Positions 1 through 56,620 of a stretch of 56,620 nt of DNA are shown here, one piece after another. The stretch is from Acidimicrobiia bacterium (GTDB lineage Bacteria; Actinomycetota; Acidimicrobiia; Acidimicrobiales; Poriferisodalaceae): NCBI GenBank assembly GCA_022824805.1, contig JAJDZE010000032.1, forward strand, positions 1 to 56,620, in the 5' to 3' direction. Position 1 is the first letter of the stretch, and the number at the start of each line of letters is the position of its first letter. A program made the position numbers and the translations under genes. The notes below the pieces were generated by a model, which ran no database searches, was not told the DNA's origin, and was given only the letters and a program-made list of their open reading frames with translations.

Positions 1-150
1 GGCGAGGACCGGGCGCACATCGCCGCGGTCAGCGACTCGGGCACGCGCATCGCCCGCAAGATCACCTACGAGACCGACGACCGCATCACCCAGGACCGCG
101 AAACCTCCGACGCGATCCTCTCCCTGCTCGCGGAGATCGCCGCCCATTGA
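1..150 (+). CDS. C-terminal end of an unidentified protein (cut by window start)
   Basis: The frame is open from base 1 and ends in TGA at 148-150, giving the last 49 residues of a protein that begins outside the window. The tail is hydrophilic and acidic and ends in a likely helix (residues SLLAEIAAH). A stem-loop follows 50 bases downstream, consistent with a real 3' end. The family is not recognised from this fragment. Confidence 0.55.
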   Translation, partial: GEDRAHIAAVSDSGTRIARKITYETDDRITQDRETSDAILSLLAEIAAH

Positions 151-200
151 CGGTTAGCGGCCGACCACGCGGTTGGCGCCGGTAACCCCGGCAAAGCAAA

Positions 201-230
201 GAGGGTCAGCGATAGCGGTCGCCGACCCTC
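201..230 (+). terminator. Stem-loop, likely transcription terminator after the first partial gene
   Basis: Two 12-base arms (GAGGGTCAGCGA and TCGCCGACCCTC) flank a 6-base loop and pair with a single A-C mismatch. There is no T-run, so it is either a GC-type actinobacterial terminator or an RNA stability hairpin. Confidence 0.45.
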
Positions 231-282
231 ACGCTCTGCTCATCAAGCAACACGACTCAGCGTCGATGTTCATTGTTGAGCC

Positions 283-309
283 ATTAGGAAATACTACGTA
301 TATTCTAAT
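283..309. promoter_or_regulatory. AT-rich imperfect palindrome upstream of the DUF4143 ATPase
   Basis: A 27-base imperfect inverted repeat runs from an ATTAG half at 283 to a CTAAT half ending at 309. It sits in an AT-rich patch that contrasts with the high-GC surroundings. It lies 33 bases before the preferred ATG of the following ATPase gene, so it may be its operator or promoter. Function is inferred from position only. Confidence 0.35.
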
Positions 310-341
310 TGCCGAATAACGGATACAAGAACGGATTCGTG

Positions 342-1913
342 ATGGCTGCTTGGACACCCACTCAAGATGACTTCCGCAGGATCTACCGTGAACAGAACCC
401 ATGGCACACATCCAGAGGCCTGCCCAGCGGCCTAGCTCCCCAGACGGAGCGGACGCTGGCGACGGTGCTGTGGAGGAAGCTCATCAGCGACCGGGCGCCC
501 CGACACCAGATCGTGCTCGGGCCTCGCCGCGTCGGAAAAACCACAGTGCTGTACCAGACCGTACGGCACCTCCTCGCTCATGGCGTTCCGGCAGGGAAGA
601 TCTGGTGGCTGCGACTCGACCACCCACTGCTCCTCGAGTCCAGTCTTGGCGACCTCGTTGACGCCATCGTCGAGGGGTCGCAGGCGACAGTCGAGCGTCC
701 GGCCTACCTCATGCTCGACGAGATCGTGTACGCCGACAAGTGGGATCTGTGGCTCAAGACGTTCCACGACGACCGTTGGCCCGTTCGGGTTGCCGCCACA
801 TCGAGCAGCAGCTCCGCGCTGCGCAAACAGCGGCACGAAAGCGGCGTCGGTCGGTGGGACGAACATCACCTCATGCCCTGTTTGCTCGATGAATCCCACA
901 TGCTGATGTGGCGCGCCGAGTCGGCCGGCCCGCCACGAACACACGCAGCGGAAACACTCGCCGACACGCTCGCGGCATTGCCGACCACCTGTCCCGCCGA
1001 TGATCGGACGGCAAGATCGCGAGAAATACTCATGATGGTCGGCGGCTATCCGCAACTGTTGACGCACCGCGGACCCGCCGACGACGCGAAATCGGTGCCA
1101 AACCTCGAGAACTGGGTGCTCGAATCCCAGCGAGTGCTTCGCAGCGACGCCGTCGAGCGCGCGGTCTACAAGGACATACCTCAAGCAACCGGCATCGACA
1201 GCCCAGCCACTCTGGAGCGCCTGCTGTACATGCTCGCCGCGGCGGTCACCGGCATCATGTCTCCCAAGAACCTCAGTCAAGACCTCGGAATCTCGCAGCC
1301 CACGTTCGACCGCTACTTGACTCATCTCGAGCAGACCTATTTGGTGTTCACACTGACCAACTACTCAGGGTCGGAGCCCGCGATCCAACGGCGCGGTCGC
1401 AAGCTGTACTTCTGGGACAGCGCAGTTCGCAACGCAGCGATGCAACGCGGACTCGCTCCGCTCTCCGATCCGGTCGAGCAGGGCACACTGCTCGAGAACC
1501 TGGTGACCGCGACAGTCAAGTCGCTCGCAGTCCATGCCGGCATTCGCTTGCACTACTGGCGCGAGGGCAACCGTGAAGTGGACTTGATCTATGACGACCC
1601 CCGACAGCCCTTGGCATTCGAGGTCGCGTCGTCACCCAACCACCACCGCCGAGGACTCGCTGCGCTGGTAGAGCGCCATCCGCACCTTCGGGGTCACAGC
1701 TACCTCATCGCACCGCAGGCCGAAGTGATCCGTGCCGACCGGGAGAGATCTGGCATCGGCACCATGCCGCTCGATGCGTTCCTGCTCGCCGTCGGCGCCC
1801 AAGCCCGTCATGCAATGCTCGGCCGCCTCGGCCTCCCCCAGGTGCTTCGCCAACCGGCGGCTCAGCGGAACAGGCCGTTGCCGATGCCTTCGGCGATCTC
1901 CTCTGGCGAGTAG
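342..1913 (+). CDS. AAA-type ATP-binding protein with C-terminal DUF4143 nuclease-like domain
   Basis: The 523-residue protein has a Walker A motif (GPRRVGKTT) near residue 63, a Walker B-like segment (YLMLDEIVY) and a DUF4143 region near the C-terminus with the PD-(D/E)xK-like pattern REGNREVDLIYD...FEVASS. Such ATPases are widespread in bacteria and archaea; their role is poorly known and they are often in accessory regions. The ATG at 342 is preferred to in-frame TTG (309) and GTG (339) starts, which lie in or next to the palindrome. The 3' end overlaps the convergent CoA-transferase gene by 52 bases. It is only distantly related to the second DUF4143 gene in this window. Confidence 0.8.
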   Translation: MAAWTPTQDDFRRIYREQNPWHTSRGLPSGLAPQTERTLATVLWRKLISDRAPRHQIVLGPRRVGKTTVLYQTVRHLLAHGVPAGKIWWLRLDHPLLLESSLGDLVDAIVEGSQATVERPAYLMLDEIVYADKWDLWLKTFHDDRWPVRVAATSSSSSALRKQRHESGVGRWDEHHLMPCLLDESHMLMWRAESAGPPRTHAAETLADTLAALPTTCPADDRTARSREILMMVGGYPQLLTHRGPADDAKSVPNLENWVLESQRVLRSDAVERAVYKDIPQATGIDSPATLERLLYMLAAAVTGIMSPKNLSQDLGISQPTFDRYLTHLEQTYLVFTLTNYSGSEPAIQRRGRKLYFWDSAVRNAAMQRGLAPLSDPVEQGTLLENLVTATVKSLAVHAGIRLHYWREGNREVDLIYDDPRQPLAFEVASSPNHHRRGLAALVERHPHLRGHSYLIAPQAEVIRADRERSGIGTMPLDAFLLAVGAQARHAMLGRLGLPQVLRQPAAQRNRPLPMPSAISSGE

Positions 1914-4504
1914 CCAGCTTCGGCCCAGACGTCGAAATTGTGCTCGCCCAGGTAGGCGGGGCTGAGATGGCGGGGCGTCCAGCGCCGGCCGTTCCACAGC
2001 CCCGCGAAGGCGTCAACGGTCCGCTCGCCGAAGACCGCGTGATCTACCGGCTGCCAGAAGCCCCGGTCGGCGTGCTGGGGGTCGTCGGCGTACAGCTGGT
2101 GTGAGCTCTGCACCGGCCCCGCCGGCACACCAGCGGCTTGCAGGGCATCGGCTGCTTCGGCTGCGGTGCGGCCGGCGGCCCACTCGCCCAGCACCGCGTC
2201 GATCATCGACCTGCGGTCGCGGCGGGCCGCTTCGGTGACCAGCGACGGATCATCCAACCGGTGATCGGCGAGCAGTCCGACGAGCCCGAGCCACTGCGCC
2301 GCCTCGGCCACGGTCACCGCCACGAAGCCGTCGCTCGTCGCGTACACCTCGTTGGGCACATGGTCGGCAATGCCGTCGCGATTGCCCTCAGGCCCCGGCG
2401 GCTGCACTCCGGCCGATTGGCGGATGATCGCGGCGCCGATCGCGTAGGTGCCCACTTCGAGCTGGGCCATGTCGATGCGCTGCCCCTCGCCGGTGCGCTC
2501 GCGGGCGTACAGCGCACCAACGGTCGAGACCGCCGCCGCGAACCCAGCCAGATGATCGTTAAGCGAGAAGCCCGGTCCCACGTCGCCGCGGTCGGCGAAG
2601 TTGGTCAGGTGGGTGATGCCGCTCACGGCATGCACGGTCGGCGCGTACGAGATGACATGGCGCCACGGCCCGTCATGGCCGCAGCCCGACATCGTCACGT
2701 AGACGAGCCGCGGGTTCCACTCGTGCACGGTCTCCCAGTCGAGACCCCACGAGTCGAGCACCCCGGCACTGAAGTTCTCGATGAGCACGTCGCACGTCTC
2801 GATCAGCCGCCGGGCTGCCGCCAAGGCGTCGGGATGCTTCATGTCGAGCGTGGCGCTGCGCTTGGAGCGGTTCCACACGAAGTAGTAGGGGAAGTCGGGC
2901 GAGTTGACGATGGTGGAGCGCTCCTCGCTCTGGATGCGGATCACATCCGCGCCCAGGTCGCCGAGCAGCTTGGTGGCCGACGGACCGGCCAGCACCCAGG
3001 TGAAATCGGCCACACGGATGCCGTCCAGCGGGCGCCGGTCGCCGCCGCCCACGGCCGGAGCGGCGCCAGCCACGCTGCCGGTATCGGTCGCAACTTTGTC
3101 AGCGGTCGCGACTCTGGCGCTTTCGCCGGTGTTGCGGCTGGCGGAATCGCAACCTGTGTCGCCATTGCGAGCCTCGGCGGGCGGCGCCGCCCACGACGCG
3201 AGCACCTCGTGGAGCGGCGTCTCAACGCTGGCGGGCGGACTCGGCGGGACTGCGCCGGACCGACCGGCGTCGCTCCATCGAACCAGCCGGCTCGGCATCG
3301 TCACCGAGCCGGTGGTGCTCGCCAGGGCTGCGTCGGCATGGGCACCGATCGAAGCTGAACGCGTGATGTGCGCGGCGGTGCCTGCGGCAGATGTGCCGGA
3401 CGGCACCATCGAACCGTTTGCAGCGGCCCGGCCGGGCGGCAGGACGTCGGCGAAGAACTCACGGTGCGCGAACTGCGGGTTCGCGCAGACCTCGGCGATG
3501 TCGAGCACCCCGCCGAAGGCCACATGCCGCTCCTGCGCTTCCCACCAGACCTGGCGCGCATCGCGCGGCGCGATCCAGCGGCGGACGGCGTCCATGACCT
3601 CGTCCACGCTGAGCAGCAGTTCGCTGGCGTCGATGCCGATCCACTTGTCGACTTCGTCGGACCCGGTCTCGGTCATCCACTCCAGCAGCAGATCGGGCGT
3701 GGGGGTGGGCGTGATCATGACGTAGCCGCCGTCGCCGCCCGCACACTCCGCCAAATCGTAGGCACGAAGCCAGTGCAGGGCGCCCTGGCGCGGGGCCACC
3801 TTGGGAAGCGGCAGCAGGTCGTCGAAGAAGTACTGCATGAACAGGTTCTCGATCGAACCCGTGACCGTCTCGTGGACGGACAGGTCGACGTGCGCTCCCC
3901 GGCCCGTCGCTCGGGCCGACAATGCCGCGGCAACGCCTGAGGCCGCTGCCACGAAACCCGCGTAGTTGTACGCCTGTCGGCCCCACACGTTGAGCGGGCG
4001 GTCGGCCAGGCCCGTCAGCGCCATCATCCCGCCCATCGCAGCGGCCACGAGGTCCGAGCCGAGCCACTGCGCCCGCGGGCCGGTGCGCCCGAACGGCGTG
4101 ATCGACACCTGTACGAGCGCTGGGTTGACTGCACTGATGTCGGGATAGTCGATGCCTGCGTCGGCCAGCCGGCCGGGGCGCTCCGTCTCGACAATCACGT
4201 CGGCCGCGACAGCCAACCGGCGGTAGGCGTGTTGACCCTCATCAGTGCTCAGGTCGACACGGCAGCGGCGCTTGCCGCCGTCGTACCACCAGTCGGCGAC
4301 CCCGCCGCGCGCTGCTGCAGCCGGATCGGCCAGCGGCAGGCCCGGTGCTCCGGTGCCGACCCTCACCACGTCGGCGCCCATCTCGGCCATTAGCTTCGTC
4401 GCGAACCGGCCCGCGTCGCCGGTCAGATCGACGACACGCAGTCCCGACAACGCCCCGTGTACAGCCGACGAGTCGCGACCGTGAGGAATGACCGACTGGT
4501 TCAT
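1862..4504 (-). CDS. Tandem CaiB/BaiF family III CoA-transferase (two domains fused)
   Basis: The 880-residue protein contains two family III CoA-transferase units, about residues 18-360 and 493-865, joined by a long Ala/Ser/Thr/Gly-rich linker. Family III enzymes use an active-site Asp to form an acyl anhydride. The second half has it at D650 in the context NDHLAG; in the first half the aligned position is Tyr179 (AYNYAG), so only the second half looks catalytic. Single-domain members are about 400 residues, so this is a fused pseudo-heterodimer. Probable role is CoA transfer between carboxylic acids in lipid, steroid or carnitine-like catabolism; the substrate cannot be read from sequence. 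The gene stands alone, convergent with the ATPase gene. Confidence 0.85.
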   Translation of the reverse strand: MNQSVIPHGRDSSAVHGALSGLRVVDLTGDAGRFATKLMAEMGADVVRVGTGAPGLPLADPAAAARGGVADWWYDGGKRRCRVDLSTDEGQHAYRRLAVAADVIVETERPGRLADAGIDYPDISAVNPALVQVSITPFGRTGPRAQWLGSDLVAAAMGGMMALTGLADRPLNVWGRQAYNYAGFVAAASGVAAALSARATGRGAHVDLSVHETVTGSIENLFMQYFFDDLLPLPKVAPRQGALHWLRAYDLAECAGGDGGYVMITPTPTPDLLLEWMTETGSDEVDKWIGIDASELLLSVDEVMDAVRRWIAPRDARQVWWEAQERHVAFGGVLDIAEVCANPQFAHREFFADVLPPGRAAANGSMVPSGTSAAGTAAHITRSASIGAHADAALASTTGSVTMPSRLVRWSDAGRSGAVPPSPPASVETPLHEVLASWAAPPAEARNGDTGCDSASRNTGESARVATADKVATDTGSVAGAAPAVGGGDRRPLDGIRVADFTWVLAGPSATKLLGDLGADVIRIQSEERSTIVNSPDFPYYFVWNRSKRSATLDMKHPDALAAARRLIETCDVLIENFSAGVLDSWGLDWETVHEWNPRLVYVTMSGCGHDGPWRHVISYAPTVHAVSGITHLTNFADRGDVGPGFSLNDHLAGFAAAVSTVGALYARERTGEGQRIDMAQLEVGTYAIGAAIIRQSAGVQPPGPEGNRDGIADHVPNEVYATSDGFVAVTVAEAAQWLGLVGLLADHRLDDPSLVTEAARRDRRSMIDAVLGEWAAGRTAAEAADALQAAGVPAGPVQSSHQLYADDPQHADRGFWQPVDHAVFGERTVDAFAGLWNGRRWTPRHLSPAYLGEHNFDVWAEAGYSPEEIAEGIGNGLFR

Positions 4505-4723
4505 GACGGCCCGAAGCTAGCCCCGACGCGACTCAAGAAACCAAGCCGTGCTTGACGCACTCCGCAGGTCGTTTGGCAGAAGCGCGGTCCGAGTCTGCGG
4601 CCCGGTCTCAGCTGCGCAGAAGCACATGTTCGAATGAGCGCTGGTCATGACACACTCTTCGACTGCTGCGCCAACATGCGGCAGATTCGGATGTCAGGCG
4701 CGTACTGCGTGGGAGGGAACGCG

Positions 4724-5428
4724 GTGGCAGTCGACTATGACGCTGTCTTCGAGTCGGTCGTGCAGCGTGCCTGGAACGACCTCCCCCAAGGGCAACAGGA
4801 TGCTGCCGTGCTCTCGGACCGCCAAGGTCAGCTAGCTGACGATGACTCCGATGCATACGCCCTACACGACACCCTCAACTACCAGCGCGGACACGCTGAC
4901 GTCTTTCGCGAGGTCTACAAGTCTGCTCTCCATGTTCCGCCTGCGAAAGGTCAGCGGTTGCTCGTGGTTGACATAGGGGCCGGGGCAGCCACAGTTGCCA
5001 TCGCAATCAACGAAGCTCTCGGCCGAAAGGCACAGCGGCGCATCGACTACCTGGCGTTCGACCCGAACCCGATGATGCAAGACCTTGGCGAACGAGTTCT
5101 TGACCACCTTGGTGCCGACTTCAGGTCTGCTGCATACATAGAGTCGCTAGACGCACTCAACTTCACGGGCGCGGACCGGCTGCTCTTCACGTTCAGCTAC
5201 GTGTCACACCAGGAAGCGGTGTCGCCAGCGGACATCGACCAGTGGGCCGCCTTGATCGGCCGAGCAGTCGGCCGGTCTGATCACGCTGTCGAGCTGATCT
5301 ACACGACGGCTAGCAACATCCACAGCATCGAAGCCAGGATCCCGGTGCTTGGTCAGGGACTTGATCAAGCCGGGATCAAGCGGCAGATTGAGCCCATCAG
5401 TGTCAGAGTCCAGCGGAGATTCCCGTAG
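4724..5428 (+). CDS. SAM-dependent methyltransferase-like protein
   Basis: The 234-residue protein carries a motif I-like glycine segment (VVDIGAGAATVAIAI) followed by an acidic end of the second strand (YLAFDPNPMM), the layout of Rossmann-fold class I methyltransferases. The later motif around LLFTFSYVSHQE fits the motif IV region. The start chosen is GTG 4724, which has a strong GGAGGG ribosome site 6 bases upstream. An earlier in-frame ATG (4634) would add 30 residues without a comparable site. The substrate is unknown. It is followed at once by the AlkB-like gene, so co-transcription is likely and a nucleic-acid substrate is possible. Confidence 0.6.
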   Translation: MAVDYDAVFESVVQRAWNDLPQGQQDAAVLSDRQGQLADDDSDAYALHDTLNYQRGHADVFREVYKSALHVPPAKGQRLLVVDIGAGAATVAIAINEALGRKAQRRIDYLAFDPNPMMQDLGERVLDHLGADFRSAAYIESLDALNFTGADRLLFTFSYVSHQEAVSPADIDQWAALIGRAVGRSDHAVELIYTTASNIHSIEARIPVLGQGLDQAGIKRQIEPISVRVQRRFP

Positions 5429-5511
5429 CCGGACAGCAGCGACGGGCGCGTACAGTGGAAGCCAAGTCCCCGCCTGTGGAAGGTGGAGGCAGAACGCTGG
5501 GTCCTGCGGCC

Positions 5512-6144
5512 ATGAGCATGCGACTACCGCTATTCGCTGACGACACAGCGGCTGCGCCCCCCGGCCTGGAGTACCACGAGAAATTCCTGACGGCATCTGA
5601 GGAGCTAGATCTGCTCAGATGCGCCGATGCCTCGGGGTGGCTCTCTGACATCTCGCGACGCGTACAGCACTTCGGGTTCAAGTACGACTATTCCAACCGC
5701 CGGCTTGACGAGACGGCTCGCATCGGATCGCTGCCTGACTGGCTGGCTGAACTCGCACGCAAGGCCTACGGCAGCGCTTCCGAAGGCGTGCAGCGTCTAC
5801 TGGACCCGAAGCAGCCCTTCGAACAGGCGATCGTCAACGAGTATCTGCCAGGACAGGGGATCGCGCCTCATGTGGACCGAGACTGCTTCGGCCCCGTTGT
5901 CGCGACCGTGAGCCTGGGAGCGGCGATCAACATGGACTTTCGCTGCGAGGCCACTGGCGCAGAGCATGGCGAGCGACTGGCGCGCCGCAGCCTGCTCGTG
6001 CTGCGCGGGAAGGCACGCACCGACTGGCGGCACAGCATTGCCAAGCGGAAGTCCGATGTCTGGAACGGCCAGAAGTTCAAGCGCGAGCGGCGTGTCTCGA
6101 TCACGTTTCGCACCATTGCTGACCTGAAACCCACGCAAGCCTGA
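5512..6144 (+). CDS. AlkB-like 2-oxoglutarate/Fe(II) dioxygenase
   Basis: AlkB-family enzymes oxidatively demethylate nucleic acid bases or proteins. From the ATG at 5512 (210 residues) the double-stranded beta-helix core shows the iron facial triad H120-x-D122 (APHVDRD) and H174 (WRHSIA), and the 2-oxoglutarate-binding Arg194 and Arg200 six residues apart as in AlkB (RRVSITFR). The segment NEYLPGQGIAPH is typical of the alpha-ketoglutarate-dependent AlkB clade. An in-frame GTG at 5455 is an alternative start but adds a low-complexity leader. The gene follows the methyltransferase-like gene closely and ends convergent with the amidotransferase gene. Likely role: alkylation repair or tRNA modification. 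Confidence 0.85.
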   Translation: MSMRLPLFADDTAAAPPGLEYHEKFLTASEELDLLRCADASGWLSDISRRVQHFGFKYDYSNRRLDETARIGSLPDWLAELARKAYGSASEGVQRLLDPKQPFEQAIVNEYLPGQGIAPHVDRDCFGPVVATVSLGAAINMDFRCEATGAEHGERLARRSLLVLRGKARTDWRHSIAKRKSDVWNGQKFKRERRVSITFRTIADLKPTQA

Positions 6145-6264
6145 CGTCTCTGAGAACGCAGCGCAGGTGACCTCTGCGGGAGGCGATGCCGGTCCATGGA
6201 AGCCGCTTGGCCCGGCTACAGGACACTTGAGAATTTTGTGTAAGCGGCGTGGTCTGAAGGTCCG

Positions 6265-6981
6265 CTAGTCGAAGGCTGCGGCCATGAAGTTGCGGTAGAG
6301 CTGCTCGGCGTCGGCGGCGAAGCTCTCCATGGCGCGGTCGGCGTCGGCGGCGAGCGCGTCGAGCGAGCCGGGTCCGAGCGTCGATTCCAGGGCGTCGCGG
6401 TAGGCGTCTATGGCGCCCCAGTTGCGCACCGTGTCATCTTCCACCTCCACGTGGTACTGCATCGACCACGCCCGTGAGCCGACCCGCATCGCCTGCACCC
6501 GGCACTCCGGCGAGCTGGCTAGCACGACTGCATCGTCAGGCGGCTGCGCCACCTGCACCGAGTGCCACTGCAGTGCGTGCTGGCGGTCGCCCATCTGGCG
6601 GAAGATCGGGTCGCTGCGGCCCTCCGGCGTGAGATCCACGGCCAGCACGCCGATCTCAGGCGGGCGCTGCGGACCGCAGGTTCCCCCCAGCGCATCGGCC
6701 AACAGCTGGTGCCCCAGGCACAGCCCCAAGAACGGTCGCCGCAGCTCACGCACCCAGCGGCGGATGGCGCGCTTCTCGGGCACCAGCCACGGGCAGTCTT
6801 CCACGTCCCACACGTCCATCGGGCCGCCCATCACCCACATGGCGTCGTAGTCCTCCAGCGGCGGGATGGGCTCGCCCTCGTCGAGCTCCACCGCGGTCCA
6901 CTCCACACCGTCGGCCCGCAGGAAGTCACGCAGCCGGCCGGGGTGCTCGCAGTCGATGTGCTGCAGTACGAGGAGCCGCAT
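6265..6981 (-). CDS. Class I glutamine amidotransferase domain protein
   Basis: The 238-residue protein is a free-standing GATase class I domain. The nucleophile elbow GLCLGHQLLADALGG contains the catalytic Cys, and the His-Glu pair is in MQYHVEVE near residue 175. The first strand (MRLLVLQHIDCEHPG) matches the usual N-terminus of this group, so ATG 6981 is chosen over longer in-frame reading. These proteins are commonly annotated as GMP-synthase-like amidotransferases acting on gamma-glutamyl or other small substrates; no synthase partner is adjacent. It follows the DUF4143 ATPase gene on the same strand after 52 bases. Confidence 0.85.
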   Translation of the reverse strand: MRLLVLQHIDCEHPGRLRDFLRADGVEWTAVELDEGEPIPPLEDYDAMWVMGGPMDVWDVEDCPWLVPEKRAIRRWVRELRRPFLGLCLGHQLLADALGGTCGPQRPPEIGVLAVDLTPEGRSDPIFRQMGDRQHALQWHSVQVAQPPDDAVVLASSPECRVQAMRVGSRAWSMQYHVEVEDDTVRNWGAIDAYRDALESTLGPGSLDALAADADRAMESFAADAEQLYRNFMAAAFD

Positions 6982-7033
6982 CGCCCCCGTTGCTACCACG
7001 CCGCGGGAGCGCCCGATGCGTTGCCGCAGATGC

Positions 7034-8347
7034 TCAGGGGCCGAGCGCGGACAGCGGCACCACGCAGACTCCGTCGGGTCGTTCGTAGGCGTATCCGTCA
7101 GCAGCCGTGACCACCACGAGCTTCGCGGCTTCGCCCATCTTGGACTCGTCCACCTTGCTTCGGACAGCTCGCAACGACTTCGCTGCCTCCTCGATGTGCT
7201 GAGCGCCGCCGAGCTTGACCTCCACTGCGATCCAGCGTCCATCGCCGACATCGACGATTGCGTCCGCTTCGGTGCCCGCAGTGTCGGTGAACGCGAACAC
7301 TGCCGCATCGGCAGCCTGCGCGTAGATGCGCAGGTCTCGAACGACCAGCGATTCGAACAGCAGCCCGAGCGCCTCGGGGTCTGCCATCAGTCGCTCCGGG
7401 CTGGCCCGCAACGCGGCAACCGCCAGCGAGGGGTCTGTGAAATGGTGCTTCGGCGTCGTGAGCAAGGGCGAGCGAGAACGAAGGTGCGTCGGCCATGCTC
7501 CCAACGGCTCGAGCACATGCAAGCGCTCGAGCGCATCGAGGTACGGACGCACAGAATGGCGACTGAGCGGCGCATCGGCGCTGGACTCCCTCGCCAGCTT
7601 GTTGAGGCTCGCCGCCGTGCCGACATTGCGCGCCAGCGACCGCAGCAGTGCTCGGACGCGCACCGGATCGCGTGCCACGCCGTCCACTTGGCGAATATCG
7701 GTTCGTGCGACGTCGTCCAGGTAGCTCACCAGCACACGGGTCGCGTCCGCGGTCGTCACTTCGGGGCCGATGCCGGGCCAGCCGCCGCGGCACAGCGCAT
7801 CCACAGCCTCTGGCACACCGCGCCCGGTGGGCTCGGCCATACAACGGTCGCCGCGCAGCAGCCCGGCCAGCGACACGGCGCCCGTCGAGTGCCCCTGCTC
7901 GAACAGCGACATGGTGCGCAAGGCAAGCCGCTGGATGCGCAGCGCGCCGGAGTGGCGGGTGACATCGTCCGACGGTGTCGCCGAACCGGTCAAGATGAAC
8001 TGCCCGGCGAGCGCCCGGGCATCGCAGGCGCCGCGAACTGCACCCCACAGCTGCGGAACCCGCTGCCACTCGTCGATCAGCCTTGGCGTTGTGCCGTCGA
8101 GCACACGGCGGGGCTCGGCTTGGGCGAGAGCGAACGCAGCCGGATCCTGCTCGAGCAGCACCTCGCTGCGTGCGAACCGCTTCCCGAACCATGTCTTGCC
8201 GCACCCCTTGGGTCCCTCGATGAGCAAGGCCCGCGCTGTGCGCAGCATCCGTTCGACATTCGACTCAGCTGTACGCGGCCGGTAGCCATCCGGGGTGAGC
8301 GTCAGCGGAGCGCTCTCGGGTCGACCACTCCCCAGACCAGTCCCCAT
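7034..8347 (-). CDS. AAA ATPase with DUF4143 domain
   Basis: The 437-residue protein has an N-terminal P-loop (EGPKGCGKTWFGKRFA), a Walker B-like RLIDEWQRVP, an arginine-sensor-like ILTGSATP segment, a middle helical domain and a C-terminal DUF4143/nuclease-like part (GTEADAIVDVGDGRWIAVEVKLG). The EVK motif suggests a PD-(D/E)xK fold. ATG 8347 is preferred over TTG 8356. Four short direct repeats lie immediately upstream, the nearest 8 bases from the ATG, suggesting specific regulation. A decayed homologue lies at 28377-29098. The cellular role of the family is not established; toxin-antitoxin or defence roles are often suspected. Confidence 0.85.
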   Translation of the reverse strand: MGTGLGSGRPESAPLTLTPDGYRPRTAESNVERMLRTARALLIEGPKGCGKTWFGKRFARSEVLLEQDPAAFALAQAEPRRVLDGTTPRLIDEWQRVPQLWGAVRGACDARALAGQFILTGSATPSDDVTRHSGALRIQRLALRTMSLFEQGHSTGAVSLAGLLRGDRCMAEPTGRGVPEAVDALCRGGWPGIGPEVTTADATRVLVSYLDDVARTDIRQVDGVARDPVRVRALLRSLARNVGTAASLNKLARESSADAPLSRHSVRPYLDALERLHVLEPLGAWPTHLRSRSPLLTTPKHHFTDPSLAVAALRASPERLMADPEALGLLFESLVVRDLRIYAQAADAAVFAFTDTAGTEADAIVDVGDGRWIAVEVKLGGAQHIEEAAKSLRAVRSKVDESKMGEAAKLVVVTAADGYAYERPDGVCVVPLSALGP

Positions 8348-8355
8348 CGCCCGCA

Positions 8356-8431
8356 ATCTACCAAATTCGAGTATTTCAATCTACCATTATTGGCAAATTG
8401 ATCTACCAAAACAGATACTTGTGATCTACCG
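8356..8431. repeat. Four direct ATCTACC repeats at 22-23 bp spacing (iteron-like operator)
   Basis: ATCTACC(A/G) occurs at 8356, 8379, 8401 and 8424, a spacing of 23, 22 and 23 bases (two helical turns). The tract is AT-rich and lies just upstream of the DUF4143 ATPase start on the minus strand, where the unit reads TGGTAGAT. A matching arrangement with a related core precedes the homologous pseudogene near 29.1 kb. Likely a cooperative binding site for a regulator, possibly the ATPase itself. Confidence 0.6.
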
Positions 8432-8577
8432 ATATTGAGAGATCCGTCATCGAGAGCAGGCCAACGCCACCGATCCCAATGACGGGGAACCGATGGTCAA
8501 CGCAGCCGCAGAGCGGCCGACTGGCACCTCGTCACCAGCCGCTGACCCGCCAGAGCGCACCAGAGGCAGTCGGCCGG

Positions 8578-9717
8578 TCAGCCCGGCGTGGTGCAGAGCC
8601 CGGCGAGGCTGCCGATTGCCGTGTCGCGGCGGGGTTGGCGAACCTCGTGCTCGTCGTAGCCGTTGGTGGTGTAGCCGAGCGACAGGCCGGTGGCCGGGTC
8701 TCCCCAGGCGAGCTGCCCGCCGGCGCCGTTGTGGCCGAAGGCCATCGGCGACACGGTGCGGCCCAACCCGCGCATGTTCGACAGGCCGTCGTCGCCCGCC
8801 AGGAACAGCCCGATCGAGCGATTGGCGGGCATGCCCATCGGGTCGGGCATCGTATTGCGGACCTCGCCCGTGCCCGTGGCCAGCATCTCGGGGTCCCACA
8901 GATCGTCTGGGTTGTGGAGCAAGCCCTGGTAGAAGAGCGCCAAGTCGACCGCGGTGCCGAACCCGCCGCCGCCTGGCACGCCCACCTCGCGCACCGACGG
9001 CTCGTTGAATCGCAGGATTGCCTCGTTGGTGACCTCGGTCAAGGGCAGCTCCCGCACGCCGAATGTCGCCTCGAGCTCGTCGGGCGTGGCCGGCTCGCCC
9101 ACCAGGATCAGCTCTGCGATGCCGTCTTGGTCGTCGGGCGCCAGACCCAGCAAGCGCCCCAGCCCCAGCGGGCCGGTGACCCGGTCGTGCACCTCGTCGC
9201 GGAAGTCGTTGCCGGTGACCGCGTTGATGATCTCGGCCAGCACCCAGTGCGCTGAGGTCGGGTGGTACTCGTAGCGGGTGCCGGGCGCCCAGTTGAGCCG
9301 CCAGTTCGCCATGGCGACCAGCCGTGACTCCGACGTATCCCACACCGGCGGCTTCAGCGGAGCGTGCGGGAACCCCGAGGTGTGCAGCATCACCTGGGAC
9401 ACCGTGATCTGGTCCTTGCCGTTCTCGCCGAAGGCCGGAACGTAGCTCGCTGCGGTGGCGTCGAGTTCCACTACCCCTTCGCTGAGGAGCTGCCACATCG
9501 TCGAGGCCACAAACGGCTTGGTGGCCGAGAAGAGGCAATAGCGAGTCTCGTCGGTGGCATCGCCGTAGGTGGCCTGCGCAACGATCTCGCCTTCGAAGCC
9601 GACAGCCACCTGGCAGCTCGGCAGGAGCCCCGCTTCCACCTCGCGCTTGCAGCGGTCGAGCAGCGCGTCGATGCGGGACGGTTGGACTGTGGTTGCAGCG
9701 TCAGTTGTTGTGCTCAC
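8578..9717 (-). CDS. Serine hydrolase, class C beta-lactamase family
   Basis: The 379-residue protein has the three motifs of the beta-lactamase/transpeptidase-like superfamily: S64-A-T-K67 (nucleophile and general base), a Tyr near 151 in RYEYHPTS, and H329-N-G at the KTG position. No signal peptide is visible, so it is probably a cytoplasmic esterase or amidase of the EstB type rather than a secreted lactamase. It is divergent from the LLM oxidoreductase at 9784 with a short shared promoter region of 66 bases. Confidence 0.85.
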   Translation of the reverse strand: MSTTTDAATTVQPSRIDALLDRCKREVEAGLLPSCQVAVGFEGEIVAQATYGDATDETRYCLFSATKPFVASTMWQLLSEGVVELDATAASYVPAFGENGKDQITVSQVMLHTSGFPHAPLKPPVWDTSESRLVAMANWRLNWAPGTRYEYHPTSAHWVLAEIINAVTGNDFRDEVHDRVTGPLGLGRLLGLAPDDQDGIAELILVGEPATPDELEATFGVRELPLTEVTNEAILRFNEPSVREVGVPGGGGFGTAVDLALFYQGLLHNPDDLWDPEMLATGTGEVRNTMPDPMGMPANRSIGLFLAGDDGLSNMRGLGRTVSPMAFGHNGAGGQLAWGDPATGLSLGYTTNGYDEHEVRQPRRDTAIGSLAGLCTTPG

Positions 9718-9783
9718 GGCCTTGGCCTAGCACCCGCGGCTACCGTCTCGCTCCACAAGAGCGGGCAAGACCAAGGGGACGCA

Positions 9784-10722
9784 ATGAGCGACAGCACACC
9801 GGCCAACGGCAAGATCGAGTTCGGGCTGGCAATCCGTCGCAGCGACGACATCGCCAGCCAAGCCCGGGAGATCGAAGCGCTCGGCTACGACTACGCCACC
9901 ACCGGCGAGCATGTCTTCTTCCACGTGCCCACTTCGAACGGCTTCATCTCGCTGGCGGTGGCAGCGGGCGCCACCACCACGCTCAAGCTGATGACGTCCA
10001 TCACGCTCATCCCGCTGTACCCGGCGGCGCTGTGCGCCAAGCTCGCGGCGTCGCTCGACGTGGCCTCGGGCGGGCGATTCCACCTGGGCGTGGGTGTGGG
10101 CGGCGAGATGCCGTCGGAGTTCGAGGCCTGCGGCGTGCCGGTACGCGAGCGCGGCGCCCGCACCAACGAGGCGCTCGAGATCATGCAGCGACTGTGGACC
10201 GAAGACGACGTCACCTTCGAGGGCCGCTTCAACACCTTGAACGGCGTCACGCTCGCACCCAAGCCGGCATCGCCGCCGCCGGTGTGGGTCTCAGGCCGCC
10301 AAGACGCAGCATGGCGGCGCGCAGCTCGCTACGGCGACGGCTGGCTGCCGTACATGTACACGCCCGAGCGGCTCGCGCAGTCGATCGAGGCGATCGCCGG
10401 CTACCGGGAAGACGAGGGCAACCCGACACCGGTGGAACCCGGCATGTTCGTCTTCTTCTGCTGCCACGAAGACAACGACACAGCCGTCCAGTACGCCGCC
10501 GAGCGGCTGTCCAAGCAGTACGCGCAGGACTTCTCCCAGCTCGTCCACAAGTTCGCCATCGCGGGCGATCCCGACCGCTGCGAAGCGCGGCTGCGGGAAT
10601 ACATCGACGCCGGCGCCCGCACCGTGGTGCTGAGCGCCGCCTCGCCGATGAGCTATATCGAGGAAAGCGAACGGTTCTGGGCAGCGGAGGTGCTTCCACG
10701 CTTTCGCGAGGGGCAGGCCTAA
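9784..10722 (+). CDS. LLM class (luciferase-like) flavin or F420-dependent oxidoreductase
   Basis: The 312-residue protein starts at ATG 9784 behind an AAGGGGA ribosome site. The sequence shows the TIM-barrel signatures of the bacterial luciferase-like family: an N-terminal strand (KIEFGLAIRR), the YDYATTGEHVFF segment and the SGGRFHLGVGVGGEMPSEF glycine region that binds the cofactor phosphate. The C-terminal LREYIDAGARTVVLS is typical of actinobacterial F420-type members. It is followed after 17 bases by an acyl-CoA synthetase gene, so the pair probably acts in one catabolic pathway. Substrate and choice between FMN and F420 cannot be settled from sequence. Confidence 0.85.
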   Translation: MSDSTPANGKIEFGLAIRRSDDIASQAREIEALGYDYATTGEHVFFHVPTSNGFISLAVAAGATTTLKLMTSITLIPLYPAALCAKLAASLDVASGGRFHLGVGVGGEMPSEFEACGVPVRERGARTNEALEIMQRLWTEDDVTFEGRFNTLNGVTLAPKPASPPPVWVSGRQDAAWRRAARYGDGWLPYMYTPERLAQSIEAIAGYREDEGNPTPVEPGMFVFFCCHEDNDTAVQYAAERLSKQYAQDFSQLVHKFAIAGDPDRCEARLREYIDAGARTVVLSAASPMSYIEESERFWAAEVLPRFREGQA

Positions 10723-10739
10723 CCGCCGGAAGGGACCCG

Positions 10740-12434
10740 ATGTCGGCAAAGCGATTCTTCGAGACGACGCTGGCCGCGGAGCGCATCGACGAGCTGAGCG
10801 CTTCGGGAGCGTGGCCGAACCGGCTGCTCGACGAGCGGATCGACAAGTGGACTGCCGAGCGGGCCGGCGAGCCGGTCATCACTGATCGCTTCGGCACGAT
10901 GACCTGGGGCGAGCTCGGCGACGACGTGGACGCTGTCAGCAAGGGCCTGCTGGAGATCGGCGTCCGCCCCGGCACGGTCGTACAGCTGCAGCTGCCCAAT
11001 TGGCGCCATTTCGCGGTGACAGCTGTGGCGTGCGACCGCATCGGGGCGGTGGTGAACCCGGTGGCACCGATCTTCCGCCACAACGAGCTCACAGTGATGA
11101 GCGAACTCGGCCGGCCGATGGTGGTGGTGACCGCCGACAGCTACCGAGGTTTCAAGCTCGCCGAGATGCACGCCGAGCTGCGCGAGCGCTGCGACTGGGT
11201 CACCGAGCTGGTGGTGGTGCCCTCGCCCGAGACCTCGCAGTCGGATGCCGACGGCAGCGAGTCGTGGCTGCCGGAGGGCGCGATCACCTGGGAGGACCTG
11301 ATCGAAGAAGGCCGGTTCTCGTCGTACGACCGTGCCGCGGTCGACTTGTGCCGGCCGGGGCCCAACGACGTGTGCGAGATGATGTTCACCTCTGGCACCA
11401 CCGGCGTGCCCAAAGGCGTCATGCACACCCACAACATCCTGGCGGTGGCTGTCGATGCCTTCCTCAACACGGTGGGCGAAGGGCTCGAGCCGCACCCCGG
11501 CACCGGCGCGCCACAGGCGTACGTCACCCACATGGCCTCCACCCTGGGCCACCAGACCGGCTACCTCTACGGGATGCGGCTGCCGCTGTACACGGGCGGC
11601 CATGTCGTCATGCAGGACGTGTGGGATCCGGTGGAGTTCGTGGGGCTCATCGGCAGGCACCGCATCCAGCTGTCGATGGGTGCGACGCCGTTCCTGGCCG
11701 ATGTGCTCAACGTCGATGATCTGGACGGCTACGACCTGTCTACGTGGCAGCGATTCCTGTGTGCGGGTGCAGCGATCCCTCGCCCGGTGCTCGAACGTGC
11801 GCTCGAGTTGCTGCCCGATTGCGTGGTGATGCCGGGCTGGGGCATGACCGAGACCGGCCTGCTGACCGTGGGCCGGCCCAGCGACCCGCTCGAGCGCCGC
11901 CTGACGGACGGCCGGGCCGTGGACGACAACGAAGTTCGGGTGATCGACGAAACCGGTCAGGCCGTGACCGAGGCGGAGGGCGACCTGCAGTGCCGCGGCA
12001 GCGCGCTGTTCGCCGGCTACATGGCCGGACGGGAGTTCACCGAGCAGTTCTGGACAGAAGGCTGGTTCGACACGGGCGACCGTGCGGTCATGGACAGCGA
12101 CGGCTACATCAGCATCGCGGGCCGTACGAAGGACTTGGTGATCCGCGGCGGCGAGAACGTCCCTGTCAAGGAAGTCGAAGACGTGCTGCTGCGGCACCCC
12201 CGCGTGGGTGTCGCCGCCATCGTCGCCAAGCCTCACGAGCGCCTCGGCGAGATCGGCTGCGCGTTCGTTCAACCCATCGGCGAGGCGCCGACACTGGCAG
12301 ACCTCACGGAGTTCCTCGACGAGCAGCAGGTGACGCGCCAGTTCTGGCCCGAGGAACTTGTCATCGTCGACGAGTTCCCGATGACGCCGAGCGGCAAGAT
12401 CCAGAAGTACCGGCTGCGCGAACGCTTCGACTAA
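10740..12434 (+). CDS. AMP-binding acyl-CoA synthetase
   Basis: The 564-residue protein of the ANL superfamily activates a carboxylate with ATP and transfers it to CoA. The P-loop-like motif MFTSGTTGVPKGVMHTH, the GWGMTETG motif, the STGD-equivalent WFDTGDRAVMD, the hinge GRTKDLVIRGGENV and the C-terminal catalytic Lys in TPSGKIQKYR are all present, so it looks active. It resembles cyclohexanecarboxylate or dihydroxybenzoate-type ligases more than long-chain enzymes. ATG 10740 has a GGAAGGGA ribosome site and follows the LLM gene by 17 bases. Its stop overlaps the convergent YceI gene stop by 4 bases. Confidence 0.9.
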   Translation: MSAKRFFETTLAAERIDELSASGAWPNRLLDERIDKWTAERAGEPVITDRFGTMTWGELGDDVDAVSKGLLEIGVRPGTVVQLQLPNWRHFAVTAVACDRIGAVVNPVAPIFRHNELTVMSELGRPMVVVTADSYRGFKLAEMHAELRERCDWVTELVVVPSPETSQSDADGSESWLPEGAITWEDLIEEGRFSSYDRAAVDLCRPGPNDVCEMMFTSGTTGVPKGVMHTHNILAVAVDAFLNTVGEGLEPHPGTGAPQAYVTHMASTLGHQTGYLYGMRLPLYTGGHVVMQDVWDPVEFVGLIGRHRIQLSMGATPFLADVLNVDDLDGYDLSTWQRFLCAGAAIPRPVLERALELLPDCVVMPGWGMTETGLLTVGRPSDPLERRLTDGRAVDDNEVRVIDETGQAVTEAEGDLQCRGSALFAGYMAGREFTEQFWTEGWFDTGDRAVMDSDGYISIAGRTKDLVIRGGENVPVKEVEDVLLRHPRVGVAAIVAKPHERLGEIGCAFVQPIGEAPTLADLTEFLDEQQVTRQFWPEELVIVDEFPMTPSGKIQKYRLRERFD

Positions 12435-13360
12435 CGACGTCTGAAGAGCAGCTGAAACTCCATGATTCCGTGGTCTTCGGCAGACAGGACGATGGGCACC
12501 TGCGGCACCGTCACGTCGTGGTCGGCGAAGGTGATCTCCACCGATCCGACGACGACGATGAGGCTGCCGACAAGCTGAGCTTCGATGTCGATGGTCACCG
12601 GCTGGGTGATGCCGTTGACCGTCAGGTCGCCCGATGCCATGAGGCTGATGGATTCGCCGAGTTCCACGGCCCCCTCGATGGGCAACTCCTCGGTGAGCGA
12701 GAACGTGGCCGTGGGATGCTGCGAGGTGCCCAGCGCTCGCTGGACCGCGCCGTCGCGGCGGCTGTCGTCGGTGCGGAGCGTGGTCAGGTCGACCTGGATC
12801 TCCACGGAGGTCACCGACTCCTCGGCGATCACCAACATGCCGCTGACATCGCCGGTGCGGCCCACGGCGGTGAACGCGCCGATGCGCGCCAGCTCCTCAT
12901 CGACACGGAAGCCAGCGAACGAGCCTGTGGCGTCCTCGAGGGTGAATTCCCCGGTCTGCGCGTCCACGGCCCAAGTGCCGTCCAGCTCCGCAGTCGAGGT
13001 CACCGCAGCCGCGGGTGCCGCGGCCTTGTCGCCCTCACCGTCGCCTGCTCCCGATTCGGCAGCGCTGTCGGCGCCGGCTGCGTCGGCGGCACCATCGTCG
13101 CCGCCCGCATCGCCTGTCTCGCCGCTGGCCCCGGCATCCTGTGCTGCGTCGTCGTCCTGGGGGGCATCGCTGCCGGCGCCGGGCGTGTCCGGTTCGGAGG
13201 GAGCATCTTCTTGCGCCTGCTCGGCGACTTCGACCGCTTCGGCCAGGCTGACCTCTTCGGGGGCGTCGCCGAGCACTCGCCAGACGCCGACAGCCGCTGC
13301 AGCAGCGACGATCACGAGCAGCACGGCTGCCGTCAGTGCCGTCCGGCGCCGGGGGCTCAT
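12431..13360 (-). CDS. Membrane-anchored YceI-family lipid-binding protein
   Basis: The 309-residue protein has an N-terminal cytoplasmic basic patch (MSPRRRTA), one transmembrane helix at about 9-29, an acidic Ala/Asp/Gly/Ser-rich spacer at about 34-120 and a C-terminal YceI lipocalin-like barrel (from TWAVDAQTGEF to the end). YceI proteins bind polyisoprenoids or amides in the cell envelope. The spacer probably crosses the wall zone. The gene starts 28 bases from the divergent IMPDH-family gene, leaving a very tight shared promoter, and its stop codon overlaps that of the acyl-CoA synthetase on the other strand. Confidence 0.85.
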   Translation of the reverse strand: MSPRRRTALTAAVLLVIVAAAAAVGVWRVLGDAPEEVSLAEAVEVAEQAQEDAPSEPDTPGAGSDAPQDDDAAQDAGASGETGDAGGDDGAADAAGADSAAESGAGDGEGDKAAAPAAAVTSTAELDGTWAVDAQTGEFTLEDATGSFAGFRVDEELARIGAFTAVGRTGDVSGMLVIAEESVTSVEIQVDLTTLRTDDSRRDGAVQRALGTSQHPTATFSLTEELPIEGAVELGESISLMASGDLTVNGITQPVTIDIEAQLVGSLIVVVGSVEITFADHDVTVPQVPIVLSAEDHGIMEFQLLFRRR

Positions 13361-13388
13361 GGCGGCTCACGGTAGCTTGGGGCCGCTC

Positions 13389-14468
13389 ATGAAACTGCGC
13401 GACCTGAGAACCGGACTGACCTTCGACGACGTGCTGATCGTGCCGCAGCGCTCGTCGATCCGCAGCCGCAGCGACGTGTCGGTGCGTACCCGCCTGTCCC
13501 GCAACATCCCGCTGGATCTGCCGGTGATCGCAGCCAACATGGACACGGTCTGCGAGCACGAGATGGCGATTGCCATGGGCCGTCTGGGCGGCGCGGGCAT
13601 CGTCCACCGGTTCATGCCCATCGACGCGCAAGCAGTCCAGATTGCGGCGATCAAGAACGACGACGACGGCTCACTGGTCGCCGGCGCCGCCGTGGGCACC
13701 GACCACGACATGGGAGACCGGGCCAAGGCACTGGTAGCGGCCGGCGCCGATGTGCTGGTGCTCGACATTGCGCACGGTCACGCCGACCATGCCATCGACG
13801 GGGTGCGCCGGCTGAAGGACAACTTCGCCGACACCGACGTGATCGCCGGCAACGTGGCGACCATCGACGGTGCGATCGACATGGCCGATGCCGGCGCCGA
13901 CGCCATCAAGGTGGGCGTCGGACCGGGCGGGGTCTGCACCACGAGGCTGGTGGCCGGGGTCGGCGTGCCGCAGCTGTCGGCGACCGACAGCGTGGTCAAC
14001 GGGCTGGCCGACGCGGGGTTCGACCTGCCGGTGATCGCCGACGGCGGCATCAGGACATCGGGCGACATCGCCAAGGCGCTGGCCGTCGGTGCCGAGACCG
14101 TGATGATCGGCAGCATGCTCGCCGGAACGAAGGAGAGCCCCGGCGAGGTCGAGCAGGGCCCGCACGGGCTGCGCAAGCGCATCCGCGGCATGGCCAGCTT
14201 CGAAGCCATCGAGGCCCGGGCAGAGCGCCACGGCGAAGAAATCGACGACGAGTACTTCGAGCAGCGGGCGCCTGAGGGCGTGGAAGGCACCGTGCCCTAC
14301 CGGGGCGAGGCCGGCAAGCTGATCGGCGAGCTGATGGCAGGCCTGCGCAGCGCCATGAGCTACACCAACGCCCGCAATCTGGCCGAGTTCACCGAGCGCA
14401 CCGAGTTTGTCGCCGTGACGCCGCTGGGGTTGGCGGAGAACACCCCGCACGCCACCCTGTCGTACTGA
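13389..14468 (+). CDS. IMP dehydrogenase / GMP reductase family protein without CBS domains
   Basis: The 359-residue TIM-barrel enzyme has the catalytic Cys loop [11 protein letters not shown], the phosphate-binding [16 protein letters not shown] and [13 protein letters not shown] motifs, and a C-terminal [12 protein letters not shown] segment. CBS domains, present in most IMPDHs, are missing, and the size is that of GMP reductase. The flap that in IMPDH carries an Arg-Tyr dyad (RYFQ-like) reads DEYFEQ here, with Glu in place of Arg, as in GMP reductases. So either GMP reduction or an unusual CBS-less IMPDH is possible. The reaction interconverts IMP, XMP or GMP using NAD(P). The next gene, queF, also makes a purine-derived compound. 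Confidence 0.8.
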
Positions 14469-14503
14469 CGGGTACACCTGCCCGCCAGTCGAGGAGATCC
14501 GAC

Positions 14504-14872
14504 ATGGGAAGCGAACCGTCCGAAGACCTCATCGCGCTCGACGACCCCTACCCCGACCGCGACTACGAGGTGCGCTGCACCACGCCGGAGCTGACCTGCG
14601 TGTGCCCTGTGACCGGCCAGCCCGACTACGCCACGGTCGACATCGCGTACGTCCCCGACCGTCGCATCGTCGAACTGAAGTCGCTCAAGCTCTACCTGTG
14701 GAGCTTCCGGGACGAGCCGGTCCATCACGAAGCCATCACCAACCGCATCCTCGACGACCTGGTGGCCGCGGTCGCGCCCAAGCAGGCGACGGTCGAGACG
14801 CGCTGGCTGGTGCGAGGCGGCATCACCACGACGGTCAGGACCCGCCATCCGGCCCAGGCATCGCTGGGCTGA
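14504..14872 (+). CDS. queF: NADPH-dependent 7-cyano-7-deazaguanine reductase QueF
   Basis: QueF reduces the nitrile preQ0 to the amine preQ1 in queuosine biosynthesis. The 122-residue protein is the short unimodular type. It has the thioimide-forming Cys in VCPVTGQPDYA, the conserved RRIVELKSLKLYL and the family motif LWSFRDEPVHHEA, followed by TNRILDDLV. A GAGGAG ribosome site precedes the ATG. It lies 35 bases after the IMPDH/GMP-reductase-like gene, suggesting an operon. No other queuosine genes are in the window. Confidence 0.93.
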   Translation: MGSEPSEDLIALDDPYPDRDYEVRCTTPELTCVCPVTGQPDYATVDIAYVPDRRIVELKSLKLYLWSFRDEPVHHEAITNRILDDLVAAVAPKQATVETRWLVRGGITTTVRTRHPAQASLG

Positions 14873-14926
14873 AGCAGCCGCCCGCCTGACCAGAGGCCGC
14901 CTGGCCGCCTCAATACACTCGATCCG

Positions 14927-16915
14927 ATGCCATTGTTGGCACCTGCCGACAGGCGCGTTCTGCGCGAGCTGCTCAGCCGTGGGGGGACGGCCGAGATCGG
15001 CGAGATCAGCGCGGCTGTGGCGCTGGACAACCAGACCGTGCAGATGTCGCTCGACGCCCTGCAGGAATCGGGCATCGCGGGCCAAGCCGGCGCCGTGCCG
15101 GGCCTGCGGGGCGCACGCTGGTCGCTCACCCCCCATGGCCATGAAGTGGGGCCGTCGCTGGTGGGCAGCGACCTCGCCGGTGCGACCGATGACCAAGAAA
15201 CCACCGGTCCGACCGATCCAGCCGCAGGCTGGGGCTTTCCGTGGCGTCCGCCGAAGCCCGAAGCGCCGCTGTATGCAACCGGTCTGAGCCGGCGTGCGCG
15301 CCGGGCGGCCGACCGCGCCGTCATCGGCATCGCGGGACCGCCGCCCAAGCGCCGCCACGGCGGCCGCGTCATCGTGGCGATCCTGCTGGTCGCCGCCACC
15401 ATCGGCGTGGGCTTCGTGGCAATGAACGCGCTGCGCGTCACCGAGATCACCGTCTCGGGCATCAACGACGGCGCGATCGTTCGCCCTGGGGGGCTGGTCG
15501 GGACCGTCCTGGAGTTCAGCGTCGACGGCGGGGATGTCACCTCCGCGCAGATGCTGCTCGACGGCTTCCCCGTGAGCGGAGTGCAGCGCTACGACAACCG
15601 GATCGTGTGGCCGGTGCCGGAGCTGACCGAAGGCGCGCACAACGTGACGCTCGATGTCGATCGACGCTTCTTCGGCACGGCAACTGCGGTGGTCACGTTC
15701 ACGGTGGACGGGACACCCCCAGCAGTCGAGCTGCCGAGGGTCTTCGAGCCGGTGGCATTGAACGAGCCGGTGGTGTTGGCCGGAACCGTCGAGCCGGGCG
15801 TATCGCTGCAGATCGGGGAGCAGCGCGTCGACACGGCATCAGGCTCGTTCAGCCTCACCCTGCCGAGCCCTCCCGGCGGCCCGGTCCCGGTGATCGCCAC
15901 TGACGCTGCCGGCAACATCACCACCTTCGACGTCATCGTCCCTATCGGCTATCCGCACACCACGGGCGTTCACGTCACGGCCGCGGCATGGGACCACGAC
16001 GGGCTGCGCTCCTCGGTAGTGGAGCTCATCGAGCAAGGCCGCATCAACGCGGTGCAGCTCGACCTGAAAGACGAGGACGGCCGTATCGGCCACCGGACCG
16101 ACGTCCGGCTGGCTCAGCTGACAGGTGCGTCGAGAGAGCTCTACGACCTGCGGGAGGTCATCGACGAGCTGCACGACCTCGGCGTGCGGGTGATCGGGCG
16201 CATAGTGGCGTTCAACGACCCGACGCTCACCCGATACGCCGTCGCGAACGGCAGCTTGGACTGGGTGGTGCAGACGCCCGACGGCCGCCCCCTGGCGAAG
16301 TACGGCGGGTTCACCAACTTCAACAACCCGATCGTGCGGCAGTACAACCTGGACATTGCCGCAGAGGCCGCCGAAGCCGGCATCGACGACATCTTGTGGG
16401 ACTACATGCGCCGGCCCGAAGGCGACCTGAGCGGCATGCGGATTCCCGGCTGGGACGGCGGCGACCCGTCGCCGGTCATCGTGAGCTTCCTGGCCGAGGC
16501 GAATTCCATGCTGCGCGAGGCGCAGGTGTTCCACGGTGTCTCGGTGTTCGGCATCGCGGCAGACCGCGGGGAGTGGGTGGCGCAGGACATCGGCGCCATG
16601 TCCGACCATGTCGACTATGTGGCGCCCATGGTGTACCCGTCGCACTGGGGGCGCGGCGAGTACGGCGTGGTGCACCCGGAGGCACAGCCCTACGACATCA
16701 CCAGAGCTTCATTGGCCCAATTCCAGCGCGTGCTCGCGGGCACCAACACGGCGGTGGTGCCGTGGCTGCAAGACTTCTCGATGCGAGTGAACTACGGACC
16801 TGACGAGGTGCGCGCCCAGATCGATGCCGCAGCCGATCTCGGCATCAGCGACTGGCTGCTGTGGGATCCCCAAGTGACCTACACCAACGAGGGCATCCCC
16901 GTCTCGTACCGCTAG
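14927..16915 (+). CDS. Membrane-anchored putative glycoside hydrolase with N-terminal winged-helix region
   Basis: The 662-residue protein begins with a winged-helix-like segment (about 1-70, LLAPADRRVLREL...), then a Pro-rich linker, one transmembrane helix (about 145-168), Ig-like beta domains (about 175-345) and a C-terminal TIM-barrel of the DUF4015 putative glycoside hydrolase group (from GVHVTAAAWD; motifs VQLDLKDEDGRI, DDILWDYMRRPEGD, DYVAPMVYPSHWG). The N-terminus should be cytoplasmic and the hydrolase outside, acting on wall or extracellular polysaccharide. Coupling a DNA-binding-like domain to an outside enzyme is unusual. It follows queF by 54 bases; ATG 14927 is used. Confidence 0.75.
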   Translation: MPLLAPADRRVLRELLSRGGTAEIGEISAAVALDNQTVQMSLDALQESGIAGQAGAVPGLRGARWSLTPHGHEVGPSLVGSDLAGATDDQETTGPTDPAAGWGFPWRPPKPEAPLYATGLSRRARRAADRAVIGIAGPPPKRRHGGRVIVAILLVAATIGVGFVAMNALRVTEITVSGINDGAIVRPGGLVGTVLEFSVDGGDVTSAQMLLDGFPVSGVQRYDNRIVWPVPELTEGAHNVTLDVDRRFFGTATAVVTFTVDGTPPAVELPRVFEPVALNEPVVLAGTVEPGVSLQIGEQRVDTASGSFSLTLPSPPGGPVPVIATDAAGNITTFDVIVPIGYPHTTGVHVTAAAWDHDGLRSSVVELIEQGRINAVQLDLKDEDGRIGHRTDVRLAQLTGASRELYDLREVIDELHDLGVRVIGRIVAFNDPTLTRYAVANGSLDWVVQTPDGRPLAKYGGFTNFNNPIVRQYNLDIAAEAAEAGIDDILWDYMRRPEGDLSGMRIPGWDGGDPSPVIVSFLAEANSMLREAQVFHGVSVFGIAADRGEWVAQDIGAMSDHVDYVAPMVYPSHWGRGEYGVVHPEAQPYDITRASLAQFQRVLAGTNTAVVPWLQDFSMRVNYGPDEVRAQIDAAADLGISDWLLWDPQVTYTNEGIPVSYR

Positions 16916-17002
16916 CGACGGTGACAGCCCGAGCATCGCCCCGGTGGGGCGGGCATGATGTGGCGCCGATCCGGCGCAGCCCCACGATCCGGAGGATCAC
17001 CC

Positions 17003-17881
17003 ATGGCCACCCTCTCAGCCGAACCGCTGTCCAAGTCGTACGCCGCCGTCAACGGCAAGCAGATGGCGTATCACGACTCGGGCTCGGGCGATGCGGTCGT
17101 GTTCCTGCACGGCAATCCGACGTCGTCGTACCTGTGGCGCAACATCGTGCCCCACGTGCGGCCGCAAGCTCGGGTGGTGGTGCCCGACCTGATCGGCCAG
17201 GGCGACTCCGACAAGCTGGACGACACCGGGCCCGACTCGTACCGGTTCGTGGAGCACCGCGAGTACCTCGACGGCTTGCTCGACCAGCTCGACTTGGGCG
17301 ACAACATCACCTTTGTGATCCACGACTGGGGATCGGCGCTCGGTTTCGACTGGGCCAACCGCCACCGCGACCGGGTGGCAGGTCTCTGCTACATGGAGGC
17401 CATCGTGCGGCCGATGAGCTGGGCGGAGTGGCCCGAAGCGGCGGCCGGCATCTTCCAAGGCTTCCGGTCGCCAGCGGGCGAGGAGATGGTCATCACCAAG
17501 AACCTGTTCGTGGAGGCGGTGCTGCCCGGCTCGATCATCCGCAAGCTGTCCGACGAGGAGATGAACGAGTACCGGCGCCCGTTTGTCGAGCCCGAGCACC
17601 GGCGTCCCACCCTCACCTGGCCGCGCCAGATCCCGATCGAGGGCGAGCCTGCCGACGTCACCGGGATCGTGACCGACTACGGCGAGTGGCTGTCGGGCTC
17701 AGACGTGCCCAAGCTGCTGATCAACGCCGATCCGGGCGCGATTCTCAACGGCCCCCAGCTCGAGTACTGCCGCACCTGGCCGAACCAGACCGAGGTGACC
17801 GTCGAGGGCAATCACTTCTGCCAAGAAGACAGCCCCGACGAGATCGGACAAGCCATCGCCGACTGGCTGGCGAACCGCTGA
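17003..17881 (+). CDS. Haloalkane dehalogenase (HLD-II type)
   Basis: The enzyme hydrolyses carbon-halogen bonds by an alpha/beta-hydrolase mechanism. The 292-residue protein has a complete HLD-II catalytic pentad: nucleophile D108 and halide-binding W109 (IHDWGSALG), halide-binding N38 ([12 protein letters not shown]), catalytic acid E132 (MEAI) and base H271 (GNHF). Residue spacing matches LinB almost exactly. ATG 17003 has a GGAGG site upstream (16991-16995). A flavin monooxygenase and several luciferase-like oxidoreductases elsewhere in the window suggest a broad capacity for xenobiotic or marine halogenated compounds, although they are not in one operon. Confidence 0.92.
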
Positions 17882-17903
17882 TCCCGCGGCTGTACCGGCT
17901 CAG

Positions 17904-17918
17904 CCGCTGACCCAGCGG
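17904..17918. terminator. Short hairpin between convergent genes
   Basis: CCGCTG and CAGCGG pair perfectly around a 3-base loop, followed on the plus strand by a T-rich stretch (TCTGATTTCTCC). Its place between the convergent dehalogenase and LLM genes fits a terminator. Confidence 0.4.
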
Positions 17919-17932
17919 TCTGATTTCTCCCG

Positions 17933-19165
17933 TCAGCCGAGCCCGACCGCTTCGCGGGCTCGGGCCTCGCGCTGCTTGCGCTCGATCTCTTCGCGCTTGG
18001 TCACCGGCGTCTGGTTGGTGATCACCTGATACAGGTCGGTGTCGATGTCGTCGAGGACGACATCGCCGGCCAGCACTGCTGACTTCCAGTCCTGGTGCTC
18101 GGCGTCGCGCTCGTGGAATTCACCCATGACTTCCGCGGCGAACAGCTCGAGGCTGGAGCAGATGTCCTCGTGGGTGTTCTTGCCGGCCTGGTTCAGCAGG
18201 ATGAGCTGATCGACGTGGGCGTCCTCGTACATCTCCAGCTTGCGGCGGATGGTCTCGGGTGAGCCCACGAGGCCGACGTTGTTGCTGGCCTTCTGGCCCT
18301 TCGGCGACTTCTTCCACTCCTGGTACTCATCCCACAGGTTGACCGAGCCCGGCTCGACCGGTCCGTGGGAGTTGTAGAAGACCAGCGAGAACTGGAAGAA
18401 CGTCCAGCCTTCGGCCTTGGCCTGGGCTTCCTCGTCGGTCTCGGCGCACATGAACGGGCTCACCACCGCCACGCCGGGGTTGGTCTGGTAGTCGCAGAGC
18501 AGGTCGAGGTGGTTGAGGTAGTTGTTGTAGTAGGCGTTCACCCAGGCCCGGGCAGCGTCGGCCGAGACGAACGAGAAGCCCAGCGCGCCCATGCCCCGCT
18601 GGGCCGCCATCACGATCGTGTCGAGCTGGCTGCATGCCACCCACAGCGGTGGGTGCGGCTTCTGGTACGGCTTGGGCACCACGTTGCGGGCGGGGAACTT
18701 GAAAATCTCGCCGTCGTAGCTGTGGTTGACCTCTTGGAACATCGGCATGAGGCAGCGCACGGCGTCTTCCCACACGACGCGCTTGTCGCGGAAGCGGCGG
18801 TCGAAGGGGTGCAGTTCGGTGACCGATGAGCCCTCGCCGATGCCCAGCTCGACCCGGCCGCCGCTCACGATGTCGAGCGTGGAGACCCGTTCGGCGACGC
18901 GGGCAGGGTGGTTGGTGGGCAGCTGCACGATGCCGTGCCCAAGCCGGATGTTCTTCGTGCGCTGGCTGGCTGCCGCCAGGAACACCTCGGGTGCCGAGCT
19001 GTGGCTGTACTCCTCGAGGAAGTGGTGCTCGACCTCCCATGCGTAGTCGTAGCCGAGCTGGTCGGCCAGCTCGATCTGGTCGAGTGCCTGCTGGAACAGG
19101 ACGAACTCGGAGTCGTCGTTCCACGGCCTCGGCAACTGCAGTTCGTAGAAGATTCCGAACTTCAT
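17933..19165 (-). CDS. LLM class flavin-dependent oxidoreductase (long form)
   Basis: The 410-residue luciferase-like protein begins MKFGIFYELQLPRPW and has the AWEVEHHFLEEYSHSSAPE segment and the SGGRVELGIGEGSSVTEL cofactor region of the bacterial luciferase superfamily. It is longer than usual (about 340), with a charged C-terminal extension (KREEIERKQREARAREA). Probably a flavin monooxygenase or reductase; substrate unknown. It is convergent with the dehalogenase gene and divergent from the beta-HAD dehydrogenase gene, with about 200 bases of shared promoter region at 19166-19363. Confidence 0.85.
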   Translation of the reverse strand: MKFGIFYELQLPRPWNDDSEFVLFQQALDQIELADQLGYDYAWEVEHHFLEEYSHSSAPEVFLAAASQRTKNIRLGHGIVQLPTNHPARVAERVSTLDIVSGGRVELGIGEGSSVTELHPFDRRFRDKRVVWEDAVRCLMPMFQEVNHSYDGEIFKFPARNVVPKPYQKPHPPLWVACSQLDTIVMAAQRGMGALGFSFVSADAARAWVNAYYNNYLNHLDLLCDYQTNPGVAVVSPFMCAETDEEAQAKAEGWTFFQFSLVFYNSHGPVEPGSVNLWDEYQEWKKSPKGQKASNNVGLVGSPETIRRKLEMYEDAHVDQLILLNQAGKNTHEDICSSLELFAAEVMGEFHERDAEHQDWKSAVLAGDVVLDDIDTDLYQVITNQTPVTKREEIERKQREARAREAVGLG

Positions 19166-19363
19166 GGCGTGTCCCCCTGTGCGCTCGACTGCCGGTCATC
19201 CTAGGTAGCCGGGCTGATCGGTGAGCCTTGCTGGCGCGCACACGGACCCTCGCGGGCGCCGTTGTATCGGACCGTTTGGCGCCGGCCGAGTGCATCGGAG
19301 TTTCGCTGTCTGGCGGCTGCACATACAGGGGTGTCTGGACGGGGATGGGGACGGTGCGAAGAT

Positions 19364-20278
19364 ATGGGGGTGACCAACGTTGGATTCGTGGGGCTGGGCA
19401 CGATGGGCGGGCCGATGTGCGCTCGCTTGGCCGATACCGGACACCCGGTCAGGGCCTTCGACCTGAATCCCGACGCGCTCGATGCTGCGGTGGCGGCGGG
19501 CGCAACTGCGGCTGGCTCCGCTGCGGAAGCGGCTTCCGGGGCCGATGTCTTGCTGACCTCGTTGCCCGCCCCGCTCCATGTCGAGGCGGTGATGTCTGAG
19601 GCCGGGGCCCTCGAGGCACTGTCGGAGGGTTCGGTGTGGGTGGACTTGACTACGAGCCGTCCCGACCTGATCCGGCGTCTGGCGGGCGAGGCGCCCGAAG
19701 GTGTCGCGGTGGTGGACTCACCGGTGACGGGTGCTGTGGATGGTGCCCGCAACGGCACATTGACACTGTTTGCTGGCGGCGAGTCGGCGGCAGTTGAGCA
19801 CGTGCGGCCGCTGCTCGAACGTCTGGGGCGGGTCATCGCATGCGGTGCGTTGGGCACGGGATGCGTGACGAAGCTGGTGACCAATCAGCTGTGGTTCGTC
19901 GGCGCTGCTGCACTGGCCGAAGGGCTGGCCGTCGGCGTACGCAACGGTGTTGAGCTCCGCGACCTCTGGGAGGCCATCAAGGACAGCGTCGCCGACAGCT
20001 TCGTCGCCCGCCATGACGCGCCCAGCATCTTCGCCGGGCACTACGACCCGTCCTTCACGCTGGGATTGTGCGTGAAGGACTTGGGTCTGCTGGCCGAGCT
20101 GGAATCGGCCGTCAGCGCCGACCTGCCGATGACGACCGCAGCGCGGGCTGCGTTCGAGCAGGCAGCCGAGCGCTACGGGATTGACGGACCAGAGCTGAGC
20201 GTGGCCCGCCGCATCGAGGACGACGCCGGCCTGTCGCTGCGGCTCGACGGCGACTGGGTCCCGCACTGGGAAGCGTGA
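19364..20278 (+). CDS. NAD(P)-dependent beta-hydroxyacid dehydrogenase
   Basis: The 304-residue protein belongs to the 3-hydroxyisobutyrate / 6-phosphogluconate dehydrogenase family. The N-terminal dinucleotide fold (VGFVGLGTMGGPM), the substrate-binding signature DSPVTGAVDGARNGTL and the catalytic Lys in GTGCVTKLVTNQL are intact. The Asp in RAFDLNPDAL at the end of the second strand favours NAD over NADP. ATG 19364 is preferred; a GTG six bases later is possible. It precedes the Fe(II)/2OG dioxygenase gene by 88 bases on the same strand. Exact substrate unknown. Confidence 0.88.
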   Translation: MGVTNVGFVGLGTMGGPMCARLADTGHPVRAFDLNPDALDAAVAAGATAAGSAAEAASGADVLLTSLPAPLHVEAVMSEAGALEALSEGSVWVDLTTSRPDLIRRLAGEAPEGVAVVDSPVTGAVDGARNGTLTLFAGGESAAVEHVRPLLERLGRVIACGALGTGCVTKLVTNQLWFVGAAALAEGLAVGVRNGVELRDLWEAIKDSVADSFVARHDAPSIFAGHYDPSFTLGLCVKDLGLLAELESAVSADLPMTTAARAAFEQAAERYGIDGPELSVARRIEDDAGLSLRLDGDWVPHWEA

Positions 20279-20366
20279 GAGGCCATGGACCGGGATAGCG
20301 AACGAGCGCCAAGATGAGAATCCGCAGACAAGCTGAAGGGGCAGACCGAGAGCGAGGCGTCGGGGC

Positions 20367-21302
20367 ATGAGCACCACAGCAGAGACGCCGCCCCCACCTC
20401 TGGGCTCGGCCGAACCGGCCGCGTCAGTCGACTTGAGACGGCTGATCGATGCCGAGCGCTACCCGTTGGATGGGCGCGACCGGCCCGCGCCCGACACCCG
20501 ACGTTCGGCCTACTGGAACGTGGTCGAGCACGCTCGCGGCGGCCTGCGGGCAGACGGCTGCGCAGTGCTGAAGCGATTCGTGACGCCGCGCGGCGTGAGG
20601 CAGCTCAACGACGAGATCACGGCTGCGAAGCCGAGAACGCACTTCTCGTCGCAGGTCATCAATCCGTACTTCCACACCGAGGTCAATCCCGACTTCGGCG
20701 ACGATCATGCGGTGAACACCTTCACCGAGCGTTCGAGCGGTTTCATCCCCGGCGATGCCTGGCCGGCGGTCTGCGCGATGGACACGCTGTTTCGAGCCTC
20801 CGCGGTGTGCCGCCTGCTTGCCGATTGCCTCGAGATCGACGAACTGCATTGCTACGACGATCCGCTGGCGGGTTTGACGGCCAACATCTTGGATCCGGGT
20901 CAGCAATTCCCCTGGCACTTCGACACCAACGACTTCGCTGTGACGGTGCTGGTACAACCCGCCGATGAAGGCGGCCTGTTCGAGTACGCGCCTGCGGTGA
21001 GGTCTGCCGACGACGAGGGCTTCGAGACGGTCGGGAACCTGCTTCGGGGCGGCCGCGACGGCGTTCACACGCTCGATCTGCAGCCGGGCGACGTGCAGAT
21101 CTTCCGGGGGCGCTACTCGCTGCACCGGGTGACCCGGGTGGCTGCGAGCTCGCCGCCCCGCAACGCCGCCATCTTCGCCTACACCCACCAGCCCGGCGTG
21201 ATCGGACGGGTCGCGCGCACCCGCCAGCTATTCGGCCGCGTCCTGGCCGAGCACGAGGAAGCAGAGCGTCGCCGCGTCCGCGACGACGACCTGCTCGATT
21301 AG
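20367..21302 (+). CDS. Fe(II)/2-oxoglutarate dioxygenase-like protein
   Basis: The 311-residue protein has a plausible iron site: H184-F-D186 (FPWHFDTNDF) and H253 (RYSLHRVTRV), with the strand between them ending LQPGDVQIFRGR, typical of double-stranded beta-helix 2OG oxygenases. The group resembles actinobacterial ArpA-like proteins. Substrate is unknown. It follows the beta-HAD dehydrogenase and could act in the same pathway. Its stop is 6 bases before the palindromic operator of the next toxin-antitoxin pair, so the boundary of the accessory island starts here. Confidence 0.75.
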   Translation: MSTTAETPPPPLGSAEPAASVDLRRLIDAERYPLDGRDRPAPDTRRSAYWNVVEHARGGLRADGCAVLKRFVTPRGVRQLNDEITAAKPRTHFSSQVINPYFHTEVNPDFGDDHAVNTFTERSSGFIPGDAWPAVCAMDTLFRASAVCRLLADCLEIDELHCYDDPLAGLTANILDPGQQFPWHFDTNDFAVTVLVQPADEGGLFEYAPAVRSADDEGFETVGNLLRGGRDGVHTLDLQPGDVQIFRGRYSLHRVTRVAASSPPRNAAIFAYTHQPGVIGRVARTRQLFGRVLAEHEEAERRRVRDDDLLD

Positions 21303-21308
21303 CCAGTC

Positions 21309-21327
21309 TTCTACCAATTTGGTAGAA
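21309..21327. promoter_or_regulatory. Palindromic operator of the FitA/VapC-like module
   Basis: TTCTACCAATTTGGTAGAA is an 8+3+8 base inverted repeat ending 8 bases before the antitoxin ATG. Ribbon-helix-helix antitoxins autoregulate through such sites, so it is the likely self-operator. The half-site TCTACCA is also the core of the repeats upstream of the DUF4143 gene at 8356-8431. Confidence 0.7.
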
Positions 21328-21335
21328 TCACGCGC

Positions 21336-21554
21336 ATGGACATCAACATCAAGGACCTCGACGACGAGGTCGGGCAGCGCCTGCGCGAGCAGGCCACAGC
21401 GGCCGGGCAGTCGATGCAGCAGTATTTGCGCGACACGCTCGGCCGTATCGCTTCGCGGCCTTCCCCGGCAGAGTTCGCACCCGGACCCCACACCATGAGC
21501 CGCTCAGAATTCGAGGACATTCGACGCCATCTGCGCAGCATCGATGCTGGGTAG
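21336..21554 (+). CDS. FitA-like ribbon-helix-helix antitoxin
   Basis: The 72-residue protein MDINIKDLDDEVGQRLREQA... matches the N-terminal strand and two helices of FitA/VapB-type ribbon-helix-helix antitoxins, followed by a charged toxin-binding tail (SRSEFEDIRRHLRS). It would dimerise on the palindrome 8 bases upstream and neutralise the PIN protein encoded next. Its stop lies inside the toxin gene (11-base overlap), so the two are translated together. Confidence 0.85.
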   Translation: MDINIKDLDDEVGQRLREQATAAGQSMQQYLRDTLGRIASRPSPAEFAPGPHTMSRSEFEDIRRHLRSIDAG

Positions 21555-21918
21555 CGCGGTCTGCGACGCAGGCGGAATGCTCGCCTCGGCGGGCATGCTC
21601 GAAGGCGAGCTTCCCCACGCCGAAGAACTGCTGGCGCTCGACTGGAGCTCAATCACCGTGGGCCGTTTCCTTGCGGCCCGTCATCACGGGCGCCCGGCAG
21701 CCGCAGAAGTCGAAGTCGGTACGACACTCGCCGTCGTGGATGAGTGGTTTCCGGTGCGGAATCTCGTGACCGAGACCGTCTCGCGCGCCGGTCTGCAAGC
21801 GGTCGACACACTGGATTCCTGGTCGGCCCTTGTTCTGGCGGAACACCTGAAGGTCCCGCTGTTGACTGCCTCAGACGAGGTGGCGAGTGACATCGTCGAC
21901 ATCCACCGCCCATGGTGA
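21544..21918 (+). CDS. PIN-domain (VapC-like) toxin, atypical active site
   Basis: The 124-residue protein sits in the VapC position after a FitA-like antitoxin and keeps PIN landmarks: an N-terminal Asp (D8, VCDAGG), a late Asp in TLDSWSALVLAEHL (D91) and Asp111 in LLTASDEVAS. The second-helix Glu expected near residue 40 is not evident; the local sequence is SSITVGRF. So it may be weakly active or decayed. Intact VapC toxins cut tRNA or rRNA with bound Mg2+. Confidence 0.65.
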   Translation: MLGSAVCDAGGMLASAGMLEGELPHAEELLALDWSSITVGRFLAARHHGRPAAAEVEVGTTLAVVDEWFPVRNLVTETVSRAGLQAVDTLDSWSALVLAEHLKVPLLTASDEVASDIVDIHRPW

Positions 21919-22012
21919 TCGGGCATGCTGAGCACCCACGAGTGCCACTGCGGCTGCATCGGCGCCGGGAAATCACTGTGACGGCCGAACGTTCGAGGCG
22001 TACGGTGCTCGC

Positions 22013-22714
22013 GTGAGCACAGCAACCGAGCCAACACAGAACAGTTCGCAGGCACCGTCGGACCGTACGCGATTGAGGCGGATGGCCGAGCGGGGCCGCT
22101 ACGGCGGCGACGAGGTGCGGAAGATCCTGGACGCCGGGCTCATCGCCCACGTCGGTGTGGACACGCCCGACGGGCCGCTGGTGCTGCCGATGGCCTACGG
22201 CCGCGACGACGAGACCCTCTACCTGCACGGGGCACTGGCCAACCACCTGCTGAACTCCGGCGAGGGGGCGGAGATCTGCGTGACGGTCACGCACCTCGAC
22301 GGTCTGGTGATGGCCCGCACGCCGTTCCACAACTCCATGAACTTCCGCTGCGTCGTGGTGCGCGGGCTCGCTCGCCGGGTCACCGACGCCGCTGCCAAGG
22401 AACGGGCGCTCAAGCTGGTGACCGACCACATCGTGGCCAACTGGGACACCTCCCGGCCGCCGAGTGCCGAGGATCTGCGGGCAACGCTGGTGCTGGAGCT
22501 GCCGCTGGCCGAGGCGTCGGCCAAGGTCCGCGCGGGCGACCCCGTCGACGACGCCGACGACATGGCTGGCAACTGGTGGGCGGGCGTCGTGCCGCTCACC
22601 ACACGCTTCGAACTGCCCACACCCGCTGCCGACCTCACCGAGGGCATCCCCACGCCGACGGCCGTCGCGAACCTCGCCCACCGCACGCCCGACACCAGGC
22701 AGTCGACGAACTGA
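22013..22714 (+). CDS. Pyridoxamine 5'-phosphate oxidase-like flavin-binding protein
   Basis: The 233-residue protein is of the PNPOx-like split-barrel group (flavin nucleotide-binding). Characteristic parts are the first strand GLIAHVGVDTPDGPLVLPMAYG, TLYLHGALANHLL, and the C-terminal NWWAGVVPL segment. Such proteins bind FMN, F420 or haem; many actinobacterial members reduce or degrade small molecules. The start is GTG 22013. It ends convergent with a GFA-family gene. Confidence 0.82.
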   Translation: MSTATEPTQNSSQAPSDRTRLRRMAERGRYGGDEVRKILDAGLIAHVGVDTPDGPLVLPMAYGRDDETLYLHGALANHLLNSGEGAEICVTVTHLDGLVMARTPFHNSMNFRCVVVRGLARRVTDAAAKERALKLVTDHIVANWDTSRPPSAEDLRATLVLELPLAEASAKVRAGDPVDDADDMAGNWWAGVVPLTTRFELPTPAADLTEGIPTPTAVANLAHRTPDTRQSTN

Positions 22715-22837
22715 CTCAGGCTGATGACTCTCGGAACGCTCTAGCCCGTAGCGGGCCCGAGTCGATCAGCGCAACGCCAAGCGAGATCGTCGAGACCACG
22801 CGCAGCCCCTGAGAGCGGCCGAAGCGAGTTCGTGGTG

Positions 22838-23275
22838 CTATTCGCCGCCCCTGGTGGGGACCGACGGATCGAGCGTGTGGTAGTCGGCGGCATCGTCCAC
22901 GAAGATCGCCAACTCGGTGTACACACCCGAGGGCAAGTCGAGCGTGCCAGCGCAGATGGCGATGCTGTCCATCTGCTCAGCCGAGCCTTCGATCACCTTC
23001 CAGAAGAGCGACCCACCGCACTCCCGGCAGAAGCCGTAGGCCACGTTCGGGTCATCGGCCGGGTGGTGCCAAGCCAAGGTGGCGTCCGACACGAACCGCA
23101 GATCGGAGCGGTTGCATCCGGAGGCCGCCATGAAGTGGCCCGTCCAGCGCCGACAACGCCAGCAGTGACAATTCCACACCTGCCGGATCGGTCCGTACAC
23201 CTCGTAGCGCACGGCGCCGCACAAGCAGTGGCCCGAGGCCGTCGGCCCCGGCGCAGTCCCGTCCGATTCACTCAT
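22838..23275 (-). CDS. GFA family (CENP-V / glutathione-dependent formaldehyde-activating-like) zinc protein
   Basis: The 145-residue protein carries the family zinc-ligand pattern: GHCLCGAVRYEV, NCHCWRCRRWTG and YGFCRECGGSLFW. The name comes from Gfa, proposed to condense formaldehyde and glutathione; actinobacteria usually lack glutathione, so another thiol or a different role is likely. The size is normal for a single GFA domain. Convergent with the PNPOx-like gene. Confidence 0.88.
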   Translation of the reverse strand: MSESDGTAPGPTASGHCLCGAVRYEVYGPIRQVWNCHCWRCRRWTGHFMAASGCNRSDLRFVSDATLAWHHPADDPNVAYGFCRECGGSLFWKVIEGSAEQMDSIAICAGTLDLPSGVYTELAIFVDDAADYHTLDPSVPTRGGE

Positions 23276-23411
23276 CGCGGCACCTCCGAGATCTCACCGT
23301 GCCGGCGACGACGCCCGATTCTCCCACGGCGTGCGTCACGGCCGTGGACAACCTCGGCCAATTGGCGGCACCATATATGTTTCTTCACGCTTGCCATATG
23401 CGATTTGGCGG

Positions 23412-23711
23412 GTGAAGACGATCTCGATCACCATCGACGAGCATCTCGATGACGCTGCGAGGCTCGAAGCCAAGCGGCACGGCATCTCGAAGTCGGAATT
23501 GATTCGCCGAGATCTCCTTCACGCTTCGCTGATGGTGTCGTCTCAGCAGGAGCGCGCGAGCGGCTTCATTTCTCCGAGTTCGCTTTGGAGACGGCGCTTC
23601 GGCTTGTGGGCCGTTCTGACGTGGTGCAGCAGCGGGTCGAACAGAGCCGGTTCGTCGGCCTCGGCGGCCAAGCGCCGGATACGAGCCAGCAGATCGACAG
23701 CGTGCCGGTAG
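23412..23711 (+). pseudogene. Truncated CopG/RHH antitoxin remnant
   Basis: From GTG 23412 the first 36 residues (KTISITIDEHLDDAARLEA... ISKSELIRRDLL) are a clear ribbon-helix-helix antitoxin domain. After about residue 50 the frame runs into sequence antisense to the SWIM-protein gene and loses antitoxin character. No toxin gene follows. It is best read as an antitoxin truncated by rearrangement at the end of the SWIM gene. The short N-terminal domain might still bind DNA. Confidence 0.6.
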
Positions 23712-25387
23712 TCGTTGGGTCGCTTGCGGCCGATGATCGCCAGCGCCTCCGATTCGTAGATCGCGATCGAGTCACGGGGCGCGGTCTGCTCGCGTGCCTG
23801 CGCGAGTTTCATCCACATCTCCTTGCTGGTGCCTTGCTCGAGGGCCACCTGCCATGCCTCGTCGCAGCGGCCTTCGTAGAGCAGGATCTCAGCGAGCACG
23901 ACCGCAGCGGAGGGCGCCTCGTCGATGTTCGAGGCAATGACATCGCCCGGCACCGACGACACCGCCGATGAACCGGGTCCCAGGCGACTGCGCAGATGCG
24001 TCAGGCAACGCTCGAGCCAGTCTGGTGCATCTGGCCGTCGGTCTTGGGCCAGCAGCGTCCGGCATGCCTGCTGCGACGGGCTGGCGGTGAAGGCGTTCCA
24101 GTACAGGTCGATCGCAGATCCGTCTTCGCCGCGCTCGCGCAGCTTGCGCGCGAGGAAGTCGCGCAGATCGTCGGCGTGCCACGAGCCGTGGCCATACCCC
24201 GAGAGTCCGGTGCGCGCCCATTCGACGGCCTCGTCGTGGCGACCCGCAGCCTCGTACGCCCGCGCGATCTCCAGCGTCTCATCTGGCCGAATGCGCTCGC
24301 TCCGGTGCGCTTCTACCAGCGCGTCGGGATCTCCTATGGCAAGCGCCCACCCGATCATCGCCTGTCGCAGCCGGAATTCCGACTGATGCAGCCGGTAATC
24401 CCGCTGCCATGCGTCGCCGTTCGGGGCCGGGTCGATCTTCAGCCACTGCGGCTCGACAATCTCGCGAAATGCAGCGAGCCCCTCCGGCCCGAGCACATGC
24501 GCATATTTCCCAGCCGATCGGATGAAGTGGTCCAGCCCGCAGCTCAGCTCCAGCTTCGCCAAGCGCTGTGCGAGCGCGGCCGGGTCGGGGCTGCCTTCCT
24601 CGCACGCCTGCAAATGCAGGTGTGCAAGCCGCTCGGCCACTGACGTCACCCAGCCGTAGGAGTCGTCGATCTCGCCCATGGCGACATCGGCCCGTATGTA
24701 CGCATGGGAAGCCAAGTCCGCCACCGACTCGTGATGACCTGCGGCAGCCAAGTCGTCGAGCGCGTCGATCACCTCGTTGACGCTGTCGGCCCAGTCGGCT
24801 GGGTCCCGGTGGTGCGCGTAGCCCCATCGGTCGAGTCCACCGGTGGCGAACGCGCTGTCGATTCGCTCACGCCACTGGGCCATGTCGGGGCCCAGGCCCC
24901 GTTCGGACCTGGCTTCGAGCAGCAGTTGCTCGCGCAGGCGCCAGTCACCGGCCGACTGGCTCAGCACGATGTCGGCGAGCCGTTCGGGATCGAGCCGGCG
25001 CACGAAGCCTTCGAACAGTTCGCTGTCATCGTCGGCGCTGTGAGTGCCGCGCAGGTCCCGGTCGCGCTTCGGCGCGTCGACGTCGTCGGGCTGGACGTCG
25101 GCGTACAACAGCGTCAGCGCGACTGCGGTGCAGTGCTTGCAGAACGAGCCGTTCTCCGCTGCGGGGCATGAGCAGGACCACAGCAGTTCGTCGCCTTCGA
25201 ACCACAACTCGACTGCGTAGGGCATGGTGCCGCGCACGACAGCTCGGAGACGCCCGTCTTCCTCGACGACCGACTGCACCCGGCCGTCTTCCCAGTACCC
25301 CACGCCTCGTTCATAGACCTCCGGGCCGGCAAGATCTCCGATCATGCGCGGGTCGAGCGTTCCGGCCAGTTCCTCAGCGATGCTCAT
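23543..25387 (-). CDS. SWIM zinc-finger protein with helical repeat region
   Basis: The 614-residue protein has a SWIM finger (CxCxnCxH) at residues 71-86: WSCSCPAAENGSFCKHC. The N-terminus MSIAEELAGTLDPRMIGDLAGPEVYERG is typical of bacterial SWIM proteins, and the rest is an alpha-helical, repeat-like region (about 150-600). SWIM fingers bind DNA or protein partners and occur in recombination and Swi2/Snf2-associated proteins; the exact role is unknown. Upstream on the same strand, 122 bases away, is a PP2C phosphatase, so the two might be co-expressed. Confidence 0.85.
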   Translation of the reverse strand: MSIAEELAGTLDPRMIGDLAGPEVYERGVGYWEDGRVQSVVEEDGRLRAVVRGTMPYAVELWFEGDELLWSCSCPAAENGSFCKHCTAVALTLLYADVQPDDVDAPKRDRDLRGTHSADDDSELFEGFVRRLDPERLADIVLSQSAGDWRLREQLLLEARSERGLGPDMAQWRERIDSAFATGGLDRWGYAHHRDPADWADSVNEVIDALDDLAAAGHHESVADLASHAYIRADVAMGEIDDSYGWVTSVAERLAHLHLQACEEGSPDPAALAQRLAKLELSCGLDHFIRSAGKYAHVLGPEGLAAFREIVEPQWLKIDPAPNGDAWQRDYRLHQSEFRLRQAMIGWALAIGDPDALVEAHRSERIRPDETLEIARAYEAAGRHDEAVEWARTGLSGYGHGSWHADDLRDFLARKLRERGEDGSAIDLYWNAFTASPSQQACRTLLAQDRRPDAPDWLERCLTHLRSRLGPGSSAVSSVPGDVIASNIDEAPSAAVVLAEILLYEGRCDEAWQVALEQGTSKEMWMKLAQAREQTAPRDSIAIYESEALAIIGRKRPNDYRHAVDLLARIRRLAAEADEPALFDPLLHHVRTAHKPKRRLQSELGEMKPLARSC

Positions 25388-25509
25388 AACGCGCGCTCTC
25401 CGCTCGGTGCCGAACGAGCCGACGGCGTGCCGGCGTCGTGGCCGGCGTCTCGCACCCGAACGCCTTTCTCAACGATCGTCTCGGGCTGTCGGCACTTCCC
25501 GAGTTGTTC

Positions 25510-26280
25510 TCACGGCTCGGTGCCGACGGTCGTGCCGAATCGGGCGACGGCTATCGCCGCGTTGTCGCTGAGCCCGATGGTGACAGCCTCGGCCATCAGC
25601 TTCTGAGCGGTGAGGTCGGCCGTGGCACGATCGCTGTCCTCGAGCGTCTCGCCGAGCTGGGCCGCCGGCTCGTAGGCGGCATACGGCGACACGAAGGGCT
25701 CATACAGGCCGTCGGTGGCGGCGACGATCAACGCTCCCGCAGCGGCGGCCATGTGCATCGTTCCGGCGATCTGGCTGTCGGTGAACCATCCGATGTCGTC
25801 GTCGCCGAGCTCTGGGTGCCACCCCAGCGTGCTGTTCACCGCATGTCCCGACCAACCGCCATGCGGACTGCTCGACCAGGCGAGGCTCTCGTCGTCGGAC
25901 GCCCGCGCGGGCAGCACGAAGATCGCACTGTCCCCCACCCATGCGCCGCACAGCCCGCCCGCCGGCGTCCACGCCACCACGCACATCGTGGTCATCGGCA
26001 GATCCCACTCCATCAGGCGCTCGCGCTCATCGGCCAGCACCAGAGCACAGACCGCACGGTTGGCTTCCCGCACGGCGGCTTCGGCCTCGGCGCGACCGGC
26101 GATGCGCTGCGGCAGCGCCGTGATCGCCGCCTCGGCCGCTTCATCGCCACGCGGATGCCCGCCGAGCCCGTCGCACACCGCAATCAGCCACGACCCGTCG
26201 TCATCGAGCCGCGCCGCAACCCGATCCTGCTGCTCAGCTCGCGGCCCGATCTCAAGCCGCGTCGCCACCGTGGCCTGCAC
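25510..26280 (-). CDS. PP2C-family Ser/Thr protein phosphatase, copy A
   Basis: The 256-residue protein contains the PPM/PP2C metal-site motifs: EQQDR (motif 1), VCDGLGGHPRGDEAAE (motif 2), WVGDSAIFV (GD motif), ATDGLYE and SDNAAIAVA. It consists of only the phosphatase domain, so it is cytoplasmic. Start is GTG 26280. A diverged copy lies at 35872-36648, each with a related ribbon-helix-helix antitoxin gene on the opposite strand upstream. Such stand-alone PP2C genes also occur in defence islands, where they may counter kinases. No partner kinase is visible here. Confidence 0.87.
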   Translation of the reverse strand: MQATVATRLEIGPRAEQQDRVAARLDDDGSWLIAVCDGLGGHPRGDEAAEAAITALPQRIAGRAEAEAAVREANRAVCALVLADERERLMEWDLPMTTMCVVAWTPAGGLCGAWVGDSAIFVLPARASDDESLAWSSSPHGGWSGHAVNSTLGWHPELGDDDIGWFTDSQIAGTMHMAAAAGALIVAATDGLYEPFVSPYAAYEPAAQLGETLEDSDRATADLTAQKLMAEAVTIGLSDNAAIAVARFGTTVGTEP

Positions 26281-26444
26281 AGCCAGCAGCGTAACGACAG
26301 CATCAGCCCGCCCGTACGCCGTTCGCCCCGGCCAGCCGAAGACCGCTCATCACAGGCCCGGCGTCGGCTGCACGCAAGCCCGATACCCGTGCTTCCACGT
26401 GACACCGCAAGCCGACGTCGCTCTGTGGTGAGTCTGGAGCGGTG

Positions 26445-26450
26445 TATGAT
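26445..26450 (+). promoter_or_regulatory. -10 box of a probably leaderless antitoxin promoter
   Basis: TATGAT lies 7 bases before ATG 26458, the distance expected between a -10 box and +1, so transcription should start at or next to the start codon. The same layout (CATGAT, GTGGTGC, ATG) is kept at the second copy near 36890. No convincing -35 element is seen. Confidence 0.55.
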
Positions 26451-26457
26451 GTGGTGT

Positions 26458-26712
26458 ATGCAGCGAACCAACGTCTATCTGACCGAGGCGCAGTCGAAAT
26501 TCCTCGAAGTCCGCGCTGCCGCGGCGGGGACAACACGCAGCGCGGTTCTTCGAGACCTCATCGACACTGCCGCGGCGCAGCCGGTCACCGTCGATGCCGA
26601 GATCCAGCGCGCCCTCGCCGAGTTCGCCGACAACTACGGCGAGGTCTCCAAGCGGCTCTTCGAGAACGACCCTGAACTCAGCATCGACCCCGTCGAGGCC
26701 GGTTCCCGCTGA
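26458..26712 (+). CDS. Ribbon-helix-helix antitoxin, copy A
   Basis: The 84-residue protein MQRTNVYLTEAQSKFLEVRA... has a ribbon-helix-helix N-terminus (MQRTNVYL strand, then two helices ending VLRDLIDTA) and an acidic C-terminal tail (VSKRLFENDPELSIDP) of the type that wraps a toxin. ATG 26458 is chosen over ATGs at 26446 and 26449 because MQRTNVYL is the usual family start and a -10 box sits 7 bases upstream. The next gene, 25 bases downstream, is the likely toxin. A frameshifted homologue is at 36903. Confidence 0.78.
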   Translation: MQRTNVYLTEAQSKFLEVRAAAAGTTRSAVLRDLIDTAAAQPVTVDAEIQRALAEFADNYGEVSKRLFENDPELSIDPVEAGSR

Positions 26713-26736
26713 ACTGGGCGTCCCGGGTCGCCTGTT

Positions 26737-27162
26737 GTGATGATCGTCGACGATCATCTCGCTTTGTCCGTGCTCTCCGGGCGACGCTCGCTCAGCGAGC
26801 ACAACGAGCAGGTGCCGTCGATCCCGTGGGGATTCCATTTCCGCTTGGTGCGCGCAGTTCTCGACACGCGTACGCGCGGACGCATCAGCAGCCGTGCGGA
26901 CGAGCAAATGCGGGCGGTCGTCATGGCACCTCCAGCCGAACTGCTCCGAGTGCTCGATCCTCGCCATCTCACCGTTTCCGCCGCACGGCTCATGGCCCGG
27001 CACCCATTGAGCGCTATCGGGGCCGAATTGCTGGCGGCGGGCATCGTGCACGGTGCGCCTGTACACGTGACCGATGGCAACGTGGGTCGATCTTGGCACG
27101 ACGTCGCTGCTGCCGAAGATATCGAGCTGCGAGTCGAACCCGCCGACCGGCGGCAGCAGTAG
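26737..27162 (+). CDS. Putative PIN-like toxin partner of the RHH antitoxin
   Basis: The 141-residue protein begins VMIVDDHLALSVLSGRRS, with an early acidic pair, and ends with VTDGNVGRSWHDVAAAEDIELRVE, carrying further acidic residues. This spacing recalls a diverged PIN-like nuclease, and the size and position directly after an antitoxin gene fit a type II toxin. I do not recognise a named family, so toxin activity is inferred from context. Start is GTG 26737 or ATG 26740. Only copy A of the module retains it. Confidence 0.5.
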   Translation: MMIVDDHLALSVLSGRRSLSEHNEQVPSIPWGFHFRLVRAVLDTRTRGRISSRADEQMRAVVMAPPAELLRVLDPRHLTVSAARLMARHPLSAIGAELLAAGIVHGAPVHVTDGNVGRSWHDVAAAEDIELRVEPADRRQQ

Positions 27163-27175
27163 GCAACTCGGCACT

Positions 27176-27346
27176 GGGCTCGTCGCCAAGATCAAGAAGG
27201 CCGAGCTCGCCCGCCGCCTCGGATGGCACTTGCCCCAAGTCGACCGGGTCCTGGACATCAATCACCGCTCCCGCCTCGACAGCATGGACGCAGCGCTCGG
27301 AGCACTCGACTGCCGCCTCACCGTCGAGACAACAACCGCCGCCTAA
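27176..27346 (+). pseudogene. C-terminal remnant of a HicB-type antitoxin
   Basis: The frame reads KKAELARRLGWHLPQVDRVL, then HRSRLDSMDAALGAL and a final LTVETTTAA. This is the helix-turn-helix C-terminal part typical of long HicB antitoxins. No good start codon precedes it, and the N-terminal HicB fold is missing. That missing half is found about 10 kb away at 37074-37298, beside the second PP2C/RHH copy. The piece is therefore a fragment left by recombination. Confidence 0.65.
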
Positions 27347-27508
27347 CCACCTGTCGAACTGCCCGGAGCGCGCCGTGATCAGGGGCAGCGTCGACGATGC
27401 AGCTGTTCAGCCAGTCTCGCTCCACGCATAGGCCCAACGCGCTCTGACCGATCTCGCAGACGGCGGTTGACCTCGATAGTCGCGAAGTTGCCGCGGGTCT
27501 TGTCAGGC

Positions 27509-27514
27509 TATATT
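27509..27514 (+). promoter_or_regulatory. -10 box before the HTH/PIN toxin-antitoxin pair
   Basis: TATATT is followed by 7 bases and GTG 27522. This matches the spacing at 26445/26458, so the transcript is probably leaderless. Confidence 0.5.
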
Positions 27515-27521
27515 GACAACC

Positions 27522-27836
27522 GTGACGCTGCTAACAGTCGATGCTCTGCCGACCGATCCGCTTGACGCATTGCGCGAGATCGCACGCACGGCAGACGAGT
27601 TCGACTCCTTGAAGCGCTCCCAGGTGAGGGCTGCCCGACGCGACGGTGAGACTTGGGAGGCGATTGCCGAAGCGTTGGGCGTCAGCCGGCAGTCGGCATG
27701 GGCGTACTACTCGGCCGATGTTCGTGCCGAGCTTGCGACAAATGCCGAAGCCAATGCCGAATTGACCGAAGACGAGGCCGTCGAACTCGCCGTCGCGGAG
27801 GTGAGAGCCGTTCGCCGTAATCGTCGGACGCGCTGA
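27522..27836 (+). CDS. HTH antitoxin-like protein (partner of PIN toxin)
   Basis: The 104-residue protein has a central helix-turn-helix of the kind LKRSQVRAARRDGETWEAIA then EALGVSRQSAWAYY, and an acidic, Ala/Glu-rich C-terminal region (ELTEDEAVELAVAEV). This layout is common in small antitoxins or DNA-binding partners preceding COG1569-type PIN toxins. GTG 27522 is chosen because a -10 box lies 7 bases upstream; TTG 27513 overlaps that box. The toxin gene begins 10 bases after the stop. Confidence 0.7.
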   Translation: MTLLTVDALPTDPLDALREIARTADEFDSLKRSQVRAARRDGETWEAIAEALGVSRQSAWAYYSADVRAELATNAEANAELTEDEAVELAVAEVRAVRRNRRTR

Positions 27837-27845
27837 ACCATCCCG

Positions 27846-28271
27846 ATGAGAGCCGTGCTGGACGCGAACGTCTTCGTGTCGGCAGCGATCAGCACCGGGC
27901 CACCCCACCGAGTCGTACAGCGATGGCTCGAGCACGGCGAGTTCGAGGTCGTCGCGTGTCCCTTGCTGCTCGCTGAAGTCACATCGGTACTTCTCGAACG
28001 TCCGCGCATGCGCCGATGGATTTCAGAGAGCGCCGCGCAGAGCTTCGTGTCAACTCTGGCTCATACAGCGGTCATTATGCCCGACCCGACTGAGTTCCTG
28101 GCCGTGACCCGCGATGCCAAGGACGACTATCTCATCGAGCTCGCACATGCTCACGGCGCGGACTTCATCGTCAGCGGCGACCAAGACCTCTTGAGTTGGC
28201 CGCCGCAGGACCCACCAGTCGTCACCCCGTCCCGATTCGAGGATGCACTACAAGCGGCGCACGACTGGTGA
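27846..28271 (+). CDS. PIN-domain toxin (COG1569 type)
   Basis: The 141-residue protein has all four acidic PIN positions: D6 in AVLDANVFVSA, the Glu in CPLLLAEVTSVL, Asp in TRDAKDDYLIELA and Asp in FIVSGDQDLL. It is therefore expected to be an active Mg2+-dependent ribonuclease. The family of putative toxin-antitoxin PIN proteins is about this length. It is translated 10 bases after the HTH antitoxin. The pair is the most intact toxin-antitoxin module in this part of the island. Confidence 0.87.
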   Translation: MRAVLDANVFVSAAISTGPPHRVVQRWLEHGEFEVVACPLLLAEVTSVLLERPRMRRWISESAAQSFVSTLAHTAVIMPDPTEFLAVTRDAKDDYLIELAHAHGADFIVSGDQDLLSWPPQDPPVVTPSRFEDALQAAHDW

Positions 28272-28280
28272 AAGGCCACC

Positions 28281-28352
28281 GTGTCGGTGTCCGCAATACG
28301 CAAGTGGGGCTCAGGCGAATCGCCAGCACCGGAACGCCGCCGCTCGCTCGCA
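28281..28352 (+). pseudogene. Remnant of the HTH protein found intact at 46745
   Basis: About 70 bases encode VSVSAIRKWGSGESPAPERR, closely matching SVSAVRAWRSGESPAPELRR inside the HTH protein at 46745-47236. The nucleotide match is equally close. The rest of the gene is gone. The fragment marks the edge of a segment related to the 46.9-48.5 kb region. Confidence 0.6.
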
Positions 28353-28376
28353 CTCGGCAATCCGCGGGCTGGATCG

Positions 28377-29098
28377 CTACGGCCGCATTGCGGTGAGCGG
28401 CGTTACGCCTACGCCGTCGGCTCTCATGTAGGGCTGCCCCGTGGAGGTGACGACGACGAGCGCGCGGGGGGCCGGTCACGCTGGTGTCCACTTTGGCCCG
28501 CAATGCCAGCAATGCCTGGGCAGCTTCCTCGATGGCATGAGGTGCCCCGAGTTTCACCTCTGCCGCGATCCATCGACCGTCGTCGCGCTCCACTACGGCG
28601 TCTACCTCGAGCTTCGCCTTGTCGCGATAATGGAAAACTGTGCTTCTGTTCGCTTGGGCATACACCCGCAGATCGCGCAGCGCCATCGACTCGAGCAGCA
28701 GCCCGAGGGCGGTGCGTTCGTTGAACAGGGCGTCGGCACTGGCCCCGACGGCGGCGGCGGCCAGCGAAGGATCCACCAGATGGTGCTTGGGGGACGAACG
28801 CAGTGTCGTGCGCGACAGCAGCCGGGCCTTCCAAGCAGGCAGGCTACAGTCCCGGCACCAGCGGCCATTCGTCGAGCAGCATGGGGTGAGGCCCCTCAAG
28901 CAACGGGAGCGTGCCCTGCGCGGCATGGTCTCGTGCGGTCTCGTCCTCGTCGAATAGCACTTGGCTGGCTGCGAACTGCTGGGCGGTGGTCGTCTTGCCG
29001 CATCCGCGTGCTCCCTCCACAAGGACCACCGACGCAGAACGCAGCTTTTCTTCGACCTGGGCATCAACCACCCGAGACATGTAGCCATCCACGAACAC
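28377..29098 (-). pseudogene. Decayed AAA/DUF4143 ATPase (internal deletion and frameshift)
   Basis: Reading from GTG 29098, the N-terminal ATPase part is recognisable (VEGARGCGKTTTAQQFA, then MLLDEWPLVPGL) but stops near 28844. Homology to the gene at 7034-8347 resumes in another frame at KHHLVDPSLAAAAVGA and continues through ERDDGRWIAAEVKLG. The middle of about 200 residues is missing. A further one-base shift lies in a run of six G at 28466-28471; after it the other frame gives ALVVVTSTGQPYMRADGVGV and a stop at 28377. So the gene carries at least two disabling lesions. Its upstream repeats are preserved. Confidence 0.8.
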
Positions 29099-29103
29099 GC
29101 AGA

Positions 29104-29178
29104 ATAACCAGATGGCAGCCTTGCACCTAACGATTTGGCATCAGATCATCTAACGGTATGGCACACACCTGCCTAACT
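29104..29178. repeat. CTAAC direct repeats at exact 23-bp period upstream of the DUF4143 pseudogene
   Basis: CTAACG at 29127 and 29150 and CTAACT at 29173, with a degenerate ATAACC at 29104, are spaced exactly 23 bases. The nearest unit is 5 bases from the GTG start. The arrangement mirrors the four repeats before the intact homologue at 8356-8431; read on the minus strand both units contain a TAG core (CGTTAG, TGGTAG). Confidence 0.55.
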
Positions 29179-29246
29179 CAACGGCATTTCTCGACGGCGC
29201 TCCACACCCAGTCAGTTCTCCGACCAACCAGCCGAGCGGCCATGCG

Positions 29247-29447
29247 TCATCTGACACGGAGCGGCTCCGAGGGAATGACCAGGTCGTCGCGCGTACGCCA
29301 GCGGCGGGTGTCGGGTTTGATCTCGGCGTAGCGGCGCGCCACGCGCTCAGCGGCCTCCTCGCGGATTCGGCGAGCACGGGCCACACGTTCGGCCAGAGTC
29401 TCCTCGCAGCGGCGAGCGTCAGGCTCGATGGGCAGGTTCTCGGTCAT
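29247..29447 (-). CDS. Small charged protein of unknown function
   Basis: A 66-residue frame starts at ATG 29447 (MTENLPIEPDARR) and contains an Arg/Glu/Ala-rich amphipathic helix (ERVARARRIREEAAERVARR) and a basic C-terminus. Size and charge fit an antitoxin-like protein, but I do not recognise a family and no partner toxin is adjacent. It is absent from the related segment at 47 kb. It may be real or spurious. Confidence 0.35.
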   Translation of the reverse strand: MTENLPIEPDARRCEETLAERVARARRIREEAAERVARRYAEIKPDTRRWRTRDDLVIPSEPLRVR

Positions 29448-29636
29448 GTGAGCCTCGTTGCAGCCACACGGGCGGCGGCACGCCCGCCGCGACTCAGCGC
29501 CAAGCGTAAGGACCCGCGCGGGTAGGCAAGAGCCGTCCGGCAATCAAGCCGGCGACTCGGGCTCATGGCTGCTGCCGCGTCACCTACTGGATCGAGTCCT
29601 AAGCGGGCGATGTCACGACCTGCGCTCAGCTGCGTG

Positions 29637-29726
29637 GTTGTCGGCGACGTCGATCTCTGCGGTCTCGAACCAGTCACCCAGGCCTTCACCCGGGCAGCCG
29701 GACAGCACATGGGGCGTCAGTTCTGA
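29637..29726 (+). pseudogene. Tail fragment of the CBASS membrane-protein family
   Basis: Thirty codons read VVGDVDLCGLEPVTQAF, then TRAAGQHMGRQF and a stop. They match the C-terminal part of the CBASS-associated membrane protein at 42395 (VNDVDLSELEPVTQAFIRAA) and the fragment at 47308-47520. The stop overlaps the 3' end of the 315-residue gene on the other strand, as in the second copy. Confidence 0.6.
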
Positions 29727-30756
29727 CTGGACTGCAGTACGCGGATTGGCTGCGTCCCGAGGAGCTGCCCGAGGTCAATTCCGGGATCGCTCACGAATTC
29801 GGGCGGCTCACACACCGGATCAGCCCCGAAGTACAGATTCCACGCGGCTTGGCGGACTGCCGCTTCAAGCTGGGGATGCGGATGCTGCTTCTCGGTGAGC
29901 ATTCCCGCCCAGAACGGCATGTAACACAGATTCCAGCCAGCGGTGAACGCGTCGGGATCCCATGGGTTCCCCCAGATGTGACGAACCCCGAACCCCGAAC
30001 CCCGCTCTATCGGGCGTCCCGTGTACTTCTCCCACGCGTACTGCGGGTATGAGTTGTCATCAAGTGTGACTGGGCGATCTCGCCACAGAGCGGAGTCGCC
30101 GCGGTCGCATCCCGGGTAGTGCTCACGGCTGGTTCTGGCCCGCTCCGGGTACCACGGGGTCTTGCTCCGTACCGCATCGGGGTGAGCGAAGAACGAATAC
30201 TGAAATGCCGCTCGCACAATGGTGGTGCCGCCCTCCTGCAGCAGTTTCTCCAGAGCATCTATTGGGGCCGGCAGCGGCCCTCGCCACGACTCGATCCACA
30301 CCTGTGACGATGGCGACTGCGCGGGTTGCCGCTTGGCAGGCGCGGACGCCTGTGACGACCGCCGAGGTCGCTCGGTGGATGCCCACTCGCAGAACACCTT
30401 CAGGTTGTTCGCGTAGCTCAAGCGCGAACCCGCTGCCAAGGAGCCATTGCGGTTTCTGCGAGCTCGACGAGCGAGAAACGCATCGACGAGTGCATCATCG
30501 AACGCCGCCGGGTCGTGACCGCGCCCCAGCGAGAACTCGATCCAGTCCTCGACGATGCCCCGATACTGACGCTGCGCGCTCAACCCAACCCGCCGCTCGT
30601 GCTGCAAGTACTCCACAAACTGCGCGAGCCGCTGCGCCCCATCCGTCATGCTGCCCGGATTCATCGGCGCAGATCGTCGCGGAGAGCCGTCACCAAGGCA
30701 GCCAGGTCGGCAATCGTCCCATCACGGGCAACCCGCCGGACCGTGTAGCCGAGGGC
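29640..30756. repeat. Segmental duplication, copy 1 (1117 nt; partner 47425-48541)
   Basis: This block includes the CBASS-effector tail fragment, the whole 315-residue gene and the last 96 nt of the ADP-ribosylglycohydrolase gene. It is collinear and equal in length to 47425-48541. The 96-nt end (30661-30756 against 48446-48541) appears identical base for base; the gene itself has diverged to about 90% protein identity. Confidence 0.8.
29717..30664 (-). CDS. Unrecognised 315-residue protein with integrase-SAM-like N-terminus, copy 1
   Basis: Residues 10-96 resemble the core-binding (SAM-like) domain of tyrosine recombinases (RLAQFVEYLQHERRVGLSAQ then RLSYANNLKVFCEWA), but there is no catalytic recombinase domain. 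A Ser/Pro-rich linker (100-120) leads to a conserved C-terminal domain with H229 (GVRHIWGNPW), N245 (TAGWNLCYMPFWAGM) and H261 (KQHPHPQLE). That pattern could be a diverged HNH-type nuclease or a recognition domain; this is inference. The start overlaps the ADP-ribosylglycohydrolase stop by ATGA, so it is the last gene of a four-gene coupled operon. A copy with about 90% identity is at 47502-48449. Confidence 0.75.
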   Translation of the reverse strand: MNPGSMTDGAQRLAQFVEYLQHERRVGLSAQRQYRGIVEDWIEFSLGRGHDPAAFDDALVDAFLARRARRNRNGSLAAGSRLSYANNLKVFCEWASTERPRRSSQASAPAKRQPAQSPSSQVWIESWRGPLPAPIDALEKLLQEGGTTIVRAAFQYSFFAHPDAVRSKTPWYPERARTSREHYPGCDRGDSALWRDRPVTLDDNSYPQYAWEKYTGRPIERGSGFGVRHIWGNPWDPDAFTAGWNLCYMPFWAGMLTEKQHPHPQLEAAVRQAAWNLYFGADPVCEPPEFVSDPGIDLGQLLGTQPIRVLQSSQN

Positions 30757-32334
30757 GTCATCTTCGGAAATGTTTTTTCTGGCGTGATCTATCGCATCGT
30801 CCACGCACACTCCCCGGTCCAGTGGCCGAGGCGGCGGGCTGCTTGAGTCCTTCTGGACGGAACTTGACCTGCGGTTCAGCGCCTCCAGGCGCGTCATTGT
30901 CGGCAGTTCAAACTTGTTGCCCTCACTGAGTTCCTGCAACTTCGGCCGCCGCTTGACCAACAGCGTTTGACCGAAGGCGGTCATCACCCACTGCCACCCG
31001 AAGTCATCGCTGGCTGCACGAACGATGTCAGCGCCTATTTCCTCAACTGGGCCAAGGCCCTCGACCACCAAGCGCCCGCCGTCCCTGGCGAGTGCATCTG
31101 CCTGAGCTCTCGGCGCTGTCCACGTGAGGATGTCCGGATAAGTGTGTGCTTCGACCGGTTCGCCTCGGCTGAGAGCAGCTAGACGGCGCGCCTCGCTCTG
31201 CAGATAATCGCTGTCGAGAGGCTCTTCAGGCGGCAGCCCAGCCGACTTGCAAGCACCCATCAGTGCCCCGGTCATGGTGGCGATCGTGTCGGTGTCGGTG
31301 CCCACCGCGTTCGCAGCTACGACGACCGCTTCGTGTGCATCGCGGGCGGCTGCCGCCAAGGCCACAGCAGCAACGGTCGTCAGGATCCCGCTGCCGCGCT
31401 GGCGAGAATCGGTCAAGCCGAGGCGGTCAACGATTTCTTGGTAGGCCGCATCGGTGCGCTTCGCCTTGTCGACACAGCCTGCGGCATCGCCGATGGCTTG
31501 GTGAAGCTCACCAATTGCCGCATGCCACTCCTTCTCGAACGACATCCTCGCAGTGTCCTGCCAGAGTTCCATCCATGTGGATCCCAGATTTGGATGGGCC
31601 TCGATCGGCAGATACCAAGCCTCGATCCTGGCGGCGATGTGATGGCATTCGTGGAGGTCTGGGACAGAGCCAAGTCTCAGACAATGGGCGAGCGTCGCCG
31701 CATGGAAGCAGGCACCCACGATGGCGCGCGGATGCCCATGGGTGCAGACGCTGTCGGAAACCACGTCAAGCAGGAAGTCGTCCTCGCGGTCCTTTGACGC
31801 CCACACATGCGGCTGAATGCGCATCGCCGCACCGTTGCCACCTGCGTCGACCCATCCCGGAAACGTGTTGGCGTACCACAACGTCCGTGGCTTGCCCAGG
31901 TTCTTCGCAGCCGCTTTGGACGCCCGGCCGCCCCCCAAGGCATACGACGGCCAGACCGGCAACTCGATCCGGGCGAATGTCTCCACGTCAAACCCGCGGC
32001 CGGTCATGGACCGGCTCACAGCCATCCGAAGCTGAGTGTCGTCGGACCAGCACCCCGGAGGCAGTCCAACCTCGATTCCCTGCCTGCCGCCAACACGTCG
32101 TCGCCAAGCCATGAGCTGATCCAACGGCTTGCCATGCGTGCGGCGTTCTAGGCCTTTACGGTCTGTCAGCTCGCTGATGAAGCCAAGCGCGTCGCCGTAC
32201 GCAGCCCACAGCATCGAGCAGCGCACTCGCATCGCCATTGCATCCGTCGGGCTTTGGCTCGAGATCAGCGGTCCCGCGACGGTGTCGCCAAAAAGACCCG
32301 TCTGCTCAAGGGCGGCGCTCGTTGCCTCGGTCAT
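30661..32334 (-). CDS. ADP-ribosylglycohydrolase (DraG/ADPRH family) with extra C-terminal domain
   Basis: These enzymes remove ADP-ribose from modified targets using two Mg2+. The 557-residue protein has the family metal-binding motifs: YGDALG near 47, CWSDDTQLRMAV (97-100), GNGAAMR (167), HGHPRAIVGA (199) and GTDTDTIATMTGALMG (345-360). The catalytic domain covers about 35-390. A further 160 residues end in a helical tail (ALGYTVRRVARDGTIADLAA) that recurs at 48446. It is coupled by ATGA overlaps both to darT upstream and to the 315-residue gene downstream. It most likely reverses modification by the neighbouring DarT-type transferase, a job done by a macrodomain (DarG) in known DarTG systems. 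Confidence 0.87.
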   Translation of the reverse strand: MTEATSAALEQTGLFGDTVAGPLISSQSPTDAMAMRVRCSMLWAAYGDALGFISELTDRKGLERRTHGKPLDQLMAWRRRVGGRQGIEVGLPPGCWSDDTQLRMAVSRSMTGRGFDVETFARIELPVWPSYALGGGRASKAAAKNLGKPRTLWYANTFPGWVDAGGNGAAMRIQPHVWASKDREDDFLLDVVSDSVCTHGHPRAIVGACFHAATLAHCLRLGSVPDLHECHHIAARIEAWYLPIEAHPNLGSTWMELWQDTARMSFEKEWHAAIGELHQAIGDAAGCVDKAKRTDAAYQEIVDRLGLTDSRQRGSGILTTVAAVALAAAARDAHEAVVVAANAVGTDTDTIATMTGALMGACKSAGLPPEEPLDSDYLQSEARRLAALSRGEPVEAHTYPDILTWTAPRAQADALARDGGRLVVEGLGPVEEIGADIVRAASDDFGWQWVMTAFGQTLLVKRRPKLQELSEGNKFELPTMTRLEALNRRSSSVQKDSSSPPPRPLDRGVCVDDAIDHARKNISEDDALGYTVRRVARDGTIADLAALVTALRDDLRR

Positions 32335-32712
32335 TGGAACGCCTCCGGATCGATCTCAACTCTAGGTTCGTTGGGGAAGTGGCTCAGGGCAGCGATCACT
32401 GCCTCGTAGCCATCATCATCGCCCACAGTGATCTGATGCAGGTGCGTCAGCGGTAGTTCGAACGGGTACAGCACTTCGGCCTGCGGATCGGTCGTGAGAT
32501 CCGGCGGTTTGTCATTCCGCTCGGTCAGACTTCCGTACCAGCCAGCAACGCTCGGCGCGAAGAGTCGTTCGAAGCCGTAGATGCCACCCCAGCGTCTCGC
32601 AGCCGGGTAGATGTTGTTCGTCGTGCAGAACACGACGCCAGGATCGCCGAGGATGTCGGAGCCGAAGTTCAGAATCACCCATTCGGCGTCCGGGTGCTCG
32701 CGACACGAATAG

Positions 32713-33994
32713 CAGGGTGCTGAAAAAGTCCCGGTTTGGTGCTCGCGTTGTGGCTGCGGGTGCGGGACACTGTGGGGATGCGCGGGACTGTTGATGCTCA
32801 GACGGCGATGTTGTCGACTTTGTCGACGGAGGATCTGATCGGGGCGGATCATCCGATCCGGCGGATCAGGGCGACGGTGGATGCGGTGCTGGAAGGGCTC
32901 GATTCGGAGCTGGGGGCGATGTATCCGGCTCGGGGCCGCCCCAGCGTGCCGCCTGAGGTGCTGCTCAAGGCGTCGGTGCTGATGGCGTTGTTCTCGGTGC
33001 GCTCGGAGCGGGCGTTCTGCGAGCGGCTGCGTTATGACATGTTGTTCAAGTGGTTCTTGGGGCTGCGCATCGACGATGACGCGTTCGACGCGTCGACGTT
33101 CTCGAAGAACCGCCGGCGGCTGTTGTGCCATGAGATAGCGGATCGGTTCTTCGCGGCGGTGGTCGAGCAGGCGTATTTGCGGCGGTATTGCTCGAGCGAT
33201 CATTTCAGCGTGGACGGCACGCTGCTGGAGGCGTGGGCGTCGCACAAGAGCTTCAAGCCCAAGACCGCTCCCGGCGGCGAGACCGGCACGGCGAACAGCG
33301 GCGATGGGGCGCCGCTGGGCCGCAACCTTGACGCGGACTTCCGGGGCACGAAGCGCCGCAACGACACGCACGCCTCCACGACCGATCCCGACGCTCGCCT
33401 GTACCGCAAGTCCGCCGGGACAGCGGCGGTGCTGTGCTTCATGGGCCACATCGTGACCGAGAACCGCAACGGCCTCGTCGTCGACGCCGAGCTCACCCGA
33501 GCCGACGGCTACGCGGAGCGCGACACCGCCGCCAAGATGCTCAAACGGCGCCCGCCGCGCAAACGGCGGCGCACCGTGGGCGGCGACAAGAACTACGACA
33601 CCAAAGGGTTCGTCGCCGACGCCCGCGCTGCGGGGTTCACGCCCCACGTCGCCCAGAACACCACCAACCGCCGCTCCGCCATCGACGGGCGCACCACACG
33701 CCACGCCGGCTACCGGGTGTCCCAACGCAAACGCAAACGCGTCGAGGAACCCTTCGGATGGATCAAGACCATCGCCGGACGAAAACTCAGACACAAAGGC
33801 ACCGCCCGCAACCGGGCCGCGTTCTTGACCGCAGCCGCCGCCTACAACCTCGTCCGCATAGCCAAACTCGACACCCAAACCGCCTAAAACGCACCCCAGC
33901 CGGGCCGACACAGCCCACCAGAACCCCCAACAGGCACCCCCAAACCCGCCCGCACACACCCAAACAGCCACAAACACCGAATTTCAGCAGCCTG
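32713..33994 (+). mobile_element. IS5-like insertion sequence, 1282 bp, inside darT
   Basis: The left end CAGGGTGCTGAAA and the right end (read inward) CAGGCTGCTGAAA form 13-base terminal inverted repeats with one mismatch. A 4-base direct repeat ATAG (32709-32712 and 33995-33998) flanks the element as its target duplication. The single transposase gene is oriented opposite to darT. The clean ends and intact transposase indicate a recent insertion. Confidence 0.9.
32778..33887 (+). CDS. IS5-family DDE transposase
   Basis: The 369-residue protein has an N-terminal DUF772-type domain (ADHPIRRIRATVDAVLEGLD...RLRYDMLFKWFLGL) and a DDE catalytic domain with Asp in FSVDGTLLEAWAS, Asp in VGGDKNYDTKGF and Glu in KRVEEPFGWIKT. 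All are intact, so it is probably active. ATG 32778 follows a GTGGGG stretch and gives the family start; an in-frame GTG lies at 32736. It is the only gene of the insertion sequence. Confidence 0.9.
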   Translation: MRGTVDAQTAMLSTLSTEDLIGADHPIRRIRATVDAVLEGLDSELGAMYPARGRPSVPPEVLLKASVLMALFSVRSERAFCERLRYDMLFKWFLGLRIDDDAFDASTFSKNRRRLLCHEIADRFFAAVVEQAYLRRYCSSDHFSVDGTLLEAWASHKSFKPKTAPGGETGTANSGDGAPLGRNLDADFRGTKRRNDTHASTTDPDARLYRKSAGTAAVLCFMGHIVTENRNGLVVDAELTRADGYAERDTAAKMLKRRPPRKRRRTVGGDKNYDTKGFVADARAAGFTPHVAQNTTNRRSAIDGRTTRHAGYRVSQRKRKRVEEPFGWIKTIAGRKLRHKGTARNRAAFLTAAAAYNLVRIAKLDTQTA

Positions 33995-34302
33995 ATAGTT
34001 GTACATGCGCAGGTTGATGGCCGTCACAGACAGGTTGACGTAGGCGTGCCAACGCCTGTCGAGATGCCGGTCGACGGCGTTGGGCTCATATACGTACTGC
34101 ACCAACTCATCGACGGGAAGGTCCTGCCGGTTCTTGACCGCTCCGCTCGCCAGGATGCCCAATAGGCCACTGACAGTCGTGAAATGCACAATGCTGGTGA
34201 TGCCACGCTCGATCGCAGCCTCGGCAACTTCTGGACACCGTGGAGCGCCCTGCAACTGCTCGCGAGTCTGCGGTTGAGCCTCGGGCACCTGCTTGCCCGT
34301 GC

Positions 34303-35730
34303 TCATACCCGCACCAACTCATACGTCGAGGGGACCAACAGGCCGATCAGCGAGGATTCCTCGCCGGGCTTGTAGCCAACCATCACAGACTTGCGGGCCC
34401 TGCCCACGGCCATCGCCAGCATGCGACGAAGTCGTTCGAGATCAGCGTCGCCTTCATCGGTGCCGTGCGGCGTGACCTGTTGGCTGAGTCCGGGAAGCAG
34501 CACGTGATCGAACTCGAGTCCCTTTGCAGAATGAATCGTGCACAGCGCGACGTTGGGGCCGACGGGCCATTCGTTCTGTCTCGTCAGTTCACAGTAGGGA
34601 ATGGCCCGCTGGGCCAAGACTCGGCGTGCCTCGTTGAACCACCCGCCGCCTCGGGGCTGCAACAGCGCTACCGACTCGTTGTCAAAATCGGCGGTCTCTT
34701 CAAGCCGGTCTATCACGACTCTGAGCTGATCGCTGTACTTGCCCGCCACCACCAGCGGCTTGGCACCTGAGCGGCGGCACGCCTCGAAGTCCGGGAGCGC
34801 GCCGTCATCCTCCAGTGGGAGCCCTTCCACAAGCGGGTAGGCGAAGGCCGCTATCTCAGCCGTGTTGCGATAGTTCGTCTTGAGGGTGTGAATGATCTCT
34901 GGACGAGCGTTGATGCCGACCTCACGCCACCTGAAGTACTGCGGATAGATGCGCTGCACCGCGTCCAGCACGAACGTCGTGTTGTGCGGGTCGTGCAGGT
35001 GCTGCTGGATGGCCCGGATCTGGTTTGCCGAGAAATCCTGTGCCTCGTCGACGATCACGACGTCGTAGGCATCGCGGGACGCAGCAGCTGCGGCGAGCAT
35101 AGTGAGGTCGCTCCAGTCGATCTTCCCGCGTCGCCGCTTGGAGTCCATGTAGGCCGGTATGGCCTCGTAGATCAACTTCTCACGCGTCGGACGGGCGACA
35201 CGCGGCGCCTTGCCTCGGCCCTCCCGCTCGACCGTGAGGTAGCCCGAGAGGTCATCGGGGTCGAAGTCGACAGGGTCGTACTCGAAGCGGCCTAGGACGT
35301 ACTGGACTTCGTCAACGAAGAACTCATGTTGGCGGTTCGTAGCGAAGCTATCGATGTGCGGACGGAGCATTGCTGCGGTCTCATCGCCCCCGACGATGTC
35401 GACATCGCCCACGAGCGACCTCGCCCACCGACTGAAGGTCTTGATCTCTAGGTCCAACGCATCGTCCTGCGGCGTTGCGTTCCGGGCAAGCTCGGTGATG
35501 TAGCCCTCAAGGGTCCTGTTGAAGGTCAGGACGAGCACGCGTACGGGCGCATGGTGGCCAAGGCGCTCGCGTCGGTCCAAGCGGACCCGGATCTGTTCCT
35601 TGAGCCGCAGGAGAGCCGTCGTGGTCTTGCCGCTTCCTGCAGCACCCCGGATTATTCGGAACCCCGGTTTGACATCGGCGAGCACTTTCAATTGCTCGGG
35701 GGTCGGCGTGACGGGCGGCAAAACGCGCAT
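34303..35730 (-). CDS. UvrD/REP-like superfamily 1 DNA helicase
   Basis: The 475-residue protein has helicase motifs in order: motif I GAAGSGKTTTAL near 24, motif Ia LVLTFNRTL, motif II VVIVDEAQDFS, motif III-IV region FVLDAVQRIYP and LKTNYRNTAEIA, motif V CTIHSAKGLEFDHVLLPGL and motif VI MAVGRARKSVMVGY. It is shorter than UvrD (about 720), like other defence-linked SF1 helicases. ATG 35730 is preferred over TTG 35814. Its stop overlaps the darT start (ATGA), so it is the first gene of the ADP-ribosylation operon. It could supply or sense the single-stranded DNA on which DarT acts. A PP2C gene lies 141 bases upstream on the same strand. Confidence 0.88.
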   Translation of the reverse strand: MRVLPPVTPTPEQLKVLADVKPGFRIIRGAAGSGKTTTALLRLKEQIRVRLDRRERLGHHAPVRVLVLTFNRTLEGYITELARNATPQDDALDLEIKTFSRWARSLVGDVDIVGGDETAAMLRPHIDSFATNRQHEFFVDEVQYVLGRFEYDPVDFDPDDLSGYLTVEREGRGKAPRVARPTREKLIYEAIPAYMDSKRRRGKIDWSDLTMLAAAAASRDAYDVVIVDEAQDFSANQIRAIQQHLHDPHNTTFVLDAVQRIYPQYFRWREVGINARPEIIHTLKTNYRNTAEIAAFAYPLVEGLPLEDDGALPDFEACRRSGAKPLVVAGKYSDQLRVVIDRLEETADFDNESVALLQPRGGGWFNEARRVLAQRAIPYCELTRQNEWPVGPNVALCTIHSAKGLEFDHVLLPGLSQQVTPHGTDEGDADLERLRRMLAMAVGRARKSVMVGYKPGEESSLIGLLVPSTYELVRV

Positions 35731-35871
35731 CTCGATAGCTCTCTGTTGTCGGCCCCACTGCCTGGGACCACATGGACACCACGCTATAGAGCCAAGAGGC
35801 GCGATTCGCGGCAAGTCCGGCCGCGGCGTCGAGTTGCTGGGGCCGCATTCGGGATTCGGCTCGTCAAGCTC

Positions 35872-36648
35872 TCACGGCTCGGCGTGGACGGCTTTGCCGA
35901 TTCGTGCGACGGCTACGGCGGCGTTGTCGCTGAATCCGATGATGACCGCGTCGGTCATCAGCTTCTGTGCGGCGAGGTCGGCATTCGCGCGGTTGCTGTC
36001 CTCGAGCGCCTCACCGAGTTGGGCGACTGGTTCGTACATGGCGTACGGCGAGACGAATGGCTCGTAGAGACCGTCGATGGCGGCGACGATCAGCGCACCC
36101 GCAGCGGAAGCCATGTTCATCGTGTCGGCGATCTGGCTGTCCGTGAACCATCCGATGTCATCGTCACTCGGCTCCGTGTGCCACCCCAGGGTGCTGTTCA
36201 CCGCATATCCCGACCAGTCTCCGTGCGGGCTGCTCGACCAAGCGAGGCTGTCGTCGCCCGAGGCTCGTGCGGGCAGCACGAAGATCGCACTGTCGCCCAC
36301 CCATGTGCCGCACAGCCCGCCTTCCGGTGTCCACGCCACCAAGCACATCGTGGTCATCGGCAGCTCCCACTCCATCAAGCGCTTGCGGGCGTCGGAAGGC
36401 ACCAGCGCGCGCACCGCACGGTTGGCTTCACGCACGGCGGCCTCCGCCTCCGCGCGCCCGCTGATGCTCTTCGGCAACGCAGCAATGGCCGCCTCGGCCG
36501 CCTCGTTTCCAGGCGGATGCCCGCCAAGCCCGTCGCACACCGCGATCAGCCACGACCCGTCGTCCTCGAGCCGCGCAACAACCCGATCCTGCTGCTCAGA
36601 CCGCGGCCCGACCTCCAGCCAAGTCGCCACAGTGGTCTCCAGCGACAC
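35872..36648 (-). CDS. PP2C-family protein phosphatase, copy B
   Basis: The 258-residue protein is a close paralogue of the PP2C at 25510 and has the same metal motifs (EQQDR, VCDGLGGHPPGNEAAE, WVGDSAIFV, IDGLYE, SDNAAVAVA). GTG 36648 is chosen because it matches the start of copy A; a GTG at 36687 would add 13 residues. It lies upstream of the helicase-darT operon on the same strand with a 141-base gap, so read-through into that operon is possible. Confidence 0.85.
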   Translation of the reverse strand: MSLETTVATWLEVGPRSEQQDRVVARLEDDGSWLIAVCDGLGGHPPGNEAAEAAIAALPKSISGRAEAEAAVREANRAVRALVPSDARKRLMEWELPMTTMCLVAWTPEGGLCGTWVGDSAIFVLPARASGDDSLAWSSSPHGDWSGYAVNSTLGWHTEPSDDDIGWFTDSQIADTMNMASAAGALIVAAIDGLYEPFVSPYAMYEPVAQLGEALEDSNRANADLAAQKLMTDAVIIGFSDNAAVAVARIGKAVHAEP

Positions 36649-36902
36649 CGCGGGGACCTGCTCGGCCCGAGTTCGGCGCGTTGTCACTCGACGCCGTGTT
36701 CATGCCAACGTCAACCGTGTTCAGCCGGGGATCAAGTAGGCGACCGGATTCGCACGGCCGGCAGCGTAACGGTGGCATCGCCCGGCCTAAACGGAGATCG
36801 CCTCGATATACCGACAGCCGCGCATCGCCAACGACGCTTCGACGAGGCGCTGCGTGCCCCTCTCATCCGATGCTTGATCCGCGAAGGGGCATGATGTGGT
36901 GC

Positions 36903-37084
36903 ATGCAGCGAACCAGCTTCTACCTGACGGCCGCGCAGACGGAGTACCTGAAGGTTCGAGCCGCTGCAGCGGGAACGACGCTCGGTGCCGTACTCAGAGC
37001 CATCGTCGACGATGCCGCTGCTCAGCCAGACAGCTCGACGCGGAGATCCAGCGTGCTTTCGGCGCACGCGCCGATGGCGGTTGA
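36903..37084 (+). pseudogene. Ribbon-helix-helix antitoxin, copy B, frameshifted
   Basis: From ATG 36903 the protein MQRTSFYLTAAQTEYLKVRA follows copy A up to AAAQ at about 37030. Compared with copy A, one base is missing between 37025 and 37045; in the shifted frame homology resumes as LDAEIQRAFGARADGG and stops at 37084. The toxin-binding tail and the toxin gene of copy A are absent. A CATGAT -10-like box (36890-36895) sits 7 bases before the ATG as in copy A. The DNA-binding part may still be made. Confidence 0.7.
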
Positions 37085-37298
37085 ACTGGTGCTGGCCTAC
37101 GCGATCGACCTCACCGACGACGACTGCACCCTGCTGGTGACCTCGCCCGACTTCCCCGAACTGACCACTTTCGGAGACGACCGCGACGAAGCGATCGCCC
37201 GCGCCGCTGACGCACTCGAAGAGGCGATCGCAGCACGGATCAGCCGCGGAGAGCTGATCCCGGCACCGTCCGAAGGTGGCGTCAGATTCCTCGGCTGA
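37074..37298 (+). CDS. HicB-type antitoxin, N-terminal half only
   Basis: The 74-residue protein has the HicB partial RNase-H-like fold signature: LLVTSPDFPELTTFGDD, then DEAIARAADALEEAIAARIS. Long HicB antitoxins continue into a DNA-binding domain, which is absent; the frame ends with GGVRFLG and a stop. The missing C-terminal half is present at 27176-27346. No HicA toxin is visible. ATG 37074 overlaps the end of the frameshifted RHH gene. Confidence 0.7.
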   Translation: MAVELVLAYAIDLTDDDCTLLVTSPDFPELTTFGDDRDEAIARAADALEEAIAARISRGELIPAPSEGGVRFLG

Positions 37299-37414
37299 CC
37301 TACCGTGCGACGGTCAGCACCCCTCTCTACAACAAGCCAGAGTTCACGAGAATTTGCTTGTAGTCTTGGGCACCAAGTTGACTCTTGGGTTCGAGTGACC
37401 CATAATCAGCGCGT

Positions 37415-37499
37415 CCTCCAGTGCTGTTCTGGAGGGAAGACGTGAGTCCCGGAGTGCCAGGCCGAGGGCTTGCCACAAGGCAGGCCGACTAGGACGGGA
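37415..37499. other. Intergenic segment with several stem-loops (possible structured RNA)
   Basis: In the gene-free stretch 37299-37521, CCTCCAG/CTGGAGG (37415-37435, 7-bp stem) is followed by GGCTTGCC-ACAA-GGCAGGCC (37467-37486, 8-bp stem with one G-T pair) enclosed by TCCCG (37447-37451) and CGGGA (37495-37499). It may be an untranslated RNA or a complex terminator after the HicB fragment. No known RNA family is recognised. Confidence 0.3.
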
Positions 37500-37521
37500 G
37501 CCGGGGCTTTCGCATTTCTGC

Positions 37522-38106
37522 TCATCCGTTGGACACCTCGATTGTGCCTGCGTCCGCCAGCCGCTCATAGATTGCGTTCCTGCAGCCCAGCAGATGTTCG
37601 GCGGTGACGCCGCAGATGGCGTCAGCGATCCACAGAAGCGGCTCGGCCTTCGACCGCCAGTCGTAGCTGAACGGCACGCCACCATCGGCTACGAATGTGT
37701 CCAGCAGAGTTTCCTGGTCGCGTCGGTCGCTGGTCTCGTCGCCGGACTCGATGATCAGGTGAGTGATGCCGTCATCAGCGATTCGGCGCGCGTGAGCGGC
37801 GAGCAGGTCCCGCCGCGCAGCGGTCTGGCCACGCCGCGCGACGGGCCGCCACAGCACCGTGGCCATCAGCTCCGCTTCCTCAAGCACGGTTGCCATGCGC
37901 TCAAGCGCTTCGGGGCCTTCGCGACGGTAGTGAAACGGCGAGGTTCGTTCGCCAATGACCCCGGCGACGCGGTGGCGAATAGTGGACCAGTCGAAGACCA
38001 CGGCGGCGGTGACGACGTAGTAGACGCCTGCGCCCGCGGCTGGTGACGATTCGTCGATCACGGCCAGCACGTCGCCCTGTATGGGTTGGCCGTCACTGAG
38101 CCTCAT
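37522..38106 (-). CDS. DUF3800-like (RNase H-fold) protein
   Basis: The 194-residue protein begins MRLSDGQPIQGDVLAVIDESSP, with an early Asp-Glu pair after a hydrophobic strand, has HYRREGPEALER and THLIIESGDETSDRRDQ in the middle and ADAICGVTAEHLLG late. That is the layout of DUF3800-type proteins with an RNase H-like fold, which often accompany mobile elements. Identification is tentative. It starts with an ATGA overlap at the end of the upstream 274-residue gene, so the two form a coupled pair. Confidence 0.5.
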   Translation of the reverse strand: MRLSDGQPIQGDVLAVIDESSPAAGAGVYYVVTAAVVFDWSTIRHRVAGVIGERTSPFHYRREGPEALERMATVLEEAELMATVLWRPVARRGQTAARRDLLAAHARRIADDGITHLIIESGDETSDRRDQETLLDTFVADGGVPFSYDWRSKAEPLLWIADAICGVTAEHLLGCRNAIYERLADAGTIEVSNG

Positions 38107-38927
38107 CGCCGGTTGGCCCCTCGCCGCACGGAACGCTGTCGTCGGCCGAGCGGGCCGAAGGGCGTATTCAGCGTGTATCGGTGCTCTGTTGTGGCGCCCG
38201 TGGCAGACAATGGCGCTGCTTTCACACGGATATCGACACTCAACAAGTCGCGGTCCCGCAGGCCGGACAGGCCGCGCTGGGCAGTATCGGCTGAGACTCC
38301 GTACCAGTTCGGGACATTCTCGATCGGCAGCCAAAACCCATCGCCGAGGCTCAACGAGATCAACAGCATCGCAAGCTCGGGAACGCTCAACTCCCTGATC
38401 CAACGCCCTTCGCCGCCAGGCCCTTGTAGCCACAGCGCGACAGGAACCTTGAGATAGTCGTCGGCCCTGCCCTGGCGGTTCTTGTCTCCGGGATGGGTGT
38501 AGTCCTGCCCCGAGCCGTCCTCGCGGAGCAGCGTGATCTGGGCCATACGGTTGTAACGCCCTCGACGAATGAGGCCGTGGTCATCCAACCGTCGCCATGC
38601 CTTGGAGATCGCGCCAGTCGCACCCTTCGTATTCGGCAACGGGTTGCCGAGGGCACGCGCCCACACCGGAGCAGGCAGCGCAGTGTCCCACGGCGCTGAC
38701 GACGCCTTCAGCAGGGCGGTCAAGTACAAGCGGATCCCGAGCGAATCGCCGGCCCGCACAAGTTCAGCGAGCACTGCGCCGCGTGACGATCCTTCCGAGG
38801 CAGGCTTCTGCAGAAAGGTCTTGCGCATCGGAGCATGATCACGAGCAGCCTCATCTACGATGGCATCGATGGTTTGGTTGGCCGTTGCCGGTAGCTCGTC
38901 GCTTGCACTTGCCATGCCCTCGACCAT
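38103..38927 (-). CDS. Winged-helix-containing protein of unknown function
   Basis: The 274-residue protein contains two regions with winged-helix character: TKGATGAISKAWRRLDDHGL then IRRGRYNRMAQITLL, and NVPNWYGVSADTAQRGLSGL then RDRDLL. The N-terminus is acidic and the C-terminus strongly basic (RRQRSVRRGANRR), suggesting nucleic-acid binding. It resembles plasmid replication or partition regulators in general layout but I cannot assign a family. ATG 38927 or 38915 may be the start. Translation is coupled to the DUF3800-like gene by ATGA. Confidence 0.6.
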   Translation of the reverse strand: MVEGMASASDELPATANQTIDAIVDEAARDHAPMRKTFLQKPASEGSSRGAVLAELVRAGDSLGIRLYLTALLKASSAPWDTALPAPVWARALGNPLPNTKGATGAISKAWRRLDDHGLIRRGRYNRMAQITLLREDGSGQDYTHPGDKNRQGRADDYLKVPVALWLQGPGGEGRWIRELSVPELAMLLISLSLGDGFWLPIENVPNWYGVSADTAQRGLSGLRDRDLLSVDIRVKAAPLSATGATTEHRYTLNTPFGPLGRRQRSVRRGANRR

Positions 38928-39317
38928 ATAGCAGCAGCCTCCGAACGCCGCCTAGCCAGCACACGAAAACACCAAAGAGCACAAATCTGAGTCGGCTTTG
39001 CAGCGGTAGCCATAGCAGCACCTCGCAGTGCCGCTTCAAGCACCACGTTTGACTACCAGTTACAGGACCGAGCGACTTGCCGGGGTAGCGGCACTCCGCA
39101 TGCGTGAGACCAAGCAGCCATAGGCAGCAACACGAGACCGGGCCACTTTCTGCTCGATATGCCCGCATAGCCGGCCAGGTACCGACGCAGCGCGCGGCCC
39201 GAGCGCGGAGATGACGCACGGGCGACCATCGTCAAGTCTCCGCGGCACTCTGCTCCGTGGGTGCTAAAGGCAGGAGCCAGCAACACTGCAGACCGATTGC
39301 AGGCTGATCAGGCGCGA
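38928..39317. other. 390-bp gap without a recognisable gene
   Basis: Open frames here on either strand are Cys/Arg/Trp-rich and show no domain features or codon usage like the neighbours. No tRNA, clear terminator or repeat was seen. It separates the winged-helix pair from the HTH-ImmA/IrrE gene. Confidence 0.4.
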
Positions 39318-40409
39318 TTACGACAGTGGCCAGTCGAAGCGCTCAAGCAGCTCGTGGCCCTCGGAGTGCTTCCACCAGCGCATGTGTCGCAGGCGTCCGA
39401 CGACGATGCCGGGGGCGATGCCGACTGACCGGGCGAATCGCACCACGTCGTCGTTGGTGTGCAACTGGCCGAGCACGGGCTGGTGTTCGCTCGGAATGAG
39501 TCCACGGGCAGCGAACGCGTCGGCTTCCTGCTCGACTGGACCGGCGCTGTCATCGTCGTCGATGAATGTCTCCTTCTTGGAGTGCAGCAGGAGATGGCCG
39601 ATCTCGTGGAACAGCGTGAACCAAGCGATGTCGTGCCGCTTGTGCCGGGTGCTGATCTGGACCAGAGCCTTGTTCGGCCCGAGCCACCTCGTCGCGCCAT
39701 TCAGCCGAGTTCCTCGGATCTCAGGTTCAACCACAAACGCAACGCCGACATGCCGGAACCACTCCTGTGCCGTGGGCACCCACACAGACGGGTCGGCCTC
39801 GTTCGTCAAGGAGCGAAGCTCGGGCAGCAGGGCCCGCAGCGCCGACTTGTCGAACTCCTCGCACTCCACCTTCGATCCCTCGATCTCACCGATGCGCAGC
39901 CACGCCGCCACCGCGCCCGGGTTCTTGGTGAAGGCCTTCGACGCTCGGTAGGCGGCTGCCGGTCTTTCCCAGAGGTCATGCCACGCTGCCACGCTTGCAA
40001 CCCCGAAGAACGCACAGACCTCCCTCACGCGCTCCGCACCCTGATTCCCCCTTCCGATCCGGCCTCTCTTCACTAGTTCCGAGACGGGAAGATCGTTCAG
40101 CCAGCCGATGTCTTGCGCCAACCGCTCCTGCTCTGCGCAGCGGGTGAGATGCGTGCGGTAGTTCAGCTCCAGGTTGTTCCAGAATTCTGCGGGCACTCGG
40201 GTGACCTGCTCCAAACCCAACGCCGTTTCGGTGGTGATCGGTGCCGAGCCCTTGGTGATCTGATTGACGTGCTTCGCCGACAGGCCCAGGCGGGCAGCGA
40301 GTTCTGCCTGGGTCATCCCATGCTCATCCAGCCATTCGACCAGCGTCTCGCCCGGCGCATATACGAGGTCGGGTTCGTAGACGTAGCGGGTCTCCGTACG
40401 GGTGCCCAT
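39318..40409 (-). CDS. HigA-like HTH protein fused to an ImmA/IrrE metallopeptidase
   Basis: The 363-residue protein has an XRE helix-turn-helix at about 31-55 (GMTQAELAARLGLSAKHVNQ) and a C-terminal ImmA/IrrE zinc peptidase domain with H268-E-x-x-H272 (TLFHEIGHLLLH) and a downstream acidic segment (EQEADAFAA). It follows a HigB-type toxin gene by 25 bases, so it is the antitoxin of that pair, with the DNA-binding part acting as autorepressor. The peptidase could cleave the repressor after a stress signal. It is divergent from the CBASS operon, resembling in composition the CapH (HTH) and CapP (ImmA-like) regulators of some CBASS systems, here in one chain. Confidence 0.85.
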   Translation of the reverse strand: MGTRTETRYVYEPDLVYAPGETLVEWLDEHGMTQAELAARLGLSAKHVNQITKGSAPITTETALGLEQVTRVPAEFWNNLELNYRTHLTRCAEQERLAQDIGWLNDLPVSELVKRGRIGRGNQGAERVREVCAFFGVASVAAWHDLWERPAAAYRASKAFTKNPGAVAAWLRIGEIEGSKVECEEFDKSALRALLPELRSLTNEADPSVWVPTAQEWFRHVGVAFVVEPEIRGTRLNGATRWLGPNKALVQISTRHKRHDIAWFTLFHEIGHLLLHSKKETFIDDDDSAGPVEQEADAFAARGLIPSEHQPVLGQLHTNDDVVRFARSVGIAPGIVVGRLRHMRWWKHSEGHELLERFDWPLS

Positions 40410-40434
40410 GTTGCGGTGCTCCTGAGTGTCATGG

Positions 40435-40767
40435 TCAGTGGTAGTCGTCGATGTCGGTCACAGTCACGCTGTCCACAGCGGACCAGTCGAGGCCGCCGTC
40501 TGAGGTGCGCGGCGGCGACTCTTCGGTAGGCCGGAAGATCAGACGGTACGGCTGCACGAGATCGCATGCCAAGGCACCTTGCAGGTCGCCTGTCAACTCG
40601 TGCCAGCGCCCCGGCAGGTCGCGAAGGTCGCCCAGGTGGCGGGCGGCGCTCATCTGCTGCAGTCGCGTGGCGAGCTTCTTGGCCATCTGGTCGCCGTACG
40701 CCTTGCGCGCTTCGGCTGCGGAATTGAGCCGTCGTTGCAGTTTGCGCGTCGCGAACTCGACTTCCAC
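40435..40767 (-). CDS. higB: HigB/RelE-superfamily toxin
   Basis: The 110-residue protein has the HigB/killer-type layout: MEVEFATRKLQRRL at the start, a helical part ending LQQMSAARHLGDLRDLPGRW then HELTGDLQGALACDL, and the late strand PYRLIFRPTEE. Members cut mRNA on the ribosome. It precedes its HTH-ImmA/IrrE antitoxin, the toxin-first order typical of higBA. The upstream region carries two inverted repeats shared with the divergent CBASS promoter. Confidence 0.82.
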   Translation of the reverse strand: MEVEFATRKLQRRLNSAAEARKAYGDQMAKKLATRLQQMSAARHLGDLRDLPGRWHELTGDLQGALACDLVQPYRLIFRPTEESPPRTSDGGLDWSAVDSVTVTDIDDYH

Positions 40768-40840
40768 GTAACGCTCCTGAGGGCTGAAGCGGACGTGTCC
40801 GCAGGGAGGCCGAGTGCTCAGCGGCCAATCCAGAGCCTAG

Positions 40841-40895
40841 AGGTGCATCAAGCTGCACAAGATTAATGCACCTATTGAGTATATTTGATTATACT
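40841..40895. promoter_or_regulatory. Divergent operator/promoter between higB and the CBASS operon
   Basis: Two perfect inverted repeats lie in an AT-rich patch: AGGTGCAT (40841-40848) with ATGCACCT (40866-40873), and AGTATA (40878-40883) with TATACT (40890-40895). They sit between the higB start (40767) and the CD-NTase start (40934), so one HTH regulator could control both transcripts. Confidence 0.6.
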
Positions 40896-40933
40896 GAAGC
40901 CAGTGCACCCCCATCGCCAAGAAAGATAGCACC

Positions 40934-41977
40934 ATGAACGCATTGACAGCGCTTGAGACCATCCGCAGAGGCGTCACCGCCGACCCGTCATCGCTGAAAG
41001 AGGCGCGCGAGCGGCTCTCTGTGGTACGTGCCGGGGCCCAGGTCCACCCGGACGCGCTGCGCGCCTACCGATCAGGATCGCTCGCGTCCAAGTTCACCAA
41101 CCGACCGGTGGATGACGCAGACGGCGGTCTCGTCATCGATCGCCGCAAGCACCCGAGCCTCGGTCCAGACGGTGCCGGGGAACTACCCCGCCAACTGGTG
41201 GACGATGTTCACCGGCTCATCCGGCCGCAGTTGGTCCGGCAGTACCCCCGCGTACGTGTCGAAACCATGAAGCGCGGCCTTCTGGTGCGCTTCAACCAAC
41301 CACTCCCCTCGGGTGAGGATCCCACGGTGGATCTGGTGGTCGCACTCAACCGGGTCGGCGCACCCGGTCTGTGGATTCCCAACCTCGACCAGAATCGCTG
41401 GGATCCGAGCCACCCTGAGCGCCATGTCGAGCTCTTCACTGCGGGTTGGCCCGATCTGAGGCATACGCGCCAGCATGTGGTGAGGGTCGCCAAGGCCCAA
41501 GCGAAGCAGTTCAGCCATCCCGCAGTGTGCTCGTTCAACATCGCAGCACTCGCCTGGGAGTGCATCGAGTTGGCCGAACCGCTCGACCGCGCGCTGCTGC
41601 GCTTCTACGAATATGCCGCTTCCTCGCTGGCGCAGCACCTGACGAAGGATCCCGCCGGCGTGAGCGCGCCGATCAAGGTGTCGAATCGCAACCTCGCGGT
41701 CACACGCTTTCGAAGGGTCGCGGACGCCATCGCCTTGGCTATCGATGCCGGCGATGACAGCGAGAAGGTTCACGACGTGCTCGCCGCGTTCGGTGTCTTC
41801 TGGAAACTCATCCCGCCGTCGCTCACACCAGAAGCCGCCGCGGTGCATGAAGCGATCTCTGGTGGCGATCCCTTGTCCATCACCATGAGTGGAACGCTGG
41901 TAGCAAGCACCACAGCCGGTTCAACACCCGTCAAGCCGACTCGCTCATACGGCGGCCGCTGTGTACCCGCGGCGTAG
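40934..41977 (+). CDS. CD-NTase (cGAS/DncV-like nucleotidyltransferase) of a CBASS operon
   Basis: CD-NTases make cyclic nucleotides on phage infection. The 347-residue protein shows the polymerase-beta-fold motif G48-S49 (AYRSGSLASKF), the acidic pair D61-x-D63 (RPVDDADGG) and the third metal ligand D133 (EDPTVDLVVAL). The helical C-terminal domain follows (HTRQHVVRVAKAQAKQF). All three acidic ligands are present, so it is probably active; the product nucleotide is unknown. It overlaps the E2 gene by 17 bases and is the first gene of a three-gene operon. Confidence 0.85.
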   Translation: MNALTALETIRRGVTADPSSLKEARERLSVVRAGAQVHPDALRAYRSGSLASKFTNRPVDDADGGLVIDRRKHPSLGPDGAGELPRQLVDDVHRLIRPQLVRQYPRVRVETMKRGLLVRFNQPLPSGEDPTVDLVVALNRVGAPGLWIPNLDQNRWDPSHPERHVELFTAGWPDLRHTRQHVVRVAKAQAKQFSHPAVCSFNIAALAWECIELAEPLDRALLRFYEYAASSLAQHLTKDPAGVSAPIKVSNRNLAVTRFRRVADAIALAIDAGDDSEKVHDVLAAFGVFWKLIPPSLTPEAAAVHEAISGGDPLSITMSGTLVASTTAGSTPVKPTRSYGGRCVPAA

Positions 41978-42398
41978 CTCAGGGCCTTGGTACGGCCGCT
42001 TGGCAGACCGCCTGCGATTCGAAGGCAACGCTCGGCGGCACGTGGTCGGGCTGCAAGTGCCCCGCCGCGCCAGACGCGGCGGAGTGCGGTACCGCTGGTG
42101 CGTCACCCCACCGGGGTGCGAACGTCGGCAGGTGCGCATCGAGTTCCCGGTCATCGCGCCGCGTCATCCGCGCGTCTACGCCGACGGGCCTGCCGATTCC
42201 CCACACCGCTACGACGACGGTTCGCTGTGCATGTGGTACCCGAGGGACCCTTTGGACCGTCGCTGGGTGTTCGACGATGGACTGCTGGCACTCTTGGGCC
42301 AAGTTGCCGCGCACTTGGTCAAAGAGCACATATGGCGCGCCACCGGCCGCTGGCCGGGCGAAGAAGTGCCTCATGCTGACGACGCCAAGGCTGCGTGA
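41961..42398 (+). CDS. Prokaryotic E2-like (ubiquitin-conjugating-fold) protein of the CBASS operon
   Basis: The 145-residue protein has the catalytic-Cys segment HRYDDGSLCMWYP (C90) and the typical ending HLVKEHIWRATGRWPGEEVPH of bacterial E2 proteins. In type II CBASS the E1/E2 protein Cap2 conjugates the CD-NTase C-terminus to a target to prime it; short type II operons carry only an E2-like protein and no E1 or JAB peptidase, as here. Start is GTG 41961. The GTGA overlap with the next gene (42395-42398) indicates coupled translation. Confidence 0.82.
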   Translation: MYPRRSSGPWYGRLADRLRFEGNARRHVVGLQVPRRARRGGVRYRWCVTPPGCERRQVRIEFPVIAPRHPRVYADGPADSPHRYDDGSLCMWYPRDPLDRRWVFDDGLLALLGQVAAHLVKEHIWRATGRWPGEEVPHADDAKAA

Positions 42399-42970
42399 CG
42401 GTGAGCTCTGCACTGTTGGCCGCTGGCACCGGTATCGGTCGGTGGGAAGCCATCCTGATCGCAGCTGCCGTCTCCGCCTGCGTGGCACTGCTGGGAATTT
42501 GGCAGGGCGCCCGAACCGCTCGACAGGACAGACAGCGGCGCCTCTTCGGCGAGGCCTTGGCCGCCGTCATGGAGTATCGCGAGTATCCGTACATTGTGCG
42601 TCGCCGAGCGAGCGACAAGGAACGCAGCGACATCTCCCGGGCGCTCTCGGGCGTCCAAGGGTCACTGAACCGCTACATCGCCATCCTGACTATCGAGTCA
42701 CGGCCCGTCGGCGAGGCGTACGCACTGCTCGTCGAGCAAACCCGTGCCGTGGCGGGACCGCGGATCGCAGAGGGATGGGACCAGCGGCCCCGTGCCGAAT
42801 GGGCCGACATGCGTGTCAATGACGTCGATCTGTCAGAACTCGAACCAGTCACCCAAGCCTTCATCCGGGCAGCCAGACAGCACTTACGACTATTCCGGGT
42901 CCGCATCACGCAGAGACATGCGGTGAACACATTTCGTTCACTCAACTCCACTGGTCTTGGGTTTGAATGA
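42395..42970 (+). CDS. Membrane-anchored protein, putative CBASS effector
   Basis: The 191-residue protein has one N-terminal transmembrane helix (about 18-37, WEAILIAAAVSACVALLGIW) and a soluble, largely helical remainder. In CBASS the third gene is usually the cell-killing effector, often a small membrane protein; this placement suggests that role. No known effector domain is recognised. Fragments of the same family occur at 29637 and 47308. In those copies the C-terminus ends soon after QHM or QHL, whereas here it continues for about 25 unrelated residues, so the 3' end may have been altered by recombination. Confidence 0.7.
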   Translation: MTVSSALLAAGTGIGRWEAILIAAAVSACVALLGIWQGARTARQDRQRRLFGEALAAVMEYREYPYIVRRRASDKERSDISRALSGVQGSLNRYIAILTIESRPVGEAYALLVEQTRAVAGPRIAEGWDQRPRAEWADMRVNDVDLSELEPVTQAFIRAARQHLRLFRVRITQRHAVNTFRSLNSTGLGFE

Positions 42971-43213
42971 TCTACCGCGCTCGCATCTGCACCCGTAGGT
43001 CGAACTGCCGCTGCGAACTGAACAGCCTCTCGGTCTCGGATTTTGCAAGACCAACGGCCGCGGTTTACTATCGTGAGGCTTGCCTCTCTGCACGACGCTG
43101 AATAGAAGGCTCGGAAATCGGGACACGAAGTCGAACACGACGCATCAACATCCTTGAAAGGATCAACGGCAGGCGGCGGCGGGCAATCGGTCGTCACAAT
43201 TCGACCGATATCC

Positions 43214-44500
43214 TCATCCAGGACGGCCAACTATTGTTTGATAGGTGGCCTCATCGCTGAGATCCTTGACGAGCTTGTCTACCCATTCAGGTGTATAGCC
43301 ATAACCGTCCATGAGCTTGTCGTATATGCAGTAGCGAGGATTTGTCGCCTCGGGTTCCGCAGCGCCTTTTGAAGGCCGTACCTTGAAGTGCTTCCAGCAT
43401 CTTGTATGGGTATCCATCGTGAATCGAGCATTCAGGCGACTGGTGACCTGTTCGACTACTGCTTTAGGTTTGAACAAGCCGTCGGAGGCAATAGCGATTC
43501 GTTTCGGCTTAGTCACGACGGAGGTACGTGGAAGTGCGGCAAGGAGGTCTTTGCTGATCTCGTCTGGCTTGACAAAGGTCACCGCTGTATCTGCACTGCG
43601 TTCCCGATTGGCGGTTGTGGGCACGAAGAAGATCCTCATGCAGTAGCGAGTGTCGCCGAGAATATCTTCGGGTACTTGCTCACGTTCTCGATCTAGGAAC
43701 TCGACGACATCTAGCGGAAGCCGCGCTTGGATACGCTTCAATTCGGGTTCGCGTTGAAACTTGCCGATCTGAAGCGGCAGATAGAGTTCATCGCCGAGGG
43801 CAGCTTCCGTACCGAATTCTCGGACGAGAATATCCTCGAAATTGATCAGCATCGACTGTGCATGTCCAGCCGTAGGCGCATCGAGTGCTGGCAGATAGCG
43901 ATGTGCGATAAGGTTGCGTAGACGCAAGAAGTACTTCAGGTTCTCAGCCGCGGGTGGTGGGATTCGAGCATCGCCAACGAGGCCGATTAGTTCATCTGTA
44001 TCGCGCACTCGGGGACGGCCATTAACCATCTTGGTCTTGCCTGCTGCGTCTCGGTCGAAGTAATCGATACCGTCGCGATCGAGAATCGCTTGCATCACTG
44101 AGTTCCACGCTATGACCATCAGCAGGATGAACTGCTCTGTGCGGTAGCCACTGCTTGGGTCGTTGAACGCCCGAAGGGCTGCCAACGCACTCTCACGAGC
44201 CTTGGCGACCAGCAGGTACTCGGCACTCAGCTCGTCGGATTCAGATGGCGAGATGCCGTGGACTCGGAGCATCCGCTCAAGTTCCTCAATGCGTTGCGCC
44301 TGACGGGAGCGGCCTTCGGTCGAGATGTCGAGCCACTTCTTGATGTAGGCGGTAAATGCCTTGCCGTGAGAGGTGGGGTTGTTCCAGTACTCGATCTCAA
44401 GCGCTGACTTGGGTTCGCCCGCTTGCCAGCGACCGAGCATCTCTTGGGCCACTCGGCGGTGGTCGTCGTCGCTCAGGCTCTCGTTGACAACGCCTGCCAC
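43214..44500 (-). CDS. DUF3644 (HEPN-like) protein
   Basis: The 428-residue protein carries a DUF3644 domain: ESALAALRAFNDPSSGYRTE, then FILLMVIAWNSVMQAIL and NLKYFLRLRNLIAHRYLP. R195-N-L-I-A-H200 is an R-x4-H motif, the catalytic signature of HEPN ribonucleases. The N-terminal part (ALEIEYWNNPTSHGKAF) is a common extension in this group. DUF3644 genes occur in defence and mobile regions. It is monocistronic between the CBASS operon and an IS1634-like element inserted 190 bases upstream of its start. Confidence 0.75.
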   Translation of the reverse strand: MAGVVNESLSDDDHRRVAQEMLGRWQAGEPKSALEIEYWNNPTSHGKAFTAYIKKWLDISTEGRSRQAQRIEELERMLRVHGISPSESDELSAEYLLVAKARESALAALRAFNDPSSGYRTEQFILLMVIAWNSVMQAILDRDGIDYFDRDAAGKTKMVNGRPRVRDTDELIGLVGDARIPPPAAENLKYFLRLRNLIAHRYLPALDAPTAGHAQSMLINFEDILVREFGTEAALGDELYLPLQIGKFQREPELKRIQARLPLDVVEFLDREREQVPEDILGDTRYCMRIFFVPTTANRERSADTAVTFVKPDEISKDLLAALPRTSVVTKPKRIAIASDGLFKPKAVVEQVTSRLNARFTMDTHTRCWKHFKVRPSKGAAEPEATNPRYCIYDKLMDGYGYTPEWVDKLVKDLSDEATYQTIVGRPG

Positions 44501-44691
44501 CCTGGCGACCGTATGCGCGAGCGCGCAACGACCCGCGGATGCGTTCGCTGACGCGATTCCCTCCGGGCGAAGCTTCCTCGCCGATCAGCGCCTTCCGAAC
44601 GTTTCCACCAACGATCCCGACTCTGCTTGGTGGGGCGGCAACGGTGGTTAACCCGCCAAGCGGGCGTCGGTCCACTCCTAAGTTCCTCAGG

Positions 44692-46634
44692 CCCGAGTTT
44701 GACGGGTTGGGGTGGTGGTGGGGTGGGTCGCAGGCTTGTGACCTGCGGTTTTGGGTTCCGGGGCGGTGTCTGGTGACAATAATGTAGGGGCGACATATTG
44801 CCGTTCCGGGTGGCGTGGTCGGTGTAGGCTGTTGACATGTTCGTGAAGACGACACGCCGTCGCAGGGGCGACAAGACATATGAGTACCTGTCGTTGGTGG
44901 AATCGGTGCGCGACGGCGCGCGCACCGGGCACCGCACGCTTTTGCGGCTGGGCGAAGTGACCGCTTTGCGGGGCTCGGGCCAGCTGGGCCGCATCGTGGC
45001 GGCCTTGGAGTCCCATCTCGAACGCGAACGGGTCGACCCGTCGGCGCTCGAGGCCGACAGCGCCCCCGCTGTGGGCGGCGCGGCGTGCGCGTGGGCGGTG
45101 TGGCAGCGGCTGGGCCTGGACGGCTGGTTCGCCCGCCTGGGCGCCGATCGGGGCGCGTCACGGCTCGGCGACGCGGTGTTCGCGATGGCCGCGAACCGGC
45201 TGGCGGCGCCGTGCTCGAAGCGGCGGCTGGGCGAGTGGGCCGAGCGCGACGTGGCGATGCCCGACGGGTGGCAGCCGCCGTCGCTGGCGCAGCACTACCG
45301 GGCCCTGGACGCGGTCGCGCACGCCAAGGACCCCACTGAGGAGTTCTTGTTCGGGCAGTTGTGCGACCTGACGAACATGGACCTGCGGTTCGTGTGCTAC
45401 GACCTGACCTGGGCCTATCTCGAGAGCGCGCAGGCCCTCTCGGACCGGTTCGGGTCCAAGGCGTTCGGCTATTCCCGCGACCACCGCCCCGACCGGCCCC
45501 AGGTCGTGATCGGGTTGTTGTGCACCGGCGACGGGATGCCGATAGCGCACCGCGTGTTCCCCGGCAGCACCAACGACGCAGCGACGCTGCCCGGCATGCT
45601 CGACGACCTCCAGTCCCGGTTCGGCGTCGGCCGCATCTGCGTGGTCGCCGACCGGGGGCTGATCACCGCCGACAACGTCGCCGCGGTCGCCGACGCCGGC
45701 TTCGACCATGTGCTCGCCACCCGGCTGCGCCGCGACGCAGCCTGCCGCGAAGCGCTCGAGTCGATCGGCGACGACACCCAATGGACAGAACTGCCCGACC
45801 ACCGATGCCGCGCCGCCGAGACCGTGCTCGCAGACGGCGCCCGAGCCGTTGTCGTCGAGTCAGACGCCCGCGCCCGACGCGACACCGCCCGCACCGCCGA
45901 GCTCGCCGCCAGAGCCGAAGCCGAACTGCTCGCGCTCGAAGAACGCGTCCGCGCCGGACGGCTCGCCGACCCCGCCAAGATCGGACGCGCCGCCCAGCGC
46001 ATCCTGGGATCCAGCGGCGTCGCCCGCCTGTTCGACCTCGAGATCGGCCACGGCAGATTCCTCTACCACCACGACCAGGACGCACGCCTCTACGAGAAAC
46101 TGCTCGCCGGCCGCTACGTGCTCACCACCAGCCTCGCCCCCCGCCAAGCCGACACCGCCCAAGTGGTCGCCGCCTACCGGCAGCTCACCGACGTCGAAGC
46201 CAGATTCCGCACCCTCAAGGACTTCTTGCACCTGCGGCCCATACGCCACTGGACCGAACAACGCGTCCGCGGCCACATCGCCATATGCGTCCACGCCGCC
46301 GTCGCAGAAACCCTCATCGCACGCGACCTCGCCCAAGCCGACATCGCCGACCCCGACCAGCCCCACCAGCACCTCACCGCCCCACGAGCACTGCGAGAAC
46401 TCGACCGCATCCGCCAAGTCCAACTCGCCGCCGACCACAACCGCATCACCCTCACCACCCGACGCAGCCCCCTCCAAGCCCAAATCCTCGCCGCCACCCA
46501 AACACCCACCCGCACCTGGGACAAAGCCCAAATCCACTAGCCCCGGCCGCCGCCGACACACAGATGTAGTGGAAACACCAACCCCACGCGACCCCCCTGA
46601 CCAGCACAAACACAAAACACCCGTCAAACTCGGG
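44692..46634 (+). mobile_element. IS1634-like insertion sequence, 1943 bp
   Basis: Perfect 16-base terminal inverted repeats CCCGAGTTTGACGGGT bound the element, and a 5-base direct repeat TCAGG (44687-44691 and 46635-46639) marks the target duplication. It encodes one full transposase. It lies in the intergenic region upstream of the DUF3644 gene and does not obviously break a coding frame. Confidence 0.9.
44837..46540 (+). CDS. IS1634-family transposase
   Basis: The 567-residue protein begins MFVKTTRRRRGDKTYEYLSL, typical of IS1634 enzymes, and keeps the IS4-superfamily catalytic positions: Asp in FVCYDLTWAY, Asp in ICVVADRGLIT and Glu in LTDVEARFRTLKD (YREK-like region). The length matches the family. 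The reading frame is intact, so the element may still move. Confidence 0.92.
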   Translation: MFVKTTRRRRGDKTYEYLSLVESVRDGARTGHRTLLRLGEVTALRGSGQLGRIVAALESHLERERVDPSALEADSAPAVGGAACAWAVWQRLGLDGWFARLGADRGASRLGDAVFAMAANRLAAPCSKRRLGEWAERDVAMPDGWQPPSLAQHYRALDAVAHAKDPTEEFLFGQLCDLTNMDLRFVCYDLTWAYLESAQALSDRFGSKAFGYSRDHRPDRPQVVIGLLCTGDGMPIAHRVFPGSTNDAATLPGMLDDLQSRFGVGRICVVADRGLITADNVAAVADAGFDHVLATRLRRDAACREALESIGDDTQWTELPDHRCRAAETVLADGARAVVVESDARARRDTARTAELAARAEAELLALEERVRAGRLADPAKIGRAAQRILGSSGVARLFDLEIGHGRFLYHHDQDARLYEKLLAGRYVLTTSLAPRQADTAQVVAAYRQLTDVEARFRTLKDFLHLRPIRHWTEQRVRGHIAICVHAAVAETLIARDLAQADIADPDQPHQHLTAPRALRELDRIRQVQLAADHNRITLTTRRSPLQAQILAATQTPTRTWDKAQIH

Positions 46635-46744
46635 TCAGGCGCGGTGGGCACTGCCACGCATTTCGTAGCCCCGCGTCCGAAGTCACCGAATCGAAATCGA
46701 CATGAGGCTGCTGGTCCGATCAGGCGCGCGTACGCTCGGGCAGC

Positions 46745-47236
46745 GTGATCGGTAAGCGCTTGGAAGCTCGTCCACTCGACCTGGAGGCGCGCACCGACGC
46801 CAAGGTGCTCTCGGGGATCGCAGTGCTGCTCGAGGAACTCGCGGTCGAGCGCGGCCTCGCTTGGTCAGACATCGCGCGCTTGTGCTCCGTGTCGGTGTCC
46901 GCAGTACGCGCGTGGCGCTCAGGCGAATCGCCAGCACCGGAACTCCGCCGCTCGCTCGCTCGCTTCGCCGCCTTCCTTGATCTGCTTGAGCAGGCCGGAC
47001 CAGTAGACGATCCTGCCGGCTGGTTGTTCATGCGCTTGGCGGACGGCTACACGACCACCGCCGCCGATCTGTACGTCGCCGGGAAGGTCGAAGATCTGTT
47101 GGAGCACGCTCAGGGCCGCCTGACTCTCCACGAGATGCTCGACCGCTGGGACCCCGAGTGGAGAACAGCGACGCGTTCGGAATGGATGGTCACAACGAAC
47201 TCCGACGGCGACCGCGTCCTGACACGTCGGCGCTGA
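46745..47236 (+). CDS. HTH antitoxin-like protein
   Basis: The 163-residue protein has a helix-turn-helix near residues 38-62 (LAWSDIARLCSVSVSAVRAW) and a helical C-terminal part (LTLHEMLDRWDPEWRTATRS). Size and layout resemble Xre-type antitoxins, but no toxin gene follows; the next segment is a CBASS membrane-protein fragment. Start is GTG 46745. A fragment of a close copy lies at 28281-28352, linking this region to the 28-31 kb segment. Confidence 0.65.
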   Translation: MIGKRLEARPLDLEARTDAKVLSGIAVLLEELAVERGLAWSDIARLCSVSVSAVRAWRSGESPAPELRRSLARFAAFLDLLEQAGPVDDPAGWLFMRLADGYTTTAADLYVAGKVEDLLEHAQGRLTLHEMLDRWDPEWRTATRSEWMVTTNSDGDRVLTRRR

Positions 47237-47307
47237 CCAGTTCAGCATCTCTGCAGTGAGTGACCTGTCCGCGCCCGACGATCCAGAGGACTTGCGGAAG
47301 CCCAGAG

Positions 47308-47520
47308 TCACGGCCCGTCGGCAAGGCGTATGCACTGCTCGTCGAACGAACCCGTGCCGTAGCGGGACCGCTGATCGCCGAAGGGTGGGATCAGCGATCT
47401 CGCGCAGCATCGGCTGACATGCGTGTCGGCGACGTCGATCTCTCCGGTCTCGAACCAGTCACCCCGGCCTTTATCCGGGGAGCCGGACAGCACTTGTGGC
47501 GTCAGTTCGCGCTGGACTGA
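47308..47520 (+). pseudogene. Fragment of the CBASS membrane-protein family
   Basis: The frame reads SRPVGKAYALLVERTRAVAG, then PLIAEGWDQR and VGDVDLSGLEPVTPAF, closely matching the C-terminal half of the protein at 42395 (SRPVGEAYALLVEQTRAVAG). The transmembrane half is gone. It ends WRQFALD with a stop that overlaps the 3' end of the 315-residue gene. Confidence 0.7.
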
Positions 47521-48541
47521 AGTACGCGGATTGGCTGCGTCCCGAGGAGGTGCCCGAGGTCGATGCCGGGATCGCTCACGAACGCTGGCGGCTCGCACAC
47601 CGGATCAGTCTGGAAGTACAGACTCCACGCGGCTTGGCGGACTGCCGCTTCAAGCTGCGGATGAGGATGCTGCCGCTCGGTGAGCATTCCCGCCCAGAAC
47701 GGCATGAAACACAGGTTCCAGCCAGCGGTGAAGGCGTCGGGATCCCAAGGGTTGCCCCAGATGTGACGGACCCCGAACCCGGATCCCCGCTCGATCGGAC
47801 GGCCGGTGTACTTCTCCCACGCGCGCTGCGGGTATGAGTTGTCATCAAGCGTGACTGAGCGATCTCGCCACGTAGCCGAATCGCCGCGCCTGCGTCCTGG
47901 ATAGTGCTCACGGCTGGTTCTGGCCCGCTCCGGGTACCACGGCGTCTTGCGTCGTACTGAATCGGGGTGAGCGAAGAACGAGTACTGAAATGCCGCTCGC
48001 ACAATGGTGGTGCCGCCCTCCTGCAGCAGTTTCTCCAGAGCATCGATCGGGGCCGGCAGCGGCCCGCGCCACGACTCGATCCACACCTGTGACGATGGCG
48101 ACTGTGCGGGTGGCTGCTTGGCGGGCGCGGACGACTGTGACGACGGCCGAGGCCGCTCGGTGGATGCCCACTCGCAGAACACCTTCAGGTTGTTCGCGTA
48201 GCTCAAGCGCGAACTCGCTGCCAATGTGCCATTGCTGTTTCTGTGAGCTCGACGATCGAGAAATGCGTCGACGAGCGCTTCATCGAACACCGCTGGATTG
48301 TGACCGCGCCCCAGCGAGAACTCGATCCAGTCCTCGACGATGCCCCGATACTGAGACTGCGCGCTCGACCCAACCCGCCGCTCGTGTTGCAAGTACTCGA
48401 CAAACTGCGCGAGACGCTGCGCCCAATCCGTCATGTCGCCCAGATTCATCGGCGCAGATCGTCGCGGAGAGCCGTCACCAAGGCAGCCAGGTCGGCAATC
48501 GTCCCATCACGGGCAACCCGCCGGACCGTGTAGCCGAGGGC
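47425..48541. repeat. Segmental duplication, copy 2 (1117 nt; partner 29640-30756)
   Basis: Collinear and equal in length with 29640-30756: effector tail, 315-residue gene and 96 nt of the preceding gene's 3' end. Both copies are in the same orientation, 17.8 kb apart, so recombination between them could delete the intervening darT and CBASS operons. Confidence 0.8.
47502..48449 (-). CDS. 315-residue integrase-SAM-like protein, copy 2
   Basis: Ungapped hand alignment with copy 1 gives 32 differences in 315 residues. Differences cluster in the N-terminal and linker parts, while residues 121-160 and 211-246 are unchanged, including H229 and N245; H261 is also kept. That pattern suggests purifying selection on the C-terminal domain. 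The start overlaps the preceding short reading frame by ATGA (48446-48449), as copy 1 does with the glycohydrolase gene. Here the full glycohydrolase, darT and helicase genes are missing, so the protein may act alone or be an orphan. Confidence 0.78.
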   Translation of the reverse strand: MNLGDMTDWAQRLAQFVEYLQHERRVGSSAQSQYRGIVEDWIEFSLGRGHNPAVFDEALVDAFLDRRAHRNSNGTLAASSRLSYANNLKVFCEWASTERPRPSSQSSAPAKQPPAQSPSSQVWIESWRGPLPAPIDALEKLLQEGGTTIVRAAFQYSFFAHPDSVRRKTPWYPERARTSREHYPGRRRGDSATWRDRSVTLDDNSYPQRAWEKYTGRPIERGSGFGVRHIWGNPWDPDAFTAGWNLCFMPFWAGMLTERQHPHPQLEAAVRQAAWSLYFQTDPVCEPPAFVSDPGIDLGHLLGTQPIRVLQSSAN

Positions 48542-48811
48542 TTTGTCATCACCGATGTTCTCGCGTGACTGTCGGAGGTACTCCAAGCCAGTCCAGCCAT
48601 CGACCGAGTTGTCCACGATGAACAGCCCGCTGCCATCGCGGCTCTGCGCCAGATCGCTCACCTCAGCGAACATACCTGTGCCTTGTGACATGACCGGTGC
48701 CCGCGTGGCAACGCAGACGGTGAAGTTCTGCGGCGCGTCGGCTGGGGCGTCACTGGGCCAAACGACCGATGCGACTCCGAGCGGAAACCGTGGGTGTGGA
48801 GAATCTTGGCG
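48446..48811 (-). pseudogene. Chimeric remnant ending in the ADP-ribosylglycohydrolase tail
   Basis: The last 32 residues (ALGYTVRRVARDGTIADLAA...) are identical to the end of the glycohydrolase at 30661. Before them the frame reads GSGLFIVDNSVDGWTGLEYL, reminiscent of the FIVDNS motif near the start of some defence-linked SNF2 helicases, and stays open back to the stop of the next gene at 48812. The first ATG is at 48691, giving 81 residues. It is probably a truncated gene joined to the conserved tail. Confidence 0.5.
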
Positions 48812-50101
48812 CTAGCCGTCTGTGTGGGGTGTGGGGAGGCGGTAGATCCAGTGGCCGCCTCTTGGGTCGGTCGCGTGGAACAGCAGGTGTTCGCCGGTCT
48901 CACTCCACCGCAGGGTCGGCGTGCTGCCTGAACCGATCTCGCCGGGCGCATTCACGGTGACGGTGAAGTTCTCGGTGGCGGTCGGATCTTGCAGCGAGCG
49001 GATTGCGGCGGTGGCCAGACCGTCCGACCACTCGCGCATCGCTGCGATTGCCGATCCGTCGGCCGACCACGCGCCGCGGCCGCCCGCAACGCCTGTCAAC
49101 AACAACGACTCGGACAGGTCGTCGAGCTGCACCATTCTCAGCTCGTCGCCGATGCGGTAGGCGATGGCGCCGCCATCAGGAGACCACGACGGCGCTGACA
49201 ACCACCCGCCACTGGCCCCAACCACCTGCTCGGCGCCGTCCAACAGATCCACCACGACGATGCGGTGCTCGAAGCGGCTGGTCCCATCGGCCTCAGTCAC
49301 CCGCATTCGGCGGGCGAACGCAATGCGGCCCTCGTCGGGAGACCAGGTGGGGTCTTGATCCAACACGCTCCCGTGCGTGATCTGAGCAAGGCCCAGACCG
49401 TTGGGCAAGATCATGAAGATGTGACTGGCTCGTTCTCCCTCCACGACTGCGCCCTGCGAGAACGCGATCCACTGGCTGTCGGGTGACCACACCGGAGCAT
49501 TCAGGCCGTACTGGGCAGTGAGGAACGGCTGGTCGCTGGTTCCGTCGCCGTTCGCAACCCACAGGGTGCTGCCCGCCCGGAACACCATGCGCCGGCAGTC
49601 GGGCGACCACGACAGGTGGTCGACGCCTTCGGGCTTGGTGCTCGCGAAGCTCAACGGGACCTGGACACGTTGAGCGGGAAGTACTCCCCGGCAGACAGCT
49701 GCGGGCGGGCCAGGCTCGTCGAGCCGGACGCGGCTGGGGAGGTACGGCTCGACGCCAGACACCGGGTGCTCCGGTTCGCCGAAGGCCTCCGACAGCTCCG
49801 TGTCAGACTCGCTGGCGGACTCGATCGGCTCGTCGCCCGATGCAGGTGGCGCCGAATCCCCCGGTGCCTCGTCATCGGCTGCAGTCGTCACCGGCGCGGC
49901 ATCCTCGGCGGATGAAACCGCTTCTGCGCTCGTCCCCGGGGCCACTGCCGCAGACTCGACGTCGTCAGCGGCCTCATTCGACCCCAACAGCGAACTGACG
50001 ACGGCAGCGGCGACTAGCAGCACACCGGCGACGGCCGCGACAAGCCACCATCGCTTTCGAGGCTCATCAGTGCCGCTGCGGCCTGAGCGCTGCACCACCA
50101 T
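48812..50101 (-). CDS. Membrane-anchored TolB-like (PD40) beta-propeller protein
   Basis: The 429-residue protein has a basic N-terminus, one transmembrane helix at about 18-39 (WWLVAAVAGVLLVAAAVVSS), an acidic Ser/Ala/Glu-rich spacer and a C-terminal WD40-like propeller made of PD40 repeats (DHLSWSPDCRRMVFRAG, APVWSPDSQWIAFSQG, DPTWSPDEGRIAFARR, APSWSPDGGAIAYRIG). TolB-like propellers bind proteins or ligands outside the membrane. ATG 50101 is preferred because it keeps a short cytoplasmic tail; an ATG at 50164 is possible but leaves only 13 bases to the divergent PuuD-like gene. It marks the far border of the island. Confidence 0.8.
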   Translation of the reverse strand: MVVQRSGRSGTDEPRKRWWLVAAVAGVLLVAAAVVSSLLGSNEAADDVESAAVAPGTSAEAVSSAEDAAPVTTAADDEAPGDSAPPASGDEPIESASESDTELSEAFGEPEHPVSGVEPYLPSRVRLDEPGPPAAVCRGVLPAQRVQVPLSFASTKPEGVDHLSWSPDCRRMVFRAGSTLWVANGDGTSDQPFLTAQYGLNAPVWSPDSQWIAFSQGAVVEGERASHIFMILPNGLGLAQITHGSVLDQDPTWSPDEGRIAFARRMRVTEADGTSRFEHRIVVVDLLDGAEQVVGASGGWLSAPSWSPDGGAIAYRIGDELRMVQLDDLSESLLLTGVAGGRGAWSADGSAIAAMREWSDGLATAAIRSLQDPTATENFTVTVNAPGEIGSGSTPTLRWSETGEHLLFHATDPRGGHWIYRLPTPHTDG

Positions 50102-50177
50102 GCGCGCGACCGTACTTGCAACGGCCCGCGCGCAGCCCGTCAGAGGACGCACGAAGCAGCACATCTAGGGTGGCCCG

Positions 50178-51002
50178 GTGCCCAAACCGCTGATCGGACT
50201 GTCGGGGCGACGCCGCGCCGGCGCTCGCATCCGCGGCTTCCCGCCGGTTTTCGTCGATGTCGAAGTCGATCTGTACATCGCTCACTACGCCCAGGCGGTG
50301 CACGCTGCGGGCGCCATCGCGGTGCACGTGCCGCTCGATGCCGACCCGGCCGATGTGGTGCCACGCCTCGACGCGGTGCTGCTCACCGGCGGCGAGGACG
50401 TGGCCGCATGCCTGTACGCCGATCGCCTGCACGAGCAGGTGTACGACGGCATCGACCCTTTTGCCGAGCGCGCCGCCGGCTTCGACAACGACACCGTCAG
50501 CGCCGTCGACGCAGTTCCGATGCTCGCTCGCAGCGGCGGCGAGCACAGCAACCCGTCCGCCGCCGACCGCGTGCCGCTGCGCGACGCGTTCGAGATCGCA
50601 CTGCTCGACGCCGCCGTCAGCAGCGGACTGCCGGTGCTGGGCATCTGCCGCGGCCCGCAGCTCATCAACATCGCCGCCGGAGGCACCCTGCACCAGCACC
50701 TGCCCGAGCACGCCGCCACCGACGGGCCGCCAGACGCCACGCCCCACACCGTGACCACCGTCGAAGGCAGCCAGCTGCGCGACATGTACGGCCCCGAGGT
50801 GGCGGTGAACTCGCTGCACCACCAAGCGGTGGATCAGCTCGGCGACGGCTACATCGCGACAGCGCACTCCCCCGACGGCATCATCGAAGGCATCGAGCAC
50901 ACGGAGCTGCCGATCCTGGCCGTGCAGTGGCACCCCGAACTGATGTCCGGGGCACTCGCCGACCCCTGCTTCAGCTGGCTCGTCGACAACGCCAGCCGCT
51001 GA
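50178..51002 (+). CDS. Gamma-glutamyl-gamma-aminobutyrate hydrolase-like peptidase C26 (PuuD family)
   Basis: The 274-residue class I amidotransferase-like protein has the nucleophile elbow VLGICRGPQLINIAAGG (Cys) and the His-Glu pair in AVQWHPELM. LTGGEDVAACLY matches the oxyanion region. The family hydrolyses gamma-glutamyl-GABA in putrescine breakdown or related gamma-glutamyl compounds. Start is GTG 50178. It is divergent from the propeller protein gene and convergent with an LLM gene. Confidence 0.88.
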   Translation: MPKPLIGLSGRRRAGARIRGFPPVFVDVEVDLYIAHYAQAVHAAGAIAVHVPLDADPADVVPRLDAVLLTGGEDVAACLYADRLHEQVYDGIDPFAERAAGFDNDTVSAVDAVPMLARSGGEHSNPSAADRVPLRDAFEIALLDAAVSSGLPVLGICRGPQLINIAAGGTLHQHLPEHAATDGPPDATPHTVTTVEGSQLRDMYGPEVAVNSLHHQAVDQLGDGYIATAHSPDGIIEGIEHTELPILAVQWHPELMSGALADPCFSWLVDNASR

Positions 51003-51100
51003 TTGCCGCGGCGGCGCCACACCCCGACCCGCAGCCGCCGTCCACGCCTCCGACGCTGGGAGCGTGCTGTCGAGTGTGACCGGGCGAGACGGCCGTCGGC

Positions 51101-52135
51101 TCAGCCGCCGGGAGCGTCGCCCTCGACGGCGGCGCGCACCCTTGGGATGACATTTCGAGCGAGCCGTTCGAGCGACGAGTTGAACAGCGACGGGGCCACG
51201 CCGGGCGAGGCGCCCCAGGTGCATACGTCGGTGAAGCCGTACTGCTGAATGAACCCAGTCAGCTCACCGACGCAGTGGTCCTCGTCGCCGACGATCCAAT
51301 TCTGGGGAATCGCACCCTTCGACGGGTCGAATGCCGTGAACTCGTCTGGCGTCTCGGCGAAGAACTTGGCGTACACGCCGAGCCGGTAGCGCTCCGCGGC
51401 CTTGACGGGATTCCACTCACGCTCGACGTCGTCGGTGACGAACACCGAGCGGATGATGCCCACCCGGTAGTCGCCGGGGTCGCGACCGGTCGAGCGCAGC
51501 TCGTCGCGCCACGGGTCCATCACCACCTCGGGCGCACCCTGCGGCAGCAGGTGCGTGTCGAATCGGGCAGCCCGCACCGCCGCGTTGGCGCTCATGCCCG
51601 CGATCCACAACGGAGGGCCGCCAGGTTGCACCGGCGCCGGCGTCACCAGCAGGTCGTCGAATCGGTGGCGCTTGCCGTGGAAGCTGAACGGTTCGCCCTT
51701 CCACGCCAGTCGCAGGATCTGCACCAACTCCTCGGTAAGCGACACCCGGCGCGACTGAGGGATCCCGAAGCCACGGAACTCATGCGCCGCATAGCCCATG
51801 CCGATGCCCAGCTCGATGCGCCCGCCGGAGATGTTGTCGAGAATCGCCAGGTCCTCAGCCAGCCGGATCGGGTGCGCGAAGGGCGCCAGCAGGATGTCGG
51901 TGGACAGGCGGATCCTCGACGTGCGAGCGGCGACCGCCCCGGCCACCGGCACGAAGTTCGGCAGGTGGCCGTCATCGAGGAAGTGGTGCTCGGTGAACCA
52001 CGCCAGGTCGAACCCCAGTTCATCGGCCATCTCGAGCTGGTCGAGCGCCTGCGCGTACATCTCGGGCAGAGGCACATCGCTGCCAGGCGGGCTCCGCAGG
52101 TCGTGGACGACCCCGAAACGCAGTGGTTGAGCCAT
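51101..52135 (-). CDS. LLM class flavin-dependent oxidoreductase
   Basis: The 344-residue luciferase-like protein has LAWFTEHHFLDDGHLPNFV, SGGRIELGIGMGYAAHEFRG and PPLWIAGMSANAAVRAAR, the standard landmarks of the superfamily. It is of typical length. Divergent from the flavin monooxygenase at 52333 over about 200 bases of AT-moderate promoter region. The substrate is unknown. Confidence 0.87.
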   Translation of the reverse strand: MAQPLRFGVVHDLRSPPGSDVPLPEMYAQALDQLEMADELGFDLAWFTEHHFLDDGHLPNFVPVAGAVAARTSRIRLSTDILLAPFAHPIRLAEDLAILDNISGGRIELGIGMGYAAHEFRGFGIPQSRRVSLTEELVQILRLAWKGEPFSFHGKRHRFDDLLVTPAPVQPGGPPLWIAGMSANAAVRAARFDTHLLPQGAPEVVMDPWRDELRSTGRDPGDYRVGIIRSVFVTDDVEREWNPVKAAERYRLGVYAKFFAETPDEFTAFDPSKGAIPQNWIVGDEDHCVGELTGFIQQYGFTDVCTWGASPGVAPSLFNSSLERLARNVIPRVRAAVEGDAPGG

Positions 52136-52332
52136 GGCCAGAGACTACGACGGCATCGCAGAGCCAGGTTGAGGGCCCACGCGCTGCACGGCTCGAAAAT
52201 TTCCTAAGACGCGTTCGACTATGGTGAAGCGCGGGGTTGGGGCATTCATCAGGACGATCCCAAGCTGGGTCGCCACAGCCGGTTCGCCGCCAACCGCCGG
52301 CCCGGGCAGGGCCTCGACACGGGGGACATCTC

Positions 52333-54048
52333 ATGGCAGAGGGAACGACGAACGGCGCAGCCAACGGTTCGCACAGTGCGGGGCCATCGGCCGCCGGCAC
52401 GAACGACTATGAGGTCATCATCATCGGCGCGGGCGTGGCCGGCATCTACCAGATGTACCGACTGGCCGAGCGCGGGGTGCACGCGACCGTGCTCGAGATG
52501 GGCAGCGATCTCGGCGGCACCTGGTTCTGGAACCGCTACCCCGGCTGCCGCTTCGACTCGGAGAGCTACACCTACGGCTACTCGTTCTCCGACGAGCTGC
52601 TCGAGGAGTGGCACTGGAAGGAACGCTTCTCAGGCCAGCCCGAGAACCTGCGCTATCTGAACTACGTCGCAGACAAGTTCGACCTGCGCAAGTACATGCA
52701 GTTCGACTGCACCGTCGAGACTGCGCACTTCGACGACGAGGCGGGCATCTGGCGCCTGCACCTCGGCGACGGCCGCGACCTGAGCTGCCGCTTCCTGCTC
52801 ACCGCGCTGGGCCTGCTGTCGGCACCCACCTATCCCCGCATCGAGGGCGTCAACGCCGACGGCACCGACGTGTTCGGTGGCCCGTCGTTCCACACCTATC
52901 ACTGGCCCGCCGATCCGGTCGAGATCAAGGGCAAACGAGTGGCGGTCATCGGCACCGGCGCCACCGGCGTGCAGGCCATCGCCGCCATCGGCGAGCAGGC
53001 CGATCACCTCACGGTCTTCCAGCGTCGGCCCAACTGGTGCGCCCCGCTGCACAACAGCGAGATCTCCGACGAGGAGATGGCCGGCATCCGCGCCCGCTAC
53101 GACGACATCTTCGACAAGTGCGCCCGCACGCCCGGCGGCTTCGAGCACGAACCCGACCGCCGCGGCTTCTGGAACGTGGCGCCCGAAGAGCGCCGCGCCA
53201 TGTGGGAGAAGCTGTACGGCGAGCCGGGCTTCGGCATCTGGATGGCCAACTTCCGCGAGATCTTCTTCGACGAGGAGGCCAACGCCGAGCTGTCGGCATT
53301 CATCGCCGACAAGATCCGCGAGCGGGTCGATGACCCGATCGTGGCCGACAAGCTGATCCCCAAGGATCACGGCTTCGGCGTGCAGCGGGTGCCGCTCGAG
53401 ACGCGCTACTACGAGACCTACAACCGCCCGAACGTGGACCTGGTGGACATCAAGGAAACGCCGATCACCCGGATCACGCCCACCGGCATCGAGACCACCG
53501 AGGGGCACCACGAGTTCGATCTCATCGTGTACGCCACCGGCTTCGATGCCATCACCGGCTCGTTCGACCGGATCGACTTCCAGGGCTCGGGCGGCCTCAA
53601 GCTGCGGGAGAAGTGGAAGGACGGTCCGGTCACCTACATCGGGCTGATGGTGAACGGCTTCCCCAACCTGCTGACCATCGCCGGGCCGCAGAGCGGCTCA
53701 GCGTCCACCAACTACCCGCGCGGCATCGAGATCGGCGTCGACTGGGTGACCGGAATGCTCGACTTCGTCTGGGAGCACGGCTACACCCGCTTCGAGGCCG
53801 ACCCCGACGCAGAGACGGAGTGGACCAATCACGTCATGGAGATGTACAGCATGATGCTGATGCGCAAGGCGCAGGGCTGGTTCACCGGCTACAACTCGAA
53901 CGTGGACGGCCACGAGAAGGGCACCATCCGCTACCTCGTGTACAACGGCGGCGCCCCCAAGTACAAGCGCCGGATCGACGAGATCGCCGATCACGACTAC
54001 GAGGGCGTGTCGTTCGCGACCGAGCGCACGGCCGTCGGCGCCGGCTGA
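52333..54048 (+). CDS. Baeyer-Villiger-type flavin monooxygenase
   Basis: The 571-residue class B flavoprotein oxidises ketones or heteroatoms with FAD and NADPH. It has two Rossmann motifs (IIIGAGVAGIYQMYRL; VAVIGTGATGVQAI) and the exact BVMO fingerprint FGGPSFHTYHWP (F-x-G-x3-H-x3-W-P). The region DLGGTWFWNRYPGCRFDSES is typical of cyclohexanone- or steroid-type enzymes. ATG 52333 is chosen; the upstream extension to 52237 is Arg/Pro-rich and unlikely. It precedes the molybdoenzyme gene on the same strand. Confidence 0.9.
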   Translation: MAEGTTNGAANGSHSAGPSAAGTNDYEVIIIGAGVAGIYQMYRLAERGVHATVLEMGSDLGGTWFWNRYPGCRFDSESYTYGYSFSDELLEEWHWKERFSGQPENLRYLNYVADKFDLRKYMQFDCTVETAHFDDEAGIWRLHLGDGRDLSCRFLLTALGLLSAPTYPRIEGVNADGTDVFGGPSFHTYHWPADPVEIKGKRVAVIGTGATGVQAIAAIGEQADHLTVFQRRPNWCAPLHNSEISDEEMAGIRARYDDIFDKCARTPGGFEHEPDRRGFWNVAPEERRAMWEKLYGEPGFGIWMANFREIFFDEEANAELSAFIADKIRERVDDPIVADKLIPKDHGFGVQRVPLETRYYETYNRPNVDLVDIKETPITRITPTGIETTEGHHEFDLIVYATGFDAITGSFDRIDFQGSGGLKLREKWKDGPVTYIGLMVNGFPNLLTIAGPQSGSASTNYPRGIEIGVDWVTGMLDFVWEHGYTRFEADPDAETEWTNHVMEMYSMMLMRKAQGWFTGYNSNVDGHEKGTIRYLVYNGGAPKYKRRIDEIADHDYEGVSFATERTAVGAG

Positions 54049-54157
54049 ACCGAAGCAGCACTGAGTACTCTCCGGCCCGGCCGAACCTGAGTCTCGGTTC
54101 GGTCCTATTGCGTCGCCCGACCGGCGGGTGACGCCGCAGTCGGAGGTCTCCCCGTCC

Positions 54158-56428
54158 ATGAGCATGCTCGGCACCCGCGTCGAACGGAAGGAAGACCCCG
54201 AACTTCTCACCGTCGGCGGCACGTACGTCGATGACGTCGAATGCGAGGGCGCGCTCGTCGCGGTCTTCGTGCGATCGGCGATGGCCCACGCGGATGTCAC
54301 CGCCGTCCATGTGGACGAGGCCCGTGAGATGCCCGGCGTGGTGGGCGCCTTCACGGCAGCCGATCTCGGGCTCAGCGCCGAGCCGCCCCGGATGCCGATG
54401 CTCAACCAGCAGATACTGCGCTCGCCGCTGGCGACTGACCGGGTGCGCTATGTGGGCGAGCCGTTCGCTGTGGTCGTCGCCGACTCGCAGTCTCAAGCGT
54501 TCGATGCCGCCGAGCTGGTGTATGCCGACTACGAACCGCTCGATCCGCTGCTCGACACTGCCGAGTCTGCGCGCAACCACCGGCTGCTCTTTCCCGAGGC
54601 AGACACCAACACGGTCTTCGCCATCCCGCCGGGCCCCCAGGACGGGCAGGACCCCTTCGACGACTGCGAGGTGGTCGTAGAGCTGGAGTTCTGCAACCCC
54701 CGGATGACCGCGGCGCCTATCGAGCCTCGTACTGCCCTCGCCTCCTGGGACTCGAGCGCGCAGCGGCTCACGTACTGGGCCTGCACCCAGTTCCCCCACC
54801 AGACCCGCGACACGCTCTCAGCGTTCTGCGGGCTCGAACCCAGCCAGGTGCACGTCATCACGCCTGATGTCGGCGGAGGCTTCGGCGCCAAGAACGCCCA
54901 GTACGTCGAGGACTTCGTGGTGGCTCGCCTCACCTGCCGGCTCGAGCGCCCGGTGCGCTGGGCGGAGACACGCTCGGAGGCCATGGTCGGCTTCACGCAC
55001 GCGCGGGCAATCTCGTACTCGGCACGTCTGGGGGGCACCCGCGACGGCAACGTGACGGCATACGAGGTGGACGCGCTGCAAGACGCCGGCGCCTACCCGA
55101 TGATCGGGTCGCTGCTACCCATGTTCGTCCGCACCATGGCGTCGGGCGTGTACGACATCGGCAACGTGGCGGTGTCCACCAACTCGGTCACCACGAACAC
55201 CGCTCCGGTGGGCGCGTACCGGGGCGCCGGGCGCCCTGAGGCAGCGCTGGCGGTCGAGCGGATGATGGACCTGTTCGCGGCCGAGATCGGGATGGACCCC
55301 GGCGAGCTGCGCCGCCGCAACTTCATCCCGCCCGATGCGTTCCCGTTCACCACCCCGACCGGCGCCGACATGGATTCGGGCGAGTACGCCAAGGCGCTCG
55401 ACGCCGTGATGGAGGCTGCGGACTATCCCAGCCTGCGGGCCGAGCAGGAGCGACGCCGCTCGGAGGGCTCAGCGAAGCTGCTCGGGTTGGGCTGGAGCGC
55501 GTACGTGGAGATCTCGAACCCGATGGGCGCTCCGGAGTTCGGCAGCGTGGAGGTCCGCGACGACGGATCGGCGCTGGTGCTCACTGGCTCGTCGAACCAC
55601 GGGCAAGGTCATCACACGGCGTATGCCCAGATTGCCGCGGACCTCACCGGCATCGACTTCGAGATGATCGAGGTGCGCCACGGCGACACAGACGAGATCA
55701 AGCGCGGCGGCGGCACCGGCGGCTCCCGCTCGCTGCAGACAGGCGGGGCGGCGGTCTTCGAAGCAGCCGAGGCAGTGGTCGAGCAGGCCAAGCAGGTGGC
55801 CGCGGCGATGCTCGAGGCCGATCCCGCCGACATCGTGCTGGACGTCGATGCGGGCACGTTCGCCGTGGTCGGGACACCTGCCCGGTCGCTCGACTGGGTT
55901 CAGCTCGCTGCTCATGCCGGCCAATCCGACGGCCACGAGCTGCGAGCCGAGAGCGACTTCCAGCCGCCGGCCGCCACGTTCCCGTTCGGCGTGCAGCTCT
56001 CGGTGGTGGAGGTCGACCGCGACACCGGCCAAGTCACCCCGCTCCGGCATGTGACGTGCGACGACGCCGGTGTCATCGTGAACCCGATGATCGTCGAAGG
56101 CCAAGTGCACGGCGGCGTGGCGTCGGGAATCGCCCACGCGCTCGGCGAGGTGTTCGTCTACGACGCCGACGGCAACCCCCTCACCGGCAACTTCATGGAC
56201 TACGCGATCCCCTCGGCCGCCGAGCTGCCGAGCTTCGAGCGGATTCCCCTCGAGACTCCGACCGACCGCAACCCGCTCGGCGCCAAGGGCATCGGGGAGT
56301 CGGGAACCATCGGTGCCACGCCAGCCGTCCACAACGCTGTCGTCGATGCGCTGTCGCACCTCGGCGTCCGCCACGTCGAGCTTCCCTGCACCCCCGAACG
56401 GGTCTGGCAGCACCTGCGCCACGCCTGA
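54158..56428 (+). CDS. Xanthine dehydrogenase-family molybdopterin-binding large subunit (CoxL-like form II)
   Basis: The 756-residue protein has the two Mo-cofactor-binding regions of the family: HQTRDTLSAFCGL and PDVGGGFGAKNA, the active-site loop GAYRGAGRPEA and the catalytic Glu in GAKGIGESGTIG. The AYRGAGR loop marks form II enzymes (aldehyde or related dehydrogenases), not true CO dehydrogenase, which has AYRCSFR. Medium and small subunits are not in the window. ATG 54158 with a GGAGG site (54142-54146) is favoured over GTG 54128. Confidence 0.9.
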   Translation: MSMLGTRVERKEDPELLTVGGTYVDDVECEGALVAVFVRSAMAHADVTAVHVDEAREMPGVVGAFTAADLGLSAEPPRMPMLNQQILRSPLATDRVRYVGEPFAVVVADSQSQAFDAAELVYADYEPLDPLLDTAESARNHRLLFPEADTNTVFAIPPGPQDGQDPFDDCEVVVELEFCNPRMTAAPIEPRTALASWDSSAQRLTYWACTQFPHQTRDTLSAFCGLEPSQVHVITPDVGGGFGAKNAQYVEDFVVARLTCRLERPVRWAETRSEAMVGFTHARAISYSARLGGTRDGNVTAYEVDALQDAGAYPMIGSLLPMFVRTMASGVYDIGNVAVSTNSVTTNTAPVGAYRGAGRPEAALAVERMMDLFAAEIGMDPGELRRRNFIPPDAFPFTTPTGADMDSGEYAKALDAVMEAADYPSLRAEQERRRSEGSAKLLGLGWSAYVEISNPMGAPEFGSVEVRDDGSALVLTGSSNHGQGHHTAYAQIAADLTGIDFEMIEVRHGDTDEIKRGGGTGGSRSLQTGGAAVFEAAEAVVEQAKQVAAAMLEADPADIVLDVDAGTFAVVGTPARSLDWVQLAAHAGQSDGHELRAESDFQPPAATFPFGVQLSVVEVDRDTGQVTPLRHVTCDDAGVIVNPMIVEGQVHGGVASGIAHALGEVFVYDADGNPLTGNFMDYAIPSAAELPSFERIPLETPTDRNPLGAKGIGESGTIGATPAVHNAVVDALSHLGVRHVELPCTPERVWQHLRHA

Positions 56429-56465
56429 CCGTCGGCATTCCCAGCGAGGCTGGCGCGCCGCTGTC

Positions 56466-56620
56466 TCAGGATTGGCCTGCAGTGTCGATCCGGCTGGCCA
56501 GAACGGCGACGATGGCGAACGCGCCCGCCGCCGCAGAGCCGAGGTAGGCCCATGTGGGGCTGAAGGTGAACACGGGCAACCAGATCACCGCACCGAGCGC
56601 ATGACCGCTGAATCGGAGCG
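56466..56620 (-). CDS. C-terminal end of a membrane protein (cut by window end)
   Basis: On the minus strand the frame ends in TGA at 56466-56468 and is open to the window edge. It encodes two likely transmembrane helices (HALGAVIWLPVFTF and GSAAAGAFAIVAVLA), as at the end of a transporter. The N-terminus lies outside the window and the family cannot be assigned. Confidence 0.6.
   Translation of the reverse strand, partial: LRFSGHALGAVIWLPVFTFSPTWAYLGSAAAGAFAIVAVLASRIDTAGQS

What the first reader, a model, noticed from the sequence alone, without database searches (positions are those of the whole stretch)
29717..35730. Four-gene, ATGA-coupled operon around a DarT-type ADP-ribosyltransferase with an ADP-ribosylglycohydrolase
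UvrD-like helicase, DarT (DUF4433), DraG-type glycohydrolase and a 315-residue SAM-like protein are joined by three successive ATGA overlaps (34303, 32331, 30661). Known DarTG systems pair DarT with a macrodomain (DarG) to reverse thymidine ADP-ribosylation. Here a structurally unrelated hydrolase occupies the antidote slot, and a helicase plus an unknown protein are translationally coupled. This suggests a distinct DNA ADP-ribosylation defence system. The motifs are visible in sequence; the antidote role and defence function are inferred.
Basis: partly seen in the sequence, partly recalled or inferred. Interest (0 to 1): 0.9.

Follow-up and report, generated by a model that had tools for sequence, protein, structure and literature searches.

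The report
Helicase–DarT–glycohydrolase toxin-antidote operon, DarT broken
A rare but widely spread three-gene bacterial module pairs a DNA-marking toxin with an unexpected type of eraser enzyme and a helicase, and probably works as a phage-defence or toxin-antidote system, although the copy in this genome has its toxin gene cut in two by a jumping element.

Summary
Intact relatives exist, one in the same genus. The first three genes are a conserved module: 73 of 79 loci fetched with the AGH carry helicase-DarT-AGH in that order and strand, across at least nine phyla, with 4-nt overlaps at 59 of 73 and 47 of 74 junctions. The fourth gene is not part of it (no ORF match in 79). A profile of the DarT matches guanine-type DarT1 (PDB 8baq, E 1e-28), and a tree puts it on the NADAR-linked DarT1 side, not the macrodomain-linked DarT2 side (100/100). 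So this looks like a third DarTG-type arrangement: DarT1-lineage toxin, DraG/ARH-fold hydrolase in the antidote slot, UvrD-type helicase as near-constant third member. [quoted passage not shown] Antidote activity, DNA target and phage defence are inferred; a controlled look at neighbours showed no clear defence enrichment. New variant of a known kind.

The parts
34303..35730 (-). UvrD-like SF1 helicase, first gene of the conserved module (475 aa from the ATG at 35730; frame open to 35814)
   Evidence: PF00580, PF13361; GajB-like PADLOC hits; Walker A and DE-Q-D motifs kept in relatives
33999..34306 (-). DarT, N-terminal piece, cut off by the insertion
   Evidence: PF14487 positions 2-75, below cut-off; 59% and 80% identical to the N-terminal ~100 residues of intact relatives L026 and L013
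32710..33998 (.). IS5-family insertion element inside DarT; transposase ORF 32736-33887 on the + strand
   Evidence: borders from other copies of its ends in the genome
32331..32709 (-). DarT, C-terminal piece with the conserved QAEVLYP motif (putative catalytic Glu)
   Evidence: (PF14487 positions 85-200, 6e-11)
30661..32334 (-). ADP-ribosylglycohydrolase (DraG/ARH fold), frame intact, in the antidote slot; C-terminal extension after about residue 365 without a Pfam match
29717..30664 (-). 315-aa protein: recombinase-type SAM-like N-terminal part plus a C-terminal domain of unknown function; not part of the conserved module
   Evidence: (no ORF match in 79 loci)
47424..48571 (-). Second, degraded copy: tail of an AGH (to 48571) followed by a 90% identical 315-aa protein (47502-48449)
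   Evidence: (92% over 1118 bp)

Best explanation
The first three genes are a toxin-antidote module. DarT, of the DarT1 lineage, transfers ADP-ribose from NAD+ to bases of single-stranded DNA, most likely guanine, and blocks replication. The DraG/ARH-fold AGH encoded directly downstream removes that mark from the cell's own DNA and so plays the part that NADAR plays in DarTG1 and the macrodomain in DarTG2. The UvrD-type helicase opens or tracks DNA and either supplies single strands to DarT or senses phage replication intermediates. Shown: gene order, co-conservation, lineage of DarT, conserved catalytic motifs. Inferred: substrate base, antidote activity, helicase role, phage defence. In this genome the module is probably off because an IS element splits DarT; the AGH and helicase frames remain open.
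For: 73 of 79 AGH-anchored loci hold helicase-DarT-AGH adjacent on one strand; 59 of 73 helicase-DarT and 47 of 74 DarT-AGH junctions are 4-nt start/stop overlaps. DarT-anchored searches: every DarT placed on the DarT1 side had a hydrolase next to it: 2 of 2 (AGH), 4 of 4 (1 AGH, 3 NADAR), 4 of 4 plasmid records (AGH; and the annotation row). Profile of the DarT hits E. coli C7 DarT1 8baq at 9.6e-29; the chains 7omu and 7yk3 only at 0.026 and 0.34. Tree: 34 macrodomain-linked plus 2 'other' DarTs against 86 AGH- plus 4 NADAR-linked ones, support 100/100; with more NADAR-linked rows and 4 macrodomain rows as outgroup, 100/99. Conserved residues: DarT His41 and Glu182 in 74 of 74; AGH T198, H199, T348, D349 in 79 of 79 and D347 in 78 of 79. 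AGH profile hits DraG and ARH structures. Of 21 PF03747 places in 20 DarT-bearing genomes only the 3 of this type sit beside a DarT. Some relatives keep AGH but lack an intact DarT (L033, L039, L055 none found, L043 degraded), and so does the window, as expected if AGH is the protective part.
Against: No biochemistry. ARH enzymes tested so far do not remove base-linked ADP-ribose: ARH3 was inactive on DarT-modified genomic DNA (passage in PMC9967889), the Streptomyces ARH-like SCO5809 on guanosine-modified RNA (passage in PMC11833690), and human ARH-family enzymes had no or negligible activity on uracil-modified RNA (passage in PMC13036486). The loss asymmetry comes from an AGH-anchored sample, so AGH losses are under-counted; in one viral contig (L111) DarT is intact while the AGH frame is split after 355 residues. 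Six of 46 DarT places in the two surveys had no hydrolase found in the stretch held; two of them fall on the DarT2 side and four were not placed. Nearest neighbours show no clear excess of PADLOC hits (51 models matched among 133 neighbour ORFs, 14 among 105 control ORFs, each by one or two proteins).
Confidence: 0.6

Rival explanations
1. The AGH acts on ADP-ribosylated protein, RNA ends or small ADP-ribose compounds, not on DNA bases. DarT in this system then modifies another target, or another host enzyme handles the DNA mark.
For: The ARH/DraG enzymes described in the passages read act on proteins, phosphate ends or O-acetyl-ADP-ribose (PMC9503650; PMC11833690).
Against: The AGH is directly downstream of a DarT1-lineage toxin in 74 of 79 loci, the place held by the base-specific NADAR in relatives.
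Confidence: 0.22
2. The module is mainly a plasmid or island addiction system rather than phage defence.
For: Found on plasmids, in an integrase-bearing E. coli island and beside Tn7-type transposition genes; no clear excess of defence genes among nearest neighbours.
Against: It lies inside a BREX locus in Nostoc, 13 kb from RADAR in an E. coli island, and a helicase is not a usual part of addiction pairs (established knowledge, recalled). DarTG1 and DarTG2 both protect against phage (PMC12255303 passage).
Confidence: 0.3
3. The four genes of the window form one four-gene system, with the 315-aa protein as a working member.
For: ATGA overlap with AGH; the pairing AGH tail plus 315-aa gene is repeated at 47424-48571 and, as a deletion remnant, in a same-genus genome.
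Against: No ORF match in the 79 loci (L028 keeps only that 44-residue remnant); plasmid and viral searches found none; its C-terminal domain occurs elsewhere without AGH or DarT in the stretch read (one weak general helicase match, 1.3e-17, in L208).
Confidence: 0.05
4. The break in DarT is an assembly artefact of a draft genome.
For: The element is multi-copy, and its other 11 end pieces lie at contig ends.
Against: Both DarT pieces lie in order between helicase and AGH on one contig, and the nucleotide alignment to L013 resumes on each side of the element.
Confidence: 0.08

Closest known systems
DarTG1 (DarT1 plus NADAR antitoxin, E. coli C7)
   Same: Toxin of the same lineage; toxin gene followed by a hydrolase gene
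   Different: Hydrolase is DraG/ARH fold instead of NADAR; UvrD-type helicase is a near-constant first gene (found in 1 of 10 NADAR-linked loci read, L182)
DarTG2 (DarT2 plus macrodomain DarG), present elsewhere in this genome (G000:C5)
   Same: Two-gene toxin-hydrolase logic, PF14487 toxin
   Different: DarT falls in the other half of the tree (100/100); no macrodomain; extra helicase
ART-ARG toxin-antitoxin pair predicted in certain Aeromonas phages (PMC9503650, passage)
   Same: An ADP-ribosyltransferase toxin predicted to be paired with an ADP-ribosylglycohydrolase-fold antitoxin
   Different: Described there as comparable to DraG-DraT; DarT and a helicase are not named in the passage, and neither the AGH nor a relative's DarT of this system matches any of 50,697 phage records. 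Not compared directly
DraT-DraG nitrogenase regulation
   Same: Hydrolase fold and motifs
   Different: DraG equivalog model far below cut-off (29.5 against 337 bits); partner is DarT, not DraT
Gabija GajB and other UvrD-type defence helicases
   Same: Helicase family and size
   Different: Distinct partners; no GajA-like gene seen among the window genes scanned
ARG-centred systems predicted in PMC9503650 (section 3.8, passages)
   Same: ARG/ADP-ribosylglycohydrolase at the centre of a conflict system
   Different: Those were selected for lacking a coupled ADP-ribosyltransferase

Membership tests
DarTG2 | DarT of the macrodomain-linked clade | tested here: not met
   Trees (intact relatives); PDB profile
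DarTG2 | Macrodomain DarG next to DarT | tested here: not met
   The gene after DarT is PF03747 in the window and an AGH-profile match in 74 of 79 loci. The macrodomain profile was run on the DarT survey loci only; 9 of 9 of its matches sent to Pfam were PF01661
DarTG1 | DarT of the DarT1 side | tested here: met
   Intact relatives group with NADAR-linked DarTs, 100/100 and 100/99; the window pieces themselves were not put in a tree
DarTG1 | NADAR antitoxin (PF22397) beside DarT | tested here: not met
   The downstream gene is PF03747; the NADAR profile was run only on L209-L215, Pfam on four neighbours
DarTG (any) | DNA-base ADP-ribosylation reversed by the partner | not testable with these tools
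   Needs enzyme assay
ADP-ribosylglycohydrolase (ARH/DraG superfamily) | PF03747 fold with metal-site motifs (SDDT, DTD) | tested here: met
   the SDDTQ and GNGxAMR columns are partly circular because they were the search patterns, THG and DTD are not
DarT catalytic family | Intact gene with catalytic Glu | tested here: not met
   In the window: gene split by IS. In relatives: Glu in 74 of 74
Gabija | GajA OLD-type nuclease partner | tested here: not met
   None among the window proteins scanned with Pfam or PADLOC
Anti-phage defence system | Protection against phage | not testable with these tools
   No assay
Anti-phage defence system | Enriched among known defence genes | tested here: inconclusive
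   BREX, RADAR and Abi neighbours in some records, but nearest-neighbour PADLOC tallies not clearly above control

The most novel reading that the evidence does not exclude
A third class of DarTG system: a DarT1-lineage toxin whose antidote is a DraG/ARH-fold enzyme that has evolved to remove ADP-ribose from DNA bases, something no ARH enzyme in the passages read is reported to do, with a helicase as near-obligate third component that directs the toxin to phage DNA. The antidote slot after DarT would then have been filled by three unrelated folds.
Probability: 0.5. Interest if true: 0.8.

Novelty: new variant of a known kind. Interest (0 to 1): 0.62.

Why it matters
DNA-base ADP-ribosylation antitoxins are described as macrodomains or NADARs (stated in PMC11833690, passage). 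A DraG/ARH-fold enzyme in that slot, conserved across phyla, predicts a new activity for a large enzyme family and gives a direct test of it. It also suggests that records labelled 'DarT ssDNA thymidine ADP-ribosyltransferase' in these operons name the wrong base. The helicase offers a handle on how DarT toxins find phage DNA.

Tried and rejected
Fourth gene as part of the system: rejected (no ORF match in 79 loci; no plasmid or viral relative). Single continuous DarT: rejected. DarT2/thymidine assignment: disfavoured. Strong defence-island enrichment: not shown. I took the nearest ORF of at least 150 aa within 5 kb on each side of the 79 loci, leaving out those over 900 aa (133 ORFs, crude longest-ORF gene calling), and 105 control ORFs from 12 stretches of 7 module-bearing genomes (5 of 17 stretches asked for did not exist). 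At 1e-10 PADLOC gave 51 and 14 models (of the 51 only 25 are listed); the tool does not say how many proteins matched any model. Phage records: no match for the window's AGH or for a relative's DarT among 50,697. Structure prediction was not possible, so the folds of the 315-aa C-terminal domain and of the AGH extension stay unknown. Whether AGH coupling arose once or twice is unresolved: a small AGH group (Shinella, Rhodococcus, Streptomyces NBC_01220, Nostoc, viral contigs L110 and L112) falls with NADAR-linked DarTs at weak support (95/76; 94/86).

Rows dropped: the tree left out L131 (no matching ORF), L138 and L144 (short), L145, L183 and L184 (partial), the window pieces and loci that repeat others. 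The tree dropped four near-copies, kept only 4 of the 34 macrodomain rows as outgroup and neither 'other' row, and carried L211 under the NADAR label although its neighbour matched neither the NADAR profile at 1e-5 nor any Pfam family. Loci L028, L053 and L063 are the same places as L013, L027 and L026. Four of 16 plasmid hits (H46-H49) and one of the eight (H3) were not opened.

Full report
What is in the window. On the minus strand between 35730 and 29717 lie a UvrD-type helicase, two separated pieces of a DarT gene, an ADP-ribosylglycohydrolase (AGH) and a 315-aa ORF. The DarT gene is not continuous: an IS5-family element with its own transposase (32736-33887 +) sits inside it. Eleven other pieces of the element's ends in the genome, all at contig ends, stop at window 32710 and at about 33998. 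The two DarT pieces match PF14487 positions 2-75 and 85-200 and residues 1-106 and 104-229 of the intact 229-aa DarT in a same-genus genome. The window's 548-aa 'DarT' ORF is therefore mostly the antisense strand of a transposase, and this copy is very probably inactive.

Same genome, second system. The genome also carries a canonical DarT followed by a macrodomain DarG on another contig (PF01661 2.7e-16). This gives an internal contrast.

Conservation. Eight plasmid records hold a relative of the AGH. I opened seven. In five the annotated order is UvrD-type helicase or '3'-5' exonuclease', DarT, AGH or a larger AAA helicase, DarT, AGH inside a BREX locus. In Cereibacter the record does not annotate the helicase and in Shinella none of the three, but my profiles find all of them. 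The annotation row of a second Cereibacter record, not opened, names the three genes too. Profiles built from the relatives show helicase-DarT-AGH adjacent on one strand in 73 of 79. The other six: L083 is cut by the contig end within DarT, L032 lacks most of the helicase, L043 is degraded, and in L033, L039 and L055 no DarT was found beside the AGH (L039 holds only 2.8 kb upstream). The start codon of DarT overlaps the helicase stop by 4 nt in 59 of 73, and that of AGH overlaps the DarT stop in 47 of 74. Tree labels of these loci span Actinomycetota, Pseudomonadota, Acidobacteriota, Chloroflexota, Bacteroidota, Planctomycetota, Verrucomicrobiota, Thermodesulfobacteriota and Myxococcota; many are metagenome bins, whose labels can err. 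Of nine viral-contig loci, five have all three genes, one of them with the AGH frame split.

Rarity. 3 of 396 genomes of the phylum have the AGH at 1e-20, the window's own included. Among complete E. coli genomes 21 of 5,426 carry the operon of the Salmonella plasmid, all over the full query at 99% identity or more, all on the chromosome.

Which DarT. The DarT profile finds E. coli C7 DarT1 (8baq, 9.6e-29) and hardly the chains 7omu and 7yk3. A maximum-likelihood tree of 126 DarTs separates 36 rows (34 macrodomain-linked, 2 with no hydrolase found) from 90 rows (86 AGH-linked, 4 NADAR-linked) with support 100/100. A second tree of 97 rows with more NADAR-linked ones gives 100/99 for the same split (it warns of long branches). 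The large AGH-linked clade is well supported (100/98; 99/97). So the toxin belongs to the DarT1 side. DarT1 is reported as guanine-specific and NADAR as its antitoxin (PMC11543638, passages). The public product name 'ssDNA thymidine ADP-ribosyltransferase' is probably misleading here; that is an inference from lineage.

Surveys by DarT. In 396 genomes of the phylum 20 have a DarT at 1e-10: 15 beside a macrodomain, 2 beside this AGH and helicase, 3 with no hydrolase found. In 369 gammaproteobacterial genomes 24 have one, at 26 places: 19 macrodomain, 3 NADAR, 1 AGH (in the genome around which the sample was drawn), 3 with none found. One NADAR-linked locus, L182, also has a UvrD-type helicase directly upstream of DarT, so the helicase is not tied to the AGH alone. 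Of ten NADAR-linked loci read it is the only one.

The hydrolase. The AGH has the DraG/ARH fold by profile. T198, H199, T348 and D349 are invariant in 79 of 79, D347 in 78; the SDDTQ and GNGxAMR motifs are conserved too but served as search patterns. Beyond about residue 365 the window protein has an extension with no Pfam match. In a small subgroup the C terminus is a glyoxalase-like domain by Pfam: Rhodococcus L020, Shinella L019 and viral contig L112, but not Streptomyces L022 or viral contig L110 at 1e-3. In 20 DarT-bearing genomes the only PF03747 genes beside a DarT are those of this type (3 of 21 places).

The fourth gene. The 315-aa protein has no ORF match in the 79 loci, none in plasmids and none in viral contigs (close relatives only). 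Its C-terminal domain (about residues 123-313) is found at 65% identity in two other genomes of the class, in proteins without the SAM-like part and without a Pfam match. In the window it is duplicated at 47502-48449 together with the last 41 residues of an AGH, and a same-genus genome keeps a deletion remnant that joins an AGH start to a piece of this gene. It is a lineage-specific rider.

Mechanism. Most likely DarT marks single-stranded DNA, AGH erases the mark from the host chromosome, and the helicase provides or senses single-stranded DNA. The first step rests on the DarT1 lineage and on His41 and Glu182 in 74 of 74 (that these are catalytic is recalled and fits the alignment to DarT1). 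The second rests on position and co-conservation only. Known ARH enzymes failed on base-linked ADP-ribose in the studies seen (PMC9967889, PMC11833690, PMC13036486, passages), so this would be a new activity. The third is inference.

Defence. Anecdotes favour it: inside BREX in Nostoc, 13 kb from RADAR in an E. coli island, near an Abi gene and a multiubiquitin/ThiF cluster in Rhodococcus, beside Tn7-type genes in Streptomyces tsukubensis. Cereibacter, Salmonella and Streptomyces NBC_01220 showed no evident defence neighbours in the annotated stretch. The controlled look at nearest neighbours did not show a clear excess. Defence is plausible but not established.

Literature. Nine searches found no paper that describes a DarT-ADP-ribosylglycohydrolase-helicase operon; I saw listings, and passages of ten papers. 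PMC11543638 says that DarTs occur in operons with different hydrolases, citing de Souza and Aravind 2012, which is not held and was not read. [quoted passage not shown] So a glycohydrolase-fold antitoxin for an ART toxin has been proposed before in general terms; its pairing with a DarT1-lineage toxin and a helicase is what I found no mention of. The novelty claim is open to the unread sources and to preprints.

Noticed in passing
window 25510-26280 and 35872-36687 (-): Two PP2C-family phosphatase genes, 84% identical over 767 bp of DNA, lie on either side of the region; with the duplicated 315-aa gene they suggest repeated local duplication.
   Followed up: partly
window 39318-40409 (-): HigA-like HTH plus IrrE (M78) protein, PADLOC PD-Lambda-2_B 8e-32; a 30% identical relative lies beside the operon on the Rhodococcus plasmid (L020 6535-7611).
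   Followed up: partly
L149/L159 (G453:C1:596433-597613) and L172/L186 (G549:C12:39722-40902): Two DarT-like genes in tandem upstream of a macrodomain DarG; the first genes of the two pairs form a clade of their own on a long branch (2.43).
   Followed up: no
L182 (G520:C259): UvrD-type helicase directly upstream of a DarT1-side DarT, with a NADAR antitoxin gene in convergent orientation: the helicase joined to the NADAR-type system.
   Followed up: partly
L020 4619-6421, L019 5974-7707, L112 8004-9785: AGH proteins of a small subgroup that end in a glyoxalase/VOC-like domain (Pfam).
   Followed up: partly
L210 2069-4609 (Deinococcus plasmid): DarT domain at the end of an 846-aa protein between an N-6 DNA methylase and a NADAR gene.
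   Followed up: no
L177 1456-2652 (G686): DarT and a macrodomain match in one 398-aa ORF, a DarT-DarG fusion.
   Followed up: no
L016 683-5694 (Streptomyces tsukubensis pST1): TnsA-, transposase-, ATPase- and TniQ-like genes next to the module, as if it were cargo of a Tn7-like element.
   Followed up: no
window 43214-44500 (-) and 44837-46540 (+): DUF3644 protein and a second DDE transposase of another kind between the two copies of the 315-aa gene.
   Followed up: no
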